A stretch of 64,000 bases of DNA from Halodesulfurarchaeum formicicum. Its GTDB lineage: Archaea > Halobacteriota > Halobacteria > Halobacteriales > Halobacteriaceae. Both the position numbers and the translations under genes were made by a program. The notes under the pieces are model-generated. The model was not told where the DNA came from. It did no database searches and worked only from the letters and a program-made list of their open reading frames with translations. Shown here one piece after another: positions 1 to 64,000 of the stretch. The stretch is from assembly GCF_001886955.1 (NCBI RefSeq), contig NZ_CP016804.1, forward strand, positions 186,001 to 250,000. Direction: 5' to 3'. The number at the start of each line of letters is the position of its first letter. Position 1 is the first letter of the stretch.

Positions 1-1098
<1,098 letters not shown>

Positions 1099-1110
1099 AA
1101 CGAACGGGAC

Positions 1111-1161
1111 CTGGCATCCGCCAGGCCCACCACAGAGTCGGACCTGACATCCGTCAGGTCC
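1111..1161 (+). other. Two stem-loops just after 16S rRNA
   Basis: The spacer directly after the 16S 3' end holds two near-identical hairpins. CCTGGC-ATCC-GCCAGG lies at about 1111-1126, and the perfect GGACCTGAC-ATCC-GTCAGGTCC lies at 1140-1161. They share the loop ATCC and the motif ACCTG. They probably belong to pre-16S processing, but the 5' partner strand of the 16S processing stem is outside the window, so their role cannot be settled here. Confidence 0.55.
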
Positions 1162-1241
1162 ATTCCGGGCCACGCGATCGTGCCCGACCGGACACCAACA
1201 AACCATCAAGGCTAACACCACACCGCTCCCGAGAGGGAGGC

Positions 1242-1313
1242 GGGCCCATAGCTCAGTGGGAGAGCGCCGCCTTTGCAAGGCGGAGGCCCTGGGTTCGAAT
1301 CCCAGTGGGTCCA
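1242..1313 (+). tRNA. tRNA-Ala (anticodon UGC)
   Basis: A 72-nt cloverleaf in the 16S-23S spacer, the usual place for tRNA-Ala in archaeal rRNA operons. The acceptor stem GGGCCCA pairs with TGGGTCC and is followed by discriminator A. The anticodon loop CTTTGCAAG gives anticodon TGC. The T arm contains GGTTCGAATCC. CCA is not encoded beyond the natural ...TCCA end. Confidence 0.97.
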
Positions 1314-1491
1314 TCCCGGGTTCGGACGTCGAATCGTGTCCCTTAAGTGGGGCACGACGAAACGGACGACCCCGAACGACTGATGCACCACCCCGCAAAA
1401 GCGTGGGTGGGAAGGGTCGAGCTCGCCACCCGACACGGAAGTTCATCAGTGTGAACTTCCCACCACGGGGGCGTGCAATGACGACCGTGTG

Positions 1492-1526
1492 TACGTGCAA
1501 TCCAGGCGCTCACTGGACTCGTCCGT
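1492..1526 (+). other. 5' strand of pre-23S bulge-helix-bulge processing stem
   Basis: This strand pairs with 4722-4756 and encloses the whole 23S gene. The outer stem TACGTGCAATCCAG (1492-1505) pairs perfectly with 4743-4756. The central 4-bp helix GCGC (1506-1509) pairs with 4736-4739. TCA (1510-1512) is the 3-nt bulge on this side. The inner stem CTGGACTCGTCCGT (1513-1526) pairs with 4722-4735 with one G-U. This is the canonical substrate geometry of the archaeal splicing endonuclease. The inner part can also fold locally as a hairpin with a 10-bp stem and 3-nt loop at 1518-1540, a competing structure. Confidence 0.88.
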
Positions 1527-1584
1527 TTTGAACGGACGAGCGGTATCATCGGATTGCTTGTCCGGTTCGCCGAACGAGCATTCC

Positions 1585-1781
1585 AACATTGGATCACAGT
1601 TTCCGTTTCGACGGTTTTGTGATCCCATCGATTACGACCCGTTCCAACGGGGGCGTAATCAACATTGGACGGCAGTTCCGTTTCGACGGAACTGTGGTCC
1701 GCCATCGATTACGACCCGTTTGACGGGAACGTAATCATCATTGGGTCACGGTTCCGTTTCGACGGAACTGTGGTCCAGCCA
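1585..1781 (+). repeat. Three tandem 76-bp repeat units in 16S-23S spacer
   Basis: The motif CATTGG recurs at 1587, 1663 and 1739, a period of exactly 76 bp. Each copy is followed by a hairpin built on CCGTTTCGACGG, most clearly AGTTCCG-TTTCGA-CGGAACT in units two and three. Between units lies a second inverted repeat, ATTACG...CGTAAT, around ACCCGTT. The last unit is truncated and runs into the 23S start. The array was probably made by tandem duplication of a processing or internal-promoter module. TTCGACGG resembles the element I recall from haloarchaeal rRNA promoters, but no AT-rich box accompanies it. Confidence 0.75.
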
Positions 1782-4698
<2,917 letters not shown>

Positions 4699-4721
4699 CA
4701 TTCATTCCGCCATCCGTTTCG

Positions 4722-4756
4722 ACGGACGAGTTCAGGCGCAAACTGGATTGCACGTA
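4722..4756 (+). other. 3' strand of pre-23S bulge-helix-bulge processing stem
   Basis: Complement of 1492-1526. The inner stem ACGGACGAGTTCAG spans 4722-4735, the central helix GCGC 4736-4739, the 3-nt bulge AAA 4740-4742 and the outer stem CTGGATTGCACGTA 4743-4756. The two 3-nt bulges fall on opposite strands on either side of the 4-bp helix, as required for cleavage by the tRNA splicing endonuclease. Confidence 0.88.
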
Positions 4757-4829
4757 TTACACGGTCGAGGACCACCGATACTGGTGTCCCGGATCACATC
4801 CGGGCGCGGTTCGATTCCGCGGATCGGCG

Positions 4830-5060
4830 TTAAGGCGGCCATAGCGGCGGGGAAACACCCGTACCCATCCCGAACACGGAAGTTAAGCCCGCCTGCGTTC
4901 CGGCGAGTACTGGAGTGCGCGAGCCTCTGGGAAAACTGCCTCGCATTAGCGAGGGGCCAAGTGCAGGCCGAGGGGTGCAATCGGAAGTACACGCAGGGTC
5001 CGTCCCGGTGGAACCCGAGACCATCCTGTCGACGCCTGTAACTGGTGGTTCGCCGCCACC
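4830..5060 (+). rRNA. rrf: 5S ribosomal RNA, enlarged (231 nt)
   Basis: It begins TTAAGGCGGCC and ends GGTTCGCCGCCACC, which pair as helix I. The core matches haloarchaeal 5S (CCCGTACCCATCCCGAACACGG, GCGTTCCGG, GTACTGGAGTGCGCGAGCCT), but after CTCTGGGAAAA about 108 extra nucleotides precede the closing TGGTGGTTCGCC. Haloarchaeal 5S is normally about 122 nt. From memory, Halococcus morrhuae 5S is 231 nt with a 108-nt insertion at the same place, a striking match in length and position. Whether the insert stays in the mature RNA cannot be told from DNA. Confidence 0.93.
4935..5042 (+). other. About 108-nt insertion inside 5S rRNA
   Basis: The insertion separates the helix IV/V strand GAGCCTCTGGGAAA from its continuation near the 3' end. 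It opens with a perfect hairpin, CCTCGC-ATTA-GCGAGG (4939-4954), and has further G/C-rich self-complementary stretches, so it probably folds as an independent arm. It contains no open reading frame of note and no intron-like bulge-helix-bulge that I could find. Boundaries are uncertain by a few bases because the flanks are A- and G-rich. Confidence 0.8.
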
Positions 5061-5109
5061 ATTCATTTCCTTTCATTCATCACGTTCGTGAGCGACGGCC
5101 ACGTCGCTC
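5061..5109 (+). terminator. T/C-rich tract plus hairpin after 5S, possible rRNA operon terminator
   Basis: Directly after 5S lies a pyrimidine-rich run with several T clusters (5061-5080), then the stem-loop GAGCGAC-GGCCAC-GTCGCTC (5090-5109). Archaeal RNA polymerase terminates on T-rich stretches, so this is a reasonable terminator candidate. No RNA evidence is available. Confidence 0.4.
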
Positions 5110-5291
5110 CGAACAATACAACACCGACGAGCGACAGCCATCCCCACGACCAGCCGTCTGGGGCGCTGTCATGTGATTTTGTGCCACACAGGGACGTGTA
5201 TGGCGAATGCATATCCGCCAGGCGGTAGTCACGTCCGTTTTACCGAGGACTAGCGTCAGGCTGGCAAATTTCGCAACGACAGCATGAACAG

Positions 5292-5302
5292 ATAAGAATA
5301 TA
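5292..5302 (+). promoter_or_regulatory. TATA-like box for the TRAP operon
   Basis: An AT-rich segment, ATAAGAATATA, is centred about 31 nt before the ATG at 5329. This places the expected transcription start at or just before that codon and supports a leaderless mRNA. It is the main reason for preferring the ATG at 5329 to an in-frame ATG at 5302, which lies within the box. Confidence 0.5.
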
Positions 5303-5328
5303 TGCGAGGCAGTATTGTCTGTTATCGT

Positions 5329-6303
5329 ATGACACGCAACACGAGTCGACGACGATTCATTCAGGCTGCCGGTGGCGCGTCCCTGGTAGCGCTCGCTGGC
5401 TGTGCCGGAAACGGCGAGAACGGGGAGGGGACCACCACTGAAGAGGAGGAAACCACGCGTTTCTCCTGGCACGCAGGTGGCACCAGCGGGACCTACTACC
5501 CGCTCTCGAACGAGTTCAAGACGGTTGTCGAGGACAACACTGATTACTCGCTCAACGTCCAGTCCACGGGCGCGAGCGTGGAGAACGTCGGCAGTCTCCA
5601 GAGTGGTGACGCCGACTTCGCGCTGATCCAGAACGACATCGCCTACTTCGCCAAGAACGGGACCGGGATCGACGCCTTCGACGGCAGTCCGGTCGAGAAC
5701 CTCAAGGGGGTCGCGACACTGTACCCCGAAACGATCACGGTCGTCACGCTCGCGGAGTCCGGCATCTCGACGCTGTCGGATCTCGAAGGCAAGACGATCA
5801 ACACGGGGGACCTCGGGTCCGGAACACAGGTCAACGCCCTGCAGATCCTCGAGGCAGTGGGCATCGAGGACTTCGACGAGCAGAACGCCTCCTTCGGGCA
5901 GGCGGCCGACCAGCTGCGTGACGGTGATGTGGACGCCGCCTTCGTCGTCGGTGGGTGGCCGGTCGGGGCCATCGAGGACCTCGCGAACACGAACGACATC
6001 GAGATCGTCCCCATCGCCGGCGACAATCGCGCGGCGGTCAAGGACGCGGCCTCCTGGTTTGCCGATGACACCATCCCTGGTGGCACCTATTCGGGCGTCG
6101 AGTCGGACGTCGAAACCGTCGCCGTCCAGGCGATGATCGCGACCCGATCCGGCCTCGACGCGGACGCCGTCGAGACGGTGACCGCGGCTATCTTCGACAA
6201 CGTCGACGCCCTCTCCACGAAGACCGACTTCATCTCCAAGGAGAGCGCCCAGGACGGCATGTCCATCGAGCTGCACGAGGGCGCAGCGGCGTACTTCGGG
6301 TAA
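5329..6303 (+). CDS. TAXI-family TRAP transporter substrate-binding lipoprotein
   Basis: Predicted to be an extracytoplasmic solute receptor that captures a substrate and hands it to the TRAP permease encoded two genes downstream. The N-terminus carries a twin-arginine motif (RRRF, residues 7-10), a hydrophobic stretch and a lipobox LAGC with Cys25, then an acidic Glu/Thr linker: a Tat-exported, lipid-anchored protein as is usual in haloarchaea. The mature part opens with the TAXI-type segment GGTSGTYYPLSNEFK and contains STGASVENVGSLQSGDADFA and GSGTQVNALQILEAVG. The total of 324 aa is normal for the family. Some TAXI proteins bind glutamate or glutamine, but the ligand here cannot be inferred. 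Confidence 0.93.
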   Translation: MTRNTSRRRFIQAAGGASLVALAGCAGNGENGEGTTTEEEETTRFSWHAGGTSGTYYPLSNEFKTVVEDNTDYSLNVQSTGASVENVGSLQSGDADFALIQNDIAYFAKNGTGIDAFDGSPVENLKGVATLYPETITVVTLAESGISTLSDLEGKTINTGDLGSGTQVNALQILEAVGIEDFDEQNASFGQAADQLRDGDVDAAFVVGGWPVGAIEDLANTNDIEIVPIAGDNRAAVKDAASWFADDTIPGGTYSGVESDVETVAVQAMIATRSGLDADAVETVTAAIFDNVDALSTKTDFISKESAQDGMSIELHEGAAAYFG

Positions 6304-6333
6304 CGCCCTCGAACCACCGACGGCTTTCGCTGC

Positions 6334-6831
6334 ATGAACCTGCCTGACTGGTCGGTCCGCCGATGGGTACTGGTCGCGATCGTCGTGTTCGCAGCGATCG
6401 GACTGGCCCTTGGAACGCCGGCGCAGAAAACCCTCGTCGTCGAACGAGTCGACTCTGGCGAGGTGATCATCGCGGACTCGGTTTCGAACGGAACGACTGT
6501 TGGCCTCGAATACATGCACAGCGTCGAGAAGACCCGGGTTTACGACGAGTATACCGTCCGAGGAATGTCACTTGCCAACACACGGATGGAGTTCGAATCC
6601 TACGGTTGGGGCCTCCCGGCGGGGGCGAACGTCACGCTGGAGGACGGCGTCTTCGTGTTCGAACCGGACAAATCCTACCAGTCGATCACCGTCAAGCCGG
6701 GCCGAATCGCGAATCACACGCTCACGGTCGGTGATCGGACGTACGATCTGGTCGAGCGGGCCGATGCGAATTCGGTGCATATTCGGGTAACCAGAACGAC
6801 GCCCCTAACAAGACTCCTCGTGGGTCGGTGA
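6334..6831 (+). CDS. DUF1850 domain protein of TRAP operon
   Basis: A small protein of 165 aa with one N-terminal membrane anchor (WVLVAIVVFAAIGLALG) and an exported beta-rich domain containing LEYMHSVEKTRVYDEY, the recognisable core of DUF1850. This family is regularly found between TAXI binding proteins and fused TRAP permeases, as here, but its biochemical role is unknown. It starts 30 bp after the binding protein and its stop overlaps the permease GTG start, so the three genes form one operon. Confidence 0.85.
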   Translation: MNLPDWSVRRWVLVAIVVFAAIGLALGTPAQKTLVVERVDSGEVIIADSVSNGTTVGLEYMHSVEKTRVYDEYTVRGMSLANTRMEFESYGWGLPAGANVTLEDGVFVFEPDKSYQSITVKPGRIANHTLTVGDRTYDLVERADANSVHIRVTRTTPLTRLLVGR

Positions 6832-9545
6832 GCCTGATGAGCGAACCCCAGACAACCGACGACGCGGAACCGGCGCCCGAGACTGACGAGCTCATCAACG
6901 AGCTCCAGCAAAAGCGATCTGTCACCGGGTGGCTCGGGTTCGTCGTCGCCGCGGTGGGGATCTCGTTTTCGATCTTCCAGGTCATGCTGGCCGCAAAGAG
7001 CTTCTATTGGGATCTCCCCCTGCCGATCATCGGCGAGGTACGCCTCGTCGGTCTCCAGTTGCTGCAGGCGAATGCGGTCCACGTGAGTTTCGCACTCGTC
7101 TTGACCTTCCTCCTGTATCCACCGAGCACCGGGGAGGGATTCGTCGCCCGGTGGCTCGGGCGGCTCGACTCGGGGATCCGAACCCGGATCGGGCCGGACA
7201 ACCCGGTAGGCCGGGTGCAGGACGGGATCCGCCGCCTGCTCCACTGGGCGTTCTACGATCCCGACCAGAAGCGACTCACCCCCGCGGACGTCGTCCTCTC
7301 GATTTTGGCACTGCTGAGCGCGGTGTACTTCCTCGCGGAGTACAGTGAGATCCAGAACATGCGCGTGTTCGGGCTCGGAGCGGGGAGCCCCTACTACGAG
7401 GTGTTCCCGTTTCGCCTCCTCTTCGAGACGATTCCCGTTCTGGAATCGGTCGCACAAGCGCTGCCGGGCGCCGAGATATCATACGCCTTCGTCCTGGGCG
7501 CCATCGGAGTGCTGCTCGTTCTGGAGGCGACCCGGCGGACGATCGGGCTCCCGCTGATGCTCATCGTCGCAGCCTTCATTCTCTACGCTCGGTGGGGACA
7601 CTTCATTCCTCAGGACGCCGCCTACGTCGGCATTCTCTCGATTCCCAACCTCTCCTGGGAGTCGATCATCCAGAACCTGTGGTACAATACCGAAAATGGG
7701 GTTTTCGGCATCCCGGTGACCGTCTCGGTGCAGTTCATCTACATCTTCATCCTCTTCGGTGCGTTCCTGGAGAAGAGCGGGGCCGGCCAGTGGTTCATCG
7801 ATCTCGCGTACGCGGGGACGGGCACGCGGACCGGCGGGCCCGCGAAGGCCTCGATCCTCGCGAGTGGGTTCATGGGTACGATCTCCGGCTCCTCGATCGC
7901 CAACACGGTCACGACGGGCACGTTCACTATTCCGCTCATGAAGCGCTCGGGGTACGACCCCGAGTTCTCGGGCGCGGTCGAAGCGGCGGCGTCCTCGGGC
8001 GGCCAGATCCTTCCGCCAGTCATGGGTGCAGCCGCGTTCCTCATCGTCCAGTATACGGCCACGCCCTTCGCGGACGTCATCGTCGTGGCGACGATCCCCG
8101 CGATCGTGTTCTTCTTCGGCGTGTGGGTGATGGTCCACCTCGAAGCGGTCCGGGCCGGCGTCGGCGGCCTCGACAAGAGCGAACTCGTCAACGTGGGGGA
8201 CCATCTTCGGCGGGGTTGGTTCTACCTCGTCCCACTCTTCTTGCTGCTCTATTATCTCATCATCGAGCGGCTTTCGGTCGCCCGGTCAGCCTGGTTCACC
8301 ATCCTCGCGATCGGCGCGTTACTCGCCCTTGTCGCGGCGTACAACGACCAGACCCGGCTCTTGCTTCCGGCGACCGTCGCTGGGGTTGCCGCCATTCAAT
8401 TCGTCTCGTTTGTCCTCTTCGGGACTGACCTGCTGGGACTTCTCATCACTGGCCCACTCGGGGGCGTGAGCCTGCAGGTGGCCGTCGGGCGGGTGATCGG
8501 CAACCTGGGCTGGTACACGATCATCGCGGGGTTCCTGGTGATGGCCACGCACCCGGGGATGCGCGCTCCGCTGCTGTCCCTGGACCCCGACGTGGGTTCG
8601 GCGGCCCGAACGGTGTCGAATGCGGTCCGTCGCCCATCGCTCGCCGACAATCAGCTGTTCCGATACATCGCCTACACCGGGAACGCCATGGACTCGGGCG
8701 CCCGCACGGCGGTGCCGGTGGTCATCGCGGTCGCCGCAGCCGGGATCATCCCGGGGGTGATCAGCGTCTCCGGGCTCGGGCCGAACCTGGTCTCGCTCAT
8801 TACTCAGTTGGCCGCGGGCTCGCTCGTGCTCATGCTGCTCATGACCGCTGTCGCGTCGATCATCCTCGGGATGGGGATGCCGACGACGGTCACGTACATC
8901 ATTTTGGTCTCGCTTCTGGGGCCAGCCCTCGTCGAGTTCGGCATTGCCGAGCTGGCCGCTCACCTGTTCATCCTCTACTTCGGCGTGATCGCCGACATCA
9001 CGCCTCCCGTCGCAGTCGCGGCCTACGCCGCCTCGGGCGTGGCCCAGTCTGATGCCTTCGAAACCGGTGTGAAGGCCTTCTCCCTCTCGCTCAACAAGGC
9101 CGTCGTGCCCTTTGCCTTCATCCTCTCGCCGGGGATCTTGCTCCTGCGAACCGGGGTCGAGGTGCCGGACTCGGATAAGACCTACCGGGTGCTCAACAGT
9201 GCCGACCTTCTCGATCTCACCTACTCGATTCCCGAGGTGCTCGTGCCGGTTCTCGGGCTCTTCCTGGGCGTGATCGCACTCGGGGCGACGGTCATCGGCC
9301 ACCTCTACGCGCCGGTCTCGCGACTCAAGCGGGCGGGGTTTGCACTCAGTTCCCTCCTCTTGATGGCTCCTGGACTCCTCGTGACGGCGATTTCGGATGC
9401 CATCACGACTGTCGGGATGGCACCGATTCCGGTTACCACGTCCATTGATCTCGGCCTTCGGGCGATCGGACTGCTGCTGTTTGTGGTCCTCCTCGTTCAG
9501 AATCGCCGCGTTGACTGGAGCCTGGAGCAGGAACCGACGGCCTAG
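6828..9545 (+). CDS. TRAP transporter fused permease (4TM + 12TM)
   Basis: A 905-aa integral membrane protein in which the small DctQ-like and large DctM-like subunits are fused, as in the TRAP fused-permease family that partners TAXI receptors. The N-terminal third has four hydrophobic segments. The large domain has the expected Gly/Ser-rich loops, for example GFMGTISGSSIANTVTTGTF and AAASSGGQILPPVMGAA, and later GMGMPTTVTYIILVSLL and ADITPPVAVAAYAAS. It would use a cation gradient (Na+ in characterised TRAP systems). The start is GTG 6828, overlapping the upstream stop; ATG 6837 is an equally plausible start. Confidence 0.93.
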   Translation: MSLMSEPQTTDDAEPAPETDELINELQQKRSVTGWLGFVVAAVGISFSIFQVMLAAKSFYWDLPLPIIGEVRLVGLQLLQANAVHVSFALVLTFLLYPPSTGEGFVARWLGRLDSGIRTRIGPDNPVGRVQDGIRRLLHWAFYDPDQKRLTPADVVLSILALLSAVYFLAEYSEIQNMRVFGLGAGSPYYEVFPFRLLFETIPVLESVAQALPGAEISYAFVLGAIGVLLVLEATRRTIGLPLMLIVAAFILYARWGHFIPQDAAYVGILSIPNLSWESIIQNLWYNTENGVFGIPVTVSVQFIYIFILFGAFLEKSGAGQWFIDLAYAGTGTRTGGPAKASILASGFMGTISGSSIANTVTTGTFTIPLMKRSGYDPEFSGAVEAAASSGGQILPPVMGAAAFLIVQYTATPFADVIVVATIPAIVFFFGVWVMVHLEAVRAGVGGLDKSELVNVGDHLRRGWFYLVPLFLLLYYLIIERLSVARSAWFTILAIGALLALVAAYNDQTRLLLPATVAGVAAIQFVSFVLFGTDLLGLLITGPLGGVSLQVAVGRVIGNLGWYTIIAGFLVMATHPGMRAPLLSLDPDVGSAARTVSNAVRRPSLADNQLFRYIAYTGNAMDSGARTAVPVVIAVAAAGIIPGVISVSGLGPNLVSLITQLAAGSLVLMLLMTAVASIILGMGMPTTVTYIILVSLLGPALVEFGIAELAAHLFILYFGVIADITPPVAVAAYAASGVAQSDAFETGVKAFSLSLNKAVVPFAFILSPGILLLRTGVEVPDSDKTYRVLNSADLLDLTYSIPEVLVPVLGLFLGVIALGATVIGHLYAPVSRLKRAGFALSSLLLMAPGLLVTAISDAITTVGMAPIPVTTSIDLGLRAIGLLLFVVLLVQNRRVDWSLEQEPTA

Positions 9546-10285
9546 ACCGACTCGGGCCAGACGTCTTCGTCGAGTCGGGTGACGACGATCTCCAAAAGCG
9601 TCTGGAGGTTGACCGTGTCCGCGCGGTTGTATTCACAGAGTGTTTCGAGTGCAGCTTGGTCTCCACGTTCGTACTCCCGCCAGAGTCGAATCGCGTCCCG
9701 GCCCGAGATGTCGGGGCGGTCACGTTCGATGCCAACTGTCCGTTCGATCTCTTTGAGCCCGCCGCTCAGTCCCAGTCGCTGGCTCAGGAATCGGAGGTCG
9801 AGGTGCGGGACATCGACGGCGATGTCGAAGGCCGTCTCGAGAAATGGCACGTCGAACTGCGCGCCGTTGAACGTACTCAAGAGTGCGGCGTCTTCGAGAT
9901 GTGACTGAAGCCGCTCGGCGGTAAGATCCCGGCCACGGACGAGCGTCGTCGTCTCCCCGCCCTGGTGAAGCGAGACTGTGGTCACGACGTTTCGCCGTTT
10001 GTCCAGCCCGGTGGTCTCGATGTCCAGGAACAGCGTCTCCTCACGGAAATTCTCGTAGAGCCGCCACTGTGCCGAGTCGGGGAACTGTTCGGCAAAGAAG
10101 GTGGCCTCACCGGCTTCGAGCCGCGGTTCGGCCCGGGCGATGAAGTCCTCGACGCGGGCCCCGGTCTTCTCGCCCAGCAAGTCGGGGTCGAAGCGATCCC
10201 AGTGGGTCGCTCCCTCGGCCCAGAGCGAGCGCTCGGTCTTCTCCCCGACCCCCCGAACCGGAATGTAACTCTGCTCGATTCGCAC
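9542..10285 (-). CDS. Ribonuclease H-like 3'-5' exonuclease domain protein (YprB type)
   Basis: A 247-aa protein with a short N-terminal helical region and a DEDD-type RNase H-like fold. Visible acidic motifs are LFLDIETTGLD, NGAQFDVPFLE and the C-terminal YNRADTVNL, matching the family often annotated RNase_H_2/YprB. It presumably degrades or trims nucleic acid in the cytoplasm; the substrate is unknown. The start is taken at the GTG giving VRIEQSYIPVRGVG, because close haloarchaeal proteins begin MRIE.SFIPVRGVG. An upstream ATG at 10342 would add 19 residues with no similarity to the family. Its stop overlaps the permease stop convergently. Confidence 0.85.
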   Translation of the reverse strand: MRIEQSYIPVRGVGEKTERSLWAEGATHWDRFDPDLLGEKTGARVEDFIARAEPRLEAGEATFFAEQFPDSAQWRLYENFREETLFLDIETTGLDKRRNVVTTVSLHQGGETTTLVRGRDLTAERLQSHLEDAALLSTFNGAQFDVPFLETAFDIAVDVPHLDLRFLSQRLGLSGGLKEIERTVGIERDRPDISGRDAIRLWREYERGDQAALETLCEYNRADTVNLQTLLEIVVTRLDEDVWPESV

Positions 10286-10376
10286 GCCCGTAGCTACACC
10301 TGAGGAGATGAAAAGCTTCGCGGGTCCGGATTCGGACCGCAATGATTAACCCCTCCAATCGAGTAGCATCGACTGC

Positions 10377-10452
10377 GCCAAGGTGGCAGAGTCCGGCCTA
10401 ACGCAGCGGCCTGCAGAGCCGCCCATCGCCGGTTCAAATCCGGCCCTTGGCT
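10377..10452 (+). tRNA. tRNA-Cys (anticodon GCA)
   Basis: A 76-nt cloverleaf. The acceptor GCCAAGG pairs with CCTTGGC and is followed by U, the expected discriminator for tRNA-Cys. The anticodon stem-loop GCGGC-CTGCAGA-GCCGC gives anticodon GCA. The T arm is GCCGGTTCAAATCCGGC. In several haloarchaea tRNA-Cys is the last gene of the rRNA operon; here it lies 5.3 kb beyond 5S, with the TRAP operon and a nuclease gene in between. Confidence 0.96.
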
Positions 10453-10489
10453 TCCTTAGTTTAAATCCAAGACTGCTCTCGATGGGTTT

Positions 10490-11182
10490 TCACTCCTTCT
10501 CGCCCCGGGTCGCCCGCAGCCACGCCTTGATGCCGACGACCTGCCCGTCGATGGTCTCGGCGGGTGCCTCACGCGCCGCCCAGACGTACATCGGGGCCAC
10601 GTCCGCGGGCAGCCGCCCGAAGTCCTTGCCCGTGAGCTCGGTCTGCACCTGTCCCGGATCGACGATTCCGACTACTTGATCGAGATCCGCGGCGAACCCC
10701 CGCGCGATGGCCTCCGCGGCGGCCTTCGAGACGGCGTACGAGCCGGTTCCCGGAGTCGCCACCCGGGCAGGTTTTCCCGATGGAACGAGCACCCGCGCGT
10801 CCGCGGCCAGGTGGGGAACGGCCTCGCGAATCGTGGCGAACACGCCTCTGGCGTTCGTCGCCATGTGGTCGTCGTACCGTTCGTAGGACTCGGCCGGGAG
10901 CGGGGTCGCCCCCGACGGCCCGTGATAGACCCCCGCACTCGGGACGAGCACGTCGATTTCGCCCAGCCTGTCGGCGGCGACTGCCAGCAGGTTGCTGACC
11001 GAATCCTCGTCGCGCACGTCGACTGCGACGGCCTCGGCATCGAGCCCGTCGGCGACGTCCTCGACGGCCGATTTCTCGCGAGCCCCGAGAATTAGCTGGC
11101 CGCCAGCCCCCGCGAACGCTTCGGCGACGGCGGCACCGATGCCCCGACTTGCACCCGTGAGTACCGCGGTGAATTCGCTCAT
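10490..11182 (-). CDS. Short-chain dehydrogenase/reductase (SDR)
   Basis: A 230-aa Rossmann-fold oxidoreductase. The cofactor loop is TGASRGIGAAVAEAF at the N-terminus, followed by GAREKS and DVRDEDS. The catalytic part has the Ser before SYAVSKAAAEAIARG, that is Tyr-x-x-x-Lys, and a typical VDPGQVQTELTG after it. It is a soluble NAD(P)-dependent enzyme of unknown substrate. It lacks the insertion seen in the mycofactocin-coupled SDRs elsewhere in this window and is probably an unrelated housekeeping SDR. Confidence 0.88.
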   Translation of the reverse strand: MSEFTAVLTGASRGIGAAVAEAFAGAGGQLILGAREKSAVEDVADGLDAEAVAVDVRDEDSVSNLLAVAADRLGEIDVLVPSAGVYHGPSGATPLPAESYERYDDHMATNARGVFATIREAVPHLAADARVLVPSGKPARVATPGTGSYAVSKAAAEAIARGFAADLDQVVGIVDPGQVQTELTGKDFGRLPADVAPMYVWAAREAPAETIDGQVVGIKAWLRATRGEKE

Positions 11183-11227
11183 GGGCTAGCTACCGCGGAA
11201 AACCCCTTGAGCACTCGCCTTCCGGCA

Positions 11228-12352
11228 CTACCGGAACGTGGCCCACTCGAAGACTCGTCGGATCGCGATCGCTCCGACGAGTCCGGTGACGGGGACGACC
11301 CAGCCACTCTCCAGGGAATCAGGAAAGCTCCAGTTCGACGCGGCCGGTTGCCCGTCACCGCTCTCACCGGACGCTGCCGGTGGGTGGCCCGCCGCCTGGC
11401 CGTCTGTTACCCCATCGCCGTCGGTGTCCGCCGTGAGCGGATCGGTTCCGAACCGTTCCAGTTCCCAGCCGTCGGGGAGCCCGTCCCCGTCGGTGTCCGG
11501 ATCGGTCGGGTCGGTCCCGAGTTCGAGTTCCTGGGCGTCTTTCAGCCCGTCGTCGTCCGTGTCTGGCTCGGTCGGGTCGGTACCCAGATCGAGTTCGCGG
11601 CGATCGTCGAGACCGTCGCCGTCCGTGTCAGCCAGCGCGGGGTCCGTCGGCAGCTCCTCGATCTCCCGGCGGTCGTCCAACCCGTCGCCGTCCGTGTCTA
11701 CCTCTGTCGGATCGCTCCCGACCCGGAGCTCGCGGGCGTCGTCGATCCCGTCCCCGTCAGTGTCTTTCTGGGTCGGGTCGGTACCAAATTTGGTCACCTC
11801 GGGCCCGTCTTCGAGGCCGTCCTCGTCAGTGTCGGGATCGCGGAAGTCAGTGGGGCCGCCGATCTCCTGGCTGTTCTGCAGTCCATCTCCGTCCCGATCG
11901 CTCGTCTTTCGCAGCACGGTGACTGTGACTTCGCTGCTATCGATCAGGGCCCCGGTCGCGTCGTAAAAGCCCACGACGACCGAGTCGGGGCCCGGCTCGT
12001 CGAGCGCGTCGTCGGGGAGGGTTAGCGTGAGGGACTGCTCGTCGACCTCCCGAAGGACGATCGATTTGCTGGCGAGTGCCTCGTCACCGGGGCCGACGTG
12101 TTCGTCCCGCGTTTCGGTTACTCGAACGGAATAGTGGCGATAGTCCCGCTCGTCTTCGAAGACAGGGGTCGCGACGGTCGTCGTGACGTCGGGGGCTTCC
12201 CCGGCCCAGACGTACTGGGTCCCGTCGACGGTCGTGGCCGCGGCCGGGCCAGTGACTGCCGTCTCGAGGACTCCAGCGTCGACCGCGCCCGCCCCTCCGC
12301 TCAGCGCAATCGCGAGTGCGAGCAGCAGGACAACGGCACGCGGGGGATTCAT
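11228..12352 (-). CDS. Secreted surface protein with calcium-binding thrombospondin type 3-like repeats
   Basis: A 374-aa protein with a Sec-type signal peptide (about residues 1-25), a beta domain of about 125 residues, and then seven or so tandem acidic repeats of the form [20 protein letters not shown], each a DxDxDGxxD calcium-binding loop. The C-terminus has a linker and one membrane segment ending in basic residues. The whole is probably anchored outside the cell with Ca2+-stabilised repeats. No PGF-CTERM motif is visible. The repeated DNA produces long antisense open frames, which are shadows. Confidence 0.88.
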
Positions 12353-12432
12353 AGTGGTTCGTTTTCGGCCGGGCTACTTCAATGTGCCCGCGTCCGGGGT
12401 AGGGTTTTGGCGACCGGCGTCGAAGTACCGCT

Positions 12433-13182
12433 ATGCGCCGCGACCGCGTGGACTGGGAACGACTCGGCGTCTGGGTGATCGGCCTGGTCGTCGTTGCCGC
12501 TGCGCTCCTGGTTGGCTTCGCCGGAACGCCGTACACGGCCCCGCCGGGAGCCATCGAGGCAACAGCAGCCAACCCCGCGATCGACGTGACTTCGTTCCAT
12601 GGTGGCTACGCTATCACCCCCGTCGACACTGCACCCGATGCTGCGCTGGTCTTCTACCCCGGTGCCCGCGTGGATCCGAGTGCCTACGTGCCTGTCATGG
12701 GCCCGGTCGTGGCCGAAAGTGATGTCGCCGTGCTCGTTCCCCGGCCGCGATTGAACCTGGCGGTCCTCGAACCGAATATGGCAGAGTCGGTCCGGGCGGC
12801 CACCCCCCAGATCGAGCAGTGGTACGTCGGCGGCCACTCGTTGGGCGGTGCGATGGCCTGTCGTGTCGCTGCGTCGAACCCCGAGTGGGTCGAGGGTGTG
12901 GTCCTCTTCGGTTCGTACTGTGACCGCTCGATAGCGGACACGGATCTCTCCGTGCTCTCGGTTGGCGGGACTCGGGATACCGTACTTGGGACTGATCGGT
13001 CGGCGCTTCGCCCGGAGCGACTTCCGGAAAACGCCACGATCTATCGGATCGAGGGGCTCAATCACACGCAGTTCGGGAGCTACGCGGGCCAGCCGGGAGA
13101 CAGTCCGGCGACGATTTCACGGGAAACTGCACACGAGCGTCTGCAGTCGGCCCTCGTCGAATTCTTCGTGGCGAGGGGCTAG
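12433..13182 (+). CDS. Alpha/beta hydrolase, membrane-anchored
   Basis: A 249-aa protein with one N-terminal membrane segment (WVIGLVVVAAALLVGFAG) followed by an exported alpha/beta-hydrolase domain. The nucleophile elbow GGHSLGGAMA is clear, and a late His in GLNHTQFGSY would complete the triad; an Asp is likely in GGTRDTV. It resembles the Abhydrolase_5/dienelactone-hydrolase group and could be an esterase or lipase. It is transcribed divergently from the calcium-repeat surface protein, with about 80 bp between them. Confidence 0.85.
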   Translation: MRRDRVDWERLGVWVIGLVVVAAALLVGFAGTPYTAPPGAIEATAANPAIDVTSFHGGYAITPVDTAPDAALVFYPGARVDPSAYVPVMGPVVAESDVAVLVPRPRLNLAVLEPNMAESVRAATPQIEQWYVGGHSLGGAMACRVAASNPEWVEGVVLFGSYCDRSIADTDLSVLSVGGTRDTVLGTDRSALRPERLPENATIYRIEGLNHTQFGSYAGQPGDSPATISRETAHERLQSALVEFFVARG

Positions 13183-13388
13183 TCGAGCAGCCCCATCTCC
13201 TCGGCGAGCAGGTCCTGGAGCCGGGACTTCACGGCGGGATCGATCTCTGCGACCGGCTCCCCGTCGTGCTGGCGCTCGTTGTGCGCCTCGATCGTCGCCT
13301 CGACCTCGTCGAAGGGGACGCTGGTCTCGGTCCCACAGGCTTCACAGGTGATCGTGAGTGCCGGCAGGTCCTCGTCCGTGTCTGTCAT
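13179..13388 (-). CDS. Small zinc-finger-like protein
   Basis: A 69-aa acidic protein with CEACG near the N-terminus and HNERQH about 20 residues later, a C-x2-C...H-x4-H arrangement that suggests a single zinc site. Small haloarchaeal proteins of this kind are common and mostly uncharacterised. Its 3' end overlaps the stop of the convergent hydrolase gene by 4 bp. Confidence 0.72.
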   Translation of the reverse strand: MTDTDEDLPALTITCEACGTETSVPFDEVEATIEAHNERQHDGEPVAEIDPAVKSRLQDLLAEEMGLLD

Positions 13389-13469
13389 ACCTTCGTCTAC
13401 ACGGACCAGGGCCTAATGAGAACCGGTTGCCACGAAAAATCTGGCTGGGACCCAGCCGGGGGATTCCTT

Positions 13470-13640
13470 CTAGACCGTCTCGATCTCGGCTTTGACAGCG
13501 CCGACTGTCTCCTCGTCGAGTGTGAGGTCGGGATGGGCCTCCTGTACGTGGGCTTCGACCTCGCTCAGTACTTCCTCTTCCGTTTCGCCTTCACAGACAC
13601 CGTGACAGCCGTCGACGATGCACTCGACCTGTTGTGACAT
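13470..13640 (-). CDS. DUF1059-like small protein
   Basis: A 56-aa protein beginning MSQQVECIVDGCHGVCEGET. Three cysteines in the first 16 residues, a histidine (C-x3-C-H-x2-C type) and the pattern EEVLSEVEAHVQEAHPDL resemble DUF1059 proteins. An in-frame upstream ATG at 13730 exists, but the extension has no similarity to the family. Function unknown. Confidence 0.72.
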   Translation of the reverse strand: MSQQVECIVDGCHGVCEGETEEEVLSEVEAHVQEAHPDLTLDEETVGAVKAEIETV

Positions 13641-14426
13641 TGCAAGCGAGACAATGAGGGACATGGGGTTAGGGAGACGGCCCACGTGATTTGGTATGAG
13701 AGAGCGGGTTTTTCCAGACGGATCTTTCAAATCGGTTCGGCAGTATCTATCTCAGGTTCGTTTCTGCAAGTAATGTTGAACTGTGCGTTGAATTAGCGGG
13801 AGAGGGTTATTTCAGTGGTGGTCCGTTATGTATGCAAAATGAAATATAACTGTAAAATATTACTTCGTAAATTGGTACGTTCGATGTTCTATGATGAGGA
13901 GGGCCGTTTTGATGGAAGGCGGAAAAAAGCAAGAACGACACTCGGAAACTCGGCTAAAACCCGTTAAACGGGTAAAGAATGCCGTTTTTGCATAGGAAAA
14001 CAATGACTTAAACAAACTTTGAAATACAATGTAGAAAAACAAAATACTATGGGGGTTATTGCTCTATTATAATTAAAAACCAAATTTTTAGACAAATAAA
14101 ACCTTACCTTTAAATTTATATTCGAGAATTATTAACAATCGAAACCGAACGAAGTGGTTTCGGGTCGGCCGGGTTGCGGTCTCTTTTTGCCCTGTACTTT
14201 ATTAATAGAATTTATAGGTATTTGATTAACTATAAATTTATTGTAAACAAATTCTGGTCGTCTTTCCTACCGGTTAGCAAATTTTGGTTTGGCGTCTTGC
14301 GTGGGGGGTAAGTTTTTTCACTACAAATTTGAAAGGTCCACTCTGTTTTTTGTGGCCCGACCCGTCGTTAGCGTATGAATCCTGTTTTGGGAAAATCTTA
14401 GTATCCACAGCACAGATATCTCACGT
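13641..14426. other. AT-rich spacer at left edge of low-GC region
   Basis: About 790 bp of markedly AT-rich sequence between GC-rich housekeeping genes and the SMC-like gene. I see no convincing gene. It contains small inverted repeats, ACCCGTT-A-AACGGGT (13959-13973) and CGAAACC-N9-GGTTTCG (14140-14162), several poly-A/T tracts and possible promoter boxes near 14390 for the gene starting at 14427. No tRNA, integrase or insertion-sequence remnant is visible. Confidence 0.7.
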
Positions 14427-16343
14427 ATGGGTAATTCAAGTCGTGGCTCTATCCAGATCGAAATAGAAAATCTCGGTGGGATAAATTCACTAACCACCGC
14501 AATTCCTCCCGGAATCAATATTTTGTCGGGGAAAAACGCAACAAATCGGACGTCGTTTCTTCGGTCGGTAGCTGCCGCATTGGGAGCTGATCAATCAGCA
14601 GGCACTCTCAAAACGGATTCTACTGAAGGATATGTATCGCTGTCGTTTGATGGTGAATCTGTGAGCCGTAACTATGAACGAACCAATGGGTCAGTGATTC
14701 GAACGGGTGATCCGCTTACTGACAAATCAGAGTTGGTCGATAATTACGTGTCGCTGTTCTCGACAAACCCTGCTCGGACTGCTATTCGAAGCGGGGGCAC
14801 CGGCTTGAGAGATATTCTGATGAGCGGGGTGGATACTGCTGAAATCAAATCGGAAATACAGTCCCTCAAACAGCGTCGAACTTCACTCCAATCGCAACTT
14901 GATGAGATTGAACGTGCACAGGCCCAATTGCCCGCGAAAGAAAGCCGTCAACAAAGCCTCGAGTCTGAGTTACATGAAATAGAGCAAACAATCGAGGAGG
15001 TTGAACAAAATATCGAGGAGTACAAAGCGACAGCCGATGAGATTGATGCGGCTGAAGAAGTCCTCGACGCGCTTGAAGATCGTCGTGAAGATTTGCGGCG
15101 TGTTGAAAATAGAATCGAGGCCACGGAACAAAATCTATCGCAACTAAAACAAGAGCGGCAATCGATCGAGGCAGACCTTGAGGAAATTACAGTTTCCGAC
15201 AAACGGCGTTCCGAATTACAAACCAAGCGGGAAGCCTTGGATTCTGAAATCAGCGAATTGCAGAGCACGGTAACTGATCTGAGCGACATTATATCGCACA
15301 ATCGATCAGTTCTCGAGGATGATGAAGTGGTTCATTCGTTTGAAACGGACGAGACGGTGGTAAGCCAGATCGATCCAAGCGGGTCGACGGTGGAGTGTTG
15401 GACATGTGGGAGTGAAGTTGAACGCTCGACGATCGAATCTCGAATGGAAACGCTGGAAGACATACGAAAACAAACACATCAGCAATTACAGAAGCGCCGG
15501 CAGGAGCTCGAGTCGGTTACGTCGGAGCTATCTTCAATTAAAGAAAATGAAAGGGAACGCTATCAGCTTGAAGACGAACTCCGGGACACCAACTCCGCTA
15601 TTGACGCCGAAACGGAATCACTCGCCGACCTAAATGCCCGTGCTGAAAACCTCCGAGAGGAGGTTGAGGACCTGCAGGAGCAAGTGGCAAACACGGAAGA
15701 ACTTCGGGAAAGTGAGCTTCCTGATGCGTACCAGCGCCTGAACCAATTACAACACGAGAGGGGACAGAAAGAGGCACAGCTAGAGCAAGTCGAAGAAACA
15801 ATCGAGGATCTCGAGGCGACGATTGCGGACAAGGATGACGTAGAAAGGCAATTGCGCCAGGTAAAAAAGGATCTAGACGAGACACGAGGTCAGATCAAAC
15901 AAATCGAACAGAACCTTGTCGATCAGTTCAATGGGCAAATGGAAGATCTGATTGACATTTTAGGATATGAAAATATATCACGTGTCTGGCTGGAGCGTAT
16001 CGTGGAGAACGGGCCAGAAGCGGCTGAATTCGCGATTCACGTGGTCCGTGAAGCTGAAGATGGCTCCGTATATGAAGACTCACTTTCGACACTATCTGAG
16101 TCTGAACGGGAAATCATCGGAATCATGATCTCGGTCTCTGGATATTTTGTTCATGGGCTCGATAAGGAGATCCCGCTGATGTTATTTGACTCTGTAGAGG
16201 TGATTGACGCAACTCGATTAGAAGCCTTGCTGGAGTACATCAGTGAGTATGCCCCATACCTTATTGTGGCTCTCCTTCCAGAAGAGGCAGCTGCGATCGA
16301 GAAACGAACGATCACCGCCCCTTCCTTTGAAGTTCAGTCATGA
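14427..16343 (+). CDS. Archaea-specific SMC-related protein (Rad50/SMC-like coiled-coil ATPase)
   Basis: A 638-aa protein with split ATPase halves flanking a long coiled coil. The N-terminal half has the P-loop-like SGKNATNRTSFLRS (around residue 35). Residues about 140-500 are Glu/Gln/Arg-rich heptads with a hinge carrying CWTC (Cys324, Cys327), like the Rad50 zinc hook. The C-terminal half has the signature-like TLSESEREIIGIMISVSGY and the degenerate Walker B LMLFDSVEVID, without the usual DE pair. It fits the group annotated as archaea-specific SMC-related proteins. It overlaps the next gene by 4 bp (ATGA) and is clearly lower in GC than the flanks. Confidence 0.85.
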   Translation: MGNSSRGSIQIEIENLGGINSLTTAIPPGINILSGKNATNRTSFLRSVAAALGADQSAGTLKTDSTEGYVSLSFDGESVSRNYERTNGSVIRTGDPLTDKSELVDNYVSLFSTNPARTAIRSGGTGLRDILMSGVDTAEIKSEIQSLKQRRTSLQSQLDEIERAQAQLPAKESRQQSLESELHEIEQTIEEVEQNIEEYKATADEIDAAEEVLDALEDRREDLRRVENRIEATEQNLSQLKQERQSIEADLEEITVSDKRRSELQTKREALDSEISELQSTVTDLSDIISHNRSVLEDDEVVHSFETDETVVSQIDPSGSTVECWTCGSEVERSTIESRMETLEDIRKQTHQQLQKRRQELESVTSELSSIKENERERYQLEDELRDTNSAIDAETESLADLNARAENLREEVEDLQEQVANTEELRESELPDAYQRLNQLQHERGQKEAQLEQVEETIEDLEATIADKDDVERQLRQVKKDLDETRGQIKQIEQNLVDQFNGQMEDLIDILGYENISRVWLERIVENGPEAAEFAIHVVREAEDGSVYEDSLSTLSESEREIIGIMISVSGYFVHGLDKEIPLMLFDSVEVIDATRLEALLEYISEYAPYLIVALLPEEAAAIEKRTITAPSFEVQS

Positions 16344-16894
16344 GCAAACTCAAGATCCAGCGACTGAAAGAGGAATACGATCTTGAGGGGCTTGATGACG
16401 AGCTAAAACACCAATATGTAACCGAAAACAAGGCGCTTCGGGATCTAGCGGCGTACGTGAATATAGAGATCGCCCGCCAATTCTTTCAGGACAAACCATT
16501 TTCACCCGACCACGTTTATCGGGTATTTAACGAGCCCGATGAATTTTCCAAACGAACCGAGACTGAACTCCGGAAACGATTAAGCGAGGAAGGCATCGAC
16601 ATTGAGGAATTACGGAAAGACTGGGTCGAACATATGACTGTTCGATCGTATTTGAATCGAGTCCTCAATATAGACACCTCCCGACAGCGGCAATCACGGA
16701 CCCATGACGAAGTGCTCACTGACATCCGCGGAGTTCTAAACCGGGAAGAATCGATAATTGCTGAGATCCTCGAGACCGTTGATGATTTTGATGGCGAAAA
16801 ATGGGATATCCATACGGATCTTCGTCTGATAAACGACGAAACGGGGGAATCCATACGGATTGAGGAGTACTTTCGCGAATTGGACGCGTCTTGA
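16340..16894 (+). CDS. rdfA: RdfA-like protein (rod-determining factor A family)
   Basis: A 184-aa acidic, mostly helical protein starting MSKLKIQRLKEEYDLEGLDDEL, with ENKALRDLAAYVN and SPDHVYRVF. This matches my memory of the haloarchaeal RdfA family, whose Haloferax member affects the rod/disk cell-shape switch. Its gene overlaps that of the SMC-like protein, so they are very likely co-translated and may form a complex. The family assignment is from memory; the role in this organism is inferred. Confidence 0.75.
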   Translation: MSKLKIQRLKEEYDLEGLDDELKHQYVTENKALRDLAAYVNIEIARQFFQDKPFSPDHVYRVFNEPDEFSKRTETELRKRLSEEGIDIEELRKDWVEHMTVRSYLNRVLNIDTSRQRQSRTHDEVLTDIRGVLNREESIIAEILETVDDFDGEKWDIHTDLRLINDETGESIRIEEYFRELDAS

Positions 16895-17701
16895 TAGCGG
16901 CGCTGTCGGTAATTCAGGGGTACCAATTTTGAGTGGGGGGTCTCCTTTCGGGTGTCCGAAGGGCTCGGAAGGGCCTATTTTGTCCAACCTTAGATTGGAT
17001 AAAATGTTCTGGTCCCGGTCACCAAACTCTATCCAAACTAAGCTTGGATAGATTTGGCCTTCGAGTTTTACGATGACCTCGTTAGTCGGCGGTTGGCATT
17101 GCGAGAGTCGATGCCGATTCGATTTTTGCGAACGGTGTGTGCGACACCAACACCCAACATGAGGGTTGGTATAAAGCACCACGCTAATTCCACAATCTAG
17201 CTTCCAAATAGCGGGTTCCTGGATTACCGTTTGTTCCGTCCTTGGGAACCTCCCGCTTATAAGCGAGGACCAGGCCAAGCGTGATGTGATAATTAGCCCC
17301 CATTAATCTCACGAATAAAAATTATAGCTCCGAAAAACTAAAAAACTGTAATTTGACCCGCCTGGGGGAACCAACACTGGTCAGTGTCGGCCAATAGTGA
17401 CAAATCCGCTTTCAGGCGTTCATTCAGTCCAACAGACGCTATTGTGGATACTAGAGCAGGTTTCCCACCCGCTTCTGTCTGCAAATAACTTAAAAGTTCG
17501 ATTTTTAGGAACACAAACGGGTTGAGTTTTTGCGACCCGATTCATGCTGCTAGCCATCACGTCGTTTTCGAATCGACCTTGCACATAGACCCGAAATCAA
17601 CCCCCTACTCGGAATTTCTCCGTCTAGAAACCCTGTCGGTCTTGGATCTGGAGGTTTACGGATGCCGAACATTTTTACCAATGCTTGGAGTTAGATACAC
17701 T
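16895..17701. other. Spacer of about 800 bp with inverted repeats, no gene seen
   Basis: The spacer between rdfA and the IclR-type regulator. No reading frame resembles a protein. It contains twin inverted repeats (listed separately), a perfect 12-bp palindrome CGCTTATAAGCG inside CCTC...GAGG (about 17249-17268), and AT-rich segments near 17310-17345 and 17500-17515. The regulator frame can be extended upstream to 17522, but that stretch does not look like IclR. Confidence 0.6.
16980..17051. repeat. Twin inverted repeats, ATCCAA-N7-TTGGAT type
   Basis: Copy one is TTGTCCAA-N7-TTGGATAA (16980-17002). Copy two is the perfect CTATCCAA-N7-TTGGATAG (17029-17051). Their starts are 49 bp apart. Identical arm cores, identical 7-nt spacing and near-integral helical phasing suggest paired operator sites or two small RNA hairpins ending the rdfA transcript. 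There is no long T-run after either. Confidence 0.6.
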
Positions 17702-18511
17702 ATGACCGATGGTTCAGAGTATAACCGGGTCAAGACGACTCAATTATCTATTCGGATTCTCGAGACGATCAAGGAGTTAGATGGGGCACGGCTTTCCGAG
17801 ATTGTTTCGTCCTTAGATATTGCAAAGAGCACCGCTCACAAGCATCTTCATACCATGGAGGAAGCCGGCTATCTGATCAAAGAGGGCGGAACATACCAGA
17901 TCGGTCTGAAATTCTTAAATCTCGGCGAGTACGCTAGGGAGCGGTGGCCTGGGTTCGAGCATATCAAAAACGCAGTTGGGGAACTCACTGAACGGACGGA
18001 TGAGGAATGTGATTTTGTCGTCGAGGACCACGGGCGTGTGACGACAATCGAGGAGTCCTACCACAAATGGGTGAAATACGAGGAGCCATCGGACGGGCCC
18101 CCGTCGAAAGAGTATCGTGCGAGGATCGGCTCGTACTATTATATTCACGCTACAGCGTCTGGTTTGGCTATCTTGGCCGAATATCCAACTGAACGCGTCA
18201 ATGAGATCATCAATAAATGGGGCCTTCCAGCAAAGACAGAGTACACGATCACTTCCCAATCTGCCCTGTTTGAGGAATTAGAGCAGGTAGCAAAGCGAGG
18301 GTATTCTGTGGACGACCAGGGGTATGCAGAGGGCATGCGCAGTATCGGTAAAGCAGTTCACGGTCCCGATGGGCGAGTGTTGGGGGCGCTCAGTGTCTCC
18401 GGCCCCGCTTACCGAGTTGATGGGGTGGTTCTGCAGGAAAAGATACCGAACGAACTGATCGCTGTGGTGGATTCCTTGGAGCAGACATTGGCGGAGGAAG
18501 CACCACTCTAG
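17702..18511 (+). CDS. IclR-family transcriptional regulator
   Basis: A 269-aa protein with an N-terminal winged helix (IRILETIKELDGARLSEIVSS, then DIAKSTAHKHLHTMEEAGYL) and the IclR effector domain with IGSYYYIHATASGLAILAE and the late GMRSIGKAVHGPDGRVLGALSVSGPAYR. The start is taken at ATG 17702 because the HTH begins about 15 residues later, as is normal, and GTTAGATACA lies just before it. It is the first gene of the mycofactocin region and a good candidate regulator of the aldehyde dehydrogenase and downstream operons. Actinobacterial loci use a TetR-type MftR, which is absent here. Confidence 0.88.
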   Translation: MTDGSEYNRVKTTQLSIRILETIKELDGARLSEIVSSLDIAKSTAHKHLHTMEEAGYLIKEGGTYQIGLKFLNLGEYARERWPGFEHIKNAVGELTERTDEECDFVVEDHGRVTTIEESYHKWVKYEEPSDGPPSKEYRARIGSYYYIHATASGLAILAEYPTERVNEIINKWGLPAKTEYTITSQSALFEELEQVAKRGYSVDDQGYAEGMRSIGKAVHGPDGRVLGALSVSGPAYRVDGVVLQEKIPNELIAVVDSLEQTLAEEAPL

Positions 18512-18575
18512 TGGTTACCGTGCTTCTGTTTTCCACACACAAAGATTAAGGACAACCTGGTTAGAACATAATCCC

Positions 18576-20090
18576 ATGGAACCCAGTGATATGGGCGACT
18601 CCGTTAGAGAGAGGCATGCCAACGCACAGGAGTGGGCAACTGAGGTCAGCTCATTTAATGCGTGGGTAGGCGGATCACACGTTGAGACTGACGACTCTAT
18701 CGAAACTCGGGACCCGGTGACGAACGAGTCCATCGTGGAAGTCCCGCTCTTCGATTCTGACACCGTCGACGACACCGTCGCCGAGGCTTGGGACGCATAT
18801 GACGAGGAGTGGTCGAATACCAATCCCGCCGACCGCTCCGAGATGTTGTTTGACTGGATCGACGTTCTAACGGACCATATTGAGGAGCTATCCCTTCTCG
18901 AGTCACTCGACACTGGCAAACCGATCGGTGATGCCCGGGGCGAGGTTCTGGGTGCGATAGATACTCTCGAATATTATGCATCGTTGGCTCGCACGCAGAG
19001 TGGAAAACAGGTGCCGGCCCGTAACGACGTGCACACCTACACCCGAAGTGAACCGTATGGCGTGGTTGGTCAGATCACGCCATGGAACTTCCCAATGTGG
19101 GCTGCTGCCTGGAAACTTGGCCCAGCCCTCGCCGCTGGCAACACGTCGGTCCTGAAGCCTTCTGCCACCACCCCGTTGACTACGGTCCGAATGGCTGAGC
19201 TATCAGCAGGCGTGATACCCGACGGGGTGATTAACGTCGTTACTGGGACCGGCTCGGTAACCGGTGGAGCAGTGACCGAGCACGAGGACATCCGAAAGGT
19301 CTCCTTTACCGGGAGTACTGGGGTTGGAAAGGGAATCATGGAGGCTGCTGCAGGCCACTTTGCTCCAGTTACGCTGGAACTTGGTGGGAAGTCGCCGTTC
19401 CTGGTCTTCCCCGATGCGGATCTCGACAAGGTTGTCGACGCCGTCGCATCCGGAATCTTCTATAGCACTGGCGAAATCTGTGATGCCTTTTCACGCGCCC
19501 TCGTTCACGAAGATATCGTCGATGAATTCACGGAACGGTTTGTGGAGAAGGCCGAATCTTACCAGCTTGGTGACCCGCTTTTGGAGGAGACTACCATGGG
19601 TCCCCTAACTTCCAAGGAGCAGTTTGAGACTGTGACATCGTACATAGATATCGGATCGTCCGAGGGAGCAAATCTCCTCACGGGTGGTGGCACACCCGAT
19701 GCCGATGAGATCAGTGGCGGGTGGTATGTTGAACCAACTGTCTATGGGGACGTAGACAATGAGATGCGTATTGCCCAGGAGGAGATCTTCGGCCCCGTCC
19801 AGACGATTCAAACGTTCAATAGTTATGAAGAAGCGATTGAACTTGCCAATGACACCCGGTATGGGCTTGCAGCAGGGGTAGGGACTGAATCGACTGACAT
19901 CGCACACAATGCGGCAGCTGACCTCGAAGCAGGACTAATCTATGTCAACGAGTACGGTCCCATACTCCCTGATGCTCCCTATGGCGGGTTCAAGGATTCC
20001 GGCATTGGGCGGGACCTAGGCGAAGAAGCACTTGATCACTACCAGCAGACCAAGTCCGTGTACGTTAATTTGGGAGACCCCGATCTATAG
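18576..20090 (+). CDS. NAD(P)-dependent aldehyde dehydrogenase
   Basis: A 504-aa cytoplasmic enzyme oxidising an aldehyde to the acid. Family motifs are present: GQITPWNFPMWAAAWKLGPALAAGNTSVLKPS, split by eye into TPWNFP and KPS, FTGSTGVGKGI, the general-base motif LELGGKSP, the catalytic Cys in STGEICDAFSR, and EEIFGPVQTI near the C-terminus. It resembles betaine/aminoaldehyde dehydrogenases. Its place between the IclR regulator and a mycofactocin-type SDR suggests it removes the aldehyde made by that alcohol dehydrogenase. The substrate is unknown. Confidence 0.92.
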   Translation: MEPSDMGDSVRERHANAQEWATEVSSFNAWVGGSHVETDDSIETRDPVTNESIVEVPLFDSDTVDDTVAEAWDAYDEEWSNTNPADRSEMLFDWIDVLTDHIEELSLLESLDTGKPIGDARGEVLGAIDTLEYYASLARTQSGKQVPARNDVHTYTRSEPYGVVGQITPWNFPMWAAAWKLGPALAAGNTSVLKPSATTPLTTVRMAELSAGVIPDGVINVVTGTGSVTGGAVTEHEDIRKVSFTGSTGVGKGIMEAAAGHFAPVTLELGGKSPFLVFPDADLDKVVDAVASGIFYSTGEICDAFSRALVHEDIVDEFTERFVEKAESYQLGDPLLEETTMGPLTSKEQFETVTSYIDIGSSEGANLLTGGGTPDADEISGGWYVEPTVYGDVDNEMRIAQEEIFGPVQTIQTFNSYEEAIELANDTRYGLAAGVGTESTDIAHNAAADLEAGLIYVNEYGPILPDAPYGGFKDSGIGRDLGEEALDHYQQTKSVYVNLGDPDL

Positions 20091-20238
20091 TCCCGAACGT
20101 GGATGCACTGCTCAGAGTAGAGGGACCGGGACGTTTGCACCGCTTGGCCGGGCGCTGTTTTTGATTTACTACGGGCTATGCCATCTCCGATTTGTGAGGG
20201 TTAAATTTATGCATAGTAAGGTTCTCGAATGGAATGAA

Positions 20239-20299
20239 GGTAACAGGGGACATCCCGCGGTGAGACACTATCTCCCGCCCATCGAGAGATGGTGTTACC
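20239..20299 (+). promoter_or_regulatory. Possible structured 5' leader of first mycofactocin-type SDR
   Basis: A TATA-like TTAAATTTAT lies at 20201-20210, so transcription should start near 20230 and leave an untranslated leader of about 75 nt, unusual where leaderless mRNAs are the norm. Within it GGTAAC (20239-20244) can pair with GTTACC (20294-20299), and inside that ACACTATCTC with GAGAGATGGTGT. This could be a regulatory hairpin. It matches no riboswitch class I know. Confidence 0.35.
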
Positions 20300-20309
20300 A
20301 TAACAGCCC

Positions 20310-21128
20310 ATGGTAGAATACGATTTCAACGGCCAGGTCGCGTTCGTCACCGGCGCGGCTCGTGGTCAAGGACGATCGCATGCAGTAGCGTACGCAGAAA
20401 ACGGGGCCGACGTCGTCGTCACCGACATTTGTGAGGACGTGGAGACCTCTGATTACCCGCTTTCATCCCGCGAAGATCTGGAAAAAACCGCTGAGTTGGT
20501 CGAGGAAGAGGGCCAGGAAGCGTTGGTGATCGAGATGGACGTCCGCGACGACGCGGAGGTTCAGGCTGCCGTTGAGAAAGCTGTTGACCACTTTGGTCAC
20601 ATCGATATTCTGGCGAACAACGCCGGCATCTGGAACCTCGACTTCCTCCACGAGATGAGTGAGGAGAAATGGGACGAGATGATCGACATCGACCTGAAGG
20701 GTGTGTGGCTGCCGAGTAAATATGTGGCCCAGCACATGGTCGAACGTGGCGAAGGTGGCAAGATCGTCAGTACGGCGTCGACCGCTGGCCACGGTGCGAG
20801 CTATCGCGGTGGACATTACACGGCTGCAAAGCATGGCGTCGTCGGCCTGACTCGCTCATTGGCCATCGAACTGGGTGAATACGGCATCAATGTGAACTGT
20901 GTTTCACCCACCGGCATCGATTCCCCGATGACCCGGATGCTTATCGAGGAACACGGCCAGGACTCCATTGATGAACTCGAAGAGTACACTGGCAAATGGA
21001 ACGTTATGGACGAAGGGCCGGTCGAACCGCGAGACGTCAGTGAGGCGTATCTGTGGCTCTCGAGTGACGCGGCACGCTACGTAACCGGTAGCGCGCTTCC
21101 CGTGGACGCTGGGTTGATGGCAAAGTGA
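20310..21128 (+). CDS. Mycofactocin-coupled SDR oxidoreductase (nicotinoprotein), copy 1
   Basis: A 272-aa SDR with cofactor loop TGAARGQGRSHAVAYAENG and catalytic Tyr170/Lys174 (HYTAAKHG). Between strands two and three is the insertion DICEDVETSDYPLSSREDLEKTAELV. This insertion type marks the SDR subfamily that occurs only with mycofactocin genes and is thought to hold NAD(H) non-exchangeably, so that electrons leave through mycofactocin. It probably oxidises an alcohol or amine. With the aldehyde dehydrogenase upstream and the OYE/ETF operon downstream it forms a substrate-oxidation module. Confidence 0.9.
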   Translation: MVEYDFNGQVAFVTGAARGQGRSHAVAYAENGADVVVTDICEDVETSDYPLSSREDLEKTAELVEEEGQEALVIEMDVRDDAEVQAAVEKAVDHFGHIDILANNAGIWNLDFLHEMSEEKWDEMIDIDLKGVWLPSKYVAQHMVERGEGGKIVSTASTAGHGASYRGGHYTAAKHGVVGLTRSLAIELGEYGINVNCVSPTGIDSPMTRMLIEEHGQDSIDELEEYTGKWNVMDEGPVEPRDVSEAYLWLSSDAARYVTGSALPVDAGLMAK

Positions 21129-21378
21129 TTTCTGCCTAAGTCGACCGAACGCACCCGAACACCCATCCGTCGGTTTCCGAGTTCGTCCGCTCTGGTTGCG
21201 GTGAACGAGCCTTTCTACAACCCCTCAATCCCATCCTCTTGTCCAGGGCTGGGCGAAAGCCCTGGCGTATCCGTGAGACGCACAAGCCGACGGTCGACCA
21301 GGGGAAATTTCATTAATGGGGGTACTCTACTCGGAAACGAGGATCTCGGCGCCGGGAACCAGGCGTCCATCCAGAAAA

Positions 21379-23304
21379 ATGAACGAGCTACTATTCACAC
21401 CAAGACGTATCGGCAACGTCCAGATACCCAATCGGACGGTATTCTTGGCCCACGAAACCGGGTTTGCGGAGGATGGATTACCAACTGAACGTGACGCGGC
21501 CTACTATGAAGCGCGTGCTCGTGGTGGGGCAGGTCTCATAATGGGGCCGTCCAGCATGCTTGTCCACCCGACAGCATCTAACCCGACGTATGCGTCCGGT
21601 TATGACCCAGCGGTTATACCACGGCTAGAGGAAATAGCCGAGGCCGTCCATCGTCACGATTCAAAGGTCTTCGCTCAACTTCAACATACTGGGGGCGAGG
21701 ATACTGGTGAACATGCGATGCATGAGACGTGGGCTCCGTCTGCGGTTCCGTCGAATTTTGGCTATGAGATGCCAAAGCGGATGGAGAAGTCGGACATTGA
21801 AGAGGTCAAGCTTGGGTACGCAAAAACTGCAGAACACGTGAAGCGAAGCGGCATCGACGGCATCGAGCTGAAGGTCGGTCATGATGGGTTGCTTCGACAA
21901 TTCATATCGCCAAAATACAACCGCCGCAGTGATGAGTATGGAGGCGACGTTGATGGCCGGGTTCGCCTCCTGAACGAAGTGATCGAGGTCATCAGAGACC
22001 GCGTCGGCGAGGACTTTCCAGTTGGTGTCCGGCTGACTCTCGACGAGATGGAGTCCGGTGGCTATGACTACGATTATGCAGTAGCGGTCATGCGACGGCT
22101 GCATCCGAGTGTGGACTTTCTCGATTCGGATATCGCTACGATTTCAAAGCTATACGTGACGGACGCTCCGATGCATGCACCACTGGGGTATACTGAAGAG
22201 TATTATGGGGATGCTCGAAGTATTCTTGATGTCCCAGTTATTGCCGCTGGCCGAATCAATGATCTGACAAAGGCTGAAGATCTTTTACAGGAGGGCAAAG
22301 CCGATTTTATCGGGATGTGCAGACAACTGATTGCGGATCCCGAAACGGTTCGAAAAGCCGAACGGGGCAATGATTCCGAAATCACTCACTGTATAGCGTG
22401 CAATCAGAACTGCCTCGGCGGCCTAAACACCAAAGGCCATATCGGTTGCATCCAAACGCCGCGCTCGGGCCGCGAAACTGAAATGGACCGGCTAGTTGAT
22501 CTTCCGGAAGTGGATGATCCCAAAGAGGTCCTGGTCGTTGGTGGGGGTCCGGCTGGGATGTCCTTTGCTGTAACTGCCGCGGATCTCGGCCATCATGTTA
22601 CCATCCACGAAAAGCGAGCTGAACTTGGTGGCCAAGTAAACATCGCGACGAATATCGAGGCCCGGCGCGAGTTTGGCGACGTTGTCAGGAACCTCGAAAA
22701 CCGACTTCGAACCCGGGACGTGAGCGTCGAAACTGGATCTCAAGTTTCTCCGCAAGATGTCGATGGCGGCTGGGACGTTGTTGTTGCTGCGACGGGGGCT
22801 ACTGAGCAATCTCCCGACCTTCCAGGAGAGGATGTGTATCGCTCGTGGGACGTGTTACAGGGAGAATCTGTTGGTGACTCCGTGGTTGTCTTTGACCAGA
22901 ACAAGCATGCCACTGGTGTCGGCGTGGCAGAGCAGCTTGCAAAAGAGGGTCACGATGTCACCATTGTCACGACATCGTACCACCCCGGTGATCAATTAGA
23001 GGGATCGAACGTTCCTCCATTCCTTGAATCCCTGGTTGATCTGAACATCGAGACCAAAGAGCACGCCACGGTGGTCGGGTACGAGGACAAATTAGTCCAG
23101 GCAATGAACGTTTACTCACAGGAGATCGAGTCGATCGAAGCCGATTCGCTGGTTGTCGCGAATCGCCGCCAAGCACGGGACGATTTCGCCCACCAATTGA
23201 GAGACCAGGTAGACATTCCAGTCCACTCGATTGGAGACAGCGTGGCACCGCGCCTGGTGGATAAAGCAATTTACGACGGTGAAACACTGGCCCGAGAACT
23301 ATGA
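21379..23304 (+). CDS. FadH/OYE-type flavoprotein of mycofactocin system, copy 1
   Basis: A 641-aa enzyme in three parts. An FMN-binding old-yellow-enzyme barrel spans residues about 1-330 (PNRTVFLAHETGF, AQLQHTGGEDTG, ISPKYNRRSDEYGG). A 4Fe-4S site has Cys338, Cys341, Cys345 and Cys357. A C-terminal FAD/NAD(P) domain contains VVGGGPAGMSFAVTAADLG and ends SIGDSVAPRLVDKAIYDGE. This is the architecture of 2,4-dienoyl-CoA reductase and trimethylamine dehydrogenase; the latter passes electrons to ETF. No Cys is seen where trimethylamine dehydrogenase attaches FMN. The start at 21379 is chosen because the earlier ATG at 21316 adds an unrelated tail. It overlaps the next gene by 4 bp. Confidence 0.88.
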   Translation: MNELLFTPRRIGNVQIPNRTVFLAHETGFAEDGLPTERDAAYYEARARGGAGLIMGPSSMLVHPTASNPTYASGYDPAVIPRLEEIAEAVHRHDSKVFAQLQHTGGEDTGEHAMHETWAPSAVPSNFGYEMPKRMEKSDIEEVKLGYAKTAEHVKRSGIDGIELKVGHDGLLRQFISPKYNRRSDEYGGDVDGRVRLLNEVIEVIRDRVGEDFPVGVRLTLDEMESGGYDYDYAVAVMRRLHPSVDFLDSDIATISKLYVTDAPMHAPLGYTEEYYGDARSILDVPVIAAGRINDLTKAEDLLQEGKADFIGMCRQLIADPETVRKAERGNDSEITHCIACNQNCLGGLNTKGHIGCIQTPRSGRETEMDRLVDLPEVDDPKEVLVVGGGPAGMSFAVTAADLGHHVTIHEKRAELGGQVNIATNIEARREFGDVVRNLENRLRTRDVSVETGSQVSPQDVDGGWDVVVAATGATEQSPDLPGEDVYRSWDVLQGESVGDSVVVFDQNKHATGVGVAEQLAKEGHDVTIVTTSYHPGDQLEGSNVPPFLESLVDLNIETKEHATVVGYEDKLVQAMNVYSQEIESIEADSLVVANRRQARDDFAHQLRDQVDIPVHSIGDSVAPRLVDKAIYDGETLAREL

Positions 23305-24311
23305 GTGAACAACTGATCGTCGTTCCGGAGTGGGATGGATGTTCGGTCCTCGGTGAAGCCCAGCGACTCAAAGAACGATTGGAAGCGACCAGCGATTCGG
23401 ATGTCGATGTGGTTGTGATCACGATGGACGGCATTCACGACATGTCGGAACTCGATGTATCCGCCGCAGATGAGCATCTGACCCTTCGATTACGCTCCGG
23501 TGAATTCGAACCGAGTACCACCACTGTGTCTGTCCGCGTGCGGGCATTACAGGACATCGTAACTGACCGAGATCCGCTCGGGGTCTTTTTCCCCAGCACC
23601 CCTGACGGCGACGAAATGGCAGCTACTCTTGCATCCACAACAGGTGGGGCTGGTCTCTTGGATTCACTGCTCGAAGTGAAAAACGGTGAACTGATCGGGC
23701 ATCGCCCAGTGTTTGATAAACGAGCCCTCGTGACCTTTGAGGTTGAGAACCGTCCGCTTGTCGCCTCACTCTCCATGGATGGGCTACCGGAACCCAGTAG
23801 CGGAGCAGAAACGCCCCCTGTCCAACACAGCATCGAAGTCGAAGGAGTGGCTGAAGAGGGCGTTGAACGGCTCCGGACAATAGAAGTCCCCGAAAAGGAC
23901 ATCTCGAAAGCAAAAGTGGTTGTGGCAGGTGGGGACGGCCTCGAAAGTCGTGATGACTTCCAGGTTATCCGATCCCTTGCTGACTCACTCAATGCGACTG
24001 TTGGAGCGTCTCGACCACTTGTCGATGAGGGGTGGGTTGCCCACGACCGGCAGATCGGTGTTACGGGCAAGTCTGTTGATGCGGACCTGTATGTCCCTGT
24101 TGCCATTTCCGGTGATCCCTATCACTTGGACGACGTCCAGGCGGAACATATTCTGGCAATTAATACCGATCCCAACGCTCGCGTTTTCGATATGGCGGAT
24201 ATTGGGGTTTTGGGTGATTTCGAAACGTATGGACCGAAACTAACCGAAGCTATCCAAGCAACGCATGCTACTAATTCAAGCGACGCTGAAGAACCAAGGG
24301 GTGAGGAGTGA
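23301..24311 (+). CDS. Electron transfer flavoprotein alpha subunit (EtfA/FixB)
   Basis: A 336-aa protein. The C-terminal FAD domain is clear: VVAGGDGLESRDDF, then NATVGASRPLVDEGW, QIGVTGKSVDADLYVPVAISGD, and ILAINTDPNARVFDMADIGVLGDF. The N-terminal domain is diverged. With EtfB encoded at 26016 it forms the heterodimer that carries electrons from flavin dehydrogenases to the FixC/FixX quinone reductase. It overlaps the OYE-type gene before it by 4 bp (ATGA) and the fixC gene by 1 bp, so all are translated from one mRNA. The direct link to an OYE-type dehydrogenase indicates its likely electron donor. Confidence 0.9.
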   Translation: MSEQLIVVPEWDGCSVLGEAQRLKERLEATSDSDVDVVVITMDGIHDMSELDVSAADEHLTLRLRSGEFEPSTTTVSVRVRALQDIVTDRDPLGVFFPSTPDGDEMAATLASTTGGAGLLDSLLEVKNGELIGHRPVFDKRALVTFEVENRPLVASLSMDGLPEPSSGAETPPVQHSIEVEGVAEEGVERLRTIEVPEKDISKAKVVVAGGDGLESRDDFQVIRSLADSLNATVGASRPLVDEGWVAHDRQIGVTGKSVDADLYVPVAISGDPYHLDDVQAEHILAINTDPNARVFDMADIGVLGDFETYGPKLTEAIQATHATNSSDAEEPRGEE

Positions 24312-25618
24312 TGGTCGACTTTGACGTAATCGTCGTCGGTGCCGGGCGAGCGGGGACTGCAGCAGCGTACAAACTCGCCGAACACGGCATCGACGTCGCC
24401 CTCGTTGAGCGGGCGAAAGAGGCTGGGATGAAGAACGTGACCGGTGGCGTTCTTTACGGGGACGTGCTCAGCGAGTTGGTCCCAGAGTTCCCGGATCAGG
24501 CCCCGCTTGGGAGACATGTCGTAGAGCATAACGTTCGTATCCTCAACGAAGGCACGTCTATTGGGATCAGTTATCGGGATCCGGCCATTCTCGACGAGCC
24601 CAATTACACGATCCAGGTTGGGCGGTTTGACCAATGGTTCGTGAAGAAAGCCGAGGAGAAGGGTGCCGTGTTCATTCCGGAAACGACAGTTCGGGATGTT
24701 TCTCAACGAGGCGAGGAAGTTCTCGTCGAAACAGATCGCACTGGGGGAGACCTCACTTGCAAGGCCGTCGTTGGTGCGGACGGAGTTAACACCACAGTTG
24801 GTCGCGTCGCTGGGATCCGAGAAACAGTCCGGAATGAAAACGTTGGCCAGTCCGTCAAACACGTGATCGATCTCGATAAGTCGACAATCAATGAGCGTTT
24901 CAACCTGGAACCTGGCGAAGGTGCCGCATACGCTTTCGAAGGCTTTCCTGAAGGGGTCCCTGGGCTCGGATACTTCCTCTATACATTTGAATCGAGTATT
25001 GCGGTCGGTGCCGTCGCGAGCATGAGTTCCCTCGAAAAGTATGGAAAGCAGGGTTATAGTGGTCGCGGCACCCCGTTGTATGATCTCTTGGACCGGTTCA
25101 AAGAGCTCAAGGCGGTCAAACCACTCGTCGAAGGGGGTTCAACTACTGAATACCAGGGAATCCTCGTGCCGAAGTACAAGTACTCCAACCTCCCCCAACG
25201 ATACGACGACCGAATTAGCCTCGTTGGTGATGCCGCCGGCCTGACCCTGAACAAGGGGTTCACGTTCCGAGGGTTGGACTTCGGTATTAAGAGCGGGATG
25301 TGTGCCGCCGAGGCGGCGATCGGTAGCGATCAAAATCAGGACTGGGATAGCTTTGGCCAGCGGTACGATAAACTTCTCAACAACTCCTATGTGATGACCG
25401 AGATGAAACAACATAGGGGAATCCCGTCGGTGGTTGAGAACGAGAAGTTCTTCGACGAGTATCCGGCAGTCGCTCGCGAGGTCCTCGAACACACGTTCTC
25501 GACGAGTGGGGACGCCTCGGGACTGACCTGGCGCCAAGCACTGCGGAGTTTGCGCAAGCGAGATATCAAGTTGCGAGGTGTACTGGCAGATGGATGGAAA
25601 GCGGTACGGTCATTTTGA
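24311..25618 (+). CDS. fixC: FixC-type flavoprotein, ETF:quinone oxidoreductase
   Basis: A 435-aa FAD enzyme related to ETF-ubiquinone oxidoreductase. The N-terminal dinucleotide site is VIVVGAGRAGTAAAYKLAEHG, followed by GGVLYGDVLSELVPEF, a second FAD contact VVGADGVNTTVGRVAG and the late LVGDAAGLTLNKGFTFRGLD. It takes electrons from EtfAB and, with the ferredoxin-like FixX, reduces menaquinone at the inner face of the membrane. The start codon overlaps the EtfA stop (TGATG). A GTG three bases upstream is possible. Confidence 0.92.
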   Translation: MVDFDVIVVGAGRAGTAAAYKLAEHGIDVALVERAKEAGMKNVTGGVLYGDVLSELVPEFPDQAPLGRHVVEHNVRILNEGTSIGISYRDPAILDEPNYTIQVGRFDQWFVKKAEEKGAVFIPETTVRDVSQRGEEVLVETDRTGGDLTCKAVVGADGVNTTVGRVAGIRETVRNENVGQSVKHVIDLDKSTINERFNLEPGEGAAYAFEGFPEGVPGLGYFLYTFESSIAVGAVASMSSLEKYGKQGYSGRGTPLYDLLDRFKELKAVKPLVEGGSTTEYQGILVPKYKYSNLPQRYDDRISLVGDAAGLTLNKGFTFRGLDFGIKSGMCAAEAAIGSDQNQDWDSFGQRYDKLLNNSYVMTEMKQHRGIPSVVENEKFFDEYPAVAREVLEHTFSTSGDASGLTWRQALRSLRKRDIKLRGVLADGWKAVRSF

Positions 25619-25728
25619 CAAACTATGTTCCACATACAACAGACTACAAACGGCGATGGAGTTATTCACCGGATAGACATGCGTACAAAAGGAACTACCA
25701 CCGTCCGGCTCAATGGAGGCGAACACCA

Positions 25729-26019
25729 ATGTCAGTAGAAAAAGATCTGGAAACAGTCGAATGGGATGTGGGAGAAGAGGGACACATTACCGTCGATAAC
25801 TCCGAGTGTGTCGACTGTGAGGAGAAACCGTGTCTGCATCTCTGTCCAGCACAGTGTTTTGACTACCAGGAAGAGCGGGAAGGTGGGATCTACTTCTCGT
25901 ACGAGCACTGTATCGAATGCGGTTCCTGTATGGTTTTCTGTGCCAACGATCCGGATCGGGGAGCCGTTTCGTGGACGAAGCCTGATGGTGGTAAAGGAGT
26001 GGAGTACGATCTAGGATGA
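25729..26019 (+). CDS. fixX: FixX-type ferredoxin subunit
   Basis: A 96-aa ferredoxin-like protein. It has CVDCEEKPCLHLCPAQCF and the 4Fe-4S motif CIECGSCMVFC, then WTKPDGGKGVEYDLG, typical of FixX and of the Fe-S domain of ETF-QO. The start at ATG 25729 is preceded by a GGAGG-like site at about 25714. The open frame extends to 25594, but the extension has no family similarity. It lies 110 bp after fixC and overlaps etfB by 4 bp. Confidence 0.92.
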   Translation: MSVEKDLETVEWDVGEEGHITVDNSECVDCEEKPCLHLCPAQCFDYQEEREGGIYFSYEHCIECGSCMVFCANDPDRGAVSWTKPDGGKGVEYDLG

Positions 26020-26879
26020 TGAACGCAATCGTTCCAATCCGCCCCGCTCCGCACAAGGTCCTCCCGGACACGGAGTCTGAGGGGGTGCAAACCCGACGCT
26101 GGCTAGCGAACAAGACAGATCTGGTGGCGCTCGAAGCTGCCCAACAGCACGCGGAGCATGTCACCGTTCTCGGGATTGGCGATGAACGTGCAAAAGACGC
26201 TGTCAAAGCGGGGCTACGGGCGGGTGCTGATGAAGCCATTCATGTCGAGTATGACCCCATCGAAGACCCGATTGGGGAAAAATATGGGACGGTTCTCGGA
26301 AAGGTTATTGAGCAGGAGGAGCCCGAAACAGTATTCATCGGTGACGAGGCACCGACGATGGATATCGAGGTGATCACAACCACAGCAGCTGATCTGGGAT
26401 GGCGATCAACAACGGGCGTGACCGGAATCGGCACGGAGGACGTTGATGGTCACTACGAGTCCGACCATGATCTCCTCGTTCAACGACGTGTCGCGTTGGG
26501 TGAACAGGAGATAGTTGGTCTCAATACTCCCGTTGTTTTGGGGATCGATTCCGGATTTGCCAACCCCTCACGTGGATCTATGGACTCTGTACTCGCTGCC
26601 CAAAGAGCGTCCATTCGAACGCTTCCACTGGACGAGATTGTGCCCGGGGAATCGCGCTTTTCCATGAGTATTGGTTCCCTTAGTGTCCGTGACATCCACG
26701 CGTACGAGCGTGTGGGTCATGGGGCACCACCACGGCACGGGTCCGTCGAACAGCGAATCCACCAGATCATGGGCGATACAGATTCGGATGAACAAACCGC
26801 TGGGGAAATAATCGACGACTCGCCGGAGCACGCAATCGATCAAGTAGTGTCGTACCTTGAGGCCAATGAGGTACTCTAA
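26016..26879 (+). CDS. Electron transfer flavoprotein beta subunit (EtfB/FixA)
   Basis: A 287-aa protein. It shows the EtfB features of a nucleotide-binding domain: DLVALEAAQQHAEHVTVLGIG, AKDAVKAGLRAGADEAIHVEYD, and ETVFIGDEAPTMDIEVITTTAADLGW, followed by RRVALGEQEIVGLNTPVVLGID. It pairs with EtfA encoded four genes back. Whether this ETF is of the simple or the electron-bifurcating FixAB kind cannot be decided by eye. The operon order is OYE - etfA - fixC - fixX - etfB - SDR. Confidence 0.88.
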   Translation: MMNAIVPIRPAPHKVLPDTESEGVQTRRWLANKTDLVALEAAQQHAEHVTVLGIGDERAKDAVKAGLRAGADEAIHVEYDPIEDPIGEKYGTVLGKVIEQEEPETVFIGDEAPTMDIEVITTTAADLGWRSTTGVTGIGTEDVDGHYESDHDLLVQRRVALGEQEIVGLNTPVVLGIDSGFANPSRGSMDSVLAAQRASIRTLPLDEIVPGESRFSMSIGSLSVRDIHAYERVGHGAPPRHGSVEQRIHQIMGDTDSDEQTAGEIIDDSPEHAIDQVVSYLEANEVL

Positions 26880-26889
26880 TTGAACGACG

Positions 26890-27708
26890 ATGCCTCAGTA
26901 TAACTTTGATGACCGGGTTGCGTTCGTGACGGGGGCCGCTCGTGGCGTTGGTCGGAAGACCGCAGAACGGTACGCTGAGGCAGGTGCAGACGTGATTGTT
27001 ACCGACATATGCTCGGAGATTTCAACGCTTCCGTACGATCTTGGTACCAGGGCAGATCTTGAGAGAACTGCTGATTTGGTTCGTGATACTGGTTCTGAGG
27101 CACTCGTAATTCCAGTTGACGTGCGTGATGCTTCAGCCGTTCGAGACGCTGTCGAAACGGGGGTTGATCGATTTGGTCATATCGACTTTTTGGCCGCTAA
27201 TGCTGGTGTCTGGGACAGTCGTCCGTTTGCTGACGTTGACGAGGCGCTATTCGAATTGGTCATCGATACTAACTTGAAAGGTGCCTGGTTGTCGGCTAAA
27301 TACATCGCCAGACAAGCAATTCAGCACGAGAAACAGGCGAGTATCGTAATCACGTCCTCGATTTTGGGGCAAGTGGGCGCGGCTTGGTCTGCCCATTACT
27401 CGGCGTCAAAACACGGGATCATCGGATTTACGAAATCACTGGCGCTTGAACTCGGCGAATATGGGATCCGGGCCAATGTAGTGAGTCCGACCGGAATCGA
27501 TACGCCAATGGTTGAAAAAATGGTCGAATCACTCGGGACCGAACCCTTCGATAGAATTTCGGGCCCCGTTGGCCCGATGAATCTCCTCGATGGGAACCTG
27601 CTCGACCCGCAAGACGTTGCTGAAGCGCATCTCTGGCTTGCGAGTGATGCGTCCGGTGCCGTGACTGGTGCTGTCCTTCCTATCGATGCAGGAATGACGG
27701 CAAAGTAA
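26890..27708 (+). CDS. Mycofactocin-coupled SDR oxidoreductase (nicotinoprotein), copy 2
   Basis: A 272-aa SDR of exactly the same length and layout as copy 1: TGAARGVGRKTAERYAEAG, the diagnostic insertion DICSEISTLPYDLGTRADLERTADLV, and catalytic Tyr170/Lys174 (HYSASKHG). It ends IDAGMTAK where copy 1 ends VDAGLMAK. It is the last gene of the ETF/Fix operon, 10 bp after etfB. The divergence from copy 1 suggests a different substrate or stereochemistry. It is convergent with the second OYE gene, only 2 bp apart. Confidence 0.9.
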   Translation: MPQYNFDDRVAFVTGAARGVGRKTAERYAEAGADVIVTDICSEISTLPYDLGTRADLERTADLVRDTGSEALVIPVDVRDASAVRDAVETGVDRFGHIDFLAANAGVWDSRPFADVDEALFELVIDTNLKGAWLSAKYIARQAIQHEKQASIVITSSILGQVGAAWSAHYSASKHGIIGFTKSLALELGEYGIRANVVSPTGIDTPMVEKMVESLGTEPFDRISGPVGPMNLLDGNLLDPQDVAEAHLWLASDASGAVTGAVLPIDAGMTAK

Positions 27709-27710
27709 TT

Positions 27711-29624
27711 CTAAAGCCGCCGGGCGAGATCTTCAGCGTCGTAATACGCCCGATCTAATTTACGCGGTGACACCGCGTCTCCGATCCGGTACACGTCGTC
27801 GTGGCCATTTGAGAGCTCCAAGTAAAGCGATTCATTTGCACTCCGTCGTCCCGCATACACTATGGTCTCCGGTTTTCGGGACTGGGTTGTGCCGGAATAG
27901 ATGTGATGCATCGTTACTGTCCCGTCGTCTGTGATCTCATCCACTTCGTGATTCCCGATGAAATCGACCCCCTGTGCTTGGAGGCTGGCAACCATCGTCG
28001 GGAGGTTGGGCTGTTCGGTTCGGAAACCTGGATAGTGGTCTTCGGTGACTATTTCCAGATCAGTCCCCCGGCGGGCGAGTTCCAAGCCGACTTGCATGGT
28101 TATAATCCACCGATTCTCGTCGATCAGTAGTACCTCATCTGCCGTCTCTTCGCCCTGAAGAACATCGACGGCATCAACAACTTTTTCTTCGAAATCGTAT
28201 CCTTCCTTCGTGGAAATCGGCGCGCCAGTTGCGACGACGATGGCGTCCCATTCATTTGAGATGTCTTTTGCACGCACCTCTTGCCCCGTTTCAACTGCTA
28301 CTTCCGTTTCGATGAGGTCCGACTTGAGGTCTTCTAATGCACGTTCGATGGGTGAGAGTATTCCCTGTGCAGCGACCGTCAGTTGGCCACCAAGCTTGTC
28401 CTTTCTCTCTCGGAGCGTAACATTGTGTCCGCGTTGGGAGGCAACTGTTGCGAACCGCATTCCAGCAGGCCCCCCACCAACCACCAGAATGTTTTGTTTG
28501 TAATTGACTTCCGGGAGTGATTGAATCGGGTCAAGTTCCGCTTCCCTCCCTGTTCGGGGATTGATTACGCATTCCACGTGTCCGCCATGAGCGTCTGCAA
28601 ACACTCCCTCAAGGCATTTCTGATTACACTTGATACACTGCTTTGGCCGAACTCCCTCCTGGAGCTTTTGAACCGTATTTTCGTCCGCAAGAAGTTGTCT
28701 GGTAAAACTCACCAGATCGGCACCAGCGTCGAGAAGATCTCTTGTTGAGTCTCCAGTCGTCAGCGGGGATCGGCCGATGAGTGGGACATCGACGATGTCC
28801 GAAACTGTTTCAATGCCAGATTCAAGGCCGGGGGAATCCATTCCAATTCCACTGTGCCCCTGTGTGTACGTCGAGGCGGTTCCGACAGTGACAGAGAGAT
28901 AGTCAAATCCGTCAATCGCATTGAGTAGGTCCGGAATGTCTTCATACTCGTATCCACCATATTCCATCTCGGCCAACGAGAGGTGCAGTCCGACAGGTTC
29001 ATCGACTGCTTTCGAGACTGTATCGAGTACTTCGGTCACGAACCGAGCCCGATTTTCCCATGAACCGCCATACTCGTCCTCGCGAACGTTGAACTTTGGT
29101 GAGAGGAATTGTCTGAGAATCGAATACGGGCCTGCAGCGAGCTCCACACCGTCAAATCCTGCGTTTGAAAGGTTTTTCGCCGCGGTCCCGAATGAGCGCT
29201 GGAGTCTTTCGATATCGTCGTGGCTCATCGGCGTCGGCATCTCGTAGGTTGAATCCGAGGCCACTGCAGAGGGTGCAAGTTGTGCTTGCATTTCCCAATC
29301 ACCAGTCGCTTCAGCCCCGGGGTGTGTGAGTTGCCCGAAAACCTTTGCCCCCGATTCGTGAATCGTTCTGACAGTTTCCTCAAGTGCGGGGACAACATCC
29401 GTATCATACGCATCCACGAACCAAGGCCCGCTGGCAGACGAATCGACCAACATTTTGGCTGGACCGACCACCAGGCCGACCCCACCTCGAGCGCGAGCCG
29501 CCAGATGTTCATTGAGCTCCTCGGTCGGGTGCCCATTTTCGGCCAGATTTGTTCGAACCGCACGGAAGACCGCTCGATTGGATATGGGTGTCCCCACAAT
29601 CTCGACCTCTTGCTGTAGGTCCAT
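27711..29624 (-). CDS. FadH/OYE-type flavoprotein of mycofactocin system, copy 2
   Basis: A 637-aa paralogue of the enzyme at 21379, with an FMN barrel (NRAVFRAVRTN, GQLTHPGAEATG, LSPKFNVREDEYGG), a 4Fe-4S site with Cys330, Cys333, Cys337 and a further Cys in HVECVINPRTGRE, and a C-terminal FAD/NAD(P) domain (VVGGGPAGMRFATVASQRG) ending RIGDAVSPRKLDRAYYDAE. It is transcribed away from mftA, sharing the 106-bp intergenic promoter region. I recall two OYE/FadH families defined by association with mycofactocin genes; this pair probably corresponds to them. Start chosen at 29624 over 29699 on family alignment. Confidence 0.86.
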   Translation of the reverse strand: MDLQQEVEIVGTPISNRAVFRAVRTNLAENGHPTEELNEHLAARARGGVGLVVGPAKMLVDSSASGPWFVDAYDTDVVPALEETVRTIHESGAKVFGQLTHPGAEATGDWEMQAQLAPSAVASDSTYEMPTPMSHDDIERLQRSFGTAAKNLSNAGFDGVELAAGPYSILRQFLSPKFNVREDEYGGSWENRARFVTEVLDTVSKAVDEPVGLHLSLAEMEYGGYEYEDIPDLLNAIDGFDYLSVTVGTASTYTQGHSGIGMDSPGLESGIETVSDIVDVPLIGRSPLTTGDSTRDLLDAGADLVSFTRQLLADENTVQKLQEGVRPKQCIKCNQKCLEGVFADAHGGHVECVINPRTGREAELDPIQSLPEVNYKQNILVVGGGPAGMRFATVASQRGHNVTLRERKDKLGGQLTVAAQGILSPIERALEDLKSDLIETEVAVETGQEVRAKDISNEWDAIVVATGAPISTKEGYDFEEKVVDAVDVLQGEETADEVLLIDENRWIITMQVGLELARRGTDLEIVTEDHYPGFRTEQPNLPTMVASLQAQGVDFIGNHEVDEITDDGTVTMHHIYSGTTQSRKPETIVYAGRRSANESLYLELSNGHDDVYRIGDAVSPRKLDRAYYDAEDLARRL

Positions 29625-29698
29625 ACAGTGCCATTGTGAACCGACCAACTTGAGTATTGAGGGTATTCTATTATTCGCCGGATCGGGCGCTGGTGACA

Positions 29699-29709
29699 AA
29701 TTATAAGTA
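29699..29709 (+). promoter_or_regulatory. TATA-like box of the mftABCF operon
   Basis: AATTATAAGTA is centred about 27 nt before the ATG at 29731, the standard haloarchaeal distance for a leaderless transcript. A separate AT-rich box around 29660-29671 on the other strand could serve the divergent OYE gene. Confidence 0.6.
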
Positions 29710-29730
29710 TTTGCACCGGACTAACGTTAA

Positions 29731-29853
29731 ATGATGTCAAAAGCAGCCCCTCAAACTGAAAGCTCGAAAACTGCCGACACTGAACCGCCGGAGATCGAAA
29801 GCGACCTGGTGAAAGAGGAACTCCGGATTGACGGGATTTGCGGAGTTTATTGA
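29731..29853 (+). CDS. mftA: Mycofactocin precursor peptide MftA
   Basis: A 40-codon gene. The peptide is acidic (MMSKAAPQTE..., ...SDLVKEELR) and ends in IDGICGVY, the strictly conserved C-terminus of mycofactocin precursors. In characterised systems the final Val-Tyr is the part made into the cofactor: MftC decarboxylates the Tyr and cross-links it to the Val, and MftE then cuts it free after Gly-Cys. The ATG may be the first or second of two tandem ATG codons. The stop is directly followed by the ATG of mftB, and the TATA-like box lies 27 nt upstream. Confidence 0.95.
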   Translation: MMSKAAPQTESSKTADTEPPEIESDLVKEELRIDGICGVY

Positions 29854-30099
29854 ATGGGAAAGACCGTATCGAAGCCTGAGTACATCAAATATCGGCGCGA
29901 GGACGAGTATGGTCTCGTGTATGACCACGAAAATTACGGCTACGAGGATGCGACGCTGAGCACAGTCGACGAGCGCATCATTTCGTGTTTGGAGTATGTT
30001 GAGGATCGGTCAGCTATCGAGCTGGAAGCCCTCCAGGATGAATTTTCTCCTGAGGTAATCGAAGTCGCTCGAAAAAAGGGGTATATATATGTCACGTAG
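29854..30099 (+). CDS. mftB: Mycofactocin chaperone MftB (PqqD-like)
   Basis: An 81-aa protein that should bind the MftA leader and present it to MftC, as RiPP recognition elements do. YIKYRREDEYGLVYDHENYG resembles the conserved RRE-type strand of MftB, and a helical C-terminal part follows. It begins immediately after the mftA stop and overlaps mftC by 11 nt, so the three products are translated together. Confidence 0.9.
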   Translation: MGKTVSKPEYIKYRREDEYGLVYDHENYGYEDATLSTVDERIISCLEYVEDRSAIELEALQDEFSPEVIEVARKKGYIYVT

Positions 30100-31048
30100 C
30101 CCGTTGCGCTCACCGGTCACGATCACGTGGGAAGTCACGTTTGGCTGTAATCTGCACTGTGATCATTGCCTCTCCGGGAGTGGCCCCGCACAGCAATCGT
30201 CTGACGAACTGTCTACTGCCGAGGCAAAGGAATTCATCGCGGAGTGTGACGAGATGGACATCTTCCAGGTGAATATTGGTGGGGGTGAGCCGTTTGTTAG
30301 ACCGGACATCCTTGAACTCCTCGCTGATCTCACGGATCGGGGAATCTCTACTTGTGTGAGTACCAATGGAACACAGTTGGACGCGACCGTTTTGGATCGG
30401 CTGGAAGAGATGGACCCCTTATACCTGCAGGTGAGTCTGGACGGACTTCAGCCAGAAAACGACGCGTTACGTGGGGATGGTGTTTTTAATTCTGTTCTAG
30501 ACACGCTTTCTGAACTTGCAGAACGAGATATTGGGACCACCGTGAATACGGTTGTCACGAGCCAAAACGTCCACGATTTGGACGAAATATACGAGCTAGC
30601 GGGGAGTTATGGAGCGGGTCTTCGCCTCAACCGGTTCCGCCCCAGCGGACGTGGTGAAGATGTCTGGGATAGGCTTCGACTGGACACTGATCAGATCACG
30701 TACCTGCATTCCTGGTTGAGCGATCACCCTGATGTTCGAACAGGCGACTCGTTCTTTTACCTGAACGCAATGGGTGAAGTTCGAAACGAGACTTTGAAAG
30801 AATGTGGAGCCGGGTCTATGACTTGCTTGGTCGATCCCGTTGGGGATGTGTACCCCTGTGCGTTCACTCAATGGCCGGAAGTAAAATCGGGCAACGTCAT
30901 TTCGGACGGCTTCCAAACTGCATGGGACGAACTTACCTCTCTTGGGACCCACGTCGATGACCACGAAGGATGTCCAGCAGTTGCGATGGGTAGCAAGGAC
31001 TCAGAAGGAGAGGATCCTCAACTACGCTCGATTTTGCACGGTGACTGA
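30089..31048 (+). CDS. mftC: Mycofactocin radical SAM maturase MftC, reduced SPASM region
   Basis: A 319-aa radical SAM enzyme expected to modify the Val-Tyr end of MftA. Cys20, Cys24 and Cys27 (CNLHCDHC) bind the SAM cluster. GGGEPFVRPDIL, STNGTQLD, QVSLDGLQPEND, RFRPSGRGEDVW and TGDSFFYLN match actinobacterial MftC closely. The C-terminal part keeps Cys239, Cys246 and Cys257 (CGAGSMTCLVDPVGDVYPC) and Cys295 (EGCPAVAM). The usual CxxCx5CxGGC block has shrunk to that single Cys, and the last Cys is missing. I recall about 390 aa for the mycobacterial enzyme. No frameshift restoring the missing cysteines is seen. It may bind fewer auxiliary clusters. Confidence 0.92.
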   Translation: MSRSPLRSPVTITWEVTFGCNLHCDHCLSGSGPAQQSSDELSTAEAKEFIAECDEMDIFQVNIGGGEPFVRPDILELLADLTDRGISTCVSTNGTQLDATVLDRLEEMDPLYLQVSLDGLQPENDALRGDGVFNSVLDTLSELAERDIGTTVNTVVTSQNVHDLDEIYELAGSYGAGLRLNRFRPSGRGEDVWDRLRLDTDQITYLHSWLSDHPDVRTGDSFFYLNAMGEVRNETLKECGAGSMTCLVDPVGDVYPCAFTQWPEVKSGNVISDGFQTAWDELTSLGTHVDDHEGCPAVAMGSKDSEGEDPQLRSILHGD

Positions 31049-31054
31049 CCCAAA

Positions 31055-32560
31055 ATGTCACGAACGAGTGGCCAGTACCGTCTCCGGGACAGTGTTTCGA
31101 TTCAGAATGGTCTTGTTTCTCGGTCTGGTCCTCTCGTTGTAACTCGGTTGAACGACTCTGCCCAGGATCTCCTCAAGACGGTTTCCACTGATGAGTTTCA
31201 GTCAGTAACGGCGATTGCTAGGGAAGGCGGGGTTTCAGCGGAATCGACTGGAGCACTACTCAGTGATCTTTACAATCGCGGCTTTCTCGAGTGGAGGCCC
31301 GCACGTGACCCAGAGTTTCAGCCACCCGTCTCGATCATCTTGACAGTACGAAACGAAGCAGACGCAATAGAGCCGGCTTTGGACGCTTTGGCCGATCTGA
31401 ATTACCCTGAGTACGAGGTCGTCGTTGTTGATGACGGCTCCACAGACGACACACGGGAATTAATCCGATCACACTCTCTGACAGCGGATGGGAACTTGCG
31501 TCTCGTTCCTGTTGGATCTGACACGGAACCACTCGGCATCGGTGCGAGCCGAAACCGGGGTGTTTCGAGTGCGGCGAACGAGATCATCGCGTTCACGGAT
31601 GCAGACTGTCGTCCGAATCGGGCGTGGCTATCGAATCTTGTTCCCGCTCTGGCCACTCATGATGTGGTCGGTGGACGTGTCCGCCCTACCGATACAGCAC
31701 GGCCCATGCATGAGTATGAAGGGATCCACTCCTCTTTGGATATGGGTCCACGTGCGTCCCCAGTGGACCGAGAACAGTCGACACCCTACCTTCCAACTGC
31801 CAATCTTGTCGGCCACCGAGAGGTGTTTGAGAAAACCCCCTTCCCAGAACGAAACGTCGCCGAGGACGTTGGTGTTAGCTGGGACGCACTGGCGAATGGA
31901 TTTGATCTGGTGTACGATCCAACTGGTGTTGTCGAGCACGACTACGGAGGAGTCACCAATTTTCTCGGACGACGTCTTTCTTACGGCGGTTCTGAAGCGC
32001 TTTTGGCCAAATTGTACGGCCACCCCGGCTCGGTGTCGCTGCCAGCGATCTCCTTGGTTGGTTTGGTATTGCTCGCGGTCTTGCCTGTGGTCAATTCTAT
32101 GCTGAATATTGGTGCTTCTCTGGGCACATTTTTGGCAGCTATGACGGTTCTCGGTTTCGTCATCACGCCCACAAAACAGGCATTCACTTCAGTGATAACC
32201 GGGTCCATTCGTGTGTCTGCGGCTGTGGCTGGTCTCTTCCGTGGCTCACTTTCACGAGTCTACGGTTTCGCTCTCGAAGTTACGCGCTATTATTCGCTTC
32301 CCTTAGTCGCGCTTGGGATTTTAGCAGGTGTTGGCGGCTTAGAGTTTCTTGCCATTAGCTTACTTGCCATCCCGGGGATCTGTGTGGTGGTGGCTCTGGC
32401 TATAGATCTGTCCGTTAATCGGCCTTCAAGCCCTGTTCGATACTCCCTCTTGTACCTCGTTGACCATCTTACCTACCAGATTGGAGCCTACCGTGGTGCG
32501 GTGGAAAACCGTACTGTTGCCCATCTTCGCCCCTCGAGTCGGTTTTCTCTCACTCTGTAG
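31055..32560 (+). CDS. mftF: Mycofactocin glycosyltransferase MftF
   Basis: A 501-aa family 2 glycosyltransferase that in known systems decorates premycofactocin with a beta-1,4-linked sugar chain. Residues 1-80 form an MftF-specific N-terminal domain (VVTRLNDSAQDLL...GFLEW). The GT2 core follows with VSIILTVRNEADAIEPALD, VVVVDDGSTDDTRELI, the metal-binding FTDADCRPNRAW, TANLVGHREVF and EDVGVSW. Several C-terminal membrane segments are present from about residue 330. It begins 6 bp after mftC. The strong match implies that this archaeon makes a glycosylated mycofactocin. Confidence 0.92.
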   Translation: MSRTSGQYRLRDSVSIQNGLVSRSGPLVVTRLNDSAQDLLKTVSTDEFQSVTAIAREGGVSAESTGALLSDLYNRGFLEWRPARDPEFQPPVSIILTVRNEADAIEPALDALADLNYPEYEVVVVDDGSTDDTRELIRSHSLTADGNLRLVPVGSDTEPLGIGASRNRGVSSAANEIIAFTDADCRPNRAWLSNLVPALATHDVVGGRVRPTDTARPMHEYEGIHSSLDMGPRASPVDREQSTPYLPTANLVGHREVFEKTPFPERNVAEDVGVSWDALANGFDLVYDPTGVVEHDYGGVTNFLGRRLSYGGSEALLAKLYGHPGSVSLPAISLVGLVLLAVLPVVNSMLNIGASLGTFLAAMTVLGFVITPTKQAFTSVITGSIRVSAAVAGLFRGSLSRVYGFALEVTRYYSLPLVALGILAGVGGLEFLAISLLAIPGICVVVALAIDLSVNRPSSPVRYSLLYLVDHLTYQIGAYRGAVENRTVAHLRPSSRFSLTL

Positions 32561-32797
32561 TCGAAAGGTCGGTCGCTCGGCCAGTTCTTCGTGCAAGAAA
32601 CAATACTCCCAGATGACCATTATCGGAACGGGGTTTCGATTTTGGGGCAACGAGGGCTCCATTGCCAATCCCTATATGCCTAAACCCAATTTTTATATTC
32701 CCCCGCGTATACTGGGTGTGTGTAGCAGTGTGATGGAACCGAATCACACACCGACCACCTAAAGACACAGAACGAGCACGAACTCTATGAGCCAGCT

Positions 32798-32959
32798 GTG
32801 TGGCCGCATGATCCACGCGGCAATCCCACGGCGAAAGATGGTTCAGCGGAGCACGTGCTGTGGTTAAATCAACATGCCAAATACACCAACCAAAAATTGG
32901 AGGCGAACGGTACACAGGAGGCGAACCGACAACGCAGTAGCTGGGCATCTGCAAACTAA
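32798..32959 (+). CDS. Candidate small ORF before BCCT gene, possibly frameshifted
   Basis: A 53-codon frame beginning at GTG (VWPHDPRGNPTAKDG...) and ending ...SSWASAN, 30 bp before the BCCT start. Composition and codon use look like haloarchaeal protein (acidic, Asn/Gln-rich), and the same frame stays open back to 32726 (...HLKTQNEHELYEPA) without an ATG. An ATG at 32733 in another frame runs only nine codons. This may be a short gene with a non-ATG start, a frameshifted remnant, or chance. Unrecognised. Confidence 0.35.
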   Translation: MWPHDPRGNPTAKDGSAEHVLWLNQHAKYTNQKLEANGTQEANRQRSSWASAN

Positions 32960-32989
32960 CTCGGAACCCAAAACCAATCGACGACACGC

Positions 32990-34603
32990 ATGAAATTAAT
33001 GGAGATTTTTGGTTTGGAAGGGGCTGAGTTTAATGAGAAAATGCTTTTCTTCCTCACTGCAGTTGGACTCGCTGTTCTGGGTGCAATTGGAATTTTGAGC
33101 CCGCAGTGGTTCAATGACATGATGATGGCGGGCTATGACTTTGTTCTCCATAACTTCGGCTGGTGGTTTATGGTACTGGGATTTGCGCTTCTGGCGTTTT
33201 CCGTGTTCATGACTTTCTCGAAGTACGGAAAAATTCGCATTGGCGGTCAGGATGCAGAACCTGAATTCGGCCTATTTGGATGGATCGCGATGGTATTTAC
33301 TGTCGGATACAGTGGTTCGATCATCATTTGGGGTGTTGGGGAGCCTGCTTCGATCATGGCTGCTCCGCCCCCAGAGCCGTGGCCAGTGAGTGGCGCGCTT
33401 GAATCCATGTCGCTTTCGTTCATGTTTATCCACGAGATCTTCCCCGGGCTAGCGATGTGGTACCCTCCCTTCGCTCTCGCATTTGCCCTCACAATTTACA
33501 ACCGGAACGTGGACCGATTCAAAATCAGTTCTATGCTCAAACCGCTCCTCGGAGACGGGGACCACAAGTACCTCTACTGGGTTGTGGACCTGGCCTCCCT
33601 AATCGCTATTGTAGGGGGAATTGCAGCGACGATGGGGTTCTCTGCCCAGACATTCGATGCGCTCATCAGTGATGTATTCAATATGCCAGGATCTTCCCTG
33701 ACGTACATACTATTTGGATTAATCGGCTTGGTGTTCCTCGGAGACGTCTGGCTCGGACTTCACAAGGGCATCCAGAACGCTGCGAGAGCGACGGTGATTC
33801 TGGCGATGATTTCGGCCGGGTTCCTGTTGGTGGTGGGCCCAACCTTGTCCGCGATCAATATCGGGCTGGATGCAACTGGGATCTGGATCAACAACATGTT
33901 CCGACTTTCGTTCTTCACGGATCCCACCGCAGCTGGCGATTGGGGCCACTATTGGACCAGTTTCTGGTGGGCCTGGTGGGCAGCGTGGGGCATCTTTGTT
34001 GGCAGCTTTGTCGCCCGGGTCTCCAAGGGCCGAACTCTTCGAGAGACGTTTGTGAGTTTGGTCGCCATTCCCGGTGTCTTCCTGTGGATTCAGCACTCGA
34101 TCATTGGCGGATGGGTTCTCTCCCCGGGTTATGTCGAACCGGTAACTGAGGCCGTTTCTTCCGGAGGAATTCCTGCTGCGATTGCCGAAGCAGTCAATCT
34201 CACCCCATATGGGTTGGTTTTGGCTGTTCTGTTCGTCCTCGTGATCACCGGGTATGTGATTACCTCCCTCGATTCGACTGTGTTTATCCTCTCTTCGATT
34301 ACCCTTGGGACCGAAAATCCCAATGCTCGGAACCGGGCATGGTGGGGTGTTCTGCTCGCGTTCGTGGGTGTGATGACGATTGAACTCCCCCTGTTTAGCG
34401 CAATGCAGGCATTCCCAGTGATTTTGGCATTCCCGTTCACCGTCTTCCTTGTCGCGATAGCATTCTCCAGTTACGTTGCTGCCAGGGATTACTTCAGAGC
34501 TAATGTGCTGGAAGACGGGGAAGAGCATTCCAGCTTTATCACCCGCAAATCCGAACCACAACCGGCTCAAAAACAATCCCAGCCTGCACCGGACGACGAT
34601 TAA
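32990..34603 (+). CDS. BCCT-family (betaine/carnitine/choline type) transporter, divergent
   Basis: A 537-aa protein with about 12 membrane helices and a Gln/Pro-rich acidic tail. Family landmarks are IIWGVGEPASIMAAPP near residue 115, the late WWAWWAAWGIFVGSFVARVSKGRTLRE and ITSLDSTVFILSSIT. The Gly-rich GMGIGLMF-like segment of typical members is GYSGSIII here, and the usual HWG...WAIYA motif reads HEIFPGLAMWYPPFA. Two substrate-contact regions therefore differ from betaine carriers. Its place inside the mycofactocin locus suggests import of the substrate to be oxidised rather than osmoprotection. The substrate is unknown. Confidence 0.87.
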   Translation: MKLMEIFGLEGAEFNEKMLFFLTAVGLAVLGAIGILSPQWFNDMMMAGYDFVLHNFGWWFMVLGFALLAFSVFMTFSKYGKIRIGGQDAEPEFGLFGWIAMVFTVGYSGSIIIWGVGEPASIMAAPPPEPWPVSGALESMSLSFMFIHEIFPGLAMWYPPFALAFALTIYNRNVDRFKISSMLKPLLGDGDHKYLYWVVDLASLIAIVGGIAATMGFSAQTFDALISDVFNMPGSSLTYILFGLIGLVFLGDVWLGLHKGIQNAARATVILAMISAGFLLVVGPTLSAINIGLDATGIWINNMFRLSFFTDPTAAGDWGHYWTSFWWAWWAAWGIFVGSFVARVSKGRTLRETFVSLVAIPGVFLWIQHSIIGGWVLSPGYVEPVTEAVSSGGIPAAIAEAVNLTPYGLVLAVLFVLVITGYVITSLDSTVFILSSITLGTENPNARNRAWWGVLLAFVGVMTIELPLFSAMQAFPVILAFPFTVFLVAIAFSSYVAARDYFRANVLEDGEEHSSFITRKSEPQPAQKQSQPAPDDD

Positions 34604-34666
34604 ATCGCGCCCAGCGGGCCAATTTCGAGGATCGTTTAATTTTAGTTTTGACTTTCCCTCCAAGGT

Positions 34667-35083
34667 CTACTGGGTTACAAGAGTGATAGATATAACTGCA
34701 AATACGAGCCCTGCAGCCTTTTTCATCCCAATGGGCTCTTTAAATATGAGAACGCCTAGGACGGCTGCGATGACGAAGTATAACCCGCTTATCGGAGTTA
34801 CAACCGATGCATCTCCGGTTTTCAGTGCGGAATACATGGTTACTGCTCCGATAGCACTTGCTATTCCTGCTCCCAGTGCATACGTTACACCAGTCGGATC
34901 GAAATCGGCCGGATTCTGTGAGTTGTACAGGTAGTTTCCTAACAAAAAAACACTCGCCGATGCATATGTTACAAGTGTTGCCAAGTCCGACGAGATCGTT
35001 TCTGTGGAAATCTTTGCAAAAATTGCCCATCCGCCCCATGCCACCATTGTTACTACAGCAAGCCAAATTGCCGTCGTAGCCAT
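34667..35083 (-). CDS. Small EamA-family membrane protein
   Basis: A 138-aa protein with four to five hydrophobic segments (WLAVVTMVAWGGWAIFAKIS, ATLVTYASASVFLLGNYL, ALGAGIASAIGAVTMYSALK, GLYFVIAAVLGVLIFKEPIG, AGLVFAVISITLVTQ). It is a single EamA domain, half the size of usual drug/metabolite exporters, so it probably works as a dimer. It is convergent with the BCCT gene and divergent from mftE. Its role in the locus is unknown; efflux of a product is one option. Confidence 0.82.
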   Translation of the reverse strand: MATTAIWLAVVTMVAWGGWAIFAKISTETISSDLATLVTYASASVFLLGNYLYNSQNPADFDPTGVTYALGAGIASAIGAVTMYSALKTGDASVVTPISGLYFVIAAVLGVLIFKEPIGMKKAAGLVFAVISITLVTQ

Positions 35084-35345
35084 GTTACAGAAAAATCCAC
35101 ACGGAATACTATAAGTGTTAGTGCGAATGTGGGCGTCAAGAACACGACTCGATTAACTGATCGGATCGGCGTGTATCTGGGCCCAATAGCCAGGTAACAA
35201 GGGTGGGTGACACGCGGCGATACGGTGTTCGCTGAACTGTTGACATACAACTCCGGCTATTGGTGCCCACTTCATTAACAGTTTCCAGGGGTCGTAATTG
35301 TTGTGATCTATTTAGTATCTAACTTTTCTCAAGTACATCGCTTTC

Positions 35346-35356
35346 AAATTTATTAT
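35346..35356 (+). promoter_or_regulatory. TATA-like box of mftE
   Basis: AAATTTATTAT lies about 28 nt before the ATG at 35379, consistent with a leaderless transcript. It decides the choice of that ATG over 35355 (inside the box) and 35394. Confidence 0.55.
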
Positions 35357-35378
35357 GCTGTGCTCAAAACTGCTTACC

Positions 35379-36140
35379 ATGCGTTCTGTAAAAATGAACG
35401 AACTCGCTTGGACTTCCATAGAAGAGGTCGCGGGCCAAGAAGTCCATACTGTAATCATTCCAATTGGAGCGACAGAACAACATGGGCCACACCTCCCGGT
35501 TGGAACTGATTCGATGATTGGCGAGGAAATATCGACTCGGGTCGCAAACCGGCTCGGTGACACACTTGTGGCCCCTCCGATTCAAGTTGGGTGTTCACCT
35601 AGCCATTCCGATTATCCGGGCACGATCTCGATCAGTTCCGACGTTCTCAAAGGTCTTATAGACGATTATCTTGACTCACTCGATGGCCATGGATTTCAAT
35701 TCGCAGTCTTGCTCCCCTCTCACGGTGGAAATTTCCCGCCTGTTGAAACCGCAGCTGCCGAACTGGCCCCAAAATACTCGGAGCTCTCGCTCATCCCGAT
35801 TGTAGACCTGAACCGTTTTACAGAACTAATAAATCAGGGGCTAGAAGAGGCCGGTTTGGAATACCAGGAGCCGGTTATCCATGGTGGCGGTACTGAAACC
35901 GCGATGATGATGGCTATTGAACCATCACGTGTCCGTAATTCCGAATTGCGCCCTGGTAATGAGGGTCTAAAATCTCGTTCTGCGGTCCTGAATCTCGGCT
36001 TTCAGTCGGTAACGGATGCTGGAGTTTTGGGTGATCCGACTGTGGCAACCCCTGAAATAGGTGAGCACATTATCACGTCCCTGGTAGACGGGTATACAGC
36101 CATGATTGAACATGAACGGACCAGGTTACGGAACTGGTAG
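35379..36140 (+). CDS. mftE: Mycofactocin peptidase MftE (creatininase family)
   Basis: A 253-aa protein of the creatininase/MftE metallopeptidase family. The metal ligands are visible in GATEQHGPHLPVGTD (Glu33, His35, Asp44) and in LLPSHGGNFPPVETAAAEL; a further Glu lies in HGGGTETAMMM. In characterised systems MftE releases the cross-linked Val-Tyr unit from the modified MftA. Here it has its own promoter and lies 2.8 kb after mftF, separated by the two transporter genes. Creatininase relatives also act on other amides, but the linkage to mftABCF makes MftE the best reading. Confidence 0.9.
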   Translation: MRSVKMNELAWTSIEEVAGQEVHTVIIPIGATEQHGPHLPVGTDSMIGEEISTRVANRLGDTLVAPPIQVGCSPSHSDYPGTISISSDVLKGLIDDYLDSLDGHGFQFAVLLPSHGGNFPPVETAAAELAPKYSELSLIPIVDLNRFTELINQGLEEAGLEYQEPVIHGGGTETAMMMAIEPSRVRNSELRPGNEGLKSRSAVLNLGFQSVTDAGVLGDPTVATPEIGEHIITSLVDGYTAMIEHERTRLRNW

Positions 36141-36743
36141 ATAGGCAAATTCGTATTGGCTTCACTCGAAATACGTTTTCTGTGTATTTTCATCCCCGAT
36201 CTGATCTATATAATTAAATGATTATATCGATAAAGTTACTTTCCCCAATAGTATATTTAATTTTGATAGTTTTAGGAGTTAGCTCCATCTCAAACATTAT
36301 AACAAATATTAATCATATATAAGTAATATATTATTGCAGTGAGATTATTCAGAACGAAAATTTCCGCATTTGGCACTTAATACCGAATATATGGCCATTT
36401 TTATCGATTTTGAGTTTTATCATAAATATGGTATTAGGATTTTTTATCAAATTTTATAATTTTACTGTATTAGTTCGACCCGTTGAACTAGTATCTGCGG
36501 TTAATAGGGTTTTGAAGCGGAAAAACTTCATTATTAGTATCGTAGCTGTCTTATTTCCACGGTCTTTGGAATGCAGCGACTTAATAATTATACTATCTGA
36601 TAGATCTAATAATTATCCAACTTTCTGTTAATTAGTTACGGCACAATTATAATGAAAATAGAATGATCCGGGCCGGTATAGAACCGCCCATCTAATCGGC
36701 ACCCAACTTCTTTTGAACTCCTCGCCGTAGAAACCAGCCACCA
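36141..36743. other. AT-rich spacer at right edge of low-GC region
   Basis: About 600 bp of very AT-rich DNA, with many TATA-like runs between 36200 and 36460, separating mftE from GC-rich housekeeping genes. I find no convincing gene, RNA or mobile-element remnant. Its composition mirrors the spacer at 13641-14426, and together they bracket the low-GC region. Confidence 0.65.
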
Positions 36744-37445
36744 ATGAGCGATCGAGGACCTGTATTGCCCCCGATTTTCGTCTCGCCCCGGGCGAGATGG
36801 ATCGCCATCCTCTCGCTTCTCGCACTTCTGGTCCTCGCTGGAGTCGGGCTCGTTCTCTTCGATTACTCCTTCGGATCGATGCTCGATGCCCAGACCGTCC
36901 GGGAGACCGTCGAGTCCTTTGGCCTGCTTGCGCCACTCGTTTTCATCCTGATTCAGGCCACACAGGTCGTGGTGGCTCCGATCCCGGGACAGGTGCTCGC
37001 ACTGGCCGGCGGGTACGCCTTCGGCCCGGTGCTCGGCACAATCTACAGCCTCATCGGGGCGACTATCGGGAGTGCGGTGGCCTTCGGGTTGAGCCGCCGA
37101 TTCGGGCGACCCGCAGTAAAGCGACTGGTCCATCCCCTGACTCTCGAAATGGTCGACGGATTTCTCGAAGATCACGGCCGATTGGCCGTCTTTCTGGTCT
37201 TTCTGGTGCCCGGCCTCCCGGACGACGCGCTCTGTTTCGTCTGCGGGCTCACCCCGCTCCCGCTCTCCCATCTCGTCGTTCTCTCTACGATCGGTCGAAT
37301 CCCGGGCTATGCTATGCTCAGTCTCGCTGGCGGCCGACTCGCGACCAACCGGCCCCTTGAGGCGATACTCATAATCGTGCTCATCGCGGTCCTGGCGGCG
37401 CTCGCGTACTCCCAGCGCGAGCGTCTACTCGAGTTCTCACGGTGA
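36744..37445 (+). CDS. TVP38/TMEM64-family membrane protein
   Basis: A 233-aa inner-membrane protein of the SNARE-associated/DedA-like superfamily. It has an N-terminal helix (WIAILSLLALLVLAGVGLVLF), then the family core AGGYAFGPVLGTIYSLIGATIGSAVAF and FLVPGLPDDALCFVCGLTPL, and a final helix before a basic tail. Relatives are thought to move lipids or small ions across membranes; no substrate can be assigned. GC content returns to the chromosomal norm from here on. Confidence 0.88.
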   Translation: MSDRGPVLPPIFVSPRARWIAILSLLALLVLAGVGLVLFDYSFGSMLDAQTVRETVESFGLLAPLVFILIQATQVVVAPIPGQVLALAGGYAFGPVLGTIYSLIGATIGSAVAFGLSRRFGRPAVKRLVHPLTLEMVDGFLEDHGRLAVFLVFLVPGLPDDALCFVCGLTPLPLSHLVVLSTIGRIPGYAMLSLAGGRLATNRPLEAILIIVLIAVLAALAYSQRERLLEFSR

Positions 37446-37521
37446 GTGTCGGCGTGAATCTGTCGTATCGAGGGATTTGTACCAACGGCCGCCGTAGAAA
37501 GATTCCCCAACCCTATCCACT

Positions 37522-38385
37522 ATGTCCTATCGCTACACCGGCGACACCCACCGTGCCCTCGTGGCGTCCTATCGGGCCGACGAAACGCCGTTTCCGACCG
37601 AGACTGATCTGGTCGCCCCCGAGCGCAATCACGCCCGCCGGGAAATCGCCCTGTTGAAGTGTCTGCTCTTTCCGCGGCTGTGGAACTCCGGGGACAACGT
37701 GGGCGACCCGGACGCAGTCCAGAAGTGTCTCTCCGAACTCGGGGAACTCTTCGCAACCGGGTTCCGACTCTATGGCGAATCCGATCCGGCGCCGCTGGTG
37801 ACGACGGTCCTCGATCAGATGCCCGAAATCAGGGATACGCTGAAGCGGGACGTGGTCGCCGCCTACAAGGGCGATCCGGCGGCCAAGAGTTACCGGGAGG
37901 TCATCCGCTCGTACCCGGGTTTCCAGGCGCTTTTGGTCCACCGTGTTGCGCATGTCCTCTACGAAGCGGGTGCGGAGGAGTACGCCCGGGAGCTCTCTGA
38001 GTGTGCCAAGACCGAGACCGGGATCGACATCCATCCGGGGGCCGAGATCGGCGAGTACTGTCTCATCGATCACGGAACTGGTGTCGTCATCGGCGAGACT
38101 GCGACGGTCGGGGACTGGGCCCGGATCTATCAGAACGTCACGCTGGGGGCACTACACTTCGAGGAGGCCGAAAACGAGGAGCACATGCTCCGCAAGGGCT
38201 ACAAGCGCCACCCGGACATCGGCGATCACGTCGTCATCGGGGCCGGGTCGAACATCATGGGTCCCGTCGAGGTCGGCGATCACGTCTCGATCGGCGCGAA
38301 CTCCTGGATCAGCGAGGACGTGCCCGATCACACTGTCGTCTTCATCGCGGATCACCCCGATCTGGAGCAGAAACCCACCGACTAG
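37522..38385 (+). CDS. Serine O-acetyltransferase (EpsC/CysE type)
   Basis: A 287-aa enzyme making O-acetylserine from serine and acetyl-CoA, the first step of cysteine synthesis. An N-terminal helical domain (about residues 1-165) precedes left-handed beta-helix repeats with IDIHPGAEIGEYCLIDHGTGVVIGET, then IYQNVTLGA, HPDIGDHVVIGAGSNIMGPVEVGDHVSIGANSWI. The active-site His in DIHPGA and in DHGTG is visible. It has the length of EpsC-like archaeal and plant-type forms. It overlaps the archaeosortase gene convergently by 4 bp. Confidence 0.9.
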   Translation: MSYRYTGDTHRALVASYRADETPFPTETDLVAPERNHARREIALLKCLLFPRLWNSGDNVGDPDAVQKCLSELGELFATGFRLYGESDPAPLVTTVLDQMPEIRDTLKRDVVAAYKGDPAAKSYREVIRSYPGFQALLVHRVAHVLYEAGAEEYARELSECAKTETGIDIHPGAEIGEYCLIDHGTGVVIGETATVGDWARIYQNVTLGALHFEEAENEEHMLRKGYKRHPDIGDHVVIGAGSNIMGPVEVGDHVSIGANSWISEDVPDHTVVFIADHPDLEQKPTD

Positions 38386-39272
38386 TTCGCCAGGTCGAGG
38401 TCGTACTCCCGGCCCGTGAGCAGGAACAGGACGTCCTCGACGATCGTGGCGAGTTCGGGGATGAGCCGTAGGAGCCCAAGCGTGATGGCCACCAGCACGA
38501 GGACCGAAGCCGACTGGGAGATGACCCTGTCGGCCACGATGTACGAGACCAGATAGGGGTCCTCGATGCCGAAGATCAGGAAGATCGGGTCCCGGAAACC
38601 GGCGAACCACTGGAAGCCGTGGGCCAGGGCGATAAAGGCCACCCGCAGGACGTTGAGTCCGTAGATGATCGGCACGGCAATCGCGATCCCGAGCAGTTTG
38701 CGCCGCGGTGTGGCGTCCACGGAAAGGGCCAGGCCGGCCACGATCGAGATGCTCCCGATGCCGGTACAGGCCAGAATGACCCGGGTCGTCAGTCGATGAC
38801 CGTTCTCGGCCAGGAAGAGGAAGGTACTTTGCAGTCCGTCGGGACCGGTGATGACCGTCGGTTCGACGCCCACGGCACGCAGGATGAACTCCACGTGGGC
38901 CACGACCATCTCGATCGACCCACTTCTGATGACCGTGATCGCCTCGAAGGGTAGGTAGATGAACCCCATGATCGCGACGGCCCGGGTCAGCACTTCGAAG
39001 GACCGGCGCTCGGTATAGATCAGGGAGGCGACGTACAGCGAGCCAGGGACGGCGGCGGCACTCAGCACGCCTTCGACGATACTTCGCATCTCGATTGCGT
39101 AGTGTGGGACCATCAGCGCCCAGAACACCGCAAAGAGCGCCCAGGCCCCGGTCGCCCCGTAGCGGGCGACGGGCGACTCCCGCATGGACAGGATCGCGCT
39201 CGTGGCGAAGGTGAGGACCACGATCCACGCGAGTGGGTCCGTGATTGTCGCAAGATCCGTGGCCCCGAGCAT
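38382..39272 (-). CDS. artA: Archaeosortase A
   Basis: A 296-aa multi-span membrane protein (about eight helices) that processes proteins ending in a PGF-CTERM signal and links them to membrane lipid. Catalytic residues are clear: Cys169 in ILACTGIGSIS, Arg210 in NVLRVAFIALAHG and Arg249 in VADRVISQSAS. They lie exactly four residues before the C173/R214/R253 positions I recall for Haloferax ArtA, with identical spacing. A PGF-CTERM protein is encoded at 51127 in this window. Confidence 0.95.
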   Translation of the reverse strand: MLGATDLATITDPLAWIVVLTFATSAILSMRESPVARYGATGAWALFAVFWALMVPHYAIEMRSIVEGVLSAAAVPGSLYVASLIYTERRSFEVLTRAVAIMGFIYLPFEAITVIRSGSIEMVVAHVEFILRAVGVEPTVITGPDGLQSTFLFLAENGHRLTTRVILACTGIGSISIVAGLALSVDATPRRKLLGIAIAVPIIYGLNVLRVAFIALAHGFQWFAGFRDPIFLIFGIEDPYLVSYIVADRVISQSASVLVLVAITLGLLRLIPELATIVEDVLFLLTGREYDLDLAN

Positions 39273-39321
39273 CTACTCGTGGTGAAGATCGGTTCCGGCA
39301 AGTGTGTGTCGGTCCCCGTAT

Positions 39322-42300
39322 CTAGGGCCGGATCAGCCGCTTGAGGCCGACCCCGATCATGAGCAGCGCGAGGGTACCGAACGCGAGGATCAACAACGCC
39401 GACTGTCCGATCTGCAACGGCTCAGGGACCGCCTCGACGACCCGGTCGACGGGTTCACCGGGCAGGTCCGAAAGCGGGCTGGTGACCGAGTCCGTGGGTG
39501 GGGTGGTCGTCTCTGCCGGGGTCGAGCGGTGTCGAGGCTCCGCGGCGCTTCCCCCACCACCCCCACCAGCGGCCGCGAAGGTTGTCGACTCGGTCCCGGT
39601 GAACTGCCCAGTGTAAACCTCGCTGATTTGCTCGTCGTTTGCCGTGACGGTTACGGTGTAGTTGGTGCCCGAATCGTACTCGCTGAGGTTCGCGGTTGTC
39701 TCGTAGGTGCCGTTCTCTTGAACGGTCGTCTCCCTCTCGACCGAGAAGTTACGCTCGGTACCTTCGATGTGCACCGTTGCGGTCGTGCCCGGCGCCACTG
39801 TCGTCGAGCCGTTGATCGGGACGGTTGCGTTCGTCGGTAAATCAAGCGTCTCGTTTTCGGTGGCCCGCCCGAGCTCGGCCCGGGCCTCGACCACCTCGAC
39901 TGCGGCCCGTCGTCGCTCCTGTTCCGTCTCGTTTGTTCGATTGGGGACGAACGGTGTGTTCTCGGTGAGGACGACGGCTGTCTCGAGGGCAGTCCCTGGG
40001 GTCACCCTGTCACTGGCGTTTGGGTCTGCAACCACGAAGAACCGATCCGAATTCGGGGCCTCGACTCGTCGAAGACCAGCCACTGGATCATCACTCTGTG
40101 TCTCCCCCGACTTTGGGCCCACTGAGACGAAGGCTGGTGGTGTTCCGTTCGCACTCGATTTGGACGTTTTGTTCCGACCGATCGGGCCGCCGCCACGGCC
40201 CGGCGGTCCATTCGCGTTCGCGTGGCCGACTGCGCGACCGGGGGTAATGTTCCGGGCGTATGAACCGAGTCCGGCGGTGTCGACGGCGATCACGAGTCGG
40301 TCCCCGGTGGCGATTTTCTCCCGTCGGCTCGCGTTTTTCGCGACGTCCTCGGCGGATGCGATCGTGGCTCCACGTGGCGCGACCATGGGCTCGATGGCCG
40401 CCGTCCAGTTCGCACCGATCTGGACGGTGTCGCTGTCCCGGACGGTATCCCCAATAGCCACCGAAATCGTGTAGTTCCCGGCTTCGAGCGGTTTTCGGTG
40501 GGTGCCATTCCCGGCTCCCGACCGTGCGTGGGCCGGTGGATTGGTACTTGCGTTGCCGGGCACTGATTTGTCGGTCGTCGATCGATCGGGTTCCGTCTCG
40601 TTGTCCGCCACCGTCGTCAGCCAGGCCAGTCCCGCCTGACTCGCATCAGTTGATTCGAGTGCGACGGTAGCTGATCGGTTTTCGGTTCCCGTGCCATCCG
40701 CGGAGAGTGCGAACTGGACCGTCGTATTCCTCGTCGTGACGCTGGCCCGTTCCAGCCGATCGCCGTCCGGGCCCCGAAGACTGACCGTGGCCGTGTCCGT
40801 GCGCTCCAGGGTCAGATTGACCCGGACTCTCTCATCTCGTGTGATGGCGTGGTCGAGCGCTTCGAGCGTTGCGCCGGGTGGCTCCTCGACGACGAGTACC
40901 GCGGAGTGAGCTACACCGTCGGATTCCAGGGCCTCGACCCGGACCCGGTAACGGCCCGGTATGGGCTCGAAGTCGAACTCGGTCTCGCCGTTCCTGTCCA
41001 GCGAGCCGGTCTGGCTCGCTACCGTGGAGTTGTTCGCGGCGTACTGGAGGGTCGCCTGCACTGATCGGTCGGTGGCGTTCCCGCTCACTTCGACTGGGAG
41101 TGTCGTGGCGTTCGCCGAGAGATTCGACGCTGGCGGGGTGACCGAAAGGTCGATCGGTGAGGGGCCGGAGGTCGTCGGTTCGCTACTCGAGTCCGATTCG
41201 GATTCGACAGTCAGGGTTGGCCCGGGGCCGAACCCACCCGTCGGCACGTCTTGCTCGAAGAACAACCCGGCGTCACCCGGGTCGTAAGCACCGTCGTCAT
41301 CGGCATCCACGGGCTCGGGAACCCGCAACGAGACGGTTTCGCCACCCGGTGCGTCCTCGCTGAGGGTGGTCTGGAGGGTGAAAGCGGTCCCGCTCGGGTC
41401 GATTGTGGCGTCAGCTTCTGCCGGCTGGAGCACCCAGGTGCCGTTCGTGGTTGGGCTGCTCGCAGCGGCGACTTCCGTGCCGTCGGTTTGGAGTGTGATT
41501 TGATCGATGTAGGTTGGGTCGAGTGAGCCTGTGTTTTCGACGGTAATTGTCTGGAGCTGGTCGCCGTAGGTGGTGGTGCCCGCGACGTCTTGGTCGTGTT
41601 CGCGGTAGATCCCGGATGAGGGTCGAATTCTGTCTTCTTTAATAAGGGCACCAACGGATTTTGAGAAGTTCCGCAACTCTAACTTTTGCCCTGGGGAAAG
41701 CGATTTCTGAACTGAAAGTTGAGTCCGATTCAGCCATAGTATTTGTGATCTATCTGAAAGGTCCCCCTCCGGTGACTGGTGGACTACTAAACTTCCGGTG
41801 CCACTAGTAAACGAATTCAAGGTGATAATCTCGTCGTAGCTGATATTGTTTGTAGTGTAGCCTTTGCTAAGTTCGCTGTATCCCGATTCCAATCTTATTA
41901 CTGGGGTGCCTGCCTGGTAATTATCCTCTCCTTGTATGAGGACAATGTTGGAATTTGACATTCCCATCGGTGATAATACGTCGTTTGTTCCATTGACAAT
42001 TATTTCATCATTAGGTCCTAAATTTTCATCGTTTGAGCTTATAATCGGTTCTCCTGGGGTTGGCTTCCCATCTCCGCTTTCGTCCAGAACTCGATGTTCT
42101 CTCCCAAAATTAGAAATTGTTAAGTTTGAGTCAAGGTCATGACCTTTAACAGTTGAATTTCTGCTATAGGTGGTTTTGAGGTGAGCTAATCTAAGGTCTA
42201 CATTTTGATCGACACTCACTCCGTCATTTCCGATATCTACATACAAGCCATCTCTGCCTTTTTCGAACCTAGAATTTTCAGGAGTCGTATCAAAATACCG

Positions 42301-43542
42301 TATAGATCCCTCTGTCTCTAAGTATCTCGCCTGACTACCAACTTTTAGGCCGTCAGCACTGAAGAGCAGATTATTACTTCTATCTCCGTCATTATTTGTA
42401 TCGAAAATGACCAGATTCTTGCTGGTATACGTTCTTCCAGCCTTCCATGTGCCCTCGACATCTGCTTGATCGTACTTTGTTCCATTAGGGATCTCTCCAT
42501 TTATCAAAATATCTCGATTAGAATCATAATAGCTATCATTAGATAGATCAATAATGAAAATGTCCTCTTTGTCAAAACTGCCGATATTTGAGCCGTCTGG
42601 GTCAACCTCATTAACAGTAGGTGTGAATGATGGGTTTTCCAATTCCGCGCCGGTATCTTCATCTGTACTTTCTACAAGCGTTTTTGTTCCAAGCCCGAGA
42701 TCTAATGTGGATACGTTGCTATCGGTTCCTGTGTAGACAGTTGCTTTAGTAAATCGCTCATCAGCATCTGGGTCGACTGTATTATCACTACTCCGATAAA
42801 TGGGTTCTCCATATTCTCCATTTGAACTAGCTGTGTAACCGGGTGAAAAGTCGTCGTCTTCCCAATATCGCAAGTCAGATTCATTCAATGCTATGGCCTC
42901 AAAACAGCTCCCTTCGGATTTTGCTTCGTCCCCTACATCTAACTCCGGGTTAGAACTTTCAATTATTGCACAGTCTCCAGAGAATTTTTCTGTGGTGCTA
43001 TTATTTAGAAATCTTATATTTTTTCTCGGAGTCTTATAATTGATCGATTCATTCGCCAAGGCAGGTTCGCCCTTCAAAGTGGAATATGTATAGATATCAT
43101 CTCCGCTTTCAAACCTTGCACTATCTCCGTTTGTTGACGCATTTTTTATATAAAGGAGATCTTTTGGGAATGTGAAAACATCGTCATTCCTAATTGGGTC
43201 TGTTGGCTCTGAAATATATTCTAGTTTGACAATATCGTCTCCTACTTGGTACCCTGTTGAATCATTCCCATCATTTATTCCATCATTCAAATATCGATAT
43301 TGTGTTGTTCCATTCAATGGTTGAACTCTTTTTACACTTTCATCTGGTGGTCTAAGCAACTCGTCTTCGCTTGCGATCTCAATATATAACCCGCCTCCTT
43401 CGTTTGCTGAGCCATTTTCCGATATGGTCTGTGTGGAGCTTCCATCTAATTTCATTGCTGTCGCTCCAGGCAGTCCCCCTGAGGTGATCACAATTAACAG
43501 TATTATGACGAGTACCTTTCGCGAAGTGATTTTCGACGGCAT
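39322..43542 (-). CDS. Very large secreted surface protein, mosaic composition
   Basis: 1406 aa. A Sec signal peptide (about residues 1-29, ending GATA) starts it. Residues about 30-640 hold repeated beta units of the form RYWEDDDFSPGY...GEPIYRSSDN and SARFESGDDIYTYS. Residues about 640-1320 are Thr/Glu/Asn-rich domains with Ig-like strands (NYTISVAIGDTVRDSDTVQIG). A poly-Gly/Ser linker and a C-terminal membrane anchor (SALLILAFGTLALLMIGVGL) with a basic end follow. No PGF-CTERM motif is seen. The first 640 codons are much lower in GC than the rest. Many NxS/T sites suggest glycosylation. Function unknown; a cell-wall or adhesion role is inferred. Confidence 0.85.
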   Translation of the reverse strand: MPSKITSRKVLVIILLIVITSGGLPGATAMKLDGSSTQTISENGSANEGGGLYIEIASEDELLRPPDESVKRVQPLNGTTQYRYLNDGINDGNDSTGYQVGDDIVKLEYISEPTDPIRNDDVFTFPKDLLYIKNASTNGDSARFESGDDIYTYSTLKGEPALANESINYKTPRKNIRFLNNSTTEKFSGDCAIIESSNPELDVGDEAKSEGSCFEAIALNESDLRYWEDDDFSPGYTASSNGEYGEPIYRSSDNTVDPDADERFTKATVYTGTDSNVSTLDLGLGTKTLVESTDEDTGAELENPSFTPTVNEVDPDGSNIGSFDKEDIFIIDLSNDSYYDSNRDILINGEIPNGTKYDQADVEGTWKAGRTYTSKNLVIFDTNNDGDRSNNLLFSADGLKVGSQARYLETEGSIRYFDTTPENSRFEKGRDGLYVDIGNDGVSVDQNVDLRLAHLKTTYSRNSTVKGHDLDSNLTISNFGREHRVLDESGDGKPTPGEPIISSNDENLGPNDEIIVNGTNDVLSPMGMSNSNIVLIQGEDNYQAGTPVIRLESGYSELSKGYTTNNISYDEIITLNSFTSGTGSLVVHQSPEGDLSDRSQILWLNRTQLSVQKSLSPGQKLELRNFSKSVGALIKEDRIRPSSGIYREHDQDVAGTTTYGDQLQTITVENTGSLDPTYIDQITLQTDGTEVAAASSPTTNGTWVLQPAEADATIDPSGTAFTLQTTLSEDAPGGETVSLRVPEPVDADDDGAYDPGDAGLFFEQDVPTGGFGPGPTLTVESESDSSSEPTTSGPSPIDLSVTPPASNLSANATTLPVEVSGNATDRSVQATLQYAANNSTVASQTGSLDRNGETEFDFEPIPGRYRVRVEALESDGVAHSAVLVVEEPPGATLEALDHAITRDERVRVNLTLERTDTATVSLRGPDGDRLERASVTTRNTTVQFALSADGTGTENRSATVALESTDASQAGLAWLTTVADNETEPDRSTTDKSVPGNASTNPPAHARSGAGNGTHRKPLEAGNYTISVAIGDTVRDSDTVQIGANWTAAIEPMVAPRGATIASAEDVAKNASRREKIATGDRLVIAVDTAGLGSYARNITPGRAVGHANANGPPGRGGGPIGRNKTSKSSANGTPPAFVSVGPKSGETQSDDPVAGLRRVEAPNSDRFFVVADPNASDRVTPGTALETAVVLTENTPFVPNRTNETEQERRRAAVEVVEARAELGRATENETLDLPTNATVPINGSTTVAPGTTATVHIEGTERNFSVERETTVQENGTYETTANLSEYDSGTNYTVTVTANDEQISEVYTGQFTGTESTTFAAAGGGGGGSAAEPRHRSTPAETTTPPTDSVTSPLSDLPGEPVDRVVEAVPEPLQIGQSALLILAFGTLALLMIGVGLKRLIRP

Positions 43543-43832
43543 ACCAATTATCTAACTAAGTAAGTGCCGTTGTTGTCTCTGGTTTTTATCTTCATTTCCT
43601 CTGTTTCTGGTAGTAGAATTAGTCTCTTTTCCAAATAACCTTTGAATTAAATTGATAATTAAATTCAGAGGAATTCATAATTAATTGAGGCTATAAAAAG
43701 TCTACGAAGGCTTTGAGACAATATTTGAAGTAACAGTTTATAATACTATGACAATATCTTAGCTATCAAATTTACAATCATCGAGTTGTTTGGCTGATGT
43801 TTAGAATATGTCCAAAGGGATATTGAGCGAAC
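43543..43832. other. AT-rich spacer before surface-protein gene
   Basis: 290 bp of AT-rich sequence between the surface-protein start and the stop of the ATPase gene. It should hold the surface protein's promoter (AT-rich boxes around 43570-43690 on the minus strand). No gene seen. Confidence 0.6.
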
Positions 43833-44864
43833 TCATAATTTTGCTCTTCCAGTAGCCCGCGGCGAATCCCCGCCATGTGGCGTGTATCGCTCTCGGATCT
43901 GTACCGTCACTGCCGACTCGGTCGTGTCGTCGATTACCATGGCCTCGCCCACGCCGTCTGGCAGTCGATCCTGAATCGACGCCCCAAGATAGGTCGGCCG
44001 TGCCGTCGCGAGCGCGTCGATATCCGCGGTCGCGGTCAACCGGTGGGAGCAGATCAGATCGGCCTGGGAGATGGCGACCGGCGGGAGGGCCGCCGGCCGC
44101 TGTGTCGCCAACGCGAGGCTCACACCCGGATGCCGGCCCCGAGTCAGAATCGTCCGGAGCGGTCCTTCGGCGATGCCGTCGAGGACCGATTGAGCCTCGT
44201 CGATCACCAACCAGGGAAGGCGGGGGATCGACTCCGCGACGGCCGTCTCGTAGAGGGTCCGCGCTACCGCTGCGGTCACGACCGACAGCGCCTGGTCGGT
44301 GAGTTTCGATGTGTCGAGGACCGTCACCGACGGCTCCAGCAACCGCTCGGCGTCGAGGCCCTCGGGGTTGAAAACCCCCCACCCATCGGCGAGAGTCAGA
44401 TGGTTTGCCACCGCACGGATGGCCGCGCGCGGGGCGTCGGCCTCTGTGGCGGCCCGTTGCATTCCCTCGAGGGTCCGGGCCGATTCGGCGACCTGCCAGA
44501 GGAGCGCCCCCGCTTGACTGGCGGGATCGAGATCCAGAAGCTCACACCAGTCCCGGGGTTCGAGGGCGTCCGCAGCAACGGTCGGGGCGGAGACGACCGT
44601 GGCCTCGCCACCTGCCTTCAATCCCGCGAAGACGCCCATCGGATCGATCACGACGCCGGTGACGCCCCGTGCGGCCGCGAGCCCCTCCGCGAGCACGCCG
44701 AGTGTGTAGGATTTGCCCGACCCGCGCTTGCCAGCGAACAGCGAGACGTGGGGCCGGTCGAGGTCGAGCGCGACCGACGCACCCTCGCTCCCGTCACGGG
44801 CGAGAAACGAACCCAGTTCGACGGTGGGTCCGGATTGGGCCGTTCGACCGAGTACGTGAGACAT
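43833..44864 (-). CDS. HerA/VirB4-like P-loop ATPase
   Basis: A 343-aa ATPase. Walker A is SLFAGKRGSGKSYTLG (about residue 45), Walker B is LPWLVIDEAQSVLDG, and LILTRGRHPGVSLALATQRP is the sensor-like segment typical of HerA/DUF87 ATPases. It is much shorter than HerA proper and lacks an obvious HAS barrel domain. It could move DNA or protein; no nuclease partner (NurA) is adjacent. It is transcribed divergently from the small membrane protein at 44940. The last codons lie in AT-rich DNA, so the 3' end abuts the low-GC block of the surface-protein gene. Confidence 0.85.
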   Translation of the reverse strand: MSHVLGRTAQSGPTVELGSFLARDGSEGASVALDLDRPHVSLFAGKRGSGKSYTLGVLAEGLAAARGVTGVVIDPMGVFAGLKAGGEATVVSAPTVAADALEPRDWCELLDLDPASQAGALLWQVAESARTLEGMQRAATEADAPRAAIRAVANHLTLADGWGVFNPEGLDAERLLEPSVTVLDTSKLTDQALSVVTAAVARTLYETAVAESIPRLPWLVIDEAQSVLDGIAEGPLRTILTRGRHPGVSLALATQRPAALPPVAISQADLICSHRLTATADIDALATARPTYLGASIQDRLPDGVGEAMVIDDTTESAVTVQIRERYTPHGGDSPRATGRAKL

Positions 44865-44939
44865 GGGCCGGAGTCACCGGCGATGGTTCCTAAAGGCTCG
44901 GCCGAGGGTTTATCACGGAACACCGGGCCACCCAGGCCC

Positions 44940-45398
44940 ATGTCGTGGTACGAACGACTGGCGGTAGACGAACGGGGTATCGAAGGACTGCCGGTGCGGC
45001 TCATCATCGCCTTCGTGGTCGGGGTCGCGGCCCTCTCGGTGATGCTCAACATGATCTCCGGGGTGGAATCCTTTGCAGTGGCCGAACTCGATGTGAAACC
45101 GGAACCGCAGGTCGTCGGGCCCGAACAGCACCAGATCGAACTCACGGCGATCGGCAGCGACGACTCGCCCGTCGCCGACGCGACCATCATCGTCGAGAGT
45201 GGCACCGCCTCGCTGGATAGCATGGCCGTGGCGACGACCGACGAGGACGGCACGGCGACCGTAGAGATCGATCCTTCACTCGGGCCGAATCAGGCGAAAG
45301 GCACACTCAAGATCGACGTCGAGCCCCCGGCCGGCTCGAACTATATGGATCGTCGAGAGAACAGCGAGATCACCGTCCTGGCCTCGGGGGTTGATTAG
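44940..45398 (+). CDS. Membrane-anchored protein with Ig-like (carboxypeptidase regulatory-like) domain
   Basis: A 152-aa protein starting MSWYERLAVDERGIEGLPVR, followed by one membrane helix (LIIAFVVGVAALSVMLNMIS) and an extracellular beta domain with DSPVADATIIVESGTASLD and ATTDEDGTATVEID. This N-terminus recurs in haloarchaeal proteins of unknown function. The open frame continues far upstream to 43875, but that part is antisense to the ATPase and is discounted. Its 3' end overlaps the convergent methyltransferase gene by 29 bp. Confidence 0.8.
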   Translation: MSWYERLAVDERGIEGLPVRLIIAFVVGVAALSVMLNMISGVESFAVAELDVKPEPQVVGPEQHQIELTAIGSDDSPVADATIIVESGTASLDSMAVATTDEDGTATVEIDPSLGPNQAKGTLKIDVEPPAGSNYMDRRENSEITVLASGVD

Positions 45399-46122
45399 AC
45401 ACGTCCCACTCGATCTCCCAGCCCTGCCGGCGCTGCCGTGCCCGTGCGGCGTGCTCGCGATCCTCCCGTTCGGTCCGATTTCGCGTGATGGCGCCGCCCT
45501 GCTCGCCGTCGATCAAGAGGGGTTTGAATCCGACCTGGCCGAAGTCGGCGACCTCCTCTCCCCCCTCGATGGCGAGCAGCCGTTGCTCACCACGACCGAC
45601 TGGCGCGACGAGCCGACCGCCTGGGGCCAGCTGATCCGTGAGCGCTCGTGGCACCTCGGCGACCCCGGCTTCGAGGAGAATCCGATCGAAGGGGGCGTAC
45701 TCCGGGAGCCCCTGGGCACCGTCGCGACAATCGACCAGCACGTCCCGATAGCCGGTCGTCCGGAGGTTGCGCCGGGCGTCGTGGACCAACTGGCGGCTGA
45801 TGTCCACGGCGTGAACGCGCCTGGCACCGACGATTTCGGCGAGGACGGCGACCGTGTATCCGACTCCGGCTCCGACAACGAGCACGGAATCCCCGGGCTC
45901 GGGGGCGAGGGCCTCGACCAGCCGCCCGGCCAGGCTCGGGGCGAGGACCGTCGAATCCCGGTGGGTGAACGATTGGTCCATGTAGGCCCGGTGCTCGGCG
46001 TCGACGAACTCGTGGCGGGGCACCGTCCGCATCGCGTCTCCGACCGGTGTCGCCTCCACGACCGCTTTCGTGTCGTGTTCCAGGCTGTCGACCATCGATT
46101 CCCGGACCGCCGCGAACTCCAT
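45370..46122 (-). CDS. pcm: Protein-L-isoaspartate O-methyltransferase-like
   Basis: A 250-aa SAM-dependent methyltransferase that starts repair of isoaspartyl residues in damaged proteins. Family features are VPRHEFVDAEHRAYMDQSF, the SAM motif VLVVGAGVGYTVAVLAEIVG, HAVDISRQLVHDARRNL and LVAPVGRGEQRLLAI. Its Arg/Glu-rich C-terminal tail is encoded in the 29-bp overlap with the neighbour. The start at 46122 is chosen over 46254 because MEFAAVRESMVDSL matches the family N-terminus. Confidence 0.9.
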   Translation of the reverse strand: MEFAAVRESMVDSLEHDTKAVVEATPVGDAMRTVPRHEFVDAEHRAYMDQSFTHRDSTVLAPSLAGRLVEALAPEPGDSVLVVGAGVGYTVAVLAEIVGARRVHAVDISRQLVHDARRNLRTTGYRDVLVDCRDGAQGLPEYAPFDRILLEAGVAEVPRALTDQLAPGGRLVAPVGRGEQRLLAIEGGEEVADFGQVGFKPLLIDGEQGGAITRNRTEREDREHAARARQRRQGWEIEWDVSNQPPRPGR

Positions 46123-46162
46123 GCACCCACCTACGGCTGGATGGGCAAAAGCTGAGCGGGTC

Positions 46163-46822
46163 TCACCAGGCCGACCAGGCACGGGTCGTCCCTTCCTCGT
46201 AGCCGTACACGCGCTTGATGTCTTTGGCCTCGACAGTGTCGCCCTCGTCGCCAAGCTTCTGGAAGGGGTAGCGATCGATCGCGGTCTCCCGGACGTGGAT
46301 GTCGGTCACCTCGAACTCGTCTTCGCCAAGTGTCATCCGCTCCCCGATGGTGAACTCGAAGTCGCCGGGCACGTAGGCCGTCAAACTCCGGGTGTCGTCG
46401 GGGTCGCCCTCGCGGGGATGGAGGGTGACTTTCACGCTCACGTTGTCGACCGCTCGGGTCCAGAAGGTCTCGACGTCCCCGGCGTCGGCGGTCGAGGCGC
46501 GAGTCTCCTCGCCGGTCTCCAGGTCCGTGATCCGAACCTGCATGATCGCCTCCTCGGTCTCGACGATGAACTCCTCGCCGACCCGAACTCGCTCCTCGGC
46601 TGGGACCGAAACCGTCGTCGAAAAGGAGTCGCCGTCCTGGGAGACGACGACCTGTCGCTCGACGGTTTCCGCTGTCTCGGGTTGGACTTTGTGGACGTGA
46701 TCGCACTCGGTACAGCGCACTGTCAACTGGCCGCCACCCGCCGAAAGTACCTCGTGGGCGGTCTCTAGATCCGGCGAACAGGATGGACAGGGAACTGCAA
46801 CCCGATCCGGTGTGTCGTTCAT
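46163..46822 (-). CDS. HVO_0476-family zinc-finger protein
   Basis: A 219-aa protein with CPSCSPD near residue 12 and CTECDHVHKVQ near residue 37, forming one treble-clef-like zinc site, followed by an acidic beta domain (VVVSQDGDSFSTTVSVPAEERV, ETFWTRAVDNVSVKVTLHP) and AKDIKRVYGYEEGT at the end. It matches the haloarchaeal family annotated after HVO_0476. It may bind RNA or the transcription machinery; the function is unproven. Confidence 0.85.
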   Translation of the reverse strand: MNDTPDRVAVPCPSCSPDLETAHEVLSAGGGQLTVRCTECDHVHKVQPETAETVERQVVVSQDGDSFSTTVSVPAEERVRVGEEFIVETEEAIMQVRITDLETGEETRASTADAGDVETFWTRAVDNVSVKVTLHPREGDPDDTRSLTAYVPGDFEFTIGERMTLGEDEFEVTDIHVRETAIDRYPFQKLGDEGDTVEAKDIKRVYGYEEGTTRAWSAW

Positions 46823-46876
46823 ACACCGGCGTAGCGGCCCGGGACCTAAACAACCTCCGAGAACAGTGTTGATGGC

Positions 46877-47836
46877 TCAGGCTTCGGTCGTGTCGGGAGC
46901 GGGCAATTCGATCTCCTCGCCGTCGACGAACACTGTTGGATCGCGGATCACACCATCCAGATGGATCGGGGCGTCTGTGTCGCCGCCGATCCCGGCGTCG
47001 TCGCCGATCGCGAAGTGTACCGTCCCGGCGGCCTTCTCGTCCAGCAGCACCGAGCCGACCAGTTCGGTGACGGCGACGTTCGTCCCGATACCCAGTTCCG
47101 CGAGGTTGTAGGCCGCCTCGCCGACCGATTCAGCAGCGCCCTCGACGGTCTCGCGGATCTGACCGTCTTCGATGTCGGTAACCACGCCATCCTCGACTTC
47201 GAAGGCAAGTGTCTGGCCCGCTTCCAGACGACCGTACGGCCGCATCGTCCCGTCGACGACGTATCGACCGGTGGCCGTCTGCGGGCTGATGAACACCTCG
47301 CCGGCGGGCAGATTCGAGAACGATCCCGGCTCGGTCACGTCTCCGGTGTCCAGCCGCCACTCCCGGTCCCCGGGCTCGACGACGATGTCGGTCCCCGCCG
47401 GGGCGGTGACCCTGATCTCGTCCGCGTCGGCCACGGCCTGATGAACCCGTTCACAGGTCTCTCGGATCCGGTCGTAATCGGCCTCCAGGCCCTGCTCGAA
47501 GACGGCTTCCGTGATGCCGGGCAGCGTCGCACCCCGGACACCAGCGTCGGTGGCGTCGCTTCTGGCCCGGGTGTGGCTGATGCTCTTCGTCGTGGGTGCA
47601 AGGAAGGTATCACTCGCCTTGATCGCGCCGGCGACTGGGTCGGGCGGCTCTTGGCCGTGTTCCTCCCCGGGCGGGTAGGTCAGGAGGACGGCGTCATCTG
47701 TCACCGCGGCGGCGACCTCGTAGAGGGCTTCGCCGATCGGGCGTCGCTCGTCGTCGGTGACGACGACACAGCTTTCCTCGGGTTGCAGGTCGAGACACTG
47801 GTGGACCGCCGTTTCAGCGCCAGGCCGAAGTCCCAT
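46877..47836 (-). CDS. M29-type aminopeptidase
   Basis: A 319-aa protein resembling thermophilic-type (M29) aminopeptidases, shorter than bacterial members of about 410 aa. Recognisable parts are the N-terminal LQPEESCVVVTDDERRPIGEALYE, PAGTDIVVEPG, NLPAGEVFISPQ, ELGIGTNVAVTELVGSVLLDEKAAGTVHFAIGDDAGIGG and IHLDGVIRDPTVFVDGE, where the metal-binding Glu, His and Asp are expected. It removes N-terminal residues from peptides in the cytoplasm. Confidence 0.85.
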   Translation of the reverse strand: MGLRPGAETAVHQCLDLQPEESCVVVTDDERRPIGEALYEVAAAVTDDAVLLTYPPGEEHGQEPPDPVAGAIKASDTFLAPTTKSISHTRARSDATDAGVRGATLPGITEAVFEQGLEADYDRIRETCERVHQAVADADEIRVTAPAGTDIVVEPGDREWRLDTGDVTEPGSFSNLPAGEVFISPQTATGRYVVDGTMRPYGRLEAGQTLAFEVEDGVVTDIEDGQIRETVEGAAESVGEAAYNLAELGIGTNVAVTELVGSVLLDEKAAGTVHFAIGDDAGIGGDTDAPIHLDGVIRDPTVFVDGEEIELPAPDTTEA

Positions 47837-47867
47837 ATTCGACGGTCGACCACGCGGGAGTTAGCCC

Positions 47868-47999
47868 TTACTCTTCGAGGCCGTCGTGAGCGAGCAACTG
47901 CAGGCTCTCCCGGATGTGATACTCGACTTCCGTGTTCTCGATCTCTCCGAGGGCCGCTTCGAGGTGGGTCTCGACTGACCCCTGTCTGCTCTCTGGCAT
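47868..47999 (-). CDS. Small acidic protein, 43 aa
   Basis: A 43-codon gene beginning MPESRQGSVETHLEAALGEI and ending SLQLLAHDGLEE. It is an acidic amphipathic helix-rich peptide. A TATA-like stretch on this strand lies about 35 nt upstream (48033-48041), facing the divergent gap gene. I believe similar proteins of this length occur across haloarchaea; function unknown. Confidence 0.7.
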   Translation of the reverse strand: MPESRQGSVETHLEAALGEIENTEVEYHIRESLQLLAHDGLEE

Positions 48000-48101
48000 C
48001 GATACTAACGGTAGGTACTCCCACACACTACTTAAAATATGCTCCGGTTTTCCCCCACTGTACTCGAAACGGTTTTCCCACTCGCGGGGGGACTCTCGGC
48101 C

Positions 48102-49139
48102 ATGATCCAGGTGGGAATCAACGGCTACGGGACGATCGGAAAGCGGGTGGCCGACGCGGTCGCCGCCCAGCCCGACATGACCGTGGTGGGCGTGGCGAAG
48201 ACCCGACCGAACTACGAGGCCACGGTGGCCGTCGAGTCGGGCTATGACCTCTATGCGGCGATCCCCGAGCGCGCCGACCAGTTCGGCGAGGCGGGTCTGG
48301 AGACGGCCGGGACCGTCGAGGAACTCATCGAGGCGAGTGACATCGTCGTCGACGCGACCCCCTCGGGTGTCGGCGCGGACAACAAGTCACTCTACGAGGC
48401 TGCGGACACCCCGGCGCTGTTCCAGGGCGGCGAGGACGATGCCCTCGTCGACGTGAGCTTCAACGCCCGCTCGAACTACGAGGCGGCCGCCGACGCGGAC
48501 TCCGTCCGGGTCGTCTCCTGTAACACGACCGGGCTCTCCAGGCTGATCGCCCCGCTCCGCGAGGCCTTTGGCATCGAGCGGGTTCGGGCCACGCTGGTCC
48601 GCCGGGGCGGCGATCCGGCCCAGAGCGACCGCGGCCCGATCAACGACATCCTGCCCGACCCAAAGACGTTGCCCTCCCATCACGGCCCCGACGTGAAAAC
48701 GATCTTCCCTGACCTCTCGATCGACACGCTGGGGCTCAAGGTCCCGGCGACGCTGATGCACATGCACTCGCTGAACGTGACCCTGGAGTCAGCGCCGGAC
48801 GTCGAGACGGTTCGGGACGCCCTGGCCGACGAGGACCGCCTCGCGCTGCTCGGCGAGGATCTCGACATCACCGGAACCGCCGACGTCAAGGAGTACGCGA
48901 TGGACATGGGCCGGCCCCGCGGGGACTTCTGGGAGAACGCGATCTGGGACGAGTCGATCACCGTCAAGGGCCGGGAGCTATACCTGTTCCAGGCGATCCA
49001 CCAGGAGTCCGACGTGGTGCCCGAGAACATTGATGCGATCCGGGCGGTCCTCGAAGCCGAGGACAAGGCCACCAGCATGGCCCGCACGAACGAGGCGCTT
49101 GGCCTCTCGGACAGCCCGAATCCTTATCCGCGGCCGTAG
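48102..49139 (+). CDS. Glyceraldehyde-3-phosphate dehydrogenase, archaeal type II
   Basis: A 345-aa phosphorylating GAPDH of the archaeal (type II) family, acting in glycolysis and gluconeogenesis. The N-terminal Rossmann site is [17 protein letters not shown]. Catalytic Cys140 is in [12 protein letters not shown], and later motifs are [31 protein letters not shown] and [13 protein letters not shown]. The start is ATG 48102, because the protein family begins [15 protein letters not shown]. An upstream in-frame ATG at 48039 adds 21 unrelated residues. Confidence 0.95.
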
Positions 49140-49152
49140 CCAACCGCCAGGT

Positions 49153-49545
49153 ATGAGAGACGACCGTGAGGACCCGTTCGACGACATTTTCCGCGAGATC
49201 GAGCGCATGATGAACGACATGGTCGGGACTGCCGGCCCGCAGGAGGGTGGCATCCAGCAGAGCGGTGTCGGCACCGCGGGCCCGACGCATATCGACGCCT
49301 ACGAGGACGATGATACGATTCGAGTCGTGGCCGACTTGCCGGGTGTGGCTCGCGAGGACATCAGCGTCCAGAGCGACGGGGAGTACGTGACTGTGCGTGC
49401 TGAAAACGAGACCCGGCAGTACGACGAGCGGATCGCCCTGCCCGCACCGGTCGATCCCGAATCCGGCTCCGGGACGTACAACAACGGCGTCCTCGAGGTC
49501 ACCTTCGATCGGGCCCGGGAGACCACGGACATCGACATCGAGTAG
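49153..49545 (+). CDS. Hsp20/alpha-crystallin small heat-shock protein
   Basis: A 130-aa protein with an N-terminal amphipathic helix (DPFDDIFREIERMMNDMV), a Gly/Gln linker and an alpha-crystallin domain: HIDAYEDDDTIRVVADLPGVAREDISV, YVTVRAENETRQYDERIALPAPVD and YNNGVLEVTFDRA. It would act as an ATP-independent holdase. The C-terminal I-x-I motif appears as DIDIE at the end. It starts 13 bp after the GAPDH gene. Confidence 0.92.
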   Translation: MRDDREDPFDDIFREIERMMNDMVGTAGPQEGGIQQSGVGTAGPTHIDAYEDDDTIRVVADLPGVAREDISVQSDGEYVTVRAENETRQYDERIALPAPVDPESGSGTYNNGVLEVTFDRARETTDIDIE

Positions 49546-50406
49546 TCAACGAGCCGTCGCACGGATCGTCGCCGCCAGCACGTCGTAGAACCGTTCGTCG
49601 TACTTCTCGGCCACGTCGATGGTCGGTCGCGCGTTCGTCTCCGAGATCACCGTTCGGGAATCGGTCTCCAGGATATCGACCCCGAGCAGCGAGATGTCCA
49701 TTGCGGCCGCAGCGGCCTCGGCCAGTTCGCGAATCGATTCGCGTGGTTCGATCGCGGTGGCTTCCGCGCCGCGATGCACGTTGTGCTTCCAGTGGCCCGC
49801 TTCACGGGCCGATTCCGGAAGCGTTCGCTCGACCGCGCCGACCACCTGTCCGTCGATGACCATCACGCGGATGTCCCGGGCCGCTGGCAGGTACTCCTGG
49901 AGGAGATAGGACCGATCACGCGTCGCCGGGAACTGGTGGAGCAAGTCCAGATAGTCAGTCACGCCCAAAAGCGAATCCCACTCCGTGACCTTCAAAATTC
50001 CCTCGCCACGGGTCGCCGAATTCGGCTTGATCACGATCGGGGGCTCGAATTTGTCGGCGGCCGAGCGGAGGTCCGCGTCAGAAACGGGATCGGAGACGAA
50101 GACCGTCTCCGGGACGGGGAGACCCGCCGCGTCGAGTCGGGCGAGTGTTTCGGCTTTGTTCCGGGACCGGAGCACGGCAGTTCGGTCGTTCACCCAGGGA
50201 ATGTCCAGTCGCGCCGTGAGCAGGCCGCCTTCCATGAGTCGGCTCGGGAAGACCAGCCCGATGTCGAGGTCGTGGGCAACATCACTCGACAGGGCCGTCG
50301 TGTCGCCAGTCAGCGAGACGTGCTCGACGTCGATGTCCCGGGCGGCGAGGGGTTCGCGTATCCGGGCAGCGGTCTCGGCCTTGTGGGCGATGCCGAGGGT
50401 GAGCAT
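49546..50406 (-). CDS. RimK-family ATP-grasp ligase
   Basis: A 286-aa ATP-grasp enzyme joining an amino acid (often glutamate) to a carboxylate. Motifs are VNDRTAVLRSRNKAETLARLDAAG, PPIVIKPNSATRGEGILKV, LLQEYLPAARDIRVMVIDG, LLGVDILETD and VISETNARPTIDVAEK, which supplies the Mg-binding Glu/Asn. Relatives include RimK, CofF/MptN (F420 and methanopterin glutamylation) and LysX. Which of these applies cannot be told. It abuts the Hsp20 gene convergently with no gap. Confidence 0.87.
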   Translation of the reverse strand: MLTLGIAHKAETAARIREPLAARDIDVEHVSLTGDTTALSSDVAHDLDIGLVFPSRLMEGGLLTARLDIPWVNDRTAVLRSRNKAETLARLDAAGLPVPETVFVSDPVSDADLRSAADKFEPPIVIKPNSATRGEGILKVTEWDSLLGVTDYLDLLHQFPATRDRSYLLQEYLPAARDIRVMVIDGQVVGAVERTLPESAREAGHWKHNVHRGAEATAIEPRESIRELAEAAAAAMDISLLGVDILETDSRTVISETNARPTIDVAEKYDERFYDVLAATIRATAR

Positions 50407-50472
50407 ACCTGTCGGTGCGGCGGAACCGACAAAGCAGCTCCGGTCGAGAAGGAGCCGGCCTCGAGGGCCGAA

Positions 50473-51003
50473 TCAGGAGACGAGCAGTTCCGCGCCCCGT
50501 TCGACGTTGACCTTGCAGGGCGGCGTGATCTTGTTGTACGCGCGGCGGAAGGCTTCCTTGACGGCCGGTGCCTGTTCGACAGTACACCAGGCGGTCATGA
50601 GTTGCTCGCCAGCGTGTACGCGTGCGGCAGTCCCGACCGGGACGCCGAAGGACTGGCGCATGCCGTCAGAGACACGGTCCGCGCCCGCGCCGGTCGCCTG
50701 CTTGTTCTCACGCAGGATCTGGTGGGGGAACTTCCGGAGGACCATCTTGTAATTGCCCTCACCGAATTCCTTGATGAGATGGCGATTCGCCGAGAGACGG
50801 GCCGCCTCGAGGGAACCGTGGCGGATCTGGGAGGTCTCTTCGGGAACGAGGGAGATCTGGACGGCCCACTCGTCGGGGTCTGAATCCAGATCGCCCATGT
50901 TGTGCTGTGCGATTTTCGAGCCCGGGATACCGGTGACGTAGTCGCGGCGCGTGTACGCCGGCTTGTCGATGTCCCGGTACATGGAGGCCGGCTTATCGGA
51001 CAT
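50473..51003 (-). CDS. rpl10e: 50S ribosomal protein L10e (uL16)
   Basis: A 176-aa ribosomal protein: [71 protein letters not shown] and [20 protein letters not shown] are the uL16/L10e signatures, near the A-site tRNA in the large subunit. The start is fixed at 51003 by the universal [10 protein letters not shown] beginning; the open frame continues upstream to 51981 only as antisense of the next gene. Confidence 0.97.
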
Positions 51004-51126
51004 AGGTACTACTGGAGAATCAGACAGAGTACGCGTATAAGACCTTCGAAGCCCCGGCACCCCTGGGCGGTGGTGGGGCCAGCCAGCCAGGATTCGGGGC
51101 CGGTATTGATAAGGTTTGCAACCATT

Positions 51127-52350
51127 ATGGTAGATATGGTAACAAATCGATCCCTGCTCGTCGGTGCAGTCGTCCTGGTCCTCCTCGTCGCCCTCCTCCC
51201 GGCGAGTGTGGCCGGTGCAGACCTCGTAACACTCACCGTCGCCGTAGAGACACCGGATGGCGACCGGGTTAGCGGCGCGACCGTCACCGCCGAGTGGGAC
51301 GACGGAACCGCCACGGGAACGACTGCCTCGAACGGCAAGGTACTGCTCGACGTGCCAACGAATGCGAGTGTCGAACTCACCATCGAGCACGAGACGTACA
51401 TGAAAAACACGCCCCTCGTGATCGAGGAGCCGGGGGAGGAGACCGTCGACATGACGGTCCGGCCCAAGGGCAACGTGGACGTCCAGGTGGCTGACGACGC
51501 TGGGCCGGTTGAGGACGCGCTGGTGACACTCAAACAGGATGGAACGACCGTCTACAGCGAGCGAACCGTCGACGGAACGCTCGACAACGGCCCGGTCGAG
51601 GTGGGGACCTACACCCTCACCGTCCGGAAGGCGGGCTACTACCAGGAATCGACCACGATCGACGTCACGGCCGACGAGCCGGTGACCGAATCGGTTCGAC
51701 TGGAGTCGGGGTCGGTGACCCTCCGGGTCAACGTGACTGACCCGTACTTCGAGCCGCCCCGAGCCCTCGAAGGCATCACCGTCACCATCGTGGACGAGGG
51801 CTCGGTCAACACCCAATCGGACGGGACCCAGCAACTCTCCGTGCCCGTGAACACGCCGCTCACGGTTCGGTTCGAAGGTGAGGGCTACGAGACTGTCGAG
51901 CGCTCGATCACGACCGGTGAAGAAGATCTGACCCTCGACAGCGAACTCAACCGGGCGAACACACTCCAGGTAACCGTCCACGCGACTGAGGTGGTAATCG
52001 GACAGCCGGCCTTCATCTCCGTGACCGACGAGTACGACGATCCGGTCGCCAACGCGACGGTTCGATTAGACGGCGAGGAAGTCACCGAGACTGACAGCGA
52101 TGGCCGCGCGCAGATCCTGATCGAGGACACCGGTGAGCACACGATCGTGGTCGAGGACGAGGAGGTCACCTCCGAGGCGAAAGCGGTGATCGGGGTCACG
52201 CCGGCGACGACCACCGCCGGAACGGTGACGCCGACCGAGACACCGACCCCCGACACCACGACGGCCACGTCCCCCGGATTTGGCCCGCTCTTGGGGCTCC
52301 TGGGACTGGTCCTTGCGATGGCCGTGGGCCTGGCTCGCCGGTCGGACTGA
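51127..52350 (+). CDS. Secreted PGF-CTERM surface protein with Ig-like repeats
   Basis: 407 aa. A signal peptide ([22 protein letters not shown]) is followed by four to five tandem carboxypeptidase-regulatory-like domains of about 80 residues ([62 protein letters not shown]), a Thr/Pro linker ([15 protein letters not shown]) and the sorting signal [20 protein letters not shown] then ARRSD. The C-terminus is a canonical PGF-CTERM, the substrate of archaeosortase A encoded at 38382. ATG 51136 is an alternative start. It is divergent from rpl10e. Confidence 0.92.
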
Positions 52351-52389
52351 GCCTCACGATTGAAATAGCCCCCGCGTGAATCGGGGGGC

Positions 52390-53100
52390 ATGTCTTCACG
52401 TCTCTCCAGAGCTTCTACCGGCAGTCCGGGCATGGACGAGTTGCTCTCCGGCGGGCTCCCCCGTGACCGACTCCACGTCGTCAGCGGCCCGCCAGGGAGC
52501 GGCAAGACCACCTTCGCCGCGCAGTTCATCACGGCGGGGGCCCGCCGGGGCGAGGAGTGTGTCTACGTGACCATGCACGAGACCAGGACCGAACTCACCC
52601 AGGACATGGCCGCCTTCGACTTCGGCTTCGAGAAGGCCATGCGCGCTTCGAACACGCACTTCCTCGATCTGACCGACGAGTCGGCCCGCCAGACACTCAC
52701 CCAGTACGGCTCGGCGGGCGGGCTGCGAAATCGGGTGCCAGCCATGCTAGAGGGGTTGGACGCCGACCGGGCGGTCATCGACTCGACGATGCTCCTCGAA
52801 CACTTCGTCGATGATCCAGACGCGGAGCTAACCGAGTTCATCACCCGGCTCAAGGACACGGACACGACCATCATCCTGATCTCGGAGATGACCGATCCCA
52901 CGGCCTACTCGAACGAGCACTACCTCGCTCATGGCGTGCTCTTCTTCCACAACTTCCTGGAGGGTGGGGGGATGACCCGGGCCGTCCAGCTCATCAAGAT
53001 GCGCGGGACGGCCATCGACTGTGACATGCGCTCGATCGAGTTCACCGACGGTGGCATCCAGGTGTACCCCGATCGCACCCTGGAGGAGACCTACGGATAG
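52390..53100 (+). CDS. RAD55/KaiC-like RecA-superfamily ATPase
   Basis: A 236-aa single-domain ATPase. Walker A is VVSGPPGSGKTTFAAQF (around residue 35) and Walker B is DADRAVIDSTMLLEHF. GMDELLSGGLPRDRLHVV is the standard KaiC/RAD55 opening and MTRAVQLIKMRGT the C-terminal strand. It is much smaller than KaiC. Such haloarchaeal proteins are often tied to signalling or regulation. Its stop is directly followed by the start of the next gene, implying translational coupling. Confidence 0.88.
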   Translation: MSSRLSRASTGSPGMDELLSGGLPRDRLHVVSGPPGSGKTTFAAQFITAGARRGEECVYVTMHETRTELTQDMAAFDFGFEKAMRASNTHFLDLTDESARQTLTQYGSAGGLRNRVPAMLEGLDADRAVIDSTMLLEHFVDDPDAELTEFITRLKDTDTTIILISEMTDPTAYSNEHYLAHGVLFFHNFLEGGGMTRAVQLIKMRGTAIDCDMRSIEFTDGGIQVYPDRTLEETYG

Positions 53101-53532
53101 ATGTACGACCGTCACTTCGAGACCGACTGGGAATCCTTGAACCAGGAGCGGGCCATGTTCCGGGCCTTCGCGCTGGGCGTGGACGCGGCCTTCGGCACCG
53201 ACCACCCGACCGAGTACGAACGCCTCCAGCGAGCCCATCACCGCGCTCTCATCCAGATCGCCTTCGAGGAGGGCGAGTCCCGCGCGAAAGAAGCCATCGC
53301 CGAGCGGGGACTCTCCCCCAGCGACCGGGCGGATTTCGAGCCCGGCGATCCCGAGTGGGCGGTCTGGGAGGAACTGGTCGCCGACCGAGAGACGGATCCG
53401 GGCGCCTTCGAGGCCGTCCAGGTGCCCCGGTCCCAACTCGATCTCCCGGACGCACTCGATCGTCCCTCGTTTTTGGACCGGCCGTCTCAACGCACTGACG
53501 CCATCACGCTGCCCAGGTTTCTGCGTCGCTGA
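53101..53532 (+). CDS. Conserved haloarchaeal protein of unknown function
   Basis: A 143-aa acidic, mostly helical soluble protein with MYDRHFETDWESLNQERAMF, RAFALGVDAAFGTD and YERLQRAHHRALIQIAFEEG, then EWAVWEELVADRET. I recognise no domain. It begins at the base after the RAD55-like ATPase stop codon, so it is likely a functional partner. Confidence 0.75.
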   Translation: MYDRHFETDWESLNQERAMFRAFALGVDAAFGTDHPTEYERLQRAHHRALIQIAFEEGESRAKEAIAERGLSPSDRADFEPGDPEWAVWEELVADRETDPGAFEAVQVPRSQLDLPDALDRPSFLDRPSQRTDAITLPRFLRR

Positions 53533-53562
53533 TCGGCGGAAAAAACGAAAACGTGAGTCGTC

Positions 53563-54912
53563 CTATAGCGTGCCCAGGTATTCGGCGAACGCGCCGGTCA
53601 GGAAGTCGATGTAGCCCGTAACTCCGAGGTACAGGGAGACGAGCAGGACGAGGATGACCGGGACCCGGACCATCCAGATCCAGAGCGATCCGATGCTTCC
53701 GAGATCGCCGATGCCCTGCTCCAGTTCTTCGATGGCCTCGCCCGCGTGCAGCCAGGAGACAAGGACCATCAGAAGGACGCCGCCAAGCACCAACAGGATC
53801 TGAGCGGCGAGGATGTCATAGAGGTTGATGAAGACCGTGTTCATCGTGACTGGCACACCCAGGATGAAAATGGCGACGCCAGCGATGACCGTCGCTTTGA
53901 CTCGGTCCATGCCGAACTCGTCGATGGCGTAGGAGACGACGACCTCGATCAGGCTGATCGCCGAGGACAGTGCAGCGATGGCCACCGTCAGGAAGAACAG
54001 GAGGCCGACGACCCGTCCGAAGGGCAGGTCGAGGACCGCCTCGGCGATGCTGACGAAGATCGCGCCGGGCCCGGAGGTCGCCGGATCCACGCCGGCCGAG
54101 AAGAGGATCGGGAAGACCACCAGCCCGGTCAGGATCGACACGGAGGTGTTGAGGACGACGATGCTGATCCCGTCGATGCCGAGGTTCTTGTCGTCACCGA
54201 GGTATGAGGCGTAAGTGATCATCACGCCCATCCCCAGCGAGAGGGTGAAAAAGCCCTGCCCGGCCGCGGCCGGCACCAGGCTCTGCCAGTTCTGCATGAT
54301 GTAGCCGATGTCCGGCGAGAGGTAGTACGCATACGCTTCGCCGGCACCCGGGAGGGTGAACGCGTACACAGCGAGGATCCCGAAGATCGCGAGGATCGCG
54401 GGCACCATGACCTTCACACCGAGTTCGATCCCCTGCTGGATGCCCAGTGCGACGATCCCGATGACCAGCAGCATGAAGACCGCGTGGGCGATCAGCGTGT
54501 CCGTGCCAGTTGCCACCATGCCGAAGTACGCGGCCGCACTCTCGGTGGCCGCATAGCCGCCGGTGACGCTGCCGAGGATGTATCGCAGCACCCAGCCACC
54601 GATGACGCTGTAGTAGGACAGGATGACGAAGCCGATGAAAACGAACAGGCCGCCGAGATACTGCCAGTAGCCCCCGGCGAAGTCACGTATCGCCCCCACT
54701 GTGTTCAACTCCGTCTTCCGGCCCACGACGAACTCCGCCAGCATCGCCGGGAACCCGATGAGGATGATGAAGGCCAGATACATCACCATGAACGCCGCGC
54801 CCCCTTCCTGACTGACCTGGAAGGGGAATCGCCAGATGTTGCCCAGTCCGATTGCACTCCCCACCGCGGCGAGGATGAAGCCGATTCGCGTGCCCCAGGT
54901 TTCTCGTGCCAT
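53563..54912 (-). CDS. Sodium-dependent neurotransmitter-symporter family (SNF/NSS) transporter
   Basis: A 449-aa membrane protein with about 12 helices. The NSS signature ETWGTRIGFILAAVGSAIGLGNIWRFPFQ opens helix 1, where the Na+ and substrate sites lie, followed by GGAAFMVMYLAFIILIGFPA, GQGFFTLSLGMGVMITYASYL and LFFLTVAIAALSSAISLIE. Family members import amino acids with Na+. The start is MARETWG at 54912; five residues upstream are discounted. Confidence 0.93.
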   Translation of the reverse strand: MARETWGTRIGFILAAVGSAIGLGNIWRFPFQVSQEGGAAFMVMYLAFIILIGFPAMLAEFVVGRKTELNTVGAIRDFAGGYWQYLGGLFVFIGFVILSYYSVIGGWVLRYILGSVTGGYAATESAAAYFGMVATGTDTLIAHAVFMLLVIGIVALGIQQGIELGVKVMVPAILAIFGILAVYAFTLPGAGEAYAYYLSPDIGYIMQNWQSLVPAAAGQGFFTLSLGMGVMITYASYLGDDKNLGIDGISIVVLNTSVSILTGLVVFPILFSAGVDPATSGPGAIFVSIAEAVLDLPFGRVVGLLFFLTVAIAALSSAISLIEVVVSYAIDEFGMDRVKATVIAGVAIFILGVPVTMNTVFINLYDILAAQILLVLGGVLLMVLVSWLHAGEAIEELEQGIGDLGSIGSLWIWMVRVPVILVLLVSLYLGVTGYIDFLTGAFAEYLGTL

Positions 54913-54997
54913 GTAACAGGGGTTCACGAGGAAGGGGCCTTAAAAGAATTGATCCTGGCAGTATTTTGCACGGTGGACTGACACATGGCCCGGAATT

Positions 54998-56062
54998 TCA
55001 GGTCCACTCCGGTGTGTGGCCGTCGTCGTGTGCCTCGTGAACGGCCCGATAGCCCGACTTCGTCTCCTCGACATGGTCGACCGGGTAGAAGCGGAGCCCG
55101 CGCTCGCGCTTGGTCGTCACGGGAAACTCGTAGTGTTTGGCCTGGTAGCCGAAGTCCCGGCCGTCCTCGCGGGCGTTCGCGACGAACTCGCGGTGGGCCT
55201 CGAGTCGCTTCTCGATGATCTGCTCGGAGAGTGTCGGTACGTTTGCCACTCGCTTGTCGAAGACCGTCGCGAACTCGGGTTCGAGTTCGTAGCCGATCGA
55301 GTTCCGGCCGGCGGCCATGGCCGCGAGGCTGGTCGTCCCGGTGCCCCAGAACGGGTCCAGAACGGTATCACCATAGACGCTGTACATGTTGATGAGCCGG
55401 TAGGGAACGGTGACTGGGTAGGCCGCTGACCGGTCCCGGAGCGCGTCGTGGTTCAGTGCCTGGAGTTCGCCGGTTAGACCAGTCCACACGTCCGAGAACC
55501 ACTTATTTCGCTCTTCCCAGAAATACGCCGACTCGTAGCGACGCGGCGAACCGGGCTCGAAGTCCCGACGCGTGGGCCCGTTTCGGAAGACCAGCACGTA
55601 CTCGTGTTCGAGCGTGACATACGCGTTTGGCGGCAGCGTTCCCGAACCCATGAACTTCGTCCCGGAGTTGCTGGGCTTGCGCCACAGGATCTCGGGTAGG
55701 GGCTCGAACCCCAGCTTCTCGAAGGCGGACAGAATGTGCGCGTGGTTCTGGTAGACCCGGAAACTATCTCCCAGGGTTCGGGTCGCGTCGCCGACGTTGA
55801 TGCAAGCGATCCCGCCGTCTACGAGCACTCGCTTGAGTTCCGCCCAGACGGGTTCCAGAGCCTCGTGCATCGACTCGAAGGCCGCCTGGCCGTTGCCCGC
55901 GTCGAGGTGATCGCCGATCGTCGGATCGAGGTCGGCAAAGAGGTCGTCCCACATCTCGATCATCGGGTAGGGTGGGGACGTGACGACGAGTTCGACGGCA
56001 TCGGTCTCGACAGCCCCCATGTCGCGGGCGTCGGCGACCTCGACGCGGTGGCGGGTCTCCAT
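54998..56062 (-). CDS. Site-specific DNA methyltransferase, possibly CTAG (zim) type
   Basis: A 354-aa amino-methyltransferase. The catalytic motif TSPPYPMIEMWDD comes first (residue 28) and the SAM-binding DPFWGTGTTSLAAMAAGR near the C-terminal third, the beta-class order; TSPPY is common among N4-cytosine enzymes. It resembles the orphan haloarchaeal methyltransferase I recall as Zim, acting at CTAG. No restriction endonuclease is adjacent. The start is METRHRVEVADARDMG at 56062; the longer frame to 56134 is less likely. Confidence 0.83.
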   Translation of the reverse strand: METRHRVEVADARDMGAVETDAVELVVTSPPYPMIEMWDDLFADLDPTIGDHLDAGNGQAAFESMHEALEPVWAELKRVLVDGGIACINVGDATRTLGDSFRVYQNHAHILSAFEKLGFEPLPEILWRKPSNSGTKFMGSGTLPPNAYVTLEHEYVLVFRNGPTRRDFEPGSPRRYESAYFWEERNKWFSDVWTGLTGELQALNHDALRDRSAAYPVTVPYRLINMYSVYGDTVLDPFWGTGTTSLAAMAAGRNSIGYELEPEFATVFDKRVANVPTLSEQIIEKRLEAHREFVANAREDGRDFGYQAKHYEFPVTTKRERGLRFYPVDHVEETKSGYRAVHEAHDDGHTPEWT

Positions 56063-56112
56063 GCTGGCAGTGCTTGGCGGGCCCGGGTAATGTGCGTTGG
56101 CGTCCTCGGGCG

Positions 56113-57996
56113 CTAGTCGTGCGGGTGGAACCAAGAGACGGCCTCCTTGACTCCCTCCCGCGGGCCGATGATGGTGAGACGATCGCCCATCGAAAGCTCC
56201 GTATCGCCCTTCGGGACATTGTTCGTTCCCTCACGAGTCAACAGCGCGATGATACAGCCCTCCGGCAGGTCCGGATTGATATCCGCGACGGACCGGCCAA
56301 CCAGCTCCTCATCCGTGATCTCGACCTCCTGGACGTCCCCGCTCCGGCCGAGTTCGCTCATCCACTCCGAGAGGGCCGGCCGCTCGACGAGGTTGTCGAT
56401 CGCCCAGGCGGTCGCGGTGGAGGCCGAAACGGCCTCCACACCCAGTTCTTCGAAGGCGTCCTTGTTGTCCGGCCGGTTCACGCGGGCGATCACGTCCTCG
56501 GTCTGGAACTTCGCCCGGACCAGCTGGGCGACCAGCAGGTTCGTGTCGTCGTCGCCGGTCGCCGCGATCACGGTCTTTGCCTGTTCGGCACCGGCCGCTC
56601 TGAGCACTTCCACGTCGGTGCCGTTTTCAGTTCGGACGGTGAATCCTTCGGCTCGTCGTTGTTTGGCGACCACGTCGTCACGCTCGATGATGACGACGTT
56701 TTCGCCCCGCTCCGAGAGCCGTTCGGCGAGTTCCTTTCCCACTCGGCCGCCACCGATTATGAGTACGCGCATTGGTATCACGTCGAGTGTTTCGGCGATC
56801 TTTCTGGCGAATCCGCCCTCGAAAATTACGGTGAGAAAGATGACCAAAAAGACCGTCCCCGCGAGAATCTCCGCGCCCGCCGGGTTCGACGGCGGGGCCG
56901 GGTTCTGTAACTGGATCGAGAACAGCGTCGCGACACTCGCGGGGATGATCCCCCGCGGGCCCACGAAACCCATGAACAGCCGCTCCCGCATCGAGAACTG
57001 GTCGGCGAACGTCGAGATAAAGACCAGCGCTGGTCGGAGGATGACCGCGATGACGAACACGAGTAACAGTCCAGACAGCCCCAGTGCGAACAGCGCGTCG
57101 AACTCGATCAGCGTCGCCAGGGCGATGAAGACAAAGGAGAGCACCACCAGGGTAATGTCCCCTTTGAACTCCGCGATGGTCTCCTCGAAGGGGAGATCGG
57201 CGTTTCCGAGGACCACCCCGGCCACGGCGACTGCGGCCACCCCCGATTCCGTGGCGATGGTATCGGCGAGGCTAAAGGCCAGGATCGCCCCGGCCAGGGT
57301 CATGAGGCGGGCGTTCTGGGGGCTCCATCCCGCGGGCAATTCGACCTGCGTGAGGAGAAACCAGAGTACGGCCGCCACTGCCAGCCCGACGAACACCCCG
57401 ATGCTCAGACGTTCGACGAACTCGACCAGGTACGCGCTGGGGGCCGCCTCGGTGGCGGCCAGTAGCTTGAACACCACGACGGCGAGGATGGCCGCCGTGA
57501 CGTCGTTGACGATGCCCTCCGTCTCCAGGGCCGCGGCCACGTGGTCTCGAACCGGGACGACCTCGAGAATCGGCGTGACGACGGTCGGCCCGGTCGCGAT
57601 CAGGAGCGCGCCGATGAGTCCCGCGATTCCCCACTCGATGCCCAGGAGGTAGTGTGCGGCGACCGTCGTCCCGGCAAACGAGAGCGCCGCCCCGACAGTC
57701 ACCAGATGGAGGGCCGCCGACCGCGCCTCGTGGATCTTCTCGTGGTCGAGGTGGAAGGCTCCCTCGAAGACGATAATCGCGACACTGAGCCCGACGATGG
57801 TCGAGAGCGATCCGCCGAAGGTCCCTTGGGTGACCAGCCCGAGCCCCTCCGGACCCACGGCGACGCCGGTGAGGATCAAGAAGAGCACACTGGGCACCCG
57901 GTACCGGTCGGCCAGCACCTGTCCGGCCACTCCGAGTGTGATGATCACCGCGACGACCATCAACACGCTCGGCTCGCCGACCGTACTGGCGCTCAT
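56113..57996 (-). CDS. Cation:proton antiporter with TrkA-N/TrkA-C domains
   Basis: A 627-aa protein. Residues about 1-400 are a CPA1/NhaP-type antiporter with 12 or so helices (VPSVLFLILTGVAVGPEGLG, GALLIATGPTVVTPILEVVP, ETEGIVNDVTAAILAVVVF). Then comes a regulatory RCK/TrkA-N Rossmann domain (VLIIGGGRVGKELAERLSERG, VVIIERDD, VIAATGDDDTNLLVAQLVRA) and a TrkA-C domain ending LTIIGPREGVKEAVSWF. It exchanges Na+ or K+ for protons, gated by nucleotide binding, and matters for pH and salt balance. Confidence 0.93.
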   Translation of the reverse strand: MSASTVGEPSVLMVVAVIITLGVAGQVLADRYRVPSVLFLILTGVAVGPEGLGLVTQGTFGGSLSTIVGLSVAIIVFEGAFHLDHEKIHEARSAALHLVTVGAALSFAGTTVAAHYLLGIEWGIAGLIGALLIATGPTVVTPILEVVPVRDHVAAALETEGIVNDVTAAILAVVVFKLLAATEAAPSAYLVEFVERLSIGVFVGLAVAAVLWFLLTQVELPAGWSPQNARLMTLAGAILAFSLADTIATESGVAAVAVAGVVLGNADLPFEETIAEFKGDITLVVLSFVFIALATLIEFDALFALGLSGLLLVFVIAVILRPALVFISTFADQFSMRERLFMGFVGPRGIIPASVATLFSIQLQNPAPPSNPAGAEILAGTVFLVIFLTVIFEGGFARKIAETLDVIPMRVLIIGGGRVGKELAERLSERGENVVIIERDDVVAKQRRAEGFTVRTENGTDVEVLRAAGAEQAKTVIAATGDDDTNLLVAQLVRAKFQTEDVIARVNRPDNKDAFEELGVEAVSASTATAWAIDNLVERPALSEWMSELGRSGDVQEVEITDEELVGRSVADINPDLPEGCIIALLTREGTNNVPKGDTELSMGDRLTIIGPREGVKEAVSWFHPHD

Positions 57997-58166
57997 CGTC
58001 GTCCTCGATCACCGACTGCGATCGGCTCGCTCGATCCCATAGTTTCCTTTTGACGCGGTCGGACACTAAATTGCTCTCATCCGCTTGCCGACAGATCGGT
58101 CCGTACGTGTCAGTGGGGCTAAATTTTAGGCGCCGGTCCGCATAGTGGCTATTGGGTGCGCACTAC

Positions 58167-58619
58167 ATGGTACTCCAACTCAGCAGTCCGGCGTTTGCCG
58201 ACGGCGACCCCATTCCCGACCAGTACGGGTACACGGCCGCGAACGTGAATCCGCCGCTTGCAATCGAGGGCGTGCCCGCCGGGACAGTGTCACTGGCACT
58301 CGTGATGGACGATCCGGACGCCGTGGAACCCGCGGGCAAAGTCTGGGGCCACTGGCTCGTCTGGAACATCGACCCCGGAATCGAACTGATTCCCGAGGAC
58401 TGGGATGCTGCGGGCGCACACGAGGGAACCTCCGATTACGGGGAACGTGGATACGGGGGACCGAATCCGCCGAACCGGGAGCACACCTACCGGTTCCGGC
58501 TGTTCGCGCTCGACAGCGACCTGGCCCTCGATCCGGGGGCGGAGAAAGAGACACTCGAAGCCGAAATCGAGGGGCACGTCCTCGATCAGGCCACACTCAC
58601 CGGGACGTATGCGCCGTGA
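58167..58619 (+). CDS. YbhB/YbcL (PEBP, Raf-kinase-inhibitor-like) family protein
   Basis: A 150-aa soluble protein: LSSPAFADGDPIPDQYGYTAANVNPPL, then LVMDDPDAVEPAGKVWGHWLVWNI and GTSDYGERGYGGPNPPNREHTYRFRLFAL, the PEBP ligand pocket motifs (DPD and GxxGPxPP with His). The biochemical role of prokaryotic members is unknown. The start at ATG 58167 gives the normal family length; GTG/ATG 58152 would add five residues. Confidence 0.9.
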   Translation: MVLQLSSPAFADGDPIPDQYGYTAANVNPPLAIEGVPAGTVSLALVMDDPDAVEPAGKVWGHWLVWNIDPGIELIPEDWDAAGAHEGTSDYGERGYGGPNPPNREHTYRFRLFALDSDLALDPGAEKETLEAEIEGHVLDQATLTGTYAP

Positions 58620-59306
58620 CTACAGCAGGCGTTTGACCTGCTCGGCGTGTCCGTCCCCGGCCAGGGCCCGTAACGCGTCGAGGTCGGTCTCGCCGTCAGC
58701 ATTGACGAGGTAGGCCCGGCCCGGAACCGATCCGTAGACCTGCTGGAAGTCGTAGACGAAGCCGTAGATGGAGACGTCAGCGGGCACGTCCTCGCTCTCC
58801 TGGAGGAACTCGACCTGCCGGTCGACGTTGTACTCGACGAGTTGATCGACTAGATCTGCCCGATCCGGATCTACCCGATCGTCGGCCAGGCCGGCCTCGA
58901 TTACGGGGAAAAGCTCCTGAACCCACTTCGTTACGCCGGTGGGCAACTCCTCGCCCTCGCCCTTGACAGCTTCGAGCGCCGCCGTCACCGCTCCACAGCC
59001 GGTGTGACCAACTACGACGGCCACGTCGGTTCCGGTCTGGACGAGTGGGTAGAGCATGCTGCCGTCCACGACGCGATCGCCTTCGTGCCGATCCCAGACC
59101 TGGTTGCCGATCGTGCTCGGCGTGAACAGCCAGCCGAGGTCCTCGACGGCCCACATCCCCTCCTGGCTGACTCGCGAGTCCGCGCAAGTCATGGCGACGG
59201 CGGCCGGTTCCTGTCCGTCCTGGACCGCGTCGAAGTGATCCGATTCCAGGGACTCGGTGTGCCGTGCGTTCCGTTCGAGAAGCTCCTGCAGGTTCGTTTC
59301 GGGCAT
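58620..59306 (-). CDS. Beta-class carbonic anhydrase
   Basis: A 228-aa zinc enzyme interconverting CO2 and bicarbonate. Zinc ligands and the Asp-Arg dyad are visible: Cys41, Asp43 and Arg45 in CADSRV, His101 and Cys104 in GHTGCGAV. TIGNQVW corresponds to the conserved RNAGN-like loop in altered form. It is convergent with the PEBP gene, with no spacer. Confidence 0.92.
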   Translation of the reverse strand: MPETNLQELLERNARHTESLESDHFDAVQDGQEPAAVAMTCADSRVSQEGMWAVEDLGWLFTPSTIGNQVWDRHEGDRVVDGSMLYPLVQTGTDVAVVVGHTGCGAVTAALEAVKGEGEELPTGVTKWVQELFPVIEAGLADDRVDPDRADLVDQLVEYNVDRQVEFLQESEDVPADVSIYGFVYDFQQVYGSVPGRAYLVNADGETDLDALRALAGDGHAEQVKRLL

Positions 59307-59416
59307 GTCCTCGTCTCCGGTTTCCGTCGGTTTCTATCTCCGGGTCCGGGCAGGTGTGGCCCAGGTCCGCCTTGGACGGTCACAACCCCCTTGGGTCTGC
59401 CCGCCGTACATGGCGT

Positions 59417-59998
59417 ATGGCAACTTCTGTACCGACGGATCAGTCGAGCCGTACCGAACTCGCGGCGAGTGCCGGTCTGGGGGTCATCGCTGCAGCTCTC
59501 GGCTATCTCTTGACTGCCCTGTTGCTGAGTGGTGAGGCCCGAGACGCCGTCATGGCCGAGGTCTCCGAGTGGAAGGTCCTGTTCTGGTACTTCGCCAACG
59601 CCCACATGGTCGACACCGAAGTCAGCGGTTCGATCGGTGGATTCGGCGGCGTCGATAGCGTCAACTTCCTGGCGCAGTCGAACGCGGCCGGGGCCGGTCT
59701 CCTGTATCTGGTTCCGCCGCTGGTCCTCGTGGGTGTCGGTGCGCTGCTCGCCCATCGACTCGATGCCCGAGACGTGGGCGAAGCCGTGGTCGCTGGCGCG
59801 CCGGTCGCACTCGGGTACGCCCTGGTCCTTGGAATCGGCGCATTCGTCAGCCGCGCGACCATGGAGGCGTCCATGATCGGTGTCGATGTGTCCAGTTCGA
59901 TCGGCCCGCAATTGCTCCCCGCAATCCTGCTCGGTGGCATCGTCTACCCCCTCGTGTTCGCGACGGTGGGGGCGGTCCTGGTAGCGGTCGTCCGGTAG
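59417..59998 (+). CDS. Haloarchaeal membrane protein of unknown function
   Basis: A 193-aa protein with four or five predicted helices (GLGVIAAALGYLLTALLLSG, GLLYLVPPLVLVGVGALLAH, EAVVAGAPVALGYALVLGIG, LLPAILLGGIVYPLVFATVGAVLVAVV) and a soluble loop containing FANAHMVDTEVSG. No family with known function is recognised. The start is taken at MATSVPTDQ; the open frame to 59264 overlaps the divergent carbonic anhydrase gene. Confidence 0.78.
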   Translation: MATSVPTDQSSRTELAASAGLGVIAAALGYLLTALLLSGEARDAVMAEVSEWKVLFWYFANAHMVDTEVSGSIGGFGGVDSVNFLAQSNAAGAGLLYLVPPLVLVGVGALLAHRLDARDVGEAVVAGAPVALGYALVLGIGAFVSRATMEASMIGVDVSSSIGPQLLPAILLGGIVYPLVFATVGAVLVAVVR

Positions 59999-60155
59999 GG
60001 TTCGAGTCACACCCGATCACGGTCGTCGAACAGCGACTCGATTTTCGTGGCTGTGGGGGACCTTCATCGGACTCGATCGTTCTGTTCGAACCTGTGTGTT
60101 GGACGCCGAGACTGTCGAGAAACTACTAAGGGCGATGCTTTGGTACGTGAACCAG

Positions 60156-60797
60156 ATGGCCGCTCCCGTCTCAGCGCTGGTTCGCTCTCCTGCCGCCTTC
60201 TTTTCTTCACGCATGGAGCGACCGGGTCACATTCTCCCGGTGTTGATCCTCTCGCTCACTGGTGCCAGTACACTCGGTGCGCAGTTGCTCCTCGCATCGA
60301 TGTCCGTGATCGGTGAGCGATTGACACTCTCCTACGTGAGTACGGCGTTTCAGATCGAGATTCCGGCAATCACCGTCGCCGGGGCACTCGTCAGCTTCGG
60401 TCACGTCTTCCTCTACTGGTTGGTTTTCGCCGCGAGTTTCTATCTGCTATCGCTTCCATTTGCCTCTACCGGGACCTTTTCCTCGGTCTTTTGGCTGTCT
60501 GCCTGGGGGTTCGTGCCCTGGGCGCTCGCTGGGGTGCTCTGGCTCGGAGCGATGGTCGTCAGTGCCGCTTCGGTCCCGCCCCCTGCGACAGCAGCGGGAA
60601 ATTCGGCCTTCGTTGCGCAAGTCCAGGCGACACAGATCGTCGAGACCAGTCTCTTGGTGGACCACCTGGCCACGGCCTGGTCACTTGGACTCTGGGCCGT
60701 TCTGGTCCGGACGGTCCGTGACGTACGGTGGTGGCAGGCAGCGTTCGCTGTAGCGCCCGTCGCTGCATTCGAGATTGCGAAAGTGTTCGTGCTCTAA
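60156..60797 (+). CDS. Yip1-domain membrane protein
   Basis: A 213-aa protein with five or so helices. APVSALVRSPAAFFSSRMERPGHILPVLIL followed by SFGHVFLYWLVFAASFYLLS and FWLSAWGFVPWALAGVLWLG matches the Yip1 pattern found in archaea. Function unknown. The start at 60156 is chosen because an AT-rich box precedes it by about 28 nt; in-frame ATGs at 60096 and 60135 are alternatives. Confidence 0.8.
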   Translation: MAAPVSALVRSPAAFFSSRMERPGHILPVLILSLTGASTLGAQLLLASMSVIGERLTLSYVSTAFQIEIPAITVAGALVSFGHVFLYWLVFAASFYLLSLPFASTGTFSSVFWLSAWGFVPWALAGVLWLGAMVVSAASVPPPATAAGNSAFVAQVQATQIVETSLLVDHLATAWSLGLWAVLVRTVRDVRWWQAAFAVAPVAAFEIAKVFVL

Positions 60798-60813
60798 ACA
60801 TAGTTCCTCGTTC

Positions 60814-61101
60814 TCACTCGACGTGATTGAACGCGACATCGATCGCAGCGAGCCCCACGAGGTAGCTAATGGAGACCACGAGCAGCGACGCCGCATCCGT
60901 CACTCCAGGGACTACGGGAAGCCCAACAGTCAGCCCGACCGGGACGACCGTCAGCATGGCGATGCCAAGGGCGAGTAACCCCATCTGTTTTGACCCGTAT
61001 CGCTGGTACGCTCGGTAGCTCTGAAGCGAGACGAAAAAGCCAATGATCCCGACCAGCGCCAGCAGTACTGTCGTTACGTTACTTACCAGGGATGGATTCA
61101 C
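60814..61101 (-). CDS. Small membrane protein, DUF7521-like (second of pair)
   Basis: A 95-aa protein with three helices (TVLLALVGIIGFFVSLQSYRAY, LLALGIAMLTVVPVGLTVGL, LLVVSISYLVGLAAIDVAF). It resembles the small haloarchaeal proteins I know as DUF7521. Its start overlaps the preceding gene's stop by 4 bp; the pair probably forms a heteromeric membrane complex. Confidence 0.75.
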   Translation of the reverse strand: MNPSLVSNVTTVLLALVGIIGFFVSLQSYRAYQRYGSKQMGLLALGIAMLTVVPVGLTVGLPVVPGVTDAASLLVVSISYLVGLAAIDVAFNHVE

Positions 61102-61424
61102 GATTGCTCACCTCCGGGGAAATACAGCGTGGCCAAGACGACGAGCAGACCGAGCAGCTCGATCGCCGTCGTGAAGAGGGCGATTATGTCTCCGCCGATC
61201 GGGAGCATCGTCGCCGCGAGGAACCGGAGACCAATTGGAATACTGGTGACCAGAACCAGCCCCACCGCGAGCCCCTCGCTCCGGAGCGAACTTGCCTCCC
61301 GGTATCCTCGAAGGAAGGTAAACGCGATCCAGAGCGCGTACAGGAACGCGGCTCCGAGCGCGAAGACGGCGAGCACGGCGACCGGAATCGACCCGCCCAC
61401 GGCAGCGAACAGTGTCTCAATCAT
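61098..61424 (-). CDS. Small membrane protein, DUF7521-like (first of pair)
   Basis: A 108-aa protein with three helices (IPVAVLAVFALGAAFLYALWIA, LAVGLVLVTSIPIGLRFLAA, ALFTTAIELLGLLVVLATLYF), a paralogue of the following gene in length and helix pattern (both have an xYRxY/GYREA-like loop after helix 1). It overlaps the winged-helix gene before it by 4 bp. The operon therefore couples a regulator to two membrane proteins. Confidence 0.75.
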   Translation of the reverse strand: MIETLFAAVGGSIPVAVLAVFALGAAFLYALWIAFTFLRGYREASSLRSEGLAVGLVLVTSIPIGLRFLAATMLPIGGDIIALFTTAIELLGLLVVLATLYFPGGEQS

Positions 61425-61771
61425 GTGATATCACCTACGAGCTTTCGGAAGCGATCGACGGCGTCCTCGGCCGAGCGGTCGACCTGAACCGACAGTCCGT
61501 CCGACTCGACACAGATATGAACTGCGTCGACCGCCGCAACATACTGCTTTCGATGGTGACCGGCGTCGTCTGGCTGTACCCGTGCCGCGACGAGATCCAT
61601 CTCCTCCAGATCGGACAGCCGGCGGTACACCGTCGGCTTCGAGGCGTCCACCTGCTTCACTAATTCAGGGGCGGAGAGTGGTTCCTGGGCGACTCGTTCC
61701 AGAATTTCCCGGGAAAAATCGTCGTGGACGGCTTCGAGCACCTCGACTTCTTCGCCGTCCATGGACCGCAT
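61421..61771 (-). CDS. Winged helix-turn-helix transcriptional regulator
   Basis: A 116-aa ArsR-like regulator: HDDFSREILERVAQEPLSAPELVKQVDASKPTVYRRLSDLEEMDLV is the DNA-binding wing, followed by QPDDAGHHRKQYVAAVDAVHI. It is the first gene of a three-gene operon with the two DUF7521-like proteins, and probably regulates it. Confidence 0.87.
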   Translation of the reverse strand: MRSMDGEEVEVLEAVHDDFSREILERVAQEPLSAPELVKQVDASKPTVYRRLSDLEEMDLVAARVQPDDAGHHRKQYVAAVDAVHICVESDGLSVQVDRSAEDAVDRFRKLVGDIT

Positions 61772-61829
61772 TTCAGTGTGATTCCGTTTAAATATGGGTG
61801 GTCAGAGAGCTCCGATGCCTGCGTTTCGA

Positions 61830-62792
61830 TCAGGGCATCGCAGTGGGTGTCCCAGGTCCCTGACTCGACTGTGGCTGTGTGGGTGCCCCGGGGGTCTTCT
61901 CCCCGCTCACGAGGAACTCGATCGCCGCGCCGACGAATTCTTCGTTGTCGTTTCGGTGTGCCCACTCCGTGTCGAAAAGCGACGCGTCCCCGACCGCGAG
62001 TACGTCACCGTTCCGGGTGGCGACGGGATAGGATGCGGCTTCTCGGTCGCTAGATACCTTTGCCGTGTCTACCGTTTCAAGGACGGGCGTCCCGCCCCGA
62101 ACCGGCACGGCCTCGTGAACGGTTACGTTCGTCTCGCTCGGGAATTCTGATCCCGACGGCGTGGCGTAGACGTTGCGGTAGTTGAGATCGTACCGTTCCA
62201 GGTCGTACACGTATCCGTCACCATACGCAACCCCGAAGGAGGCTGCAAGCCCGGTCAGCGGTGTTGAGGAGGTGACCTGGGTCGAACCCAGCAACAGGGA
62301 CGTCAAGGTACCGCCTGTCTGGGTTGTGGGCTCGCCGGCGAGGAGAACTCGACCACCGGCGTCGACGAACGCGTTCAACCCTGCTCGGTCTTCAGCCGAA
62401 TAGGCCGTGCCCGGCGAGATAACGACGAACGCGTCAGCCTGGCGAAGTGTCGCGTTGACCGAGCCCAGGGCACTTCCACGGTAGAAGCTTACCTCGTGGC
62501 CGGCTTCCGTAAGGGCGGAGACGATCGGATCGAGTGAGGCCCTGTCGATGCCGTTACTGTGGGCTGCGTCGATTACCACGTGCTTTGGCTCTGCCGCGGC
62601 TTCGATTGAAACCGTGCCGGTCTCTGCTGGGGCCTCGGCCAGGATATTGGCCGAGTTGTGTGAGCTAACGTCCAGATCTGCCTCGTCGGATACCGGCTGG
62701 CCGCTCATCGCCGGTATCGTGAACAGCGCCCCGACAGCCAGGCTTACCAGTACGAACAATCCAATCCGACTCAGCAACTCATCACCCTGCAT
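61830..62792 (-). CDS. DUF4350-domain membrane-anchored protein
   Basis: A 320-aa protein with one N-terminal helix (IGLFVLVSLAVGALFTIPAM) and an exported domain. VVIDAAHSNGIDRASLDPIVSALTEAGHEVSFYRG, DAFVVISPGTAYSAEDRAGLNAFVDAGGRVLLAGEP and VLAVGDASLF match DUF4350, a glutamine-amidotransferase-like fold. Function unknown. Its start overlaps the SppA gene, so the two are co-expressed and may act together in membrane-protein turnover. Confidence 0.83.
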   Translation of the reverse strand: MQGDELLSRIGLFVLVSLAVGALFTIPAMSGQPVSDEADLDVSSHNSANILAEAPAETGTVSIEAAAEPKHVVIDAAHSNGIDRASLDPIVSALTEAGHEVSFYRGSALGSVNATLRQADAFVVISPGTAYSAEDRAGLNAFVDAGGRVLLAGEPTTQTGGTLTSLLLGSTQVTSSTPLTGLAASFGVAYGDGYVYDLERYDLNYRNVYATPSGSEFPSETNVTVHEAVPVRGGTPVLETVDTAKVSSDREAASYPVATRNGDVLAVGDASLFDTEWAHRNDNEEFVGAAIEFLVSGEKTPGAPTQPQSSQGPGTPTAMP

Positions 62793-63693
62793 AGGTGGTC
62801 ACCTCCGTGGAGTTGGTGCCGATTTCGGCAGGCGTTCCCCAGAGTGCGAGATACCGAACGCGGTCGACACCAGGCGAGTGGAAGAGCGTTTCAGGCGTCG
62901 TACTTCCACTCTCGAGTCCGATCAACGAGAGCAAGTCGGTGATCGAAACTGGATCTCGGTGTTCGGTCTCGTACGAGCCGAGATCGGCTTTCTCAGCAGC
63001 CGCCTGAATCGCAGTCTCGAGGCCACCGATTCTGTCGGCATAGCCGTTTTCGACCGCCTCGGCCCCGGTGTATATCTTCGCCTGTGCGACTTCGGTTCGG
63101 GAGAGTGTAATCTCTTCACCCCGTTCGTTCATGACCGTGCTCACGAAGGACCGTTTGAGCGTCTCAAGTTGCGCCTGGTACTCGTCGATCGTGGCCCCGG
63201 ACGCTTTGTCGGGCCCGGAGGTCATGGAGGCCGGCACGCCCTCGCTATCCGCATACGAGGCGATGACGCCGACGTGGCCGACCATCGAACTCGGCTGGGC
63301 GTAAATCGTGTCACTCGGGAGTATTGTGTAGTAGGCTCCCGACGCGGCCATTGAGCGGACGCTCGTCACGACGGGCTTCTCTTGGGCAAGGCGTTTGACG
63401 GCCCTGTACTGGGTTTCACTGCCCGTAACTGCACCGCCACCGCTGTCCACACGGAGGACAACGGCGTCGATGGAATCGTCCTCTCGGACGTCACGAAGTT
63501 CCTGGGCGGTCGTGTCGGCGGTTGCGCCAGTGATCGATTCGTCTATCGTAACGACGGCGACGGTCCCATCCGCTCCGGCGACGGCTCCGAGCCCCGGAGG
63601 GATGAGTATCGCACCGACGAGGATGCCGATTATTGCGAGGACTGCATACGAGGAGAGGAGCTCCCGTACGAAGTCATCAATTCGATTGCTCAT
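62782..63693 (-). CDS. sppA: Signal peptide peptidase SppA (S49 family)
   Basis: A 303-aa membrane-bound serine protease that degrades signal peptides or membrane fragments. It has an N-terminal helix (SSYAVLAIIGILVGAILIPPGL), then VVLRVDSGGGAVTGSE, the nucleophile Ser in SMAASGAYYTI, MVGHVGVIASY and the general-base Lys region SGPDKASGATIDEY. The single S49 domain is the archaeal form. The start at 63693 is chosen because the longer frame to 63744 adds an atypical tail before the membrane helix. Confidence 0.9.
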   Translation of the reverse strand: MSNRIDDFVRELLSSYAVLAIIGILVGAILIPPGLGAVAGADGTVAVVTIDESITGATADTTAQELRDVREDDSIDAVVLRVDSGGGAVTGSETQYRAVKRLAQEKPVVTSVRSMAASGAYYTILPSDTIYAQPSSMVGHVGVIASYADSEGVPASMTSGPDKASGATIDEYQAQLETLKRSFVSTVMNERGEEITLSRTEVAQAKIYTGAEAVENGYADRIGGLETAIQAAAEKADLGSYETEHRDPVSITDLLSLIGLESGSTTPETLFHSPGVDRVRYLALWGTPAEIGTNSTEVTTYAG

Positions 63694-63867
63694 CCAGTCT
63701 GCTCCTCGTGGGCCCCACAGGTAAGATGGCAAGCGCAGTTTCACAGCCAGAAACTCCGCTGGCGATTTCCGGACTGTCCCGAGTTTCGGGGAGTGAAACA
63801 GCGCGCCTGGCTTTAGGGGGGTCCCTGGCCATTTCCCGTCTGGCTAGCGTCTCTGGCCGTGAACACG

Positions 63868-64000
63868 ATGGATCTCGAGGAATTCACCGCGCGAAACGCG
63901 CCCGACCCAGGTGGCGAACAGTTCAAACTCGAAAACGACTACACGCTCGATGTGACCGTCAACGGATCGGTCAAAGCCAAAGCCGGCTCGATGATCGCTC
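63868..64000 (+). CDS. AIM24-family protein, 5' end only
   Basis: The first 44 codons of a gene that runs out of the window. MDLEEFTARNAP, then FKLENDYTLDVTVNGSVKAKAGSMIA, is the typical start of AIM24/TIGR00266 proteins, a beta-helix family of unknown biochemical role. A GTG at 63859 is a possible alternative start. Confidence 0.85.
   Translation, partial: MDLEEFTARNAPDPGGEQFKLENDYTLDVTVNGSVKAKAGSMIA

Follow-up and report, generated by a model that had tools for sequence, protein, structure and literature searches.

The window that we analysed, a stretch of 64,000 nt that spans positions 186001-250000 in the genome of Halodesulfurarchaeum formicicum HSR6, begins inside a ribosomal RNA operon encoded on the forward strand. 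The 16S rRNA gene, whose 5' part lies before the window, occupies positions 1-1099 (Rfam RF01959, 1185 bits) and is followed by tRNA-Ala(TGC) in the 16S-23S spacer (1242-1313; ARAGORN and Rfam), by the 23S rRNA gene (1778-4703; RF02540, 2823 bits) and, in the place of the 5S rRNA gene at the end of this 16S-tRNA-Ala-23S-5S operon, by a gene of 230 nt as delimited by homology (4831-5060; RF00001, and alignment with 30 homologues). An earlier note on this DNA had described the gene as a complete haloarchaeal 5S enlarged by an insertion near its 3' end, and had proposed a comparison with the Rfam 5S covariance model. This model matched positions 4831-4949 with 89.1 bits, well above its gathering score of 38 (E = 9e-18).

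The match covered the complete 5' core, and the last strand of the model was aligned onto the inserted sequence; the core really ends at 5048-5060. When aligned with 5S genes that lack an interruption (L036, L041 and others), the gene divided into a 5' core portion that reaches the pairs closing the loop E helix (4831-4938), an expansion segment of 109 nt (4939-5047; also detected by our RNA model of the insert, R1) and the 3' strand of helix I, GTTCGCCGCCACC (5048-5060; supported by the pairs of helix 1), so that the ends and core are complete as the note had held. The edges of the insert can be placed only to within a base or two, because a G is present on both flanks. The uninterrupted haloarchaeal core measures 121 nt between the same ends; the gene thus consists of an ordinary 121-nt core and 109 extra nucleotides. 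The core retains its own loop E, with AGUA at 4906-4909 and the 3' strand GAA at 4931-4933 (column counts of the alignment).

H. formicicum HSR6 has no 5S rRNA gene other than this expanded one, which lies in the only rRNA operon of the complete genome of 2,085,946 bp, in which one rRNA operon had been reported (PMC5437934). A second, intact 5S copy, whose presence would have changed the picture according to the note, is absent: the genome holds a single 5S match and a single match to R1 (E = 2.8e-26). The surroundings of the operon differ from those of nine among the other haloarchaeal rRNA operons that we checked, in which tRNA-Cys begins 89-142 nt past the 5S gene; here it is found at 10377, and the gap of ~5.3 kb between the two holds, at 5302-10342, a TAXI/TRAP-type transporter set (an NMT1_3 substrate-binding protein, DUF1850 and DctM) as well as an RNase_H_2 gene on the minus strand. 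Further downstream, a tRNA-Asp with anticodon ATC was called by ARAGORN at 13008-13094 without confirmation by Rfam, and is probably false.

Fold and conserved tip of the insert

The insert folds into two arms. It opens, as the earlier note had observed, with a perfect 6-bp hairpin (CCTCGC-ATTA-GCGAGG; 4939-4954), which forms the short arm; in most relatives this arm has 4 bp and a GCAA loop, and it is paired in 100% of cases, with compensatory changes in 2 of the 4 pairs counted. The long arm (4964-5038) consists of four stacked helices with internal loops between them, each belonging to the covarying set (helices 7-10). Covariation was assessed over 31 distinct sequences in a 55-pair structure that comprises the core and both arms of the insert. 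Among the base-pair cells 99.1% were paired, double changes occurred in 23 pairs, and the covariation score was reached by none of 500 shuffles. Sliding the pairing partners by 1 to 3 columns lowered pairing to 35-46%, a control that is tilted towards the structure because the structure was derived partly from these same sequences; the double changes speak for it directly, for example the replacement of C-G by A-U in the short arm and of G-C by A-U in the long arm. The core helices (1-5) were paired in 94.6-100% of cells over the same 31 sequences, and the core can therefore form despite the insert. Thermodynamic stability (z = -1.4 for the whole gene and -2.0 for the insert) is weak evidence by itself, and it is the covariation that carries the argument. 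The enlargement is thus real, with 31 insert-bearing homologues, the RF00001 match and covariation behind it, and the description of the insert as a covarying RNA fold across these sequences is modestly new here.

The best-conserved part of the insert is the terminal stem-loop of the long arm, in which AGUA (4986-4989; 30-31 of 31 sequences at each position) stands opposite GAA (5011-5013; G in 31/31, A in 29/31 and A in 26/31), with the segment between the two strands (4990-5010; helix 10, column counts) forming the end of the arm. All four pairs of the neighbouring helix vary. The bulged-G motif has AGUA opposite GAA as its sequence signature, and a GUA opposite GA between canonical helices is present here at the level of sequence; the tip thus appears to hold an internal loop that resembles the bulged-G motif found in loop E of 5S rRNA, which is likewise a modestly new point. 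In one insert of the Halomarina group (L028, from genome G375) the tip helix reads GAC/GUC in place of CAC/GUG, a compensatory replacement, with AGUA/GA retained. The 2021 survey of expanded 5S rRNAs considered the tip the prime candidate for a functional domain, and a word search showed that sarcin, S-turn and bulged motifs do not come up in its main text (PMC7812874). Judging from its conservation and from the shape of the motif, the tip may serve to dock a protein or an RNA.

Probable retention of the insert in the mature RNA

We consider that the gene is an expanded 5S of the known type, whose insert is kept in the mature RNA as two extra arms that leave the core undisturbed; as a joint explanation of the observations this has a probability of about 0.93. 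The operon transcript would be processed into a 5S rRNA that retains the insert, which, from its place at the junction of the loop E helix and helix I, would leave the canonical 5S fold intact and exit as two additional arms, giving a four-way junction that projects into solvent from the central protuberance. The genome offers no normal 5S as a fallback, and this was counted in favour of the explanation. Retention of the insert in mature 5S is documented for Halococcus morrhuae only (PMC7812874, PMC7530397), and by analogy with that species we infer both retention and the four-way junction in H. formicicum.

Archaeal rRNA introns exist, and the insert could instead be an intervening sequence, removed from the 5S precursor by splicing or another form of excision to leave a normal 121-nt 5S. 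A 7-bp pairing of the insert edges (4934-4940 with 5044-5050) can indeed be drawn for the H. formicicum sequence, but inspection of the alignment by eye showed that relatives, Halocatena and Halorutilus among them, do not preserve it; there is therefore no conserved splice motif, and the conserved exon-intron edge pairing of an archaeal bulge-helix-bulge intron is missing. In addition, the insert and the core covary as one fold, the H. morrhuae 5S retains the homologous 108 nt when sequenced as RNA (PMC7812874), and density for the insert was seen in the H. morrhuae ribosome (PMC7530397). Excision is thus very improbable. Returning to the retained insert, it may yet be trimmed or nicked after assembly in H. 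formicicum.

Distribution and origin of the insert

The distribution of the insert was surveyed by BLAST of 392 Halobacteria genomes and by searches with R1 in chosen families, some of the misses being incomplete MAGs. In the family of H. formicicum the insert was found in 3 of 26 genomes, all of one genus. The size of the gene, which the note had taken as a taxonomic clue, misleads as a pointer to Halococcus: the genome is that of a Halodesulfurarchaeum, whose relatives elsewhere in the family lack the insert. The family of Halorutilus (f11) carried it in 3 of 4 genomes, the exception being an incomplete MAG. Elsewhere it was detected in 15 of the 146 genomes of family f2 (genera g61 and g66, and one genome of g56), in 15 of the 18 genomes of f8, where all four genera are represented, and in genus g34 of f9 but not in g75 (the latter judged from a match over positions 1-104 only). 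Named records that carry the tip pattern belong to Halocatena marina, Halocatena pleomorpha, Actinarchaeum halophilum (on both chromosomes), Halomarina, Halalkalicoccus, Halococcus and Halorutilus salinus. An exact search for this pattern in the GTDB collection returned 22 stretches, and those inspected lay within 5S genes. As for spread beyond the class, a phylum sample of 393 genomes searched under stricter filters gave model matches in six genomes, all of the window's order. The insert did not behave as a mobile or free-standing element: it has one genomic copy, none was found in viral contigs or phages, and the plasmid matches were whole rRNA operons.

The insert is therefore present in Halocatena/Actinarchaeum, Halorutilus and further genera besides the four published ones, as judged from openly accessible papers. 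Halocatena is not mentioned in the 2021 survey (PMC7812874), and Halorutilus was described in 2023, after it (PMC10134839). The occurrence of the insert in more lineages, and in deeper ones, than published is the only fresh point about distribution, and a modestly new one.

Several individual records deserve mention. Halococcus dombrowskii H4 bears complete 16S-tRNA-23S-expanded 5S operons on two plasmids (L064 and L065; NZ_CP095007.1 and NZ_CP095009.1), for which the distributed gene table holds no gene under the match. The g56 MAG QH_7_66_36 (G130) has an expanded, divergent 5S (L156) and a partial 23S that is nearest to g56 (95.9%); another g56 genome (G228) has a normal 5S, as does G314 by a match over positions 1-104 only, and a recent gain or loss of the insert within this genus is possible. 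In a MAG that bears the label Bacteroidetes bacterium QS_9_68_14, one contig opens with a haloarchaeal expanded 5S (L053:1-205) and is probably mis-binned, and a Halococcus thailandensis contig contains a broken partial 5S with an N immediately before the intact gene (L043:1530-1640), probably an assembly artefact.

How the insert came to be so scattered can be explained in two main ways. Stepanov and Fox proposed horizontal transfer (PMC7812874), in which the Halococcus-Halalkalicoccus group donated the insert to Halodesulfurarchaeum and Halomarina, and we give this an even chance. It suits the patchy occurrence within the window's family, confined as it is to one genus; the plasmid-borne operons of H. 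dombrowskii offer a possible vehicle; and the inserts of Halococcus and Halalkalicoccus resemble each other unusually closely, given the distance between their 23S genes (z about -2.8). Our 23S tree places Halodesulfurarchaeum firmly inside its own family, and any transfer must therefore have involved the 5S alone or part of it. However, the insert of Halodesulfurarchaeum does not branch from within a donor group: it is about equally distant from the candidate groups, differing by 17-25% from nearly all inserts of Halococcus, Halalkalicoccus, Halomarina and Halocatena (30% from one Halomarina insert), and the insert also occurs in g41 and in the deepest lineage, Halorutilaceae. Over 117 nt of core, the Halodesulfurarchaeum 5S has 5-6 changes relative to several uninterrupted 5S genes and 8 or more relative to expanded ones outside the genus.

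These deep occurrences suit an early origin in Halobacteria, before the split of Halorutilaceae, after which the insert would have been inherited vertically and lost repeatedly. Halorutilaceae form the sister group of all remaining sampled Halobacteria in the rooted 23S tree (support 100), a protein tree by the describers of Halorutilus likewise places it as sister to the class (PMC10134839), and every Halorutilaceae genome searched carries the insert except for the one incomplete MAG. An insert tree rooted on this family branches in the order Halorutilaceae, g41, Halocatena/Halomarina and then the rest, broadly as the 23S tree does, and insert and 23S distances correlate (r = 0.80, a value inflated since taxon pairs are not independent). 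The position of Halorutilaceae and the agreement of the two trees make early origin with repeated loss a rival to the published transfer, and we consider it a serious contender that falls somewhat short of even odds. It requires about 8 clean losses (at least 8 on the sampled 23S tree, under descent and loss only); the insert offers only ~110 nt, with most branches unstarred and AU tests that do not reject most other groupings; and the phylum sample did not reveal the insert outside the class. A third source, duplication of the helix IV/loop E region of the 5S itself, is suggested by the AGUA/GAA internal-loop motif shared by the insert tip and the core loop E, and by one Halorutilus insert whose similarity to its own core was equalled by only 1 of 500 shuffles. 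This match falls in a different part of the core, however, and six of the seven lineages tested lacked insert-core similarity beyond that of shuffles (for H. formicicum, 388 of 500 shuffles were as good), which led us to reject the insert as a copy of the loop E region; we regard such an origin as highly unlikely.

A broader scenario, which we consider doubtful, is that all Halobacteria, with Halorutilales among them, descend from an ancestor that already had the expanded 5S, that many losses followed, and that some lineages have kept it because its conserved loop E-like tip binds a specific partner in the ribosome. The gene is a natural case of an rRNA that has nearly doubled in size and is yet the only copy in the cell. 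Its wider distribution (Halorutilus, Halocatena/Actinarchaeum and other genera) allows one to ask whether the segment is old and often lost or mobile, and the conserved tip is a target for deletion or mutation in asking what binds there.

Comparison with known oversized 5S rRNAs

The 108-nt insertion in the 5S of H. morrhuae was found in 1981 (Luehrsen) by RNA sequencing of the 5S pool (PMC7812874), and cryo-EM has shown that it makes a four-way junction and has an arm that is flexible (PMC7530397). In 2021 Stepanov and Fox described expanded 5S rRNAs in Halococcus, Halalkalicoccus, Halomarina and Halodesulfurarchaeum, as the sole 5S type in each (PMC7812874). The expanded 5S of Halodesulfurarchaeum is therefore already known, and the H. 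formicicum gene is a member of this group and of the same kind as the others. Like the Halococcus-type genes, it has a single insertion, of 109 nt, located between loop E and the helix junction (archaeal position 104.1/105), an insert of homologous sequence with a V-shaped two-arm fold and a conserved distal stem-loop, and no other 5S type in its complete genome.

With H. morrhuae in particular it shares the insertion point, as the earlier note had recognized, together with the two-arm fold, a nearly identical tip sequence and the status of sole 5S. The exact agreement in size claimed there (an insertion of 108 nt and a total of 231) does not hold. Between homologous ends the gene measures 230 nt against 229 nt in H. 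morrhuae DSM 1307 (L020). The comparison with Halococcus genes bore out the site and the homology of the insert, and the length was off by one. The published H. morrhuae coordinates (66311-66541; PMC7812874), with which those of L020 agree, include one base more on each side; by this convention the H. formicicum gene spans 4830-5061, giving a like-for-like total of 232 nt with an insert of 109 rather than 108 nt, and the figure of 231 resulted from the choice of ends. The difference of one base arises because the short hairpin is 4 nt longer in H. formicicum (6 bp closed by an AUUA loop, where H. morrhuae has 4 bp and GCAA) and an internal loop of the long arm is 3 nt shorter. The two inserts differ at 19% of aligned sites, and the RNA itself has been studied in H. 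morrhuae, whereas H. formicicum is known from its gene.

The putative insert version of the bulged-G (loop E/sarcin-ricin) motif has, like the motif itself, AGUA opposite GAA between two helices, and is known through its conservation among sequences. Expanded 5S rRNAs of bacteria (Thermoanaerobacterium and others; PMC7812874) likewise add a folded module to a 5S core that is itself intact, but at other sites (loop C, the helix III bulge and others) and with other folds of the segment, and some of them, unlike the H. formicicum gene, occur beside normal 5S copies.
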